DNA of 35,370 bases from Klebsiella pneumoniae (GTDB taxonomy: Bacteria; Myxococcota_A; UBA796; GCA-2862545). Position 1 is the first letter of the stretch; each line of letters opens with the position of its first letter. The notes beneath the pieces are model-generated. The model saw only the letters and a program-made list of their open reading frames with translations. It made no database searches and was not told where the DNA came from. Both the position numbers and the translations under genes were made by a program. The stretch is taken from positions 1-35,370 of the forward strand of contig CAMCWU010000005.1 in the NCBI GenBank assembly GCA_945882675.1, read 5' to 3'. This document shows, one piece after another, positions 1 to 35,370 of the stretch.

Positions 1-54
1 GGCCACCAGCATCAGGCTCTGGGCCCGGCGAATCAGCTCGACGCGGGCGTCCAC
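1..54 (-). CDS. Start of a leftward gene, partial
   Basis: Read on the minus strand, a GTG at 54 preceded by a GGAGG-type ribosome binding site (about 58-62) opens a frame of 18 codons that runs out of the window. It reads as plausible protein (V-D-A-R-V-E-L-I-R-R-A-Q-S-L-M-L-V-A). There is too little to name a family. The start is inferred from the purine-rich stretch just upstream, and the frame could also begin elsewhere. Confidence 0.35.
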   Translation of the reverse strand, partial: MDARVELIRRAQSLMLVA

Positions 55-269
55 GTCCCTCCATGTCTACCGGTAGCCCGGCGCGGGACGCGGTAGCGGA
101 TCCTGGGACGAACCGGCCCAGGGCGCGGTCAGGTCAGCGGGATGGGACAAAAGTGCGCGCACGGTCAAGCGGCCCGCCGGATCTCGGAGTACGATGACGC
201 CACGGAAGGGCCTCGCGATGGACGCGACCCGAGCGATCCGGGGCCACCGACCTCGGGAGGGGTAAGGAG
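55..269. other. Intergenic stretch, no gene seen
   Basis: This stretch lies between the leftward partial gene and the rightward methyltransferase-like fragment. Open frames cross it on both strands but none has protein-like composition. It presumably holds promoters for the flanking genes, but I see no convincing -35/-10 pair. Confidence 0.4.
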
Positions 270-401
270 ATGCGGTTCATGCTTCCTCCCCTCTCCGCTT
301 CTCGCGGCAGTCGAACGATCGACGTCTGCGCCACCGGCGCCAACATCTGGTCCTACCATCCCCACCGGGACGCCTCGATCACCGGGATCCCCACGCCTTA
401 G
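270..401 (+). pseudogene. Truncated SAM-methyltransferase-like ORF (43 codons)
   Basis: An ATG at 270, straight after the purine-rich GGGAGGGGTAAGGAG, opens a 43-residue frame ending in TAG at 399-401. Residues 15-40 look like the first beta-strand and glycine motif of a class I SAM-dependent methyltransferase: T-I-D-V-C-A-T-G-A-N-I-W at 16-27, then D-A-S-I-T-G-I at 34-40 as the second strand. Known UbiE-type enzymes read D-x-G-x-G-T-G-A-N here, so one glycine is replaced. The rest of the enzyme (about 200 residues) is missing: a small lipoprotein gene starts 10 bases after the stop. I infer a decayed 5' fragment. A leader peptide or a chance ORF is possible. Confidence 0.35.
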
Positions 402-411
402 GAGTTTGTCC

Positions 412-918
412 ATGCGCTTGTCGTTCGCACTGTTCGCTCTCGCTGCCTGTTCCGGGGACTCGAGCTCCGACACTGGCGACGCCACCAGCACCGACGCCCC
501 TGCGGCAGGGGCGATCGAACCGGTCAGCGGGAGCTGGACGTACATTCAGACCAGCGTGGACGCCGACAGCTGCGGCATCGCCGACTTGCTCGTGCTCGAT
601 GCCGGCGCATTCGCCATCGTGAACGGCGGCGACGGCACCTTCACGGTCGACGACGGGACCTACCAGTTCGACTGCACCCTCGACGGCGCCGACTTCACCT
701 GTCCCGACCGTTTCGGTGGGGAAGGGACCGTCGGCACCGGCGGCATCGCCTTCGCCATCTCCGGGGAGGCGAACGGCACCTTCTCGAGCGACAGCGCCGC
801 CGTCGGGAGCCAGTCGGGGGAGGCTGACTGTACGGATTCGGTGTGCGAGGCCGCGGCCGGGCTGCTCGGGTTCACGCCGCCCTGCGCGGTTGCCGTCTCG
901 TACACCATCGGGTTGTGA
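412..918 (+). CDS. Small secreted lipoprotein, unknown function
   Basis: 168 residues from ATG 412, with AGGAG at 400-404 as ribosome binding site. The frame stays open upstream to 142, but that extension has no protein-like composition. The N-terminus (M-R-L-S-F-A-L-F-A-L-A-A-C) is a short lipoprotein signal with lipobox Cys13. It is followed by a Ser/Asp/Thr/Ala-rich linker to about residue 35. The rest is a Gly/Asp-rich, probably all-beta domain with Cys residues that could form disulfides. I recognise no family. It probably sits on the inner face of the outer membrane or on the cell surface. It is flanked by remnants, so it has no visible operon partner. Confidence 0.7.
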   Translation: MRLSFALFALAACSGDSSSDTGDATSTDAPAAGAIEPVSGSWTYIQTSVDADSCGIADLLVLDAGAFAIVNGGDGTFTVDDGTYQFDCTLDGADFTCPDRFGGEGTVGTGGIAFAISGEANGTFSSDSAAVGSQSGEADCTDSVCEAAAGLLGFTPPCAVAVSYTIGL

Positions 919-1843
919 CGGGCGATTTCGCTCCAGGCTGGGCGGCTCCGCCGATGCTCGTCTCAGCGCCAGGTCTTCCACGCGCCGCAGGCACGACGCG
1001 GTCTCGGGACGAACCCCCTGGATCCGCCCGCGGGGACCCTCGAGCGCCGCGCAGTGGTGCGCCACGTCGTCCCGCGCCCCCGCCTCGGCCGCCACCGCCC
1101 CCGCCACGGCGTGAAACAACTGGCGAACCGGCACATCGGGGCCCGGGCTCAGGGCGACGAGCGCCTCGCGGGCCAGCGGGATCCGCCCGGTCTCGAGGCA
1201 GATGAGCGCGAGGTGGAGCCGGGGCGTGCAGTCGTCGAGCACGCCGAGGCGTTCGTGCAGGGCGCGTTGCTGGCGGATGAGCGCCTCGGGCACGGTCGAG
1301 GTTCCCCGCGTACCGCTCTGCGTCGGCCGCGACCTCGAGGAGCAGGGCTCTCCGCTCCGGCCCGCGCTCGGTGCGCCCCGGTTCCCGTCACGTCGCGAGC
1401 GCACGTTCAACCTCGTCTACGCCCGGACGCCTGCTTCCCGTGCTACGTCCACCTGCTGCCGCGCCGGCCGGATTGGGGGGGCTCGATCCGGTCGACGGTC
1501 CTGCGGCTCCGGTCCGTGCGCTCCGACAGCCGTTCAGGCGCCTGAACGCATCGTTACGGGCGTTGGCGGCTGGAGATCCGTCGCACCTGATCCGGCGCGG
1601 ATCGGCCGTCGTGGTTGTGTCACCCAGCACCAGAGCCCCGCCGCGTCGTGGCGGCCGGGCCCGAGCTCTGCATGGGGCCGTTCCGCGGGGAGCTCCCGCG
1701 CTTCGAGACGGCGGACGGCCTGCGCCGCCTGTGGCTGCCGGTCGAGCTGCGGGACCGTGGCGTTGGAGCCCCCGACGCCGCCGGTGGGGCCGTGACAGCC
1801 TCTCGGCCGTCCCTCGGGCGGCGACCCGCGCGTGGCCTCGAGC
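919..1843. other. Gene-poor stretch with decayed fragments
   Basis: There is no intact gene between the lipoprotein stop and the amidohydrolase stop. The left half holds the broken TPR-like fragment annotated separately (955-1445, minus). From 1446 to 1843 many overlapping frames exist, all Arg/Pro/Ala-rich shadows. One plus-strand run at about 1670-1760 (G-E-L-P-R-F-E-T-A-D-G-L-R-R-L) looks mildly protein-like but matches nothing I know. The region looks like a graveyard of eroded genes. Confidence 0.5.
955..1445 (-). pseudogene. Broken TPR-like tail of a myxobacterial Ser/Thr kinase
   Basis: On the minus strand two frames carry successive, clearly protein-like text. The upstream frame reads V-D-E-V-E-R-A-L-A-T, then an in-frame TGA near 1390, then P-E-R-R-A-L-L-L-E-V-A-A-D-A-E-R-Y-A-G-N-L-D-R-A. 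At about 1300 the reading moves to another frame: E-A-L-I-R-Q-Q-R-A-L-H-E-R-L-G, R-L-H-L-A-L-I-C-L-E-T-G-R and L-F-H-A-V-A-G-A-V-A-A-E-A-G. The pattern (R-L-N-L-x-L-V-L-L-x-x-G-R then V-H-A-x-L-L-P) resembles the TPR-like C-terminal region common in large myxobacterial protein kinases. With one nonsense codon and one frameshift, and no kinase domain, it is most likely a dead fragment. Assembly error could cause part of the damage. Confidence 0.45.
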
Positions 1844-3592
1844 CTACGGCGTAAACTCCTCGTCGCGCCACGTCTCCTCTCCGTCGAGCAGCGTCCACAA
1901 CACCTTCGTCTCGGCGATCTCCTGAGGGGAGACCGTGAACAGGTCGCGGTCCAACACGACGAGATCCGCCCGCTTCCCGACCTCCAGCGAGCCCACGAGG
2001 TCCTCCTGTCGGAGCACCCATGCCGCCTCCGTCGTCATGGCGCGCAACGCCGCCTCCACCGTGGGCAGGCTCTGATCCCCACGGTCTATCGCCGAGGATA
2101 TCGATACGAACGGCGACATGCTCGCCGTATCGTAGTCGCTCGAGAGCACCACGTGCGCACCCGACTCGTACAGATCGCGCACACGCCACGCGCGTTCGTC
2201 GATCCGCGCAGGCCCGACCAGGAAATCCGAATCGTGGAGCGCTTGCGGCCGCGTCCAGCTCCCGGAGAGCTGGAAGTCCGCGGCCACCCCCAGCTGCTCG
2301 AACCGGGGGATATCCGTGGGCGCAACCCACTCCACATGGGTCAACCGGTGCCGGGCTCCGATGTCGCCGTGCGCCGTTCGCGCGGCGTCGATCGCGTCCA
2401 AAGCCTCGCGCACCCCGCGGTCTCCGATCGCATGAATATGCATGTCGAAGCCTGACTCTTCGAGTTCGCTCACATACCGGGCCAGACGCGCAGCGTCGAA
2501 GTAGTTCAGGCCCGTCGGCCCGGCGAGCGTGGGTCCCGTGTACGGTTCGAGCAAAGCACCGGTGGTGAGCCAGGTAATGCCGTCCGCATACAGCTTGACC
2601 TGGTTGAAACGCAGCCGGTCGCCGGGCTCTCCGCTGCGCAACGACAAGAGCTGGGCGATCTGCACGTCATCGTCCTCGTCCGGGTACGCCCACAGCGGCA
2701 CGACAGCGCGAATCTTCAGGTCTCCCGCTGCATCTACTGCCTGCCATGCCTCGACGTAACCGCGCTTCCAGAAGCACCGACCATCCCCCACGGACGTGAT
2801 CCCGTTCTCCGCCGCCGCGGCGACCCCGGCACGAAGGGCCTGCTCGTTCAAGGGACCCATCATGGGATGGTTCACCAGGGCCGCATCGAACGCGAGCTCA
2901 CCAGCGGCGTCGAGCAGAAGACCGCGCGCTTTACCGCCTGCGTCGCGAAGAATCACGCCCCCCACCGGATCTGGCGTATCCGAATCGATCCCGAGCGCTG
3001 CCAGTGCCGCAGAGTTGACCCACGCTGCGTGGGAAGACGTCTCCATGATGACCGCCGGGCGGTCCGGAATCGCTCGGTCCAAGATCTCCGCCGCAGATCC
3101 TGGAGTAACCAGGGCGCTCCACAGGTCGAAACCCCACCCGACGACCCACTCCGTGCCGATTTGTTTGTCCGCACACCCTTTCAGCAGGGGCACGAAACCT
3201 GTCAAAGCACCATAGCCGGACACGAGGCAAGTACCCGCTGCCGGATGGAACGCTTCGAGCAGGTGGTTGTGCACATCGTGCAGTCCCGGGACCACCTGGC
3301 GGCCCAGCAGATCGGTTACGAGAGTCGCATCTCCGATGAGCCCCGCCGGTACGGGTTCGTCGCCGACCCAGACGATCTCGCCCGCGCGGATGGCCATAGC
3401 GGAGCGTCGCTCCGACGCCGCATTCAGGGTCACGAAGTCCCCGTTCCACAGCACGCGGTCCGCCGCGGAGAACCCGGTCGGTCGTGTGCCGGTGTCGGGG
3501 GATGCGCTCGTAGTCAGCGTATCAACTGGCTTATCCCTGGAGTCGGGAGCCGAGCACGCCAGGAGGGTGAGAAAACCGAGAGCTGGACGCAA
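1844..3592 (-). CDS. Secreted amidohydrolase (YtcJ-like, Amidohydro_3), lipoprotein
   Basis: 582 residues from a TTG at 3592. I chose TTG because GGAGGG (3599-3604) lies six bases upstream and because it yields a clean lipoprotein signal, M-R-P-A-L-G-F-L-T-L-L-A-C; the next ATG upstream (3673) adds 27 residues of poor composition. After a Ser/Thr-rich linker comes a metal-dependent hydrolase barrel: V-P-G-L-H-D-V-H-N-H (first metal histidines), V-K-L-Y-A-D-G (active-site Lys), H-I-H-A-I-G-D, H-R-L-T-H-V-E-W, and L-S-S-D-Y-D carrying the last aspartate. The C-terminus returns to the small beta domain (V-G-K-R-A-D-L-V-V-L-D). This is the exoenzyme/YtcJ branch, which hydrolyses amide or related bonds; the substrate is unknown. 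It probably acts outside the inner membrane. It stands alone, about 290 bases from the TetR gene. Confidence 0.88.
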   Translation of the reverse strand: MRPALGFLTLLACSAPDSRDKPVDTLTTSASPDTGTRPTGFSAADRVLWNGDFVTLNAASERRSAMAIRAGEIVWVGDEPVPAGLIGDATLVTDLLGRQVVPGLHDVHNHLLEAFHPAAGTCLVSGYGALTGFVPLLKGCADKQIGTEWVVGWGFDLWSALVTPGSAAEILDRAIPDRPAVIMETSSHAAWVNSAALAALGIDSDTPDPVGGVILRDAGGKARGLLLDAAGELAFDAALVNHPMMGPLNEQALRAGVAAAAENGITSVGDGRCFWKRGYVEAWQAVDAAGDLKIRAVVPLWAYPDEDDDVQIAQLLSLRSGEPGDRLRFNQVKLYADGITWLTTGALLEPYTGPTLAGPTGLNYFDAARLARYVSELEESGFDMHIHAIGDRGVREALDAIDAARTAHGDIGARHRLTHVEWVAPTDIPRFEQLGVAADFQLSGSWTRPQALHDSDFLVGPARIDERAWRVRDLYESGAHVVLSSDYDTASMSPFVSISSAIDRGDQSLPTVEAALRAMTTEAAWVLRQEDLVGSLEVGKRADLVVLDRDLFTVSPQEIAETKVLWTLLDGEETWRDEEFTP

Positions 3593-3598
3593 GGTACG

Positions 3599-3604
3599 CC
3601 CTCC
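3599..3604 (-). promoter_or_regulatory. Ribosome binding site deciding the TTG start of the amidohydrolase
   Basis: GGAGGG on the minus strand, six bases from TTG 3592. It selects TTG over the ATG at 3673 and gives a lipoprotein signal peptide at the very N-terminus. Confidence 0.65.
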
Positions 3605-3678
3605 ACTTCGGAGAGTGTAGCACTCGGTGGGTGGTGCCGCGAGAACTTCTCGTCTCCGGTCTCGGTCGGCCACCTCGG

Positions 3679-3798
3679 GCGGACGTGCTGGTGTGCGGGC
3701 ACTGCCGCAGGCCCCTCACCTTGCGCGGTGGTGATCCACCCGCGCGCCACGACGCGCATCCTCGACGGCATGGCGCGGGCGCACCGGGCTTCAAGCGG
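3679..3798 (+). mobile_element. Scar of an IS91-like (Y2) transposase C-terminus
   Basis: The plus strand reads A-D-V-L-V-C-G-H-C-R-R-P-L-T-L in one frame. After about 3726 the next frame continues A-V-V-I-H-P-R-A-T-T-R-I-L-D-G-M. Joined across one frameshift this matches the C-terminal end common to IS91-type transposases: a C-x-x-C pair, then an L-x-A-x-I-x-x-P-x-x-x-x-x-I-L segment. No upstream transposase domain or terminal repeats are seen. I call it a small, dead remnant. The assignment rests on memory of the family's C-terminal pattern. Confidence 0.4.
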
Positions 3799-3882
3799 AG
3801 GCACGCGGAAGCGGGCCCTGTTTCCTCTCGTCTCCGAGCCTGCCCCCTCGCCGAACCGAGGGTCCATCCTGGATCTGCCGGG

Positions 3883-4443
3883 TCACCGCAGCAGGCGTCC
3901 GAGCCCCTCCACGACGCGGGTCGCGTCTGCGTCCACGGGCTGGTGCCCCTCCGCGCGCAGCGAGGCGATGCCGTGCACGACCGCCCAACACACGTCCACC
4001 AGCACACCCACCGGCAGTGCTGCGCCGTGGCCGGCGGTGTGGGCCGCGCCCGTGAGCCGCTCGAGGGTGGCGTGCGTGCGCATCGCCGCGGGGAGGGGCT
4101 CCGGGGCAGCGTCTGCGGGGCGTTGGAACATCACCCGGAAGTGGCCCGGGTGCGCATCCGCGAACTTCACGTAGGCGACGCCGGCCGCGGTCAGCGCCTC
4201 CAGCGGATCGGGCCCCGCGTGGCTCGCCGCGCCCTCCATCGCCGCGGTGAGCCCGGCGAACCCTTCCTCCGCCAGGGCGTGCAGGATGCCCTGTGCGCTC
4301 CCGAAGTGGTGGTAGGGCGTCTGGTGGCTGACCCCGGCGAGCCGGGCCACCTCGCGGAAGCTCACCGACCGCACCCCCGACCGGGCCACCAGGGTCAGAC
4401 TGGCGTCCAGGACGCGGCGCCGAGACTCCTCGCTGGACTTCAT
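3883..4443 (-). CDS. TetR-family transcriptional regulator
   Basis: 186 residues from ATG 4443. The N-terminal HTH is clear: R-R-R-V-L-D-A-S-L-T-L-V at 9-20, then F-R-E-V-A-R-L-A-G-V-S at about 29-39 and P-Y-H-H-F-G-S at about 43-49. The ligand domain contains Y-V-K-F-A-D-A-H-P-G-H-F-R-V-M-F, typical of the WHG/TetR_C_33 group. The gene overlaps the upstream SDR gene by ATGA and so forms a two-gene operon with it. The palindrome over the operon promoter (5247-5280) is the obvious operator, which implies autoregulation. The effector is unknown, perhaps the substrate or product of the SDR. Confidence 0.9.
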   Translation of the reverse strand: MKSSEESRRRVLDASLTLVARSGVRSVSFREVARLAGVSHQTPYHHFGSAQGILHALAEEGFAGLTAAMEGAASHAGPDPLEALTAAGVAYVKFADAHPGHFRVMFQRPADAAPEPLPAAMRTHATLERLTGAAHTAGHGAALPVGVLVDVCWAVVHGIASLRAEGHQPVDADATRVVEGLGRLLR

Positions 4444-5228
4444 CCGGGCTTCATACCTGCCATGATGCGGGTCATCAACCACACGCGACCGAAGCGTGGG
4501 GCGGTGGCGAGCGACCACCCGAGCAGCTTCGACAGCAAGCCCGGCCGAACCGTCACAAACCCACCCAGCGCTCGCAGGGTGGACGCGGCCACCGCGTCGG
4601 GGGTCTCGGCCGCCCCCATCACCATCCCGGCCCGGGCGGCGAACCCGCTCCGCACCGGCCCGGGCGCCGACGACACCACGGCGACGCCCCGCGCGCGCAG
4701 CTCGCCGGCGAGGCCTTCGGCGAAGCTCTGCACGAACGCCTTGGTGGCCGCGTACGTGGACGAGCCGGGCACGCCCTGAAACGCGACGATCGAGCTGAGA
4801 AACGCGATCCCACCGCGGCCCCGGGCGGCCATCCGCGCGCCGAGCGGGTGGGCCAGCGCCACGACCGACCGGACGTTCACGTCCACCATCTCGAGCTCCG
4901 ACCCGATCGGCAGGCCGATGAAGTCTCCGATGCTGCCGAACCCGGCGGCGGGGACGAACAGGCCGATCTCCAACGGCTCTACGGCCGCGAGCACCTGGGC
5001 GACCCCGGACGGGGTGGCGAGGTCCGCGGCCACCACCAGGGCCGGGACCCCGTGGGTGGTGCGGAGCTCGCTGGCCAACGCCTCCAGGCGGTCGGTCCGC
5101 CGGGCCACCAGGACCACGGAGGCCCCGCGCGCAGCCACGGCCCTGGCGAAGGCGGCGCCGATCCCGTCGGACGCGCCGGTGACGAGGGCCCACGGCCCAT
5201 AGCGCCGCACGAAGTTCGGATCGGACAC
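4440..5228 (-). CDS. Short-chain dehydrogenase/reductase (SDR)
   Basis: 262 residues from GTG 5228, preceded by a GGGGG stretch about four bases away. An upstream in-frame GTG at 5252 would add eight residues but lies inside the -10/operator, so it is unlikely. The Rossmann motif T-G-A-S-D-G-I-G starts near residue 17, A-R-R follows for cofactor choice, and A-A-G-F-G is a variant of the N-x-A-G motif. The active site has Ser in F-L-S-S-I-V and Y-x-x-x-K in S-T-Y-A-A-T-K. Arg after the second strand suggests NADP(H). The ending resembles SDRs that act on lipophilic alcohols or 3-oxoacyl groups, but the substrate is open. It is the first gene of the operon with the TetR gene. Confidence 0.9.
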   Translation of the reverse strand: MSDPNFVRRYGPWALVTGASDGIGAAFARAVAARGASVVLVARRTDRLEALASELRTTHGVPALVVAADLATPSGVAQVLAAVEPLEIGLFVPAAGFGSIGDFIGLPIGSELEMVDVNVRSVVALAHPLGARMAARGRGGIAFLSSIVAFQGVPGSSTYAATKAFVQSFAEGLAGELRARGVAVVSSAPGPVRSGFAARAGMVMGAAETPDAVAASTLRALGGFVTVRPGLLSKLLGWSLATAPRFGRVWLMTRIMAGMKPG

Positions 5229-5246
5229 GGAGCCCCCAGCGTGATG

Positions 5247-5280
5247 TGACACTGTCTAGTTCATGGGTGTGACAGTGTCA
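5247..5280 (-). promoter_or_regulatory. TetR-type operator: perfect 10-bp inverted repeat
   Basis: TGACACTGTC (5247-5256) and GACAGTGTCA (5271-5280) are exact inverted copies separated by 14 bases. The arms cover both the -10 and -35 elements of the promoter reading into the SDR-TetR operon. This fits a TetR repressor that blocks its own promoter. The arrangement is seen directly; binding by the 3883-4443 product is inferred. Confidence 0.75.
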
Positions 5281-5281
5281 A
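5253..5281 (-). promoter_or_regulatory. Sigma-70-type promoter of the SDR-TetR operon
   Basis: On the minus strand TTGACA (5281-5276) is followed after exactly 17 bases by TAGACA (5258-5253). The -35 is a perfect consensus and the -10 is partial. The elements are embedded in the two arms of the operator palindrome. Confidence 0.65.
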
Positions 5282-5374
5282 GTCCACCGGGATGGCCGAC
5301 TGCGGGACCATCGCCCGGATCGGACCATCAAGATCGCGCGGGTACCGCCTCGCACCTCTCGGCGCTTAGCGTCT

Positions 5375-5400
5375 CGGGCGCGCGGACCGGCGCCCGGCCC
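5375..5400. repeat. Intergenic GC-rich repeat, copy 1
   Basis: Contains GCGGACCGGCGCCCGG within a segment of about 25 bases (5375-5399). Copy 2 carries the same 25 bases in inverted orientation, and copy 3 carries 22 of them in direct orientation. This copy lies between the SDR promoter and the choice-of-anchor B gene. Confidence 0.6.
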
Positions 5401-5466
5401 CCGTGGACCGGGTGCAGCACACCATCCTCGATACCGTGTTAGCAGGGGGTGTTCCCGGAGGTCCCC

Positions 5467-7098
5467 ATGCGCCACGGCGCCGCGCTGCTCCTGCTCGCCA
5501 CCACCCTCGCCAGCGCCCACGACGAGGTGGATGCCGGCGGTCTCCCGCCCGATCCGCTCCTCGGTCCCGATCAGTTCGAGTCGGAGCGCGCGCACCTGCA
5601 CGCCTGGGTCGGGCTCACGGAGTTCCCGGCCACGCTCCCCACGCGCGGCAACGACATCTGGGGGTACGCCTCGCCGGGCGGCCGGGAGTACGCTTTCGTC
5701 GGGATGGATACGTCGACGGGCGTGGTGGACGTCACGGATCCGGACGCCCCGGTGGTCGTGGTGGAGCTGCCGCACTCCGTGAGCACCTGGTCGGATACCC
5801 GGACCTTCCTGGATTATGCGTACACGTCGAACCAGGCGACCGGCGGGATCCAGGTGTTCGACATCGCGCAGATCGACTCGGGGATCGTCACGGAGCTCAC
5901 GCCGATCACCGGGCTCGGCCTGGACGACGCGCACACGATCGCGCTCGACCCGGTCAGCGGCTGGCTGTACACGGCGGGCTCGGACGGGTTCAACGGCGGG
6001 ATCGTCGCCATCGACCTGGCGAACCCGGCGGTCCCCGTGGTCACCGGGAGCTGGAACGGCAACTACGTCCACGCGCTCGAGGTCGTCACGCACGAGACGG
6101 GCCCGTTCGCCGGGCTCGAGATCGCCTACTCGTCGGCGGGCGTCAGCGGCTTCCAGATCCACGACGTCACGGACAAGGCGAACATCCAGCTCCTCGCCAC
6201 GCTGGTGTACCCCGGGCACGGCTACACCCACCAGGGCTCGCTCGACTGGGACAACCAGCTCTTCTACGTGAACGACGAAGGCGACGAGAAGCAGGGCAAC
6301 GTGGCCACCACGACCACGTACGTGTTCGACGTGTCGGACATCTACGCGCCGTTCCTCGCCGCCACCTTCACGAACGGCTCGCGCGCGATCGACCACAACC
6401 TGGCGTTCAAGGACGGGTTCGTGTACGAGGCCAACTACACGAGCGGCCTGCGGATCTACGACGGGCGGCTCGACCCGCTCGCCCCGGTAGAGGTCGGCTG
6501 GGTCGACACGTACCCGGAGTCGGACGCCACGTCGTTCAGCGGCGCGTGGGGGGTCTACGCCGGCCTTCCGTCGGGGAACATCCTCGTCGGCGACATCAAC
6601 GGGGCGCTGTTCGTCATCGACCCGACCGACGCGCTGACGCTCCCGCCCGAGCCGCTCGTCCTCGCGGCACCGGCAGACGCCGCCATCCTCCGCCCCGGGA
6701 TCGGCGGGCTCTCGTGGGAGCCGGCGTATGCGGCCGCGAGCGTCACGCTGACCGTGAGCGCGGACCCCACGCTCGCCAACCCCGTCGTGAGCCTCGAGCT
6801 CCCCCCGGAGGAGACGTCCGCCCTGCTCGCGGATCTCGGGCTCGGGAGCTGCGCCACCTGGTACTGGGGCATCACCGCCCACAACGCGAACGGGGACACG
6901 GCGAGCGCCGTGCAGTCGTTCACCGTGAGCGTCACGAGCGACATGGTGACGGACGGCGTCGTGAACGCGGCGGACTCGCGGCGGTTCAAGAAGGCCGCGG
7001 CGGCCGCGCACCCCATGGCGGACCTGGACGGCAACGGCGTGATCGACCTCGCGGACCGGTCCGTCCTGCTCGCGGAGATGGGCACGGTCTGCCCGTAG
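5467..7098 (+). CDS. Choice-of-anchor B family secreted protein with dockerin-like tail
   Basis: 543 residues from ATG 5467 (GGAGG at 5457-5461). The signal peptide is M-R-H-G-A-A-L-L-L-L-A-T-T-L-A-S-A. Residues about 50-390 form a beta-propeller-like repeat domain of the choice-of-anchor B / LVIVD type, with the marks W-G-Y-A, E-Y-A-F-V-G, G-V-V-D-V-T-D-P-D-A-P and several related blades (I-H-D-V-T-D, V-F-D-V-S-D). A fibronectin-III-like domain follows (about 395-490). The last 50 residues are two dockerin-like calcium loops, the second being D-L-D-G-N-G-V-I-D-L-A-D. The family is a secreted protein with variable C-terminal anchors; here the anchor seems to be replaced by the dockerin-like module. 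Function is unknown, possibly a surface-complex component. It has no operon partner. Confidence 0.82.
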   Translation: MRHGAALLLLATTLASAHDEVDAGGLPPDPLLGPDQFESERAHLHAWVGLTEFPATLPTRGNDIWGYASPGGREYAFVGMDTSTGVVDVTDPDAPVVVVELPHSVSTWSDTRTFLDYAYTSNQATGGIQVFDIAQIDSGIVTELTPITGLGLDDAHTIALDPVSGWLYTAGSDGFNGGIVAIDLANPAVPVVTGSWNGNYVHALEVVTHETGPFAGLEIAYSSAGVSGFQIHDVTDKANIQLLATLVYPGHGYTHQGSLDWDNQLFYVNDEGDEKQGNVATTTTYVFDVSDIYAPFLAATFTNGSRAIDHNLAFKDGFVYEANYTSGLRIYDGRLDPLAPVEVGWVDTYPESDATSFSGAWGVYAGLPSGNILVGDINGALFVIDPTDALTLPPEPLVLAAPADAAILRPGIGGLSWEPAYAAASVTLTVSADPTLANPVVSLELPPEETSALLADLGLGSCATWYWGITAHNANGDTASAVQSFTVSVTSDMVTDGVVNAADSRRFKKAAAAAHPMADLDGNGVIDLADRSVLLAEMGTVCP

Positions 7099-7227
7099 CG
7101 CCCTTCGATCCTATGGGTTCGGGGTGATCTCCTGCCGGTCGCGGCGCGCGGGCTCGGGCGTCGACCCGTGCGCCCGCGGCGCGCCTCGGGTATGCTCGCG
7201 AGCGAGAACCATCCGCACGGAGCACGC

Positions 7228-7713
7228 ATGATCCCGAAGTACCCCCTGTTCCTCGCCCTCGCCCTGACCGCCTGCGGGAGCAAGGACGACGGATCCGAGA
7301 CCGACACGGACGCCGTCGAGGGCGACGCCGACACCGACACCGACACCGACGCGTACACGGGCACGGAGACCGACACGGACACCGACGTCGTGGACACCGA
7401 CACGGACGTGGTCGACACGGACACCGACCCCGCCTGCGACGCGATCTCCTTGGGCCCCTGGATCGCGGACGGCCAGGCCTTCGGCATGCAGATGACGGGA
7501 GAGGTCATCGCGGGTCCCTCGGCGTGCGCCTTCCAGCTCGGGAACTGGGATATGGTCATGGACTCGCCCACGGGCGGGACCATCGTCGGCGACCAGGTCA
7601 CGCTGACGGGCTCGGCCTTCTGGACGAGCTGCACGGGCACGCTCGTCGGCGGCACGGAGATCAGCGGCATCTGCGCCAAGGACGGCTCGAACTTCGGCAT
7701 GGTCAAGAAGTAG
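7228..7713 (+). CDS. Lipoprotein with long Asp/Thr repeat linker
   Basis: 161 residues from ATG 7228. The upstream frame to 7168 lacks a signal; from 7228 it reads M-I-P-K-Y-P-L-F-L-A-L-A-L-T-A-C, a clear lipobox with Cys16. Residues 17-70 are a low-complexity D-T-D-T-D linker encoded by near-perfect GACACC/GACACG hexamer repeats. The remaining 90 residues form a small domain with three cysteines (after the linker, in A-C-D and A-C-A-F; also S-C-T-G) and G-x-V-x-G-D-Q-V-T-L-T-G-S. No family is recognised. The linker probably holds the domain away from the membrane and may bind calcium. It is convergent with the repeat protein at 7809. Confidence 0.75.
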   Translation: MIPKYPLFLALALTACGSKDDGSETDTDAVEGDADTDTDTDAYTGTETDTDTDVVDTDTDVVDTDTDPACDAISLGPWIADGQAFGMQMTGEVIAGPSACAFQLGNWDMVMDSPTGGTIVGDQVTLTGSAFWTSCTGTLVGGTEISGICAKDGSNFGMVKK

Positions 7714-7739
7714 GCTTCGGGCGCACATCCCTGGGTGGG

Positions 7740-7790
7740 GGGTTCGAACCCGCCGTGGGGTGGCCGGGCGCCGGTCCGCGCGCCCGCGAC
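7740..7790. repeat. Intergenic GC-rich repeat, copy 2 (inverted), with a perfect palindrome
   Basis: The core 7762-7786 is the reverse complement of copy 1. It is preceded by the perfect palindrome GGGTTCGAACCC (7740-7751). Copy 3 has related sequence at the matching place. The element lies in the 95-base gap between two convergent genes and could also act as a transcript end. There is no T-run, so a classic terminator is not shown. Confidence 0.6.
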
Positions 7791-7808
7791 ACGCCACGTC
7801 CAATCCGC

Positions 7809-9909
7809 TCACGCACGCGTGCGCCGCCGCCGGCGCAGCGCCAGCAGGCCCACCCCCGCGAGGCCCGGCGGTGCCCCGCCGACCACCCCGCAGCCCTTCG
7901 ACTCCTCCGCGGCGGGCGGCTCGACCTCGTCCGTGTCCTCGACGGGTGGCGTGCCCGTGTCCTCGACGACCGGGGGCTCGCCCGGGCCGCCTTCCGCGAG
8001 ATCGGAGTCACCGTCGGCGTCGCTGTCGCTGTCGTTGGGGTCGGTCTCGTCGGCGGCAGTTCCCACGAGATCGCCGTCGAACCGGCCGTCCCCGTCGAGA
8101 TCCTCCACGCCGTCGCTCAGGCCGTCGAGATCGCTGTCTGCCGCCACGGGATCGGTGGTGCTCGCCGGGTCGCCGTCGCCGACGAAGCCAGCGGCGGTGC
8201 CAACGTAGGGAATCCCGGTGACATCGCTGGTTCCAGCGGGGATCCCGACTGCGGCACCGGACTCCAAGCCGTCGGAGAGGCCATCTCCGTCGGTGTCGGG
8301 ATTGGTGGGGTTGGTGGTCGTCTCTGCGCCATCGGCGAGACCGTCGTCGTCGGTGTCGTCGTCGGTGTCGGCGTCGAGCGGGTCGGTGAGGTTCTCGGCG
8401 CCGTCGAGCAGCCCGTCATCGTCGCTGTCCGGGTCGAAGACGTCGGTTCCACCTGCCGTCTCGGCGTTGTCGGTGAGACCGTCGCCGTCGGTGTCCATGC
8501 CCATCGGATCGAGCGCGTCGACGATGAGGTCGCCGTCGGTGTCGGGGCCCGCCGGGCCGCCTTCGGCGAGGTCGTCGGCGCCGTCGCCGTCGGTGTCGGG
8601 ATCCGCCGGATCGGTCTCGTCGTTCGCCGTTCCCGCGAGGTTGCCGTCGAAGCGGCCGTCCTGGTCGAGATCCTCGTCGCCGTCGTCGATCCCATCGCCG
8701 TCGGTGTCGGCGAGCGCCACGTCGGTGGTCGACGCAGGATCGCCGTCTAGCGAGGGAGATCCCTGGGTACCCACGTAGGGAATGCCGGAGAGGGAGACGC
8801 CGGGCGCGATCCCCGCGGTCGCGCCGGACTCGAGGCCGTCGTCGAGGCCGTCCGCATCGGTGTCGACGAGCACCGGATCCCCGCCCAACGCGCCTTCTGC
8901 GCCGTCGGCGATCGCGTCGTCGTCGGTGTCGGCGTCGAGCGGATCGGTGGCGAGCTCGGCGCCGTCGACAAGGCCATCGTTGTCGGTATCGGGGTCGAAT
9001 ACATCGGTGCCCCCCAGGACTTCGTCGTTGTCCGTCAGCCCGTCGCCGTCGGTGTCTTCATTGTCCGGATCGAGCGCGTCGATCGCGCCGTCGCCGTCGA
9101 AGTCCGGGCCGCCGGCGCCACCTTCGGCGCCATCATCCGCGCCGTCGCCATCGGTGTCGGCGTCGGCGGGATCGGTCTCGTCGTTGGCCGTGCCCGCCTG
9201 GTCACCCGCAAAGGCGCCATCGAGGTCGAGATCCTCGGCGCCGTCGCTCTCGCCGTCGCCGTCGCTGTCGAGCTGGAGCGGGTCGGTGGTCGTGGACGGG
9301 TCGGCGTCGGGCGAGAAGCCAGCGAGATCCGTACCCAGATACGGGACACCGTCGCCGTCGGAGAAGCCGTTCGGGATGGGCGCCGTGACGCCGGATTCGA
9401 GGCCATCCGCGAGGCCGTCGCTATCGGAGTCGGGATCGAGGGGATCCAGGAAGACGGCGTCTTCTGCGCCGTCGGACAGTCCATCGTCGTCGCTGTCCGC
9501 GTCGAGGGGGTCGGTGAAGACGACGCGGTCTTCGGCGAAGTCGTCGAGGCCGTCGTCGTCGCTGTCCGGGTCCGCAGGATCGGTGCCGAGGACGAGCTCT
9601 TCTTCGTCGAGCAAGCCGTCGCCGTCGAAATCGGGGAAGAAGGGGCCCGAAACGATGACTTCGCCGGTGTTCCCTGGGTTGTTCACCACGGCTGGACCCG
9701 AGCCGTAGGTGCTGCCGTCGATCGCGGCGCCGTTCGTCTGGACCCCGCTCACCCCATTGCTCGCGTCGGTCGTGCAGGTGAGACCGGTGGCGTCGACCGC
9801 GATATATCCGCCGCCGCCGCCGCCGCCGCCGCCGTGGGTGACGGAGTTCACGTCGCCACCGTCGCCGCCCATCGCCTCGAGACTCCCGCACGTGACGGTC
9901 GCGCGGAAG
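7809..9909 (-). CDS. Thrombospondin type-3 repeat protein with MYXO-CTERM-like tail, 5'-truncated
   Basis: About 700 residues are readable. No credible start or signal peptide is visible: upstream of about 9909 the same frame is only antisense to the efflux adaptor. The N-terminal part is glycine-rich, with nine Gly in a row from a (CCG)9 tract. Then come many calcium-loop repeats of the D-x-D-x-D-G-L-x-D type. They are arranged in a larger unit of 567 bases (189 residues): the D-G-L-E-S-G block recurs at about 9391, 8824 and 8257. The C-terminus has K-G-C-G, a hydrophobic helix and R-R-R-R-R, as in MYXO-CTERM sorting tails. Such proteins are secreted, calcium-stiffened surface or adhesion proteins. 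Here the head is missing, so expression is doubtful. Confidence 0.75.
8000..9440 (-). repeat. Tandem 567-bp macro-repeat in the calcium-binding protein
   Basis: Two full units and one partial unit. Anchor blocks: D-G-L-E-S-G at 9391, 8824 and 8257 (exactly 567 apart), and P-Y-x-G-T at 9342, 8778 and 8208 (564 and 570 apart, showing small indels). Within a unit, each D-x-D-G loop is itself a shorter repeat. The preserved spacing suggests recent duplication or ongoing recombination. Confidence 0.75.
9808..9834. repeat. (CCG)9 trinucleotide tract
   Basis: Nine consecutive CCG triplets, encoding nine glycines in the minus-strand protein. It is a slippage-prone site, close to the junction where two truncated genes meet. 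Confidence 0.8.
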
Positions 9910-10566
9910 CGCCTCCAGGCCGCGCGGGGGCGCCGCAGCGCGTGGACCGGCGGAGGGGCAGGCGGGGCCGAGCTGCGGTCGGCGATCGCCGGGCGCGTGG
10001 CGTTCGTCCACGCTGATCCCGGGAGCGTGGTGGAGCTGGGCGCGCCGGTGGTGGAGATCGTGGACGCCGGCACCCTGTGGCTCGAAGCCCGCGTCTACGA
10101 GATCGACGTCCCGCGGATCCGGGGGACGTCGGGCGCGATGTTCGACGTCGCCGGCCGCGACGCGCCCGTCGTCGTGGACGCCGCGCACGGCGGCTCGTTC
10201 CTGGCGGTCGGTCCCGCCGTCGATCCGGTCGACCGCACGGTCCCGGTCGTGTTCGCGCTGCCGAACCCGGGCGACCTGTTGCCGGGCACCTACGCCGACG
10301 TCCGCGTGTTCACCGCCGCCGTGGTGGACACCGTCGCAGTGCCGGCCCAGGCCGTGGTGGACGACGGCGGCTTCCCCGTCGTGTTCGTGATGGACGGCGG
10401 CGAGTCGTTCTTCAAGCGCCCCGTGACGGTAGGGGTCCGCGACGGCGACCGGATCGGCATCACGGACGGCGTCGCGGCCGGAGAGCGCGTGGTGAGCCGC
10501 GGCGCGTACGAGGTCCTGCTCTCCACGTCCGCGGGCGGCATCCCCGCCCACGGCCACCAGCACTGA
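9910..10566 (+). CDS. RND efflux periplasmic adaptor (CusB/CzcB-like), N-terminus missing
   Basis: About 218 residues of a membrane-fusion protein normally 350-450 long. It opens in the second half of the lipoyl/barrel-sandwich domain ([10 protein letters not shown] then [11 protein letters not shown]). The beta-barrel (L-W-L-E-A-R-V-Y-E) and membrane-proximal domain ([10 protein letters not shown]) follow, and it ends H-G-H-Q-H. The signal peptide, first barrel half and hairpin are absent. Upstream the frame runs into the antisense of the glycine-rich repeat protein, so the 5' part has been lost. The gene ends 10 bases before the pump gene, the usual adaptor-pump-outer factor order. Unless the junction is an assembly artefact, this adaptor cannot be exported or work normally. 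Confidence 0.75.
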
Positions 10567-10576
10567 GGGCGCCGCC

Positions 10577-13500
10577 ATGCTCAACGCCTTGATCGCGTGG
10601 TCCGTCCAGAGCCGGATGCTGGTGGTCGCCGCTTCCATCCTGCTGATCGTCGCGGGCGTCGTCGTCGGCCGCGGGATCCCGGTGGACGTGTTCCCCGACC
10701 TCACCGCCCCCACCGTGACGGTGGTGACGGAGGCCCACGGCCTCGCGCCGGAGGAGGTGGAGACGCTGGTGACCTGGCCCGTGGAGTCGGCGGTCAACGG
10801 CGCATCCGGCGTCCGGCGCGTGCGATCGGCGTCGGCGGTCGGGATCTCCATCGTGTGGGTCGAGTTCGCGTGGGGCACGGACCTGCCGTCGGCCCGCCAG
10901 ATCGTCAACGAGAAGCTCCAGATCGCGGCCCCCCAGCTCCCGGCCGACATCCCGCCGCCGCAGATGGCGCCGACCTCCTCGGTCATGGGCGAGATCCTGT
11001 TCCTCTCGCTCGGGTGGGAGGGCGACGACCCGGTCCGCGCGATGGAGGCGCGTACGACGGCCGATCAGGTGCTCCGGAAGCGGCTCCTCGGCGTGCCGGG
11101 CGTGTCGCAGGTGGTGCCGATCGGCGGCAGCGTGAAGCAGGTGCAGGTGATCCTGCGGCCAGAGGCGCTCGCCGGGCTCGACGTGACCTTCGAGCAGGTC
11201 GCCGACGCCATCCGCACGGGCAACGGCAACGCATCCGGGGGCTTCGTCGCCGCGAACGAGCAGGAGTACCTGGTCCGGGTCGTCGGGCGTGCGGCAGACG
11301 CCGACGCGCTCGGCGACGCCGTGGTCACCGTGCGGGAAGGCCGGCCGATCCTGGTCCGGCAGCTCGGCGAGGTCACCGTCGGCGCGAAGGTCAAGCGCGG
11401 CGAGGGCTCGGCGAACGGGCACCCGGCCGTCGTGATGGCCGTCCTCAAGCAGCCGGACGCGAACACGCTCGACGTCACCGCCCGGATCGACGCGCTCCTC
11501 GACGAGATCGAGCCCGGCCTCCCCGCCGATCTGAAGCTCGACCGGCGCGTGTTCCGGCAGGCCGACTTCATCTCCACGGCCGTCCGAAACGTCGGGATCT
11601 CGCTCCGCGACGGCGCGATCCTGGTGACCCTCATCCTGCTGCTCTTCCTCGGGAACCTGCGGGCGTCGTTCATCTCGCTCGCGGCGATCCCGGTCTCGCT
11701 CGTGGCGGCGGTGCTCGCGCTCGCCGGCCTCGGGCTGACGCTCGACACGATGACGCTCGGCGGCCTGACCATCGCGATCGGCTCGGTCGTGGACGACGCG
11801 ATCATCGACGTGGAGAACGTGCTGCGCCGCCTGCGTGAGAACCAAACGAAGCCCGCGGACGAGCGCCGGAATCCCTATACGGTGATCTACGACGCCTCGG
11901 TCGAGATCCGGGGCTCCATCGTCTTCGCGACGCTCATCATCGTTCTCGTGTTCCTCCCCCTGTTCTTCCTCGACGGCATCGAGGGGCGGATGCTCGCGCC
12001 GCTCGGTACGAGCTACGTCGTGGCGCTGCTCGCGTCGCTGGCGGTCGCGGTGACGCTCACCCCGGCGTTGTGCGCGTACCTCCTGCCGGGTTCCAAGGCG
12101 CTCGAGGGCGAGGAGAGCCGCGTCACCCGGTGGAGCCAGCGCGCGTACGCCCCGGTCCTCGATCGCGCCCTGCGCCACCCGACGCTGGTGATGGGCGTCG
12201 CGATCGTCGCGTTCCTGGCGTCGATGGCGGTGGTCCCGTTCCTCGGGAGGACGTTCCTGCCGGAGTTCAACGAGGGCGCGCTGACCATCAACGTCGTGAC
12301 GAAGCCCGGCACCTCGCTCGCGGCGTCCGATCGGCTGGGTCGCCGCGTCGAAGCCGCCCTCCTCGCCTTCCCCGAGGTCGTCTCGACCAGCCGCCGGACG
12401 GGCCGCGCCGAGCTGGACGAGCACGCGCAGGACGTGAACGCCGCCGAGATCGACGTCATGCTCGACATCTCCCGCGGCGAGCGCGGCCGTGAGGGGTTCC
12501 TGGACGCGCTCCGGGCCGACCTCGGCACCATCGGCGGCGCGAACATCACGGTCGGCCAGCCGCTCTCGCACCGGATCGACCACCTGCTCTCGGGCACGCG
12601 CTCGGCCATCGCCGTCAAGCTGTTCGGGGACGACCTCGATCAGCTCCGCGTGGCCGCGACCCGGATCGAGGCCGTGGCGAAGACGGTCCCGGGCGCCGTG
12701 GACGTGTCGATCGAGCAGCAGGTGGACATCCCCGAGATCGAAGTTCGGGCGGACCGCAGGGCGCTCGTCCGGTATGGCCTCGGCGCCGGGGAGCTCGGCG
12801 AGTCGGTGGAGCGCGCGCTGGTCGGCCAGACGGTCGGCGCCATCCTCGAGGGCCAGCGGCCGGTGGACGTCGTGGTCCGGCTGGCGGACGGGGTGGAGGG
12901 CGACCTGGACGGCCTGCGGTCCATCCCGCTCGACACGCCGGTCGGGGTGCGGGTGCCGCTGGGGGCGGTGGCCGAGATCCTGCGGGGAAGCAGCCCGAAC
13001 ACCATCGTCCGCGAGGGCGGGAGCCGGAAGATGGTGGTCCAGGCCAATGTGGCGGGGCGCGACCTCGCGTCGGTGGTGGACGACCTCAGGGCGCGCGTGG
13101 ACGCCGAGGTGGACCTGCCGCCCGGCGTGTTCGTGGTGTACGGCGGGCAGTTCGAGTCGGCGTCCGACGCCGCGCGGACCATCGCGGGGCTGTCGGCGGT
13201 CGTGATCGTGGGCGTGTTCCTCCTGCTGGTGGCCGCCTTCGGTAGCGCGCGAAACGCCTTGTTGATGCTCGTGAACCTCCCACTCTCGCTCATCGGCGGG
13301 GTCCTCGCGCTGGCGCTGACGTCGGGCTCGTTGAGCACGCCCGCGCTCGTCGGCTTCGTGACGCTCTTCGGGATCGCGACCCGGAACGGGATCCTGATGG
13401 TCACGCACTACGAGCACCTGGTCCGCAACGACGGGCTCGACCTCGCGGAGGCCGTGCGGCGCGGGTCGGTCGAGCGGCTGGTCCCCGTGCTGATGACGGC

Positions 13501-13672
13501 GCTCGCGGCCGGCCTCGCGCTCATCCCGCTCGTGCTCGCCGCGGACGAGCCGGGCAACGAGATCCAGGCGCCGATGGGGTTCGTGATGCTCGGCGGCCTG
13601 CTGACGAGCACCGTGCTCAACATGTTCGTGGTGCCGGTCCTGTTCCGGCGGTTCGGCGAGGTGACGCGATGA
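10577..13672 (+). CDS. RND metal-efflux pump, CusA/CzcA-like (HME family)
   Basis: 1031 residues, the usual length. It is the inner-membrane proton/substrate antiporter of a tripartite efflux system. The N-terminal helix is followed by the family signature D-V-F-P-D-L-T-A-P-T-V. TM4 carries G-S-V-V-D-D-A-I-I-D-V-E-N, with the relay Asp and Glu; the position of the first CzcA Asp is Thr here. The second half has G-Q-F-E-S-A and the paired helices ending N-M-F-V-V-P-V-L-F. The place of one of CusA's methionine ligands (R-I-D-M-L-S) reads R-I-D-H-L-L-S, and the block matching L-M-Y-M-P reads L-T-I-N-V, so silver/copper specificity is not supported; a divalent metal is more likely. It overlaps the outer-membrane factor gene by ATGA. 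Confidence 0.9.
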   Translation: MLNALIAWSVQSRMLVVAASILLIVAGVVVGRGIPVDVFPDLTAPTVTVVTEAHGLAPEEVETLVTWPVESAVNGASGVRRVRSASAVGISIVWVEFAWGTDLPSARQIVNEKLQIAAPQLPADIPPPQMAPTSSVMGEILFLSLGWEGDDPVRAMEARTTADQVLRKRLLGVPGVSQVVPIGGSVKQVQVILRPEALAGLDVTFEQVADAIRTGNGNASGGFVAANEQEYLVRVVGRAADADALGDAVVTVREGRPILVRQLGEVTVGAKVKRGEGSANGHPAVVMAVLKQPDANTLDVTARIDALLDEIEPGLPADLKLDRRVFRQADFISTAVRNVGISLRDGAILVTLILLLFLGNLRASFISLAAIPVSLVAAVLALAGLGLTLDTMTLGGLTIAIGSVVDDAIIDVENVLRRLRENQTKPADERRNPYTVIYDASVEIRGSIVFATLIIVLVFLPLFFLDGIEGRMLAPLGTSYVVALLASLAVAVTLTPALCAYLLPGSKALEGEESRVTRWSQRAYAPVLDRALRHPTLVMGVAIVAFLASMAVVPFLGRTFLPEFNEGALTINVVTKPGTSLAASDRLGRRVEAALLAFPEVVSTSRRTGRAELDEHAQDVNAAEIDVMLDISRGERGREGFLDALRADLGTIGGANITVGQPLSHRIDHLLSGTRSAIAVKLFGDDLDQLRVAATRIEAVAKTVPGAVDVSIEQQVDIPEIEVRADRRALVRYGLGAGELGESVERALVGQTVGAILEGQRPVDVVVRLADGVEGDLDGLRSIPLDTPVGVRVPLGAVAEILRGSSPNTIVREGGSRKMVVQANVAGRDLASVVDDLRARVDAEVDLPPGVFVVYGGQFESASDAARTIAGLSAVVIVGVFLLLVAAFGSARNALLMLVNLPLSLIGGVLALALTSGSLSTPALVGFVTLFGIATRNGILMVTHYEHLVRNDGLDLAEAVRRGSVERLVPVLMTALAAGLALIPLVLAADEPGNEIQAPMGFVMLGGLLTSTVLNMFVVPVLFRRFGEVTR

Positions 13673-14823
13673 TCCTGCTCTTCGTGTCGCTGGCGCTCGC
13701 CGCCCCGCTCACCGCCGACGAGGTGGTGACCGCCGCCCTCGCCCGCGATCCCGCCCTCGCCGCGGCCGACGCCGCGGTCCACACCGCCGAGGGCGAGCGC
13801 CGCGCCGCGACCGGCCTGCGCGAGAACCCCACGGTCGAGGTTCGCCTGGGATATGGCGTCCCCCAGCACGAGGTCTCCGTGAGCCAGCCCCTCTCGGTGT
13901 CGGGCGAGGGGATCGCAGCCGCAAAGGCCGCGAAGGCCGCGCTGACGGCAGCCGAGGCCACGCGGGACCGGCGCCGGCTCGAAGTCGCCGCGGAAGCCCG
14001 CCGGCTCGCCATCGACGCCGTGCGGGCCGACGCCGCCCTGGTGCGCGCCCGGGAGGTCCTGGCGCTCACGGCCGCGCTGCGCACGGCGGCGGAGCAGCGG
14101 CTGGCGGTCGGCGAGTCCCCCGAGCTGGACGTGCGCCTCGCCCGCCTGGAAGAGGCCGCGGCGGCCGCGGATCAGCTTGCCGCGACCCGGGAGGCCCTCG
14201 CTGCCCGGGAGGCGCTGGCGGCCCGCACGGGGCTCGCGGCGGGCTCCGAGCTGCCGGCCGACCCGCTCGCGCTCGTCCCGGCCCCGGCATCCCCCGGCGA
14301 GCGATCCGACCTTCTCGCGGCCACCGCCCGGCGGGACGGGGCGCAGGCCGCGCTGAGCCGCGAGCGATCCGCGGCGCTCCCGCCGATCGACGTCGGCGCG
14401 TGGGCGCAGGTCCAGGACCAGGGCTGGAGCGTCGGCCCGACGGTCGCGGTGACCCTCCCCGTCTGGTCGGCGAACCGCGCCGGCACCGCGCGCGCCGCGG
14501 GCGAGCGGGACGTCGCCGCGTCCGAGCTCGCCGCGTTGGAAGCCCGGATCGGGGTGGAGCAGGCCGGCGCCGCGGACCGCCGGAGCGCCATCGACGGCGT
14601 CGCCGCGACGGCCGAGCCCTCGACGGAGGCGCGGGCGGCGCTCGCGGGCGTCGAAGCCGCCGTCCTGGCCGGCGAGATCGGTCCCGCCGAGGGCGCGCTC
14701 CTGCGGGCACGGGTCCTCGAGACGTGGGGCCGGGGCGCGGCCGCCCGCGCGGAAGCGGCGATCCTCACGGTCGATCTCGCGCTCGCGGAGTCCTGGCCCA
14801 CGCTGCTGCCGACCGCCCCGTGA
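13669..14823 (+). CDS. Outer-membrane efflux factor (TolC/CusC-like)
   Basis: 384 residues from ATG 13669, overlapping the pump stop by four bases. The signal peptide is M-I-L-L-F-V-S-L-A-L-A-A-P. It has the outer-membrane efflux protein architecture: long Ala/Arg/Glu-rich helices (about 65-180 and 265-380) and beta segments such as V-E-V-R-L-G-Y-G-V and V-G-P-T-V-A-V-T-L-P-V-W. It is on the short side for the family (420-480). It should form the outer channel for the 10577 pump. Its TGA stop overlaps the GTG start of the next gene, so all four genes are probably co-transcribed. Confidence 0.85.
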   Translation: MILLFVSLALAAPLTADEVVTAALARDPALAAADAAVHTAEGERRAATGLRENPTVEVRLGYGVPQHEVSVSQPLSVSGEGIAAAKAAKAALTAAEATRDRRRLEVAAEARRLAIDAVRADAALVRAREVLALTAALRTAAEQRLAVGESPELDVRLARLEEAAAAADQLAATREALAAREALAARTGLAAGSELPADPLALVPAPASPGERSDLLAATARRDGAQAALSRERSAALPPIDVGAWAQVQDQGWSVGPTVAVTLPVWSANRAGTARAAGERDVAASELAALEARIGVEQAGAADRRSAIDGVAATAEPSTEARAALAGVEAAVLAGEIGPAEGALLRARVLETWGRGAAARAEAAILTVDLALAESWPTLLPTAP

Positions 14824-15857
14824 AGCCGATCGCCCGCGGGGTCCTCCTCGCGGTCGCGGCGGCTGGCCTGTTCGGCGCGGCGACCCCGCTGATCCAGCGG
14901 TTCGGCGCGGGCGCGGGCCCGTCGGCGACCGCCGCCCTCCTCTACGCGGGCGCGGCGGGGTTTGCCGCCGTGTCGCGCGGCGCGTCGGAGGAGATCCCGC
15001 TCACGCGGCGGTGGGGGCCCCGGGTGGTCGCCGTCGGGCTCACCGGGGCGTTCCTGGCGCCCGTCGCGCTCGCGGCCGGCCTCTCCCGGACCGACGGCAC
15101 CACGGCGTCGCTCCTGCTGAACCTCGAGGCCGTGTTCACGGTGGGCCTCGGCGCGCTGTTCTGGCGGGAGCCGGTCGGCCGGCGGGTCCTCGCGGCGGTC
15201 GCCGTGATCGCGGGCGGCGGGGCGCTCGTGGCGCTGGACCACGCGGGGACCGGGGCTTCGACGTGGATCGGGCCGGTCCTCGTCGCGCTCGCGACGCTGG
15301 CGTGGGCGGCGGACAACACGCTCTCGCGGCCGCTCTCGGACCTCGACCCGGCGGACGTCGTGGCGGCGAAGGGCGCGGTCGGGACGGTGGCGTCGCTCGT
15401 GCTGGCGGCGGGAAGTGGCGCTGCCTGGCCGGAGATCGGCCCGGCGCTCGGGATCGTGGCGTGCGGCGCGCTCGGGTTCGGGGGCTCGCTCCGGCTCTAC
15501 CTGCGGGCGCAGCGGGTGCTCGGGGCGGCGCGTACGGGCTCGGTCTTCGCGGTCGCGCCGTTCCTGGGCGCGCTCGTGGCGACGGCGCTCGGAGAGCCGC
15601 TCGGCGGCTGGCTCACGGTCACGGGCGGCCTGCTGATGGGCGCCGGCGTGTGGCTGCACCTCGGCGAGGACCACGCGCACGCGCACGACCACGCGGCGCT
15701 CGAGCACGAGCACCTGCACCGCCACGACGACGGCCACCACGACGATCACGTCCACGACCCGCCCGTGATGGGCGAGCATGCGCACCCGCACGTCCACGAC
15801 CCGCGCAGCCACGTCCACGCGCACGGGGAGGACCTGCACCACCGTCACCATCCGTGA
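14820..15857 (+). CDS. DMT/EamA-family exporter with histidine-rich C-terminal tail
   Basis: 345 residues from GTG 14820, which overlaps the upstream TGA as GTGA. About ten hydrophobic helices fill residues 1-280, with two EamA-type halves (first half to S-L-L-L-N-L-E-A-V-F-T-V-G-L-G-A, second from G-P-V-L-V-A-L-A-T-L-A-W). The last 67 residues hold 24 histidines mixed with Asp/Glu (E-D-H-A-H-A-H-D-H, H-H-R-H-H-P). Similar His-rich tails are known in a DMT subgroup linked to divalent metals. Its place at the end of a metal-RND operon supports export of Zn, Co, Ni or similar, with the tail as metal buffer or sensor. The metal is inferred. Confidence 0.82.
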   Translation: MKPIARGVLLAVAAAGLFGAATPLIQRFGAGAGPSATAALLYAGAAGFAAVSRGASEEIPLTRRWGPRVVAVGLTGAFLAPVALAAGLSRTDGTTASLLLNLEAVFTVGLGALFWREPVGRRVLAAVAVIAGGGALVALDHAGTGASTWIGPVLVALATLAWAADNTLSRPLSDLDPADVVAAKGAVGTVASLVLAAGSGAAWPEIGPALGIVACGALGFGGSLRLYLRAQRVLGAARTGSVFAVAPFLGALVATALGEPLGGWLTVTGGLLMGAGVWLHLGEDHAHAHDHAALEHEHLHRHDDGHHDDHVHDPPVMGEHAHPHVHDPRSHVHAHGEDLHHRHHP

Positions 15858-15868
15858 CGGCTATTTGG

Positions 15869-15916
15869 TGTGGGCCTCGTTGACACGAAACCACATTCGT
15901 GGTTACGTGGCCCACA
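15869..15916. promoter_or_regulatory. Nested palindromes in front of the TetR-glycosyltransferase operon
   Basis: Outer arms TGTGGGCC (15869-15876) and GGCCCACA (15909-15916) are exact inverted copies. Inside them ACGAAACCAC (15885-15894) and GTGGTTACGT (15899-15908) match at nine of ten positions around a four-base centre. TTGACA at 15880-15885 is a perfect -35. A weak TTACGT at 15903-15908 is 17 bases on, which would place the transcript start at or next to the ATG (15916). No Shine-Dalgarno is visible. This suggests an autoregulated, possibly leaderless, TetR gene. Confidence 0.6.
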
Positions 15917-16509
15917 TGAAAACGAGACCGTATACCCAGACCCGCCGCGCAGAGGCCGCCGCCGCCACCGCCACCCGGCTGATCGACGCCGTGGCCGAAC
16001 TCTTCCTCGAGTCGGGGGATATGCCCACGCTCGACGCCGTGGCCCAGCGCGCCGGCGTGACGGTCCAGACGATCCTGCGGCGCTTCGGCTCGAAGGAGGG
16101 CCTGCTCGCGGCGGCGTTCGAGGCCTATCGCCAGCGGATAGCGGACCGGCGGGACCAGGCGCCGGTGGGCGACGTCGACGGCGCGGTGCAGAACCTGGGG
16201 GAGCACTACAGCGAGAGCGCGGACGTGGCGCTGCGGCTGCTGGCGATCGAAGGCGCCAGCCCCACCGCGGCGGAGGCGACCCGGCAGGCGCGCGCCGTGC
16301 ATCGGGCCTGGGTGGAGCGGGTCTTCGCGCCGTTCCTGGCGCCGCTGGACGGCGCCGAGCGGGAGCGGCGGGTGGTCCAGGCCGTGGTGCTGACGGATGT
16401 GTACGTGTGGAAGCTCCTGCACCGGGATCTGGCGCTCTCCCGCGCGGAGACGGAGGCCACCATCGCCGACCTGGTCCGCCGCGCGCTCACGCCGCAGGGG
16501 GTGCTCTGA
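15916..16509 (+). CDS. TetR-family transcriptional regulator
   Basis: 197 residues from ATG 15916. The HTH region reads A-T-R-L-I-D-A-V-A-E-L-F then T-L-D-A-V-A-Q-R-A-G-V-T-V-Q-T and R-R-F-G-S-K-E-G-L. The C-terminal domain is helical with no recognised ligand signature. Its TGA stop overlaps the next ATG (TGATG), so it is translationally coupled to the glycosyltransferase. Two palindromes lie over its promoter, pointing to autoregulation and joint control of the downstream pair. Confidence 0.9.
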   Translation: MKTRPYTQTRRAEAAAATATRLIDAVAELFLESGDMPTLDAVAQRAGVTVQTILRRFGSKEGLLAAAFEAYRQRIADRRDQAPVGDVDGAVQNLGEHYSESADVALRLLAIEGASPTAAEATRQARAVHRAWVERVFAPFLAPLDGAERERRVVQAVVLTDVYVWKLLHRDLALSRAETEATIADLVRRALTPQGVL

Positions 16510-17732
16510 TGGCCAGCTTCCTCGTCTATACCTCGCCCGCTCGCGGTCACCTGTACCCGCTGGTGCCGACGCTGCTCGCGCTGACGGCCCGCGGGCACCG
16601 GGTCCACGTGCGCACGCTGGCCGGGGAGGTCGCGCTGCTGGAAGGGCTGGGCGTACCCGCATCGCCGATGGCGGCGCCGATCGAGGACCGCGCGCTCGAC
16701 GACTGGAGGGCGAAGAGCCCGGTGCAGGCCGTGGGCCTCGCCTTCTCGACCTGGCTCGACCGCGCCCAGCACGAGGTCGCGGATCTGCAGGCGGCGATCG
16801 CGGCCGGGTCGCCGGATGTCCTGTTCGTCGACGTCAACGCCTGGGGCGCGCTCGCGGCGGCGGAGGCGTCGGGCCTGCCGTTCGCAGTGTTCTCACCCTA
16901 CTTCCTGAATGTTCGCGCGCCGGGCCGGCCGCCGTTCGGGCTCGGGCTGGCCCCGGCGACGGGCCTCTTCGGGCGCGTGCGCGACGCGGTGGTCCGCGCG
17001 GCGTCCGACCTGGGGACGCGCTCGTATCGGGTCCGCCTGAACGCCCTGCGAGCGGGGCTGGGGCTCCCTCCGCACTCCGCCTTCGACCAGCTCACCGCGG
17101 CGGCGCACCGGGTGCTCGCCTACACCGCCGAGCCCTTCGAGTACGCGCACGGCGGCTGGCCCGCGAACGTGCGCCTGGTGGGGCCGGGGATCTGGGAGCC
17201 GCCCTCCGCGCAGGACGCCGCGGCGGCGCACGGCACGCGCCCCCTCGTCCTGGTCACCTGCTCGACCGAGTTCCAGGATGACGGGGCGCTGATCCGGACC
17301 GCGCTGGACGCGCTCGCGGGAGAGGACGTCGATGTCGTGGCGACGACAGCGGCGCTCGATCCGGCGGGTTTTCCCGCGCCAGCCAACGCGACGGTGGTGC
17401 GCTACGCGGCGCACGGCCCGCTGCTGCGCCGTGCGGCGGCGGTGATCTGCCACGGGGGCATGGGGATCACGCAAAAGGCGCTCGCGGCCGGCGTCCCCGT
17501 GTGCGTCGTCCCCTGGGGGCGCGACCAGGTGGACGTGGGGCGGCACGTCGAGCTGGCGGGGGCCGGCGTCATGGTGCCGCGGCGGCGGCTCCGCGCGGAC
17601 ACGCTGCGGGCGGCGGTCGCGCAGGCGCGGTCCAGGCGCCCGGGCGCAGAGGCGGTGGCGCGCGCGTTCGCGGGCGCCGGCGGGCCCTCCATGGCGGCAG
17701 ACATCCTCGAAGAGCTCGGAGGTACCCGATGA
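16509..17732 (+). CDS. GT1 (UGT/MGT-like) glycosyltransferase
   Basis: 407 residues from ATG 16509, overlapping the TetR stop. A GT-B fold enzyme. The N-terminus S-P-A-R-G-H-L-Y-P-L-V-P-T-L has the acceptor-side catalytic His. The C-terminal sugar-nucleotide motif runs from R-Y-A-A-H-G-P-L-L through I-C-H-G-G-M-G-I-T to V-P-W-G-R-D-Q. Relatives move a sugar from a UDP or TDP donor to small lipophilic acceptors such as macrolides, flavonoids or sterols. Under a TetR repressor, a role in detoxifying or tailoring a natural product is likely. It is followed with ATGA overlap by an esterase-like lipoprotein, suggesting sequential steps or a shared inducer. Confidence 0.88.
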   Translation: MASFLVYTSPARGHLYPLVPTLLALTARGHRVHVRTLAGEVALLEGLGVPASPMAAPIEDRALDDWRAKSPVQAVGLAFSTWLDRAQHEVADLQAAIAAGSPDVLFVDVNAWGALAAAEASGLPFAVFSPYFLNVRAPGRPPFGLGLAPATGLFGRVRDAVVRAASDLGTRSYRVRLNALRAGLGLPPHSAFDQLTAAAHRVLAYTAEPFEYAHGGWPANVRLVGPGIWEPPSAQDAAAAHGTRPLVLVTCSTEFQDDGALIRTALDALAGEDVDVVATTAALDPAGFPAPANATVVRYAAHGPLLRRAAAVICHGGMGITQKALAAGVPVCVVPWGRDQVDVGRHVELAGAGVMVPRRRLRADTLRAAVAQARSRRPGAEAVARAFAGAGGPSMAADILEELGGTR

Positions 17733-19099
17733 ACCTGCTCCTCCTGCTGGCGTGCGCTGCCGATCGGCCGGCGCCGCCCGTCGCCCCCGTCGAGATCCCG
17801 GAGGACAACGTCGCGAGCGCGCTCGGGGACTGCCTCGGCGCGTACCGCGCGCCCCCCGAGTACCCGAACCAGCTCGCGAGCGGGGCGGAGCTCCAGCGCT
17901 ACACCCTGCGGGACCCCGAGGCCGTCTGCAACGACGGCACGCCCGCCGTGATGTACGTCCGCGGCTACACGGACCCCGCGCTCGCCGACACCTGGTCGAT
18001 CCACCTCCAGGGCGGCGGCGGCTGCGGCAGCTACGCCTCCTGCGCGATCCGCTGGTGCGGCCTCGACTACTACGACGCGTCGAAGATGTCGTCGCGGGAC
18101 CTGCCGCCGAGCATCGCCGGGTTCGGCATCTTCGACGAGGATCCGCTCAACCAGCTCGCCGGCGCGAACCAGGCGTTCTTCTACTACTGCTCGTCGGATG
18201 CGTGGCGCGGCGAGGGCACCGCCACCTACGACCCGGACGACCTCGAGATCCCGGCGGAGCTGCCCGTCGCGCTGCCCGCGGATCTGCCGGACTACAGCAT
18301 GTTCCGGCGGGGTCACACGATCCTCGCGTCGGGGGTCGACGAGCTCTCCGGGGGGCTGGTCGCCGACGGGGGAGAGGAGCTTCCTCCCCTGGATCAGGCG
18401 AGCCTCGTCGTGTTCAACGGGACATCCGGCGGCTCGGTGGGTGCCAGGGCCAACGCCGACTACGTGCGGGAGCGGCTCTCCGCCAGCGGCGCGGAGGTGG
18501 TCGCCGTATTCGACGCCGCCTTCGTCCCCCTTTCCGAGGGGCTGCCCGAGCCGTACGCGAGCGCTCTGGACGACCTCAAGGCCGCCGGCTGGCAGCAGGC
18601 GCTGGAGACCGAGGACCCCCTGCCCTTCATGGACGCGAGCTGCTGGGCGCACCTGGGCGGGACCGCAGACGAAGAGCGCTGCTACGACGCTGACTACTTG
18701 ATGCTCAACCATATCACGACCCCGTTCTTCGTGCGCCAGGATCTGCGCGACATCGGCGGCGCGGCGGAGACGATCGGCATCCCCGACGCCGACTTCCAGC
18801 CCGCGGCGGTCGCGCTGCTCGAATCGCTGGCGGACCTCCAGCGCACGGCGGTCGAGGGCGGGGACATCGCGGTCGCGCCGGGGGCGTACGGGCCGAACTG
18901 CGCGCAGCACGTCGCGCTGGAGTCCACGAGCTGGTGGGCCGTCGGGAGCGTGCGGGACGGAGCCGGCGCCGAGTGGACCTTCCAGCAGGCCGCGCTCGCC
19001 TGGTACGCCGGCGCGGAGATCTCGGTCGTAGACGCCCCGAACGGCGGCGCGGGCAGCGGGCCGCGCTCGACCTGCCCGGGCGTCGAGGACGAGCGGTAG
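17729..19099 (+). CDS. Pectinacetylesterase/Notum-like hydrolase, lipoprotein
   Basis: 456 residues from ATG 17729, overlapping the glycosyltransferase stop. The signal is very short, M-N-L-L-L-L-L-A-C. The PAE-family marks are present: W-S-I-H-L-Q-G-G-G-G-C (oxyanion loop), Y-Y-C-S-S-D-A-W-R-G, and the nucleophile region F-N-G-T-S-G-G-S with Ser233. Many cysteines suggest a disulfide-rich exported protein. The family removes acetyl or acyl groups from glycans or lipidated proteins. The usual S-G-C-S-A-G-G is changed to N-G-T-S-G-G-S, so activity should be tested. Its coupling to TetR and a glycosyltransferase is unusual and may point to processing of a secreted glycoconjugate or xenobiotic. 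Confidence 0.8.
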   Translation: MNLLLLLACAADRPAPPVAPVEIPEDNVASALGDCLGAYRAPPEYPNQLASGAELQRYTLRDPEAVCNDGTPAVMYVRGYTDPALADTWSIHLQGGGGCGSYASCAIRWCGLDYYDASKMSSRDLPPSIAGFGIFDEDPLNQLAGANQAFFYYCSSDAWRGEGTATYDPDDLEIPAELPVALPADLPDYSMFRRGHTILASGVDELSGGLVADGGEELPPLDQASLVVFNGTSGGSVGARANADYVRERLSASGAEVVAVFDAAFVPLSEGLPEPYASALDDLKAAGWQQALETEDPLPFMDASCWAHLGGTADEERCYDADYLMLNHITTPFFVRQDLRDIGGAAETIGIPDADFQPAAVALLESLADLQRTAVEGGDIAVAPGAYGPNCAQHVALESTSWWAVGSVRDGAGAEWTFQQAALAWYAGAEISVVDAPNGGAGSGPRSTCPGVEDER

Positions 19100-19114
19100 C
19101 ACCCCGGGGCAGCG

Positions 19115-20482
19115 TCACGGGGCGGTCGGCGGCTCCACGTGGATCATCCCCATCATCCCGAGCTCCGCCTGCTCGAGCACGTGGGTGTGCAGCATCCAAG
19201 CGCCTTCCGCGTCGAGGGGCACCAGGACGTCGGTGACCCCGAGCGGCGGCACCGTCACGACGTCCTCCCAGCTCGGCGCCCCATCCGCGGACTCGAGCTG
19301 CACGAAGGTCCCGTGCAGATGGAACGGCACATCCTGGTCCGTCTCGTTGATCAGCCGCCAACGCTCGCGATCGCCGAGCACGCCGTCCAGGTGGACGTCG
19401 AACGGCCAGCTCTGCCCGTCGATGGCGTAGCGCAGGTCGGTGAGCCGCTGAAACCGCAGCTCGCGCATCGCGGCGTCGGGAGCGACGATCGGCGGACGTG
19501 CCTGACGCGCCGGGACAGGCCCTGGATCGGGTCCGCCCACGCCGACGACCGCGAACAACGCCAGAGATTCGAGCGGCTCGGGCCCTAACCCGCGATCGTA
19601 GGGGGCGAGCGTCACGTCGTGGCGGTCGCCGAACTCCGTGTCCACCAGCACCTCCAGGCGGTCGCCGGGCGCCAGCACCACCTCCCGGGCGCGGACTGGC
19701 TGCGCGAGCGTCCCGCCCTCGTGGGCGATCAGGAGCGCGTCGGTTCCCAGGTCCACGCGAAAGGTCCGGGCCGCCGCAGCGTTCAGCAGGCGCCACCGCT
19801 CGCGGCGGCCCGCCAGGATCGTCCCCGTACCGGCGAGCGCGCCGTTCACGAGGAGCGTGCTCCCGATCCGCCCGGCGTACAGGTCGTCGGCCGTCCATTC
19901 GTCGTCGAACCGCCCGTCCTCGTGAAGGCGGAGGTCGTCCAGCACGATCACCCGGTCGGCCGACACTGGGAGCGGATCTCCGCCCGGCATGCGGATCGGG
20001 GCGTACAACCCGCGCTCCACCTGCCGGTGGGACGACAGGTGCGGGTGGTACCAGCCGAGCCCCTCGTCTACGACGTCGACCACGTAGTCCCAGGACTCGC
20101 CCGGCCAGATGACGAGCTGGCTGCTCGGCGTGCCGTCCTGGTCGGCCGGGATCCGCAGGCCGTGGAGGTGCAGCGTAGTCGCCTCCAGGAGCTGGTTCTC
20201 CAGGTGCAGGACGAGTCGCGTGGCGTCCCCCAGGTCGAGCAGCGGCCCGGGCACGGACGCGCCGTCCGCGGACCGGTCCGCCCACACCCAAAGGTCGGTG
20301 AGCCCTGCGCTCACGAGGGAGACGTCCGCCTCCCGCGCCACGAGGTCCACCTCGAGGACGGCCGGGTCCGGGTCGAGGTCGGCCGCGGCGACCGGCTCCG
20401 GCAACCGCGCGACCGGCGCGACCGGCGCGAGATCGGCGTCGGGAGGCGGTGAGCAGGCGAGCGCGAGGAGCAGCAGGCCCAC
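19115..20482 (-). CDS. Multicopper-oxidase-like lipoprotein lacking the type-1 copper site
   Basis: 455 residues from GTG 20482, with lipobox L-A-L-A-C (Cys10). It has three cupredoxin domains. The four His-x-His pairs that hold the trinuclear type-2/3 cluster are all present: His105/107 (L-H-L-H-G), His146/148 (W-Y-H-P-H), His388/390 (F-H-L-H-G) and His432/434 (L-H-T-H). The type-1 ligands are gone. In family members motif 3 starts with His (H-P-x-H-x-H) and here it is Val385. The motif-4 Cys (H-C-H) is Thr433, and its second His is Gln438. Only the axial Met443 remains. Without type 1 copper a normal oxidase cannot feed electrons to the cluster. It may bind copper, react with O2 by another route, or be structural. 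It is divergent from a cytochrome-like lipoprotein. Confidence 0.88.
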   Translation of the reverse strand: MGLLLLALACSPPPDADLAPVAPVARLPEPVAAADLDPDPAVLEVDLVAREADVSLVSAGLTDLWVWADRSADGASVPGPLLDLGDATRLVLHLENQLLEATTLHLHGLRIPADQDGTPSSQLVIWPGESWDYVVDVVDEGLGWYHPHLSSHRQVERGLYAPIRMPGGDPLPVSADRVIVLDDLRLHEDGRFDDEWTADDLYAGRIGSTLLVNGALAGTGTILAGRRERWRLLNAAAARTFRVDLGTDALLIAHEGGTLAQPVRAREVVLAPGDRLEVLVDTEFGDRHDVTLAPYDRGLGPEPLESLALFAVVGVGGPDPGPVPARQARPPIVAPDAAMRELRFQRLTDLRYAIDGQSWPFDVHLDGVLGDRERWRLINETDQDVPFHLHGTFVQLESADGAPSWEDVVTVPPLGVTDVLVPLDAEGAWMLHTHVLEQAELGMMGMIHVEPPTAP

Positions 20483-20502
20483 CGTAACCCCCGCGGTTCC
20501 AG

Positions 20503-20531
20503 TTGACGCGCCCCGGCGCGCGCGCGAACAT
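20503..20531 (+). promoter_or_regulatory. Possible promoter of the cytochrome-like lipoprotein
   Basis: TTGACG (20503-20508) and GAACAT (20526-20531) are 17 bases apart in the 74-base gap between divergent genes. The -35 is good and the -10 is weak. Confidence 0.4.
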
Positions 20532-20556
20532 CTCGGGAGTATCTCCGGAGTCGACC

Positions 20557-21459
20557 ATGCGCCGCCTGTTCCCCCTCCTCGCCCTGCTCGGCTGCGGCGA
20601 CAAGGACCCCGTCGACACCGACGTCACGGAGGGCGACGCGGACGCCGACGCCGATTCGGACACGGACGCCGACACGGACGCCGACTCGGACCCCACCACG
20701 AGCGACGTGGTGGAGCCGTGCTTCGAAGCGGATATCGTCCCAATCTTCGAGCGGAGCTGCGGCACCGGCGACGACGGCTGCCACAGCGCGATCGCGTTCG
20801 GCCCGACGCCCGCCGGCGGCTGCGAAGGCTGGTTATCCCTCGTGGACGCGCCCCTCGGCGGCGACGGCTGCCCGCCCATGGATCTCTACACGCGCCTGAC
20901 GGAGCTCCACGGCTGGTCGTGCCTGGTCAACGGGGACGCCACGTCCGGGTTCGACCCGATCGTGTGGAACTACGTGACGCCCGGCGACCCCGATACGAGC
21001 GTGCTCTACCAGAAGATCGCGCCGGACGGGATACTGTGCGCCGGCGAGAACCAGGTCCCGACGCAGCGGATGCCCATGTCCGGCCCGCTGTCGGAGGCCG
21101 AGATCGCGCTCGTCCGAACCTGGATCGAGCAGGGCGCGAAGACCAACGCCATGTGCGCGGGGACGACCACGCAGGTGCCGAACGCCGCGCCCGTCGTGAT
21201 CATCGACCACCCGGGAGACGGCGAGATCCGCTACATCTCGGCGGGGACGTATCCGTTCGTCGTGCGCGCCACGGACGCGGAGGACGGCGACCTCGCCGCG
21301 GGCGTCGTGTGGACGAGCAGCCTGGAAGGCCGGTTCGGGACCGGCACGGGGTTCGACCACGTACTGCAGCCAGCGGGCTTCCACGTCGTGACGGCGTCCG
21401 TGACGGACTCGGGCGGCCTGACGGGCGCGGCGAGCATCACGATCGAGATGCGGCCGTGA
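20557..21459 (+). CDS. Cytochrome-like lipoprotein with CX6CH motif and Ig/PKD-like domain
   Basis: 300 residues from ATG 20557. Lipobox M-R-R-L-F-P-L-L-A-L-L-G-C (Cys13), then a D-A-D-T-D linker to about residue 48. Residues 50-195 resemble the c-type-cytochrome-like domain of planctomycetes and myxobacteria: D-I-V-P-I-F-E-R-S-C, then C-H after six residues, and a distal R-M-P-M-S-G-P-L-S-E-A-E-I with W-I-E-Q-G-A. The usual C-x-x-C-H is stretched to C-x6-C-H, so covalent haem is uncertain. The last 90 residues look like a PKD/Ig-like domain. The gene faces the multicopper-oxidase-like gene, hinting at shared redox or copper work on the cell surface; that link is inference. Confidence 0.72.
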   Translation: MRRLFPLLALLGCGDKDPVDTDVTEGDADADADSDTDADTDADSDPTTSDVVEPCFEADIVPIFERSCGTGDDGCHSAIAFGPTPAGGCEGWLSLVDAPLGGDGCPPMDLYTRLTELHGWSCLVNGDATSGFDPIVWNYVTPGDPDTSVLYQKIAPDGILCAGENQVPTQRMPMSGPLSEAEIALVRTWIEQGAKTNAMCAGTTTQVPNAAPVVIIDHPGDGEIRYISAGTYPFVVRATDAEDGDLAAGVVWTSSLEGRFGTGTGFDHVLQPAGFHVVTASVTDSGGLTGAASITIEMRP

Positions 21460-21485
21460 CGCGTTATGGCGGGGAGGGGGGCACC

Positions 21486-22568
21486 ATGACACGCTGGCTC
21501 TGGATCGCGCTCGCGCTCGGCTGCTCGGGAGAAGACAAGGAAATCGTTGCCGCGGACGCCGAGGAGACGGATACCACCCTGCCGGCACCCGACACCGACC
21601 TCCCGCCGGACGACACCGACGAGACCGTCGTGGAGACGGACGAGACCGTCGTGGAGGAGACGGACCCGCCGACCGGCCCCACCTGCCTCGCCGTCGACCC
21701 GACCACGCCGGTCGTCCCGCTCCTGCCGGCCATCGGCATCGACTTCGAGGAGGACCGGGTCCTGTACGGCATGCCGGCCACCGCGCCCAAGGCGGTCGTC
21801 CTGTTCTTCCACGGCTCCGGCGGCTCGGCCGCGGATGTGAACGGCACGGAGGTGCAGGCGCTGATGAACCAGCTCGTCCCCTTCGGCTGGGGATATGTGG
21901 CGGCGGAGTCGGAGGACCAGGACCCGGGCAACACGTGGGATACGAGCCAGAAGGCTGACAATCCGGATATGGCGCGGGTCGTCCGGGTGCTCGACCACGT
22001 GGCCGGGCTCACGACGCTGGAGGCCGACACGCCGATCGTCGCGATGGGCTTCTCGAACGGGGGCTCGGCCGTCGCGGCGTTCGTCGCTATCTACGGCGAC
22101 ACGATCCCCGTCGTGGCGGCGAGCTTCCACAACACGGCCCCCCGCGGGTTCGAAGACGTGCCGGCCATCTGGTTCGCCGCCGTGAACGACGCGCAGACCA
22201 CCCCCGGAACGATGGAGGCCGCGTACCAGGACACGCTCCAGAGCGGCCAGCAAACCGAGTACCACCTGCAGGCGGAGCAGGTGATCTCGGTCGGCATGCT
22301 CCAGCGGAACCCCGAGATCGACGCCGCGGAGGCGGACGCGCTCTTCGCGGACATGGTGGCGAGCGGCCTCGTCGCCGCGGACGGCACGCGGCTGGTGCAG
22401 GGGGACGGCGACGCTATGGACAAGGCCCTGAACGGCTGGGCAGCGCAGTCGGCAGTGCCGGGGGCGCTGCGCGCGTCCGACCTCTCGCACCGGATCTGGG
22501 CGCTCCACCGGTTCATCGGCTACCAGGCCGATGTCGAGTGCGCGTTCCTCACGGGGCTCGTGCCTTAG
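21486..22568 (+). CDS. Alpha/beta-hydrolase-like lipoprotein (esterase-like)
   Basis: 360 residues from ATG 21486 with a GGGGAGGGGGG ribosome binding site. Lipobox I-A-L-A-L-G-C (Cys13), then an Asp/Glu/Thr/Val linker with two exact V-V-E-T/E-T-D-E-T-V copies, to about residue 63. The catalytic domain has F-F-H-G-S-G-G-S (oxyanion) and G-F-S-N-G-G-S, the nucleophile elbow with Ser. A late His in D-L-S-H-R-I-W could complete the triad. It resembles secreted poly(3-hydroxybutyrate) depolymerase or feruloyl-esterase-like hydrolases, but the substrate is unknown. It starts 26 bases after the cytochrome-like gene and is probably co-transcribed. Confidence 0.72.
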   Translation: MTRWLWIALALGCSGEDKEIVAADAEETDTTLPAPDTDLPPDDTDETVVETDETVVEETDPPTGPTCLAVDPTTPVVPLLPAIGIDFEEDRVLYGMPATAPKAVVLFFHGSGGSAADVNGTEVQALMNQLVPFGWGYVAAESEDQDPGNTWDTSQKADNPDMARVVRVLDHVAGLTTLEADTPIVAMGFSNGGSAVAAFVAIYGDTIPVVAASFHNTAPRGFEDVPAIWFAAVNDAQTTPGTMEAAYQDTLQSGQQTEYHLQAEQVISVGMLQRNPEIDAAEADALFADMVASGLVAADGTRLVQGDGDAMDKALNGWAAQSAVPGALRASDLSHRIWALHRFIGYQADVECAFLTGLVP

Positions 22569-22615
22569 CCTGCAGGGGCACATAGCGTTCCTGGACGGGG
22601 GCGCGGCCGCCGGCG

Positions 22616-22740
22616 AAGAAGATCCTGATCGTGGAGGACGAGGAGCTCACCGAGCTGCTCTCGTAGAACCTCCGCAAGCCCGGGTACGAAGTCCGGCAGT
22701 CGTTCCGCCGGAACGACGCCACGGCCGTCCTGGGCGTGGG
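22616..22740 (+). pseudogene. Dead response-regulator (OmpR/PhoB) receiver fragment
   Basis: The frame reads K-K-I-L-I-V-E-D-E-E-L-T-E-L-L-S, an in-frame TAG at 22664-22666, then N-L-R-K-P-G-Y-E-V-R-Q. This is the start of a CheY-like receiver with its acidic pair; PhoB relatives have an R-Y-N-L type sequence where the stop now stands. After about 22700 similarity fades, and there is no phospho-acceptor region or DNA-binding domain. A decayed 5' fragment between two convergent operons. No histidine kinase partner is in the window. Confidence 0.6.
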
Positions 22741-22816
22741 GCGGCCGGAACCGCTTCTCCGCGACCCGTGACCGCGAAGCTCCCTGGGATCAGGCGCCAG
22801 CGGAAGCCGCGGAAGT

Positions 22817-24307
22817 TCACGGCCCGACCTCATGGGCGGCGGCGGCGGGATCGAGGCCGTCCTCGTCCACACGGCGGTTCAGGCGGCGCATGGTATCGGC
22901 GTCGATCGTGCCTTCGAGGCCGCGGAGCGCGTCCACCACCGCAGGGTGCTCACGCGCCAGGCGCGGGCCGACCAGGACGAGCGCGTCGTACGGGGGGACG
23001 GCGCCCCGGTCGTCCTGGAGCACCACGAGATCGTAGGCTCCGATCCTGCCGTCCGTCGAGAACGCGGTGATGATGTCCACGTCGCCGGTCGCGACCGCAG
23101 CGTACATCAGGGAGGGGTCCATGGCGCGCTCCGCCGCGAAAGCCAGCCCGTAGGCCGCGCGAACGGCGCGCCACTCGGGCCGCCCGAAGATCTCGTAGTC
23201 GCCGCCGACCGTCATGGTCCCTGCCCTGTCCCCCAGATCGCCGATCCGGCGGGCGCCCGCCGCGCGGTCCCGGCGCATCGCGAGCGCATACGTGTTCTCG
23301 AAGCCGAGGGACGCCACGACCTCGATCCCGTGGCGATCCCGGAGCTCCGCGCGGACTTCCTCGAGCACGCGGCCCCGATCGGACGGGGTGTCGCGGCGGA
23401 GCACCGTCGCGTAGAGCGTGCCGCTGTAGTCGACGTACGCGTCGATCTCGCCGGCGACGAGCGCGTCGAACGCCACCGTGGAGCCCAGGGAAGCGCGGAC
23501 ATCCGGCGTAGCGCCCGCGGACGAGACAGTCGCGGCGAGCACCTCCGCCAGGATGTACTGCTCCGTGAAGGTCTTCGCCCCGATGACGACGGAGTGTTCC
23601 GTGCTCCGGGAGCCGATCAACGGCAGGATCGCGACCACGACCGCCGTCGCCCAGCCCGCGGTAGCCAGGAGGGCGAGCGTGCGGTCCCGCCGCGCGTACG
23701 CCGTCGCCACGAGCTGGACCAGGCCGTCAAGCGCCAGCGCGAGCCCCGCGGATGCCATGCACCCGACCAGGATCGCCGCGTGGTTTCGCGTCTGGAGCCC
23801 GGAGAACAGGTAGCTGCCGAGGCTGGTCGCCCCCACGGGCGTGGACAGGGTGGCGAGGCCCACCGTCCACACCGTGGCGGTCCGGATCCCGGCGAGGATC
23901 ACCGGAAGCGCTAGCGGGAGCTCGACGGCGCGCAAGCGCTGACCCCGCGTCATGCCGAGCGCGTCGGCTGCCTCCGTAAGCGAAGGATCTACGCCCTGGA
24001 TCCCGATCACGGTGTTGCGGAGCACCGGGAGCGCGCTGTACGCCCACAGCGCCAGGAACGCCGGGAGCCAGCCGATCCCGGGGAGGCCGGCGGCCGCGAG
24101 CACCGGCACCATCACGGCCAGGAGCGCGAGGCTCGGGACGGTCTGCACCACGCTCGCGATACCGAGGGAAAGCCGCTCCAGGAGCGGGATCCGGGCCGCA
24201 GCAACGCCCAACGGGACGCTCACGGCGACGCCCGCCGCGAGCGCCGCCAGCACGAGCTGCAGGTGCGCCGTCAGGTAGCCCGGCAGCAGGCGGAGCTGCT
24301 CATCCAA
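22817..24307 (-). CDS. ABC transporter permease fused to substrate-binding protein (OpuC/EgtU-like)
   Basis: 496 residues from TTG 24307, chosen because GGAGG (24313-24317) is five bases upstream and the start overlaps the ATPase stop; the longer frame to 24514 is antisense-like. Residues about 15-215 are the permease: V-V-Q-T-V-P-S-L-A-L-L and the coupling-helix region E-A-A-D-A-L-G-M-T. From about 235 an OpuAC/ProX-like binding domain follows (G-A-K-T-F-T-E-Q-Y-I-L, then A-Y-V-D-Y-S-G-T and A-F-S-T-D-G-R-I). This fused layout is known for betaine/choline importers and for the ergothioneine importer EgtU. The ligand cannot be chosen by eye. The binding domain faces the periplasm and is tethered to the membrane. 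Confidence 0.85.
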   Translation of the reverse strand: MDEQLRLLPGYLTAHLQLVLAALAAGVAVSVPLGVAAARIPLLERLSLGIASVVQTVPSLALLAVMVPVLAAAGLPGIGWLPAFLALWAYSALPVLRNTVIGIQGVDPSLTEAADALGMTRGQRLRAVELPLALPVILAGIRTATVWTVGLATLSTPVGATSLGSYLFSGLQTRNHAAILVGCMASAGLALALDGLVQLVATAYARRDRTLALLATAGWATAVVVAILPLIGSRSTEHSVVIGAKTFTEQYILAEVLAATVSSAGATPDVRASLGSTVAFDALVAGEIDAYVDYSGTLYATVLRRDTPSDRGRVLEEVRAELRDRHGIEVVASLGFENTYALAMRRDRAAGARRIGDLGDRAGTMTVGGDYEIFGRPEWRAVRAAYGLAFAAERAMDPSLMYAAVATGDVDIITAFSTDGRIGAYDLVVLQDDRGAVPPYDALVLVGPRLAREHPAVVDALRGLEGTIDADTMRRLNRRVDEDGLDPAAAAHEVGP

Positions 24308-25064
24308 CGCCGCCTCCCAGGAGCGCGTCGAACGCCCGGGCGTGCCGCCGGGGGGTGTCCAGCAGTCGCTCGACGTCCGCGTCCGCGGGGCTGCGGACCA
24401 GCTCGGCCGGCGTGCCCACCTGCACCAGCCGGCCCGCGCGGAGCACCGCGATCCGGTCGGCCACCGCGAGCGCCTCCGCGAGGTCGTGCGTGACGAAGAT
24501 CCCCGTGAGCCCATGACTCACGCGAAGTCGAAGGAACAGCTGCTGCAGGCGGTCCCGCGTCAGCGGGTCGAGCGCCCCGAACGGCTCGTCGAGGAGCATC
24601 CAGCGGCACCCGGCCACCAGCGCGCGCGCCACGCCCACCCGCTGCTGCTGGCCGCCGGAGAGCTCGTGCGGGTAGCGGGCACCCAAGCCGGCGTCGAGCT
24701 CCACGGCCGCCAGCACCGCCGCCACACGGTCCGCGATCTGCTCCGAAGCTGCCCCTTCGAGGACGAGCGGCACCGCCACGTTCTCCGCGACCGTGCGGTG
24801 GGGGAACAGGCCGACGCGCTGGAACACGTACCCGATCCGTCGGCGGAGGCGATGCACCGGCCCGTCGCGCACATCCCGGCCGTCGAGCAGCACCCGGCCG
24901 GAAGTCGGCTCCACCAGCCGGTTCACGGCCTTCAGCGCGGTCGTCTTGCCCGATCCCGAGCCACCCACGAGCGCCACGACCTCGCCGGTCGCGACCGTGA
25001 GCGTGAGGTCGTGCACGACCGTCGCGGCACCGTACCGGCAGGTGACGCCTTCCAGCGCGATCAT
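24300..25064 (-). CDS. ABC transporter ATPase (OpuCA/EgtV-like)
   Basis: 254 residues from ATG 25064. Walker A G-G-S-G-S-G-K-T-T at about 35-43, Q-loop region F-Q-R-V-G-L, signature L-S-G-G-Q-Q-Q-R-V, Walker B W-M-L-L-D-E-P-F-G, and switch His in F-V-T-H-D. No C-terminal CBS pair is seen, unlike many OpuA ATPases; EgtV-type and YehX-type proteins are similarly short. It starts nine bases after the kinase stop and overlaps the permease start by eight bases, so kinase, ATPase and permease form one transcription unit. Confidence 0.88.
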   Translation of the reverse strand: MIALEGVTCRYGAATVVHDLTLTVATGEVVALVGGSGSGKTTALKAVNRLVEPTSGRVLLDGRDVRDGPVHRLRRRIGYVFQRVGLFPHRTVAENVAVPLVLEGAASEQIADRVAAVLAAVELDAGLGARYPHELSGGQQQRVGVARALVAGCRWMLLDEPFGALDPLTRDRLQQLFLRLRVSHGLTGIFVTHDLAEALAVADRIAVLRAGRLVQVGTPAELVRSPADADVERLLDTPRRHARAFDALLGGGVG

Positions 25065-25073
25065 CCGGCCCCC

Positions 25074-26768
25074 TCAGAAGCTGATGGGGTCCACCACGAC
25101 GACCGGCGGCGGACCGCCGAAGTAGCCCAGGAACCACGCCGCGCCGAGAAGCAGTGCGCCCACAAGCATGGCGCCGCCCACGAGCGCGATCAACATGCTC
25201 GCCAGGCTCAGGCCCAGGCAGCCGCCCCGGCTCACCGCATTGGCGTCCGTGCGGGGACGCGCCGGAGCCGGGGTCGCGGTCGGCTTCACGAGCGATGCCG
25301 TGGACTCGAACGCGGGCGGCGGCGGCGGCTGGACGGCGGGTGCGAACTCGGGACGCGGCGGCGCGGCGACCTGGCCGGTGCGGGCGGCCGGCGGAGGAAC
25401 GTTGTTCGGAGCGGTGAATGGCGCAGTCGGCGCAGCGTCCGGTGGGCTCGCGAAGGTGGACGGGAGCGGCGGGTGCGCCACGGCCGGGGGGGGCAGCGGC
25501 GGCGGGCTCACGGGGAGCGCCGGTGCGCCGACGGGGATCGGCGGCGGCGCGGCCGTCATCGGCAGGGGAGGCGGACTCACCGGCCCGCCCACGGGCGGAA
25601 ACGCCGGGGACGGAACCGGTCCGAGGGACGGCGAGCTCGGCGGCGAATCCTGATAGGCACCCGCGCTCCCGGGGCGGCTCAGCGTGGCAGCACGGAGCTT
25701 CGCGGCGTCGAGCGTGGGATCGGTGTTCTGGACCCCGCGGCCGGACGAGCCCGGGTCCAGCGTGTGCAGCCGCGCGTTCCGCCCCTCGATCTCCGTGAGC
25801 CGAGCGATGAGCTGGTGGATCGTCCAGCGCTCGTCCGCCTTGAGTGCCATGGCGCGGTCCAGCACTTCCTGCAGCAGCGCGAGATCGCGCGGATCGCCGC
25901 TGAGCCCAGCATTCTCGAGGCGAGGCGGGATCTGCGTGAGCAGCTCCTCGAAGCTCGTCTCGATGTCCCCGCGGTGCGAGAAGTCCACGGGCGGCTGGCC
26001 CGTGAGGCAGTACCAGAGCACGCCGCCGGCCGCGAAGATGTCGGTCGCCGGGGTGGGCTGCAGGCCCTCGAACTGCTCCGGAGCTGCATATTCGGGCGTA
26101 CCGACGAAGGCGCCCATCCGCGTGAGCTTGGATGTGCCACCGCTCACCTTCGCGATGCCGAAGTCCGTGAGCCGGATATGCGGGACCTCGTCGACCCCCA
26201 CCTGCGCGCGCATGAGCACGTTGTCCGGCTTCAGATCCCGGTGGATGACCCCGCGCTGGTGCGCCACGTCGAGCGCGAGCAGGATCTGCCGCACGATCGC
26301 CGCCGCCACGCGCGGACCGACCGGCCCCACCCGCTCGATGTGCTCCGAGAGCGCGCCGCCCTGCTCGAACAGCGTGACCAGGTACGGCTCGTGGCCGGTC
26401 CGGTGAACGAAGCCGCGGCACTGCACGATGTGGTCGTGGGCGAGATCCTGCAGGATCTGCGCTTCGTTCGAGAGCCGCCGCAGGAACGGCCCGCTCGCGC
26501 GCTGCGTGTACAGCAGCTTGATCGCGAGGTCCGGCGGCCGTGGCTGACCGGCCCCGTCGATCTCCTGTGCGAGGTACGTGATCCCCGCCCCGCCGACCGC
26601 CAGCGCCCGCGTGATCTTGTAGTGCCGGTCCAGCAGATCGCCAGGTCCGAGCACGATCCCCCAGCCTGCTTCCGGCCGCTTGCCGCCGCACGACAGGTTC
26701 GGGCACGCGGCCTCGTCACCGGTCCCCTGGAAGGTCGTCAGGCAGCGGGCACAATACTGATTCTGCAT
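25074..26768 (-). CDS. Ser/Thr protein kinase with N-terminal zinc ribbon and C-terminal membrane helix
   Basis: 564 residues from ATG 26768; the frame stays open to 27350, but that part is poor and contains the intergenic repeat. Four cysteines (6, 9, 22, 27) form a small zinc ribbon. The kinase domain has a degenerate glycine loop V-G-G-A-G, Lys84 (A-I-K), H-R-D-L-K-P-D-N at 176-183, D-F-G at 202-204 and A-P-E at 229-231, so it should be active. Residues about 390-510 are a Pro/Ala-rich linker, then one membrane helix near 520-545 and a short tail. This places the kinase in the cytosol, anchored by its C-terminus. It is immediately upstream of the ABC transporter genes and may regulate transport. 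Confidence 0.88.
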   Translation of the reverse strand: MQNQYCARCLTTFQGTGDEAACPNLSCGGKRPEAGWGIVLGPGDLLDRHYKITRALAVGGAGITYLAQEIDGAGQPRPPDLAIKLLYTQRASGPFLRRLSNEAQILQDLAHDHIVQCRGFVHRTGHEPYLVTLFEQGGALSEHIERVGPVGPRVAAAIVRQILLALDVAHQRGVIHRDLKPDNVLMRAQVGVDEVPHIRLTDFGIAKVSGGTSKLTRMGAFVGTPEYAAPEQFEGLQPTPATDIFAAGGVLWYCLTGQPPVDFSHRGDIETSFEELLTQIPPRLENAGLSGDPRDLALLQEVLDRAMALKADERWTIHQLIARLTEIEGRNARLHTLDPGSSGRGVQNTDPTLDAAKLRAATLSRPGSAGAYQDSPPSSPSLGPVPSPAFPPVGGPVSPPPLPMTAAPPPIPVGAPALPVSPPPLPPPAVAHPPLPSTFASPPDAAPTAPFTAPNNVPPPAARTGQVAAPPRPEFAPAVQPPPPPAFESTASLVKPTATPAPARPRTDANAVSRGGCLGLSLASMLIALVGGAMLVGALLLGAAWFLGYFGGPPPVVVVDPISF

Positions 26769-27127
26769 CGCGGTGAAGCCTACCGCGTCCGGGCCGCGAG
26801 CGGAAGGCACAATGTCACGATCGGGCGCGCCGGCCCGCAAGCCGGCCGTCGGACCCCGACGTCCTTCCTGGCGGTCGCCCCCGCCCGGCGCGCACACCGA
26901 AGGGGGAGGACGGGGGTCATGGCGGTGCTCCCCGTCCGCAGCGCGGGCGCCCCCGGTCCGCGCACAACCCCGACCCTGACCCCTCACCCTCCGACTTCCG
27001 CGGGTCGCAAGCGGCGGCGGCGCCGCGCACGGATGGACGAGCGCATCGGCGCCGTGACGAGCGCGCGGACCGGCGCCCGGCCACCCGGGCACGACCTCGA
27101 ACCCACCAAAAACAGGTCCCGGAGCTG
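26769..27127. other. Intergenic stretch upstream of the kinase gene
   Basis: 359 bases between the kinase start and the stop of the next minus-strand gene. It holds repeat copy 3 and, at about 26945-26968, a weaker, oppositely oriented look-alike (GGGCGCCCCCGGTCCGCGCA). The two could pair as a long stem. The kinase promoter should lie here, but I found no convincing -35/-10. Confidence 0.45.
27057..27112. repeat. Intergenic GC-rich repeat, copy 3
   Basis: The 22-base core at 27061-27082 is the same as in copies 1 and 2, and the flank to about 27112 aligns with copy 2 (read in reverse), including a CTCGAACCC block matching copy 2's TTCGAACCC. It lies 15 bases from the stop of the 27128 gene. 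Confidence 0.6.
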
Positions 27128-27637
27128 TTATTTCGAGTCGAGGAACCGCTCCACCGGCAGCACGCAGAACCCGTCGAACGCCGCTTCCGCCCAGGTCAGC
27201 TTGAACACCGGAAGCGAGTCCTCCCCAGTCCCGCGGTCGACCAGCACCCCACATCCCGAGTAAGCCGCGTTGATCTTCGCCTTGCTCTCGGGGCACGCCG
27301 GGAGCCCGCCCACGACCGACTGCTCGTCCGCGCCCGCGATCGGTCGGCACAGCGCGTCGCTGTCCACGTCGAAGATGGTGATCTTGTACCTCCGACGAGG
27401 ATCGGACGACCGCCGCCGCTCACCGAGGTGCTGGAGCAGCCGCCCGACCCCCGGCCGCTCGCTCGTCGTGTACTGCCGGAGCGCCGCGGTCGGCACCACC
27501 GTGAGCCACCCGTTCGCGCCGGTCCGCGCGCCGAGCGTGCTGATCCACGCGACCGACACCCGCCCTGGCGGCGGCGTGAGCTCGACGTTACACGCCGGTT
27601 CCTGCGCGATGGCAACCCCCACCAGCCACGCGATCAT
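27128..27637 (-). CDS. Exported protein of unknown function
   Basis: 169 residues from ATG 27637, which overlaps the NagZ stop (ATGA). The signal peptide is very short, M-I-A-W-L-V-G-V-A-I-A-Q, with likely cleavage after Ala11 or Gln12. The mature part has five cysteines (in P-A-C, A-L-C, P-A-C-P, G-C-G and F-C-V), an Arg-rich stretch near residue 75-83 and no known motif. It is the last gene of the six-gene operon. I cannot name a family. Periplasmic location would suit a cell-wall connection with NagZ, but this is only context. Confidence 0.72.
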   Translation of the reverse strand: MIAWLVGVAIAQEPACNVELTPPPGRVSVAWISTLGARTGANGWLTVVPTAALRQYTTSERPGVGRLLQHLGERRRSSDPRRRYKITIFDVDSDALCRPIAGADEQSVVGGLPACPESKAKINAAYSGCGVLVDRGTGEDSLPVFKLTWAEAAFDGFCVLPVERFLDSK

Positions 27638-28776
27638 GCCGACCGCTCCCGCACGCGGTCCGCGAGCGCCCGGTGGTCGCGCCGGCCGAGCTCCGTGAGG
27701 GCCACATCCTCACGCTTGCCCGTGAGGAACCGCTCGCGCATGGCCTGCACGCGACCCGCGGCGTCCGTGGCGGCCCGGTCCGCGGCGCCGTCCTCTTCCT
27801 GCTGGCGAACGAGCTCTTCGAACGCCGCGATCTGCAGGAGCGGGTCCTTGCACGCGAGGAACACGTCCACGGTGGCGCCCGTCGCCCGCCGCAGGATCTC
27901 CGGCAGCGGCCAGCGCCCCGCGAGCGCCTTCATCTCCAGGTCGTCGCTGAACAACACGCCTTCGAAGCCCATCTCCTTCCGGAGCAGGCGGGGTGCGATC
28001 CGGTCCGACAGCGTCGCCGGCCACGACTCGTCCCACGCCGGGTACACGACATGCGACGTCATCACCGACCCCACGCCCGCGCGAACCGCCGCCGCGAACG
28101 GCGGGATCTCGATCTCGCGCAGGTCCCGGTCCTCGCGCTCGACGATCGGCAGGTCGAGGTGTGAGTCGACCGATGTGTCGCCGTGCCCTGGGAAGTGCTT
28201 CGCGCAGGCGATGACGCCCTCCGCCTGCGTGCCCTCGACGAAAGCGGCGACCAACGCCGATACTGCCTTGGGGTCGGCCCCGAACGAGCGGTCCCCGATG
28301 ACCGGGTTCTTCGGGTTACTGTTTACGTCCGCGACCGGCCCGAAGTTCAGGTTGAAGCCGAGCGCCCGCAGCTCGCGCGCCAGCCCGCGCGCCACCTGGC
28401 CGGCGTGCGCAGTCGGCGGGGGCTCGCGCTTCTCGCGCCACTCGTCCGCGCGCCCCACGAGGGCCATGGGCGGCCACACGGTCGCCGGCTCGCGCACCCG
28501 CTGGACGCGCCCGCCCTCCTGATCCACCGTGAGCAACGCCGGATGCGCCGGATCCACGAGAGACGCGAGCTCGCGGTTCAGCTCGCGCACCTGCGCCGGC
28601 TCCGCGACGTTCCGCGCGAACAGGATGAACCCCGCCGGCCGCAGCTCGCGGATCAGCTTGCGCTCGTCCTCCGTGACTTCGTGGCCCGAGATGCCGATGA
28701 CGAGCCGCTGACCGGCCCGGAGCTTCCGATCCCACAGGGACGTCATCTCGCCCACCGCCGTGACCCGCTCACTCAT
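27634..28776 (-). CDS. nagZ: Beta-N-acetylhexosaminidase, GH3 (NagZ-like)
   Basis: 380 residues from ATG 28776; a second in-frame ATG at 28746 is possible. The GH3 barrel shows P-A-G-F-I-L-F-A-R-N, D-Q-E-G-G-R-V-Q-R at about 85-93, F-N-L-N-F-G-P-V-A-D-V, the NagZ signature K-H-F-P-G-H-G-D-T at 193-201 with D-S-H, and F-S-D-D-L-E-M carrying the nucleophile Asp278. NagZ cuts N-acetylglucosamine from muropeptides in the cytoplasm during peptidoglycan recycling. No signal peptide is seen. It overlaps the epimerase stop by eight bases and the next gene by four. Confidence 0.9.
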   Translation of the reverse strand: MSERVTAVGEMTSLWDRKLRAGQRLVIGISGHEVTEDERKLIRELRPAGFILFARNVAEPAQVRELNRELASLVDPAHPALLTVDQEGGRVQRVREPATVWPPMALVGRADEWREKREPPPTAHAGQVARGLARELRALGFNLNFGPVADVNSNPKNPVIGDRSFGADPKAVSALVAAFVEGTQAEGVIACAKHFPGHGDTSVDSHLDLPIVEREDRDLREIEIPPFAAAVRAGVGSVMTSHVVYPAWDESWPATLSDRIAPRLLRKEMGFEGVLFSDDLEMKALAGRWPLPEILRRATGATVDVFLACKDPLLQIAAFEELVRQQEEDGAADRAATDAAGRVQAMRERFLTGKREDVALTELGRRDHRALADRVRERSA

Positions 28777-29188
28777 GGTGTCCCCCCTGCACGAGCTCGA
28801 TCAGCACGCCGCCCGCCGACTTCGGGTGGACGAAGATCACCTGCGAGCCCTGCGCGCCGATCGACGGCCCCTCCGAGGTGAAGCGGTACCCCAGCGCGGT
28901 CAACCTGGACACGTCACCGGCGAGATCGTCAGTCCGGAAGCACAGATGGTGCAAGCCGGGCCCGCGCGTGGCGAGCGCATGGGCGATCGGTCCTTCGCCC
29001 CGGAGCGGCGCGACGAGCTCGATCCGCGTCGGCCGCTCGGCCGTCGAGACGGGGAAGAACGCGGTCTTCGTGCGGGCGGCCTCGACGTCCTCTTCGCCTT
29101 CCAGGTGAAGCCCGAAGTCCTCCGCGAACCGGCGGACCGCGTCCGGCAGGTCCGGGACCGCGATGGCGATGTGGTCGAGCGTGCGCAT
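28769..29188 (-). CDS. mce: Methylmalonyl-CoA epimerase (VOC family)
   Basis: 139 residues from ATG 29188 with AGGAGTGACC in front. The VOC fold has paired beta-alpha-beta units. Likely metal ligands are His6 (L-D-H-I-A-I-A-V), His80 or 81 (G-P-G-L-H-H-L-C-F) and Glu131 (L-I-E-L-V-Q); R-I-E-L-V-A-P at 55-61 is also typical. It interconverts (S)- and (R)-methylmalonyl-CoA in propionate and odd-chain or branched-chain breakdown, before the B12-dependent mutase. No mutase or carboxylase gene is in the window. Glyoxalase-like relatives are an alternative, but the overall pattern fits the epimerase. Confidence 0.85.
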   Translation of the reverse strand: MRTLDHIAIAVPDLPDAVRRFAEDFGLHLEGEEDVEAARTKTAFFPVSTAERPTRIELVAPLRGEGPIAHALATRGPGLHHLCFRTDDLAGDVSRLTALGYRFTSEGPSIGAQGSQVIFVHPKSAGGVLIELVQGGHHE

Positions 29189-29196
29189 GGTCACTC

Positions 29197-29856
29197 CTAG
29201 CGGGGCCAGACGGACCCGAGATCCTGCTCCGCGAGCCCCGGATACGCGTCCGCGAGCCAGCGCCACGCCACCACGTGGACCGGGAGGTGGACGGGCAGGC
29301 GCACGGCGTCGCCCTCTGCGACGCCCGGGTACCCGACCGTGGCGTCCTCGAGCGTGATGTCCTCGCCGACCTCCAGCAGCTCCACGATCCGCTCGCTCGC
29401 GAGGTCCCAGCGGTCGTCGTGGCCCGGCCGGATCTCGGCGATCACCGGCCACATGCGCACGAGGACCTCCTCCCGGTTCCCGCGCTCCTCTGCCCGCCCG
29501 AGGGCCGCGACGATCCGCAGCCGGTCCTGCTCGTCCGCGAGGCGCAGCCAGATGCCGCCACGGGTCTCCGCGCGGCCGTCCACCACCACGTCTGCGTGCA
29601 GGTGGCTCGAGAGGTCGAACAAGAGGCCGACCAGGCGCGCGAGCGGGGTGCGCGCCGTGAGCGCCACGTGGGTCACGACCGGGCCATCCGACCGCAGGTC
29701 GATCCGCACGGGAAGCGCACGGAGGACCAGGGTTTCGCCCTCGGACTCGAACGGCTCGCCCCGCCCCGTGAGCCAGCGCGGAAGGTCCGGGCGCGCGGAG
29801 CCCGGGCCGTCACGCAGCTCGAAGGAGGATCCCGACGTCGGGAGGTGGAACGGCAT
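29197..29856 (-). CDS. Hypothetical protein in the helicase-loader/epimerase operon
   Basis: 219 residues from ATG 29856; the ATG overlaps the upstream TGA as TGATG, and a GTG three bases earlier would add one residue. It has no signal peptide or membrane helix, so it is probably cytoplasmic. The sequence is mixed alpha/beta with D-G-P-V-V-T-H-V-A-L, L-F-D-L-S-S-H-L-H-A-D-V-V-V-D-G and a Val/His-rich P-V-H-L-P-V-H-V-V-A-W near the end. I do not recognise a family. It ends eight bases before the epimerase start, so all are probably one mRNA. Confidence 0.75.
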   Translation of the reverse strand: MPFHLPTSGSSFELRDGPGSARPDLPRWLTGRGEPFESEGETLVLRALPVRIDLRSDGPVVTHVALTARTPLARLVGLLFDLSSHLHADVVVDGRAETRGGIWLRLADEQDRLRIVAALGRAEERGNREEVLVRMWPVIAEIRPGHDDRWDLASERIVELLEVGEDITLEDATVGYPGVAEGDAVRLPVHLPVHVVAWRWLADAYPGLAEQDLGSVWPR

Positions 29857-30740
29857 CACGTACGCTTCCGGGTGTGCAGCTTCTCGCGGTGATCCTCGCC
29901 CGGCACGCCGACGAAGTCGCAGATCTCCCGCAGCCGGGAGTATACCCGGGTCCCGATCCGGTCGGCCAGCAGCGGCTGCGTGGCGCGCGGCTCGACGTCC
30001 GCGGCGTTGGCGACGGCGCGCCCGCTCGCCTCCCCCGGCCCGTAGTTCGTGGTCGCGAGGATCGGCGCCATCGCGTTGTACCGGCGCGACACGAGCTCAT
30101 CGATGACGGTCTGCTCGAACTCGGTGTTCCGGCCCTTCCCGAGCTCGTCGATGGCCAGGACCTCTACCGAGACGAGCGGGTCGAGGAGCTCCGACGCGCC
30201 ACGACCCGCATCGAACCCCGACTTGATCTCGGAGAGCAGGTGGCTGAACTCGACGAACCGCACGGTCACGCCCGCCGTGAACACGAGCTCGCGGAGCATC
30301 CCGACCATCAGGTGCGTCTTGCCGCGCCCGACGTCCCCGTGGAGCACCATACCGCGGTTCTCGGCCTTCCCCGGCTGGAACTGCTGCGGCCACTGCATGG
30401 CGACCTTGTGCACGGGGATGAGGCCCGGGCTCCCGCGCGGATCGAAGCTGGCGAGCCGGCTGTCGGCGTGGCGCGCAGGGATCCCGGCGTCGTTGAACCG
30501 GTTTATACGCTCCGGGAGCACATTACACGCGCAGCGACGCCGCCGGGCCCACCGACCGCCCGGGTGCCCCGGCTCGGCCTCCATGGCGACCCAGCCCGTG
30601 CCGTTGCACAGCGGGCACTTCGCGACGCACGAGCAGGTCTCCGCCTTCGCATGCTCGCCAGCGCGCACGACGCGGTAGCCGAGACCCCGACATTTCGTGC
30701 ACTTCGGATCTGCGGCTACGACCAGCGCTCCCGGCTTCAC
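29856..30740 (-). CDS. DnaC/IstB-like AAA+ ATPase with N-terminal DnaJ-type zinc fingers
   Basis: 294 residues from GTG 30740, overlapping the upstream TGA as GTGA. The first 75 residues carry eight cysteines (14, 17, 36, 38, 42, 45, 70, 72) with C-T-K-C-R-G-L-G-Y and C-P-L-C-N-G-T-G-W, like DnaJ zinc fingers. The AAA+ part has Walker A G-D-V-G-R-G-K-T at 135-142, Walker B V-L-A-I-D-E at 194-199, sensor-1 T-T-N at 230-232 and a late L-x-D-R-I-G-T-R-V arginine-finger region. DnaC/DnaI proteins load the replicative helicase; IstB relatives serve transposition, but no transposase is adjacent. The zinc module probably binds helicase, DNA or the partner encoded just upstream. Confidence 0.85.
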   Translation of the reverse strand: MKPGALVVAADPKCTKCRGLGYRVVRAGEHAKAETCSCVAKCPLCNGTGWVAMEAEPGHPGGRWARRRRCACNVLPERINRFNDAGIPARHADSRLASFDPRGSPGLIPVHKVAMQWPQQFQPGKAENRGMVLHGDVGRGKTHLMVGMLRELVFTAGVTVRFVEFSHLLSEIKSGFDAGRGASELLDPLVSVEVLAIDELGKGRNTEFEQTVIDELVSRRYNAMAPILATTNYGPGEASGRAVANAADVEPRATQPLLADRIGTRVYSRLREICDFVGVPGEDHREKLHTRKRT

Positions 30741-31360
30741 GCGGCCTCCAGCGGAGAGAGCCGGAGCGACTCCCACACGAGCTCCGCGCACAGCCCGGGC
30801 CAGCGCGCGCGGACGCGGTCGCGCGCGGCTTCCTCGATCAGCGCGTGCTGCACGGCTTCCGCGAGATCCTCCAGCATCGCCCCATAACCCGCCCTGGCGT
30901 CGGCGAGGAGGGCGGCACGCTCTCCCGGCTCCAGCGCCTCCCACGCGCGCTCGTGGAGCGCCCGGATCTCCGTGAGCGCCAGCCGGGCCAGCGCCTCCGC
31001 GTCCGCGACCCGCGCCTGCTCCAGCCGCGCGCACAGGGGCCCCAGCTCCTCCGAGATCTCCCGAATCCGCGCGACGAGCACGCCCCGGCGGTCGATCGCC
31101 GCGATCTCCTGGAGCTTCGCGGGCTCGAGGTACTTCCGCGCGTGCGCGAGCCCGAGCGGCGTGCGCGCCCGTCGGGCCCGCCTGGCCGTGGCAGCGGCCT
31201 CGATCGCCCGGAGGATCGCGCTCACCGGGACCCCGCCGTCGAGCCAGCGCAGGAGCTGCCAGCCATCTGCCGGCGACAGGAACGGGGCTCCACCGCGGAT
31301 CGCCACCAGATGGGCCCGCACCTCCTCCACCGCGCTGCGCCGATCCGGGCCCGGGTCCAT
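30737..31360 (-). CDS. Hypothetical helical protein, likely partner of the DnaC-like ATPase
   Basis: 207 residues from ATG 31360; the frame is open to 31708 but that part is antisense of the outer-membrane protein gene. Residues 25-70 (F-L-S-P-A-D-G-W-Q-L-L-R-W-L-D, then V-P-V-S-A-I-L-R-A-I-E-A-A-A) faintly resemble the DnaD-type segment of primosome proteins. The rest is long amphipathic helices. It is the first gene of the operon and overlaps the ATPase gene by four bases. A role in helicase loading is inferred from that and is not proven by motifs. Confidence 0.7.
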   Translation of the reverse strand: MDPGPDRRSAVEEVRAHLVAIRGGAPFLSPADGWQLLRWLDGGVPVSAILRAIEAAATARRARRARTPLGLAHARKYLEPAKLQEIAAIDRRGVLVARIREISEELGPLCARLEQARVADAEALARLALTEIRALHERAWEALEPGERAALLADARAGYGAMLEDLAEAVQHALIEEAARDRVRARWPGLCAELVWESLRLSPLEAA

Positions 31361-31448
31361 CTTCGACAACCTCTCGACGGCCGCGCCGCGACCGCCGGGA
31401 TAATCCCGTTGTGCGTCCCGCGCCCCCGCCGGCACCCTAGAGGCTGCG

Positions 31449-32549
31449 ATGTTCCGCTTCTCCGTCATCTCTCTCCTCCTCGCGTTCTCCGACGTGTCCC
31501 GCGCCGACGATCTCGACGATCTGCTGAACGAGCCGGAAGAGGACGATCTGGGCGGCGACAAGACGCCGGCACCTTCGGGCGACGACGACGACCTCGGCCC
31601 GCCGGTGGTGGAGGAGGATCCCGACGTCTTCGGCCCCGCGGACGACACGGACCTGCTCGGAGAGGACGCGGACGCGGCGCCCGTCGCCGGCGCGGACACC
31701 GCCGACATCTACCGGAACGCCCAGGCGCAGGCCAAGGGCATGTTCGCGGAGGAGGAGGCTGCGTTCTGGGAGTCGTACCTCTCGACCTACCCGAACACCC
31801 AGTTCCGCGACCGGGTCCAAGCCCATGTGGACGATCTCATGGCGGAGCTGTACGGCCGCCGCATCGACACCCGCGAAGGCGGAGACGCCATGGACCAGGA
31901 GATCCGGTTCACCCAGGGTCTCGCGCTCTCGAACATCGACCCGCGCAGCCGCATCCAGTTCGGCCTCGAGTTCGGCGCTCCCGCCTGGACCAACCTGTTC
32001 GCGGACTACGAGCACCAGCTCGCGCGCTCGTTCTCGGTCCACGGCGGCGTGTTCCACCGGTACTCCGGCTGGGCCGTCGAGATCGGCCCGCGCTGGGCGC
32101 CCGTGAAGTCCACGCGCACGGGCACGCTGGTCACGTTCCTGCTGGACGCCCGGCTCAACACCCAGCCCGCGTTCCCGGCGTTCCGCCCCCAGATCGGCAT
32201 CGGCCAGCGGTTCGGTAAGCTCGACGCGCAGATCCAGCTCGGCACGGATCTGGAGCTCCGGAGCGGTATCCAGGCCGTAGTCCTCGGCGGCGCCAACCTC
32301 ACGTACCTAGCCACGGACACCGTCGGCCTGTTCCTCGAGACCCAGGCGTTCGCCAAGAACTTCACCTGGGACGAAGGCGACGTGTTCCGCTTCCAGACCG
32401 TGTCGATCGGCCTGAAGTTCTTCCCGCTCGGCGGAGAGCGCCAGAAGGACCTCGATCTCTCGCTCGCCGGGACCGCGCCCTACTCGCAGCAGTACTGGCA
32501 GCACCACTTCGGCGCCGTCATGGCGCAAGGCAACTACTGGATCGACTGA
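31449..32549 (+). CDS. Outer-membrane beta-barrel-like protein with acidic N-terminal linker
   Basis: 366 residues from ATG 31449. Signal peptide M-F-R-F-S-V-I-S-L-L-L-A-F. Residues 20-80 are very acidic (D-D-L-D-D-L-L, G-D-D-D-D-L), probably calcium-binding or a spacer. Residues about 85-140 are helical. From about 150 on, alternating strands suggest a barrel (I-Q-F-G-L-E-F-G, F-S-V-H-G-G-V-F, F-L-L-D-A-R-L, I-G-I-G-Q-R-F-G, F-Q-T-V-S-I-G-L-K-F-F). There is no known porin signature. The gene is divergent from the helicase-loader operon and 16 bases ahead of the J-domain gene. Confidence 0.75.
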   Translation: MFRFSVISLLLAFSDVSRADDLDDLLNEPEEDDLGGDKTPAPSGDDDDLGPPVVEEDPDVFGPADDTDLLGEDADAAPVAGADTADIYRNAQAQAKGMFAEEEAAFWESYLSTYPNTQFRDRVQAHVDDLMAELYGRRIDTREGGDAMDQEIRFTQGLALSNIDPRSRIQFGLEFGAPAWTNLFADYEHQLARSFSVHGGVFHRYSGWAVEIGPRWAPVKSTRTGTLVTFLLDARLNTQPAFPAFRPQIGIGQRFGKLDAQIQLGTDLELRSGIQAVVLGGANLTYLATDTVGLFLETQAFAKNFTWDEGDVFRFQTVSIGLKFFPLGGERQKDLDLSLAGTAPYSQQYWQHHFGAVMAQGNYWID

Positions 32550-32565
32550 TCCGCGTGAGGGCACC

Positions 32566-33147
32566 TTGGCTCTCGAGGAGGACCCCTACCTCACGCTCGG
32601 CGTGCCGCCCTCCGCGAGCGCGGGAGAGATCCGCACCGCCTGGCGCCGCACCGCCCTCGACACCCACCCGGACCGCAACCCCGGGAATATCGTGGCAGAG
32701 CGCAGGTTCAAGGCCGCGGCTGCCGCGTACGAGCTCCTCGGGGATCCACGCCGCCGCGCCGCCTGGGACGCCTGGGACGCCGCGCGGCGGTCGCAGGGCG
32801 CGCCTCCACCCCCCTCTGGCCCGCAGGTCCGCCCCCGCGAGCCCGCCCGCCGGCAGCCCCACGTCCACCCGGCCCGCCCGCTGGACCCGAGCGTCGCCGG
32901 CAACCCGGACGCCGCGGTCACGGTGCTCCTGGAGCGCGCGAGGGTCGCCGGCACATTCCTGCTCTTCGCGGGGGTAATGGCGATCTGCGGCTACGCTGGC
33001 GGCGGCCAGGCCGTCGTGCTCCACGGCGCGGCGGTCGCCGTCTACATCGGCCTGCACCCGCGCAACGTCCCGTTCGACGTGGTGCACGGCTGGCAGCTCG
33101 CCGTGCTCCTCACGGGGCTCGGCGGCGCGCTGATCGGCTGGCTCTAG
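32566..33147 (+). CDS. Membrane protein with N-terminal J-domain
   Basis: 193 residues from TTG 32566 (GAGGG at 32557-32561). The J-domain spans residues 5-70: D-P-Y-L-T-L-G-V, the H-P-D tripeptide at 34-36 and Y-E-L-L-G-D-P-R-R-R. A Pro-rich linker (about 78-105) leads to two hydrophobic helices (about 127-150 and 172-193). J-domains recruit and stimulate Hsp70. No zinc finger or client domain is present, so this is a type III J-protein that brings DnaK to the membrane. It ends in convergent overlap with the TPR gene, sharing the CTAG stop. Confidence 0.85.
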   Translation: MALEEDPYLTLGVPPSASAGEIRTAWRRTALDTHPDRNPGNIVAERRFKAAAAAYELLGDPRRRAAWDAWDAARRSQGAPPPPSGPQVRPREPARRQPHVHPARPLDPSVAGNPDAAVTVLLERARVAGTFLLFAGVMAICGYAGGGQAVVLHGAAVAVYIGLHPRNVPFDVVHGWQLAVLLTGLGGALIGWL

Positions 33148-34295
33148 GTCATCCGACCGAAGCCGAACACGACCTTCCGCAGCGGCGTCTTGTCGTGCAC
33201 CGCCATGAGGCGCCGGAGGAGCGCGCCAATCGCGTCCACGCTCGACCGGCCCAGGTCCACCACGTACGCGACGCCGCGGTCGCCCACCGGCTCCGGATCG
33301 CCGATGTAGTGGAACCGACCGCGGTTGCGCTCGCCGAACTCCCCGTTGAACCCCGCGAGGTACCACTCGCCGATCGCCCCGTCGATCCAAGCGATCCGGT
33401 CGGCCTCCGACGCCGCGCGCTCGAACTGGATCGCGATCCGCAGCCAGTGCCACGGGCTCTGCGACGACACCCACACCTCGTACGGGTGGCCCTGCGAGCG
33501 CAGGAGCACCGGGATCTCGGCCAGGGGCTCGTAGCCTTCGAGCGCGACGACCATCGGCTCCTTCTCGGAGTACACGTTGGCGATCGTACCGTCCGCCGGG
33601 TTGACGAGGTCGATCCGCTGCAAAGCGTACGGCCGCGCCCCGCGTGCGAGGAACGCCTTCGGCTCGCCGTCCTGGCCGCGCACCATGCGCATGGCCTCCG
33701 CCATCCAGCCCTCCTTCTCCTGCTCGTCCGCGATCTCGTCGTAGTAGGCGCAGTACGACTCCTGGTTCGCCTGCAGGAACAGGATCGGGTCGTTCTCGGA
33801 CTCGATGAACGCGAGGACCGCGTCCGAGAGGACCTGGGCGGTCTTCGCCGACTCCTCGTCGAGGTGGGCGGCGGCGTCGCGCAGGACCCGCGCGCCCTCC
33901 TCCGGACGGGCTGTGGACAGCAAGAGGTTCGCGAGCTGCAGCCGGGCTGCCGCGTCCGACGGCCAGCGCCGGATCACGCCGTCGATCGTGCGCCGGGCGT
34001 CGTCCACGCGATCCGCGAGCTCGTACGCCGAGGCCAGGCCCACGAGGAACCCGCGCTTGAGGTCGTCGTACTTCGGGTCGGCGAACGCGTCCGACAGGTT
34101 CGCAGCGCGCTCGAGGTACGGGATCGCCGTGCCCGGCTCGCCGCGCCGCAGGTACGCCATGCCGAGCGCGTTGTTCATGTCCGGCCGGTCCGGCGCGAGG
34201 TCCAGGGCCCCGCTGAGGGACTTCACGGCGTCGTCGAAGCGGCGCTCCGAGATCGCCTTGATTCCGTCGGTCGCGAGCTCGTCGAAGGTCGGCAT
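33144..34295 (-). CDS. TPR-repeat protein with a C-terminal domain of unknown function
   Basis: 383 residues from ATG 34295; starts at 34332 or 34364 would add 12 or 23 residues of poor composition. Residues 1-140 are tetratricopeptide repeats (F-D-D-A-V-K-S-L-S-G-A-L-D-L-A-P-D then N-N-A-L-G-M-A-Y-L-R-R-G-E). The second half is a separate domain: F-L-Q-A-N-Q-E-S-Y-C-A-Y-Y, W-H-W-L-R-I-A-I-Q-F-E and F-H-Y-I-G-D-P. It lacks a signal peptide. TPRs serve as protein docking sites; the partner is unknown. Its stop and that of the J-domain gene share one CTAG. Confidence 0.78.
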   Translation of the reverse strand: MPTFDELATDGIKAISERRFDDAVKSLSGALDLAPDRPDMNNALGMAYLRRGEPGTAIPYLERAANLSDAFADPKYDDLKRGFLVGLASAYELADRVDDARRTIDGVIRRWPSDAAARLQLANLLLSTARPEEGARVLRDAAAHLDEESAKTAQVLSDAVLAFIESENDPILFLQANQESYCAYYDEIADEQEKEGWMAEAMRMVRGQDGEPKAFLARGARPYALQRIDLVNPADGTIANVYSEKEPMVVALEGYEPLAEIPVLLRSQGHPYEVWVSSQSPWHWLRIAIQFERAASEADRIAWIDGAIGEWYLAGFNGEFGERNRGRFHYIGDPEPVGDRGVAYVVDLGRSSVDAIGALLRRLMAVHDKTPLRKVVFGFGRMT

Positions 34296-34374
34296 TCCTG
34301 GCTCCCGGGCGGGTCGCTCCCGCACCGCCGCCATCTTAACAGAGGCGGCGGCCGGGAGGGCCACGGGGCGCGTC

Positions 34375-34569
34375 TCAGGCGCGGGCGAGGTCGCCGGCGG
34401 CCGGCTGGGCCTTCATCGCGTCGGTCACGTTCTCGAGGAGATCGCCGATCAGAGCAACCATCTGCTCGTGCGTGAAGCCCTCCGAGGAGAGCTGGCGGTA
34501 GAGGGTGCGGGCGAGCGTCTTGCTGCGGTTGCGGAGGAGGTCGGCGGAGGGGGCGTTGCTCTTGGACAT
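34375..34569 (-). CDS. Small hypothetical protein
   Basis: 64 residues from ATG 34569, with GGAG nine bases upstream; the frame continues to 34698 but crosses the hairpin region. It is helical, Arg/Leu/Glu-rich (L-L-R-N-R-S-K-T-L-A-R-T-L-Y-R-Q-L, then M-V-A-L-I-G-D-L-L-E). It reads like a small cytoplasmic helix-turn-helix bundle or regulator, but no family is recognised. It lies between two TPR genes on the same strand. A gap of 79 bases separates it from the 34295 start. Confidence 0.6.
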   Translation of the reverse strand: MSKSNAPSADLLRNRSKTLARTLYRQLSSEGFTHEQMVALIGDLLENVTDAMKAQPAAGDLARA

Positions 34570-34617
34570 GGGGAGTGGCTCCAGGTACGGTGGCGCAGCG
34601 GACACCCTCAGTAAGCA

Positions 34618-34643
34618 ACCCCCGTGCCAACGGCTCCGGGGGT
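34618..34643 (-). terminator. Strong hairpin between the small gene and the last TPR gene
   Basis: ACCCCCG (34618-34624) pairs perfectly with CGGGGGT (34637-34643). Within the loop GCC and GGC pair again around AAC. No T-run follows on either strand, so it is a terminator candidate, or an RNA structure in the leader of the 34569 gene. Confidence 0.4.
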
Positions 34644-34690
34644 CACTTCGAGTGAAAGATGACGTTCCATCGTGCGTGGTGCCACCGCTC

Positions 34691-34709
34691 CTACGCACCG
34701 GGTGCGTAG
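34691..34709 (-). terminator. Hairpin 13 bases after the last TPR gene
   Basis: CTACGCAC and GTGCGTAG pair perfectly around CGG. It sits just downstream of the stop codon at 34722 on the minus strand. There is no clear T-run. A rho-dependent or mRNA-stabilising role is also possible. Confidence 0.45.
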
Positions 34710-34721
34710 CCGGCTGCGCAC

Positions 34722-35370
34722 CTACTTCATCTTCTTCTTCACCATGGAGATGTAGGTCGTGATGTTCGGCGTGTTCGCATCGAGCTTCTGGGCCTGGGTG
34801 AGATCCTTGAGCGCCTGCGGGTAGTTCTTGCGGTAGTAGTGGCTGATCCCGCGGCGGCAGAAGGCCTTGCTCGACTTCGGGTCCATGGACAGCGCGAGGT
34901 CGAAGTAGTCGATCGCCTTGCGGAAGTCCTTCCGCGCGAAGTGCAGGTCGCCGATCGCGATCTGCGGCTCCGGATGGTTCGGGCCGACCTCTTCCGCGAC
35001 CATGAAGTCGCTCATGGAGCGGGCGAAGTCCCCGCGGTCGAGGAACAGGCGGCCGCGGCCGACGCGGGCTTCCAGGTGGTCCGGGTCGGCGTCGATGACG
35101 TCGGAGTACAGGGCGATGCCTTCGTCGAGCTGGCCGGCTTCGTCTGCGGACCGGGCCTTGCGCAGGAGCTCGAGGACCTCTGCTGCGGTGGGCCCGCTGG
35201 GCGGCGGGGGCGGGGCGGGCTCGGGCTCGTCTTCCTCACCCGGGAGGTCGATCTCGGCCTCCTGCGCGACCTCCTCGTACTCGTGGATGTCGACGCCGAA
35301 GCCGGCCCCGGGGCGCCACTCGGGCTCCTCCTCGCCGTAGTCCTCGGCCGAGCCGATCTCGAGCGGCTCC
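34722..35370 (-). CDS. TPR-repeat protein, partial (runs off the window)
   Basis: 215 residues are visible, ending with M-V-K-K-K-M-K at 34722; the frame is open to the right edge, so the start is outside. The visible N-terminal part is acidic and Pro-rich (E-E-D-E-P-E-P-A-P-P-P-P-P). It is followed by at least four tetratricopeptide units, such as D-E-G-I-A-L-Y-S-D-V-I-D-A-D-P-D, and F-R-K-A-I-D-Y-F-D-L-A-L-S-M-D-P-K. An internal ATG at 35015 is not a credible start because coding continues upstream. Such proteins act as scaffolds; the partner is unknown. Confidence 0.82.
   Translation of the reverse strand, partial: EPLEIGSAEDYGEEEPEWRPGAGFGVDIHEYEEVAQEAEIDLPGEEDEPEPAPPPPPSGPTAAEVLELLRKARSADEAGQLDEGIALYSDVIDADPDHLEARVGRGRLFLDRGDFARSMSDFMVAEEVGPNHPEPQIAIGDLHFARKDFRKAIDYFDLALSMDPKSSKAFCRRGISHYYRKNYPQALKDLTQAQKLDANTPNITTYISMVKKKMK

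Follow-up and report, generated by a model that had tools for sequence, protein, structure and literature searches.

A three-domain multicopper oxidase homolog that keeps all trinuclear-cluster histidines and lacks the type-1 copper site

In multicopper oxidases (MCOs), electrons normally enter at the type-1 (T1) copper, which is separate from the three-copper pocket where oxygen is bound. Work on the trinuclear cluster (TNC) without T1 copper has so far relied on engineered T1-depleted mutants such as CueO C500S and Fet3p C484S, and the T1-depleted Fet3p (C484S) still holds 2.7 +/- 0.3 Cu (PMC5796215). Natural MCO homologs devoid of a T1 site have also been described. Among these, SufI (FtsP) keeps two of 12 copper ligands, binds no copper and has the space over its DGx loop occluded (PMC2661564), while insect MCORP and plant SKU5 are also without T3 ligands (PMC4203857). 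The literature that we searched, which covers the field incompletely, describes no naturally occurring MCO that lacks T1 but has an intact TNC.

The gene described here lies in a window of 35,370 nucleotides, the whole stretch of DNA that was analysed (Table 1). Its reading frame is intact, opens with a GTG start and spans 455 amino acids. The predicted product is a three-domain MCO homolog: it passes the Pfam gathering cut-offs of Cu-oxidase_3 (90.8 bits, cut-off 21), Cu-oxidase (26 bits, cut-off 21) and Cu-oxidase_2 (61.7 bits, cut-off 20.4), domain matches that place it by homology in the MCO superfamily. Its top relative of solved structure is the laccase of Thermus thermophilus (Tth-Lac), with an E-value of 1.9e-47 over residues 73-449. 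The same laccase was the best fold match of an AlphaFold model built from an eight-row alignment, a poor model (pLDDT 51.8, pTM 0.58) with which the fold search supports the fold class only. A lipid anchor and an envelope location are probable for the protein, judging from the N-terminus; a cysteine in the lipobox region is common to several of the aligned relatives. A search for promoter and terminator patterns gave no match.

Table 1. Coordinates of the MCO homolog, its copper-ligand codons and neighbouring genes in the window
Feature	Position	Strand	Basis
MCO homolog without T1 site, three cupredoxin domains, probable lipoprotein	19115..20482	-	ORF, Pfam, structure-relative match
N-terminus MGLLLLALAC, short lipoprotein-type signal	20453..20482	-	Lipoprotein nature predicted from sequence
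Codons 105-107, H-L-H, TNC ligands; canonical HWH, Leu at centre here	20162..20170	-	Direct reading, alignment
Codon 116, Asp of DGx motif, aligned with CueO Asp112	20135..20137	-	Invariant among aligned relatives
Codons 146-148, H-P-H, TNC ligands	20039..20047	-	Direct reading, alignment
Codon 385, Val (GTG) for first T1 His	19328..19330	-	His in 49/49 relatives
Codons 388-390, H-L-H, TNC ligands	19313..19321	-	Direct reading, alignment
Codons 432-434, H-T-H for H-C-H; Thr (ACC) for T1 Cys, flanking T3 His retained	19181..19189	-	Direct reading, alignment, motif scan
Codon 438, Gln (CAG) for second T1 His	19169..19171	-	Direct reading, alignment, motif scan
Codon 443, Met, remaining T1 axial ligand	19154..19156	-	Direct reading, alignment
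Lipoprotein transcribed divergently from the MCO gene; contains C-x6-CH but not CxxCH and matches no family	20557..21459	+	ORF reading, profile searches, motif scan
Heavy-metal RND pump of the CusA/CzcA type with outer-membrane efflux protein, about 4 kb from the MCO gene	10577..14823	+	Profile matches

All eight TNC histidines are present and form four HxH motifs at residues 105/107, 146/148, 388/390 and 432/434 (H105, H107, H146, H148, H390, H432 and H434 encoded by CAC, H388 by CAT). An earlier note on this DNA had reported these four pairs, with every residue number correct, and had further claimed that the T1 ligands are replaced and only a methionine is left; residues and codons bear this out, the replacements being H385V (GTG), C433T (ACC) and H438Q (CAG), next to a retained Met443 (ATG). 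Val385, Thr433 and Gln438 align with the T1 His, Cys and His of the Thermus laccase. Of the residues expected in a functional MCO, the homolog thus has the eight cluster histidines in four HxH motifs and lacks the two histidines and the cysteine of T1. Because Cys10, in the predicted lipobox, is the sole cysteine of the protein, the T1 blue-copper site cannot form. Asp116 is retained as well, and its CueO equivalent, Asp112, adjoins the cluster (PMC2944330). At the position of CueO Glu506 the homolog and most canonical relatives alike have Ala, which makes this position uninformative.

The three-domain layout and the TNC ligands are those of Tth-Lac (strain HB27, PDB 2xu9 and 9cpm), which differs in possessing the full T1 set where the homolog has Met443 only. 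CueO C500S and Fet3p C484S likewise combine a missing T1 site with intact TNC ligands, but they are single cysteine substitutions made in the laboratory, whereas three ligands have been replaced naturally here, and the homolog can be regarded as the natural counterpart of such mutants. It shares its natural lack of T1 with FtsP/SufI, MCORP and SKU5, the natural T1-less homologs that we found described. These have lost TNC ligands too, unlike the homolog, which keeps all T2 and T3 ligands and represents a separate state, intermediate between oxidase and scaffold; the selective loss of T1 that had been proposed in comparison with FtsP/SufI therefore stands. Identity with FtsP/SufI was rejected at 67.6 bits against an NCBIfam equivalog cut-off of 581, with eight of eight cluster histidines kept against the two ligands of SufI. 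Identity with CueO was rejected at 151.6 bits against a cut-off of 525. The protein also lacks a CueO-type Met-rich insert; beyond the initiator it has only six methionines, and four of these sit in the C-terminal copper motif or beside it.

The suggestion that homologs might share Val, Thr and Gln at the three T1 positions did not hold. Among 49 aligned relatives, 47 are canonical at all ligands and none is without more than one; the exceptions are L033, with Gly for Cys433, and L044, without the T3 His434. The latter protein (L044:1489-2886, genome G315) stands close to the homolog in the tree and reads HCTIPEH against HCHILEH, having lost a T3 ligand and kept T1, the opposite of the homolog. 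A motif scan of 378 genomes from the phylum, with codons 433 and 438 left free, gave 116 matches, all of them with Cys and His by hand count, and a pattern scan requiring Gln at 438 matched the window alone in 379 genomes. Seven stretches emerged when 84,980 species genomes were scanned for a non-TGY codon in place of Cys433, with a pattern that leaves out the Ser (TCN), Phe, Tyr, Trp and Leu (TTR) codons; two of the seven are MCO homologs: L032:4147-4509 reads HRH, with Arg for the T1 Cys, and also HLPG, and L033:1705-3240 reads HGH on a contig with a coverage of 1.18. Neither was accepted as a further T1-less case, since the readable T1 His is kept and the Cys codon differs by a single base; both are likely low-coverage sequence errors. 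The scan thus produced no convincing second case, and a search of genome contigs with the homolog as query for T1-less relatives gave no match. The best relatives within the phylum, which is probably Myxococcota judging from the label of L033, are 35-43% identical, and none of the 62 other genomes searched for the order gives a match at E <= 1e-60.

A family of T1-less MCOs was consequently rejected, the relatives being canonical or nearly so and the scans having returned no second convincing case. In the tree the homolog nests among canonical proteins on a branch of 1.61 (median 0.31), a length that makes its exact position unsure. On these sequence comparisons the T1-less form is a derived state, restricted to one lineage as far as sampled. 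The earlier note had held that canonical close homologs would make the change a one-off mutation; this largely applies, but a single point mutation is excluded, as three ligands have changed, by a minimum of three, two and one bases or six in total. The same codons speak against a sequence or assembly artefact of a metagenome-assembled genome, an explanation that we consider very improbable. The genome is a 3.7 Mb draft of 377 contigs with a completeness of 80.8% and no second match to the homolog, and near 9.7-10.1 kb of the same contig two truncated genes appear to be joined. Against this, the three altered codons are separate and in frame within a clean ORF, and they bear little resemblance to the questionable single-base variants L032 and L033.

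Sixty alignment columns are conserved in at least 90% of the 49 relatives, and the homolog departs from nine of them (87, 106, 255, 385, 394, 408, 433, 435 and 438), including all three T1 columns and no TNC histidine. T1 loss is concentrated beyond chance among the conserved columns (hypergeometric P about 0.0025 for nine departures to take in all three T1 columns). The expectation for keeping all eight cluster histidines is about 0.35, and 43 of the 49 conserved columns other than these histidines and the three T1 columns are kept as well. The cluster has thus been retained no better than other conserved columns, and its retention is no proof of metal binding or cluster use. As this retention does not rise above that of conserved positions in general, the earlier proposal that the TNC serves to sense or store copper, or to react with O2 or peroxide, stays conjectural. 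In identity to the nearest clade, the TNC loop 100-120 is the best kept, with a ratio of 0.94 against 0.74-0.77 in the T1-carrying loops.

The same data weigh on the idea of a gene in decay, in which T1 went first and the remainder is following. The homolog stands alone on its long branch, and the single further genome of the genus has no counterpart at useful similarity. We nevertheless hold decay to be quite unlikely, given the intact 455-codon frame, the conserved residues retained and a strong codon periodicity (GC of 0.81/0.46/0.92 by codon position, resembling a working gene of the same window). When neutral change was simulated up to the point at which none of the three T1 residues remained, 1.25% of runs still had a stop-free frame, 0.8% all eight TNC histidines and 0.35% both, and no run retained all 43 other conserved residues. 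Simple neutral decay or pseudogenisation since the loss of T1 is unlikely, and the intact frame is under constraint; recent decay following an earlier, selected T1 loss could still be accommodated.

Our tentative best explanation is a lineage-specific, envelope-anchored pseudo-oxidase of the MCO superfamily that would bind copper at the TNC and perform no laccase cycle. An ordinary bacterial three-domain MCO would have been the ancestor; the T1 site would then have been lost, and the full TNC ligand set and the DGx loop retained. With neither T1 copper nor another cysteine, the usual electron path is missing. The protein would accordingly have no T1 copper by which to receive substrate electrons, and an efficient four-electron laccase or cuprous-oxidase cycle would be precluded, which may leave copper binding or another non-oxidase task in the envelope. 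By analogy with the engineered T1-depleted Fet3p, the TNC would most likely still load copper; since Fet3p C484S holds copper and structures of C500S CueO exist (the T1D entries 3nsc and 3nt0, among our fold-search matches), a copper-loaded TNC without T1 is plausible. The retention of eight of eight TNC histidines and Asp116, together with the replacement of three of four T1 ligands, favours a pseudo-oxidase of this kind. Against it, no close ortholog was found with which selection could be gauged, and other positions conserved in the relatives (Gly87, Trp106, Phe394, Thr408) have changed likewise.

These additional changes, the T1 loss and the long branch also fit early pseudo-enzyme evolution towards the main rival, a metal-free scaffold in which the MCO fold has been co-opted for binding or structure and the TNC histidines persist by inertia or packing. 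Precedents exist in SKU5, in the copper-free SufI (PMC2661564) and in MCORP, which has little copper and no oxidase activity (PMC4203857). Those precedents have, however, also lost most TNC ligands, MCORP keeping two T2 His, whereas the homolog preserves the complete set of cluster histidines and the DGx loop, and we judge a scaffold rather less probable, though a serious possibility.

The copper-binding pseudo-oxidase has further to be weighed against an enzyme or sensor that works with the TNC alone, either receiving electrons directly from a small reductant or another protein (with O2, peroxide or superoxide) or sensing copper or O2. The complete TNC ligand set and the retained Asp116 agree with such a protein. 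The O2 reactivity of Fet3p TNC mutants was reportedly a subject of study by Palmer in 2002 (cited in PMC11817551). No redox partner was found, no CxxCH haem motif occurs on either strand of the whole window, and no conserved family points to a selected new activity; we regard this alternative as unlikely. An equally low probability is given to the stronger proposal of a natural T1-independent trinuclear copper protein, whose TNC would carry copper in vivo and serve there in sensing or in the chemistry of O2, peroxide or copper, and which would have been selected as such in the lineage. If copper is bound, the homolog would reveal whether the cluster by itself is put to use in evolution, and it would be a ready test protein; coming from one sampled lineage, it is a curiosity pending biochemistry or further genomes.

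The earlier note had put forward the neighbouring divergent lipoprotein as a cytochrome-like electron donor. This idea could not be sustained: a c-type cytochrome identity was rejected, the protein having only C-x6-CH in place of CxxCH, and neither Pfam nor NCBIfam gave a match. A 47% identical relative in another genus of the family (L066:9408-10364, genome G005) adjoins an ORF that reads as beta-lactamase-like and not an MCO gene, so that the unclassified lipoprotein is unlinked to the MCO there. Synteny of the MCO gene with its neighbours, tested in G005 and G001, was not found.

The CusA/CzcA-type pump nearby is compatible with metal handling, and shares no operon with the minus-strand MCO gene. 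Directly after the heavy-metal RND genes, at window positions 14820-15857, lies an EamA-type transporter whose C-terminal tail is very rich in His. At positions 9700-10100, a CusB-like adaptor (plus strand) meets a repeat-rich protein (minus strand) near a (CCG)n tract, with the N-termini apparently missing in both, possibly as an assembly chimera or a recombination junction.
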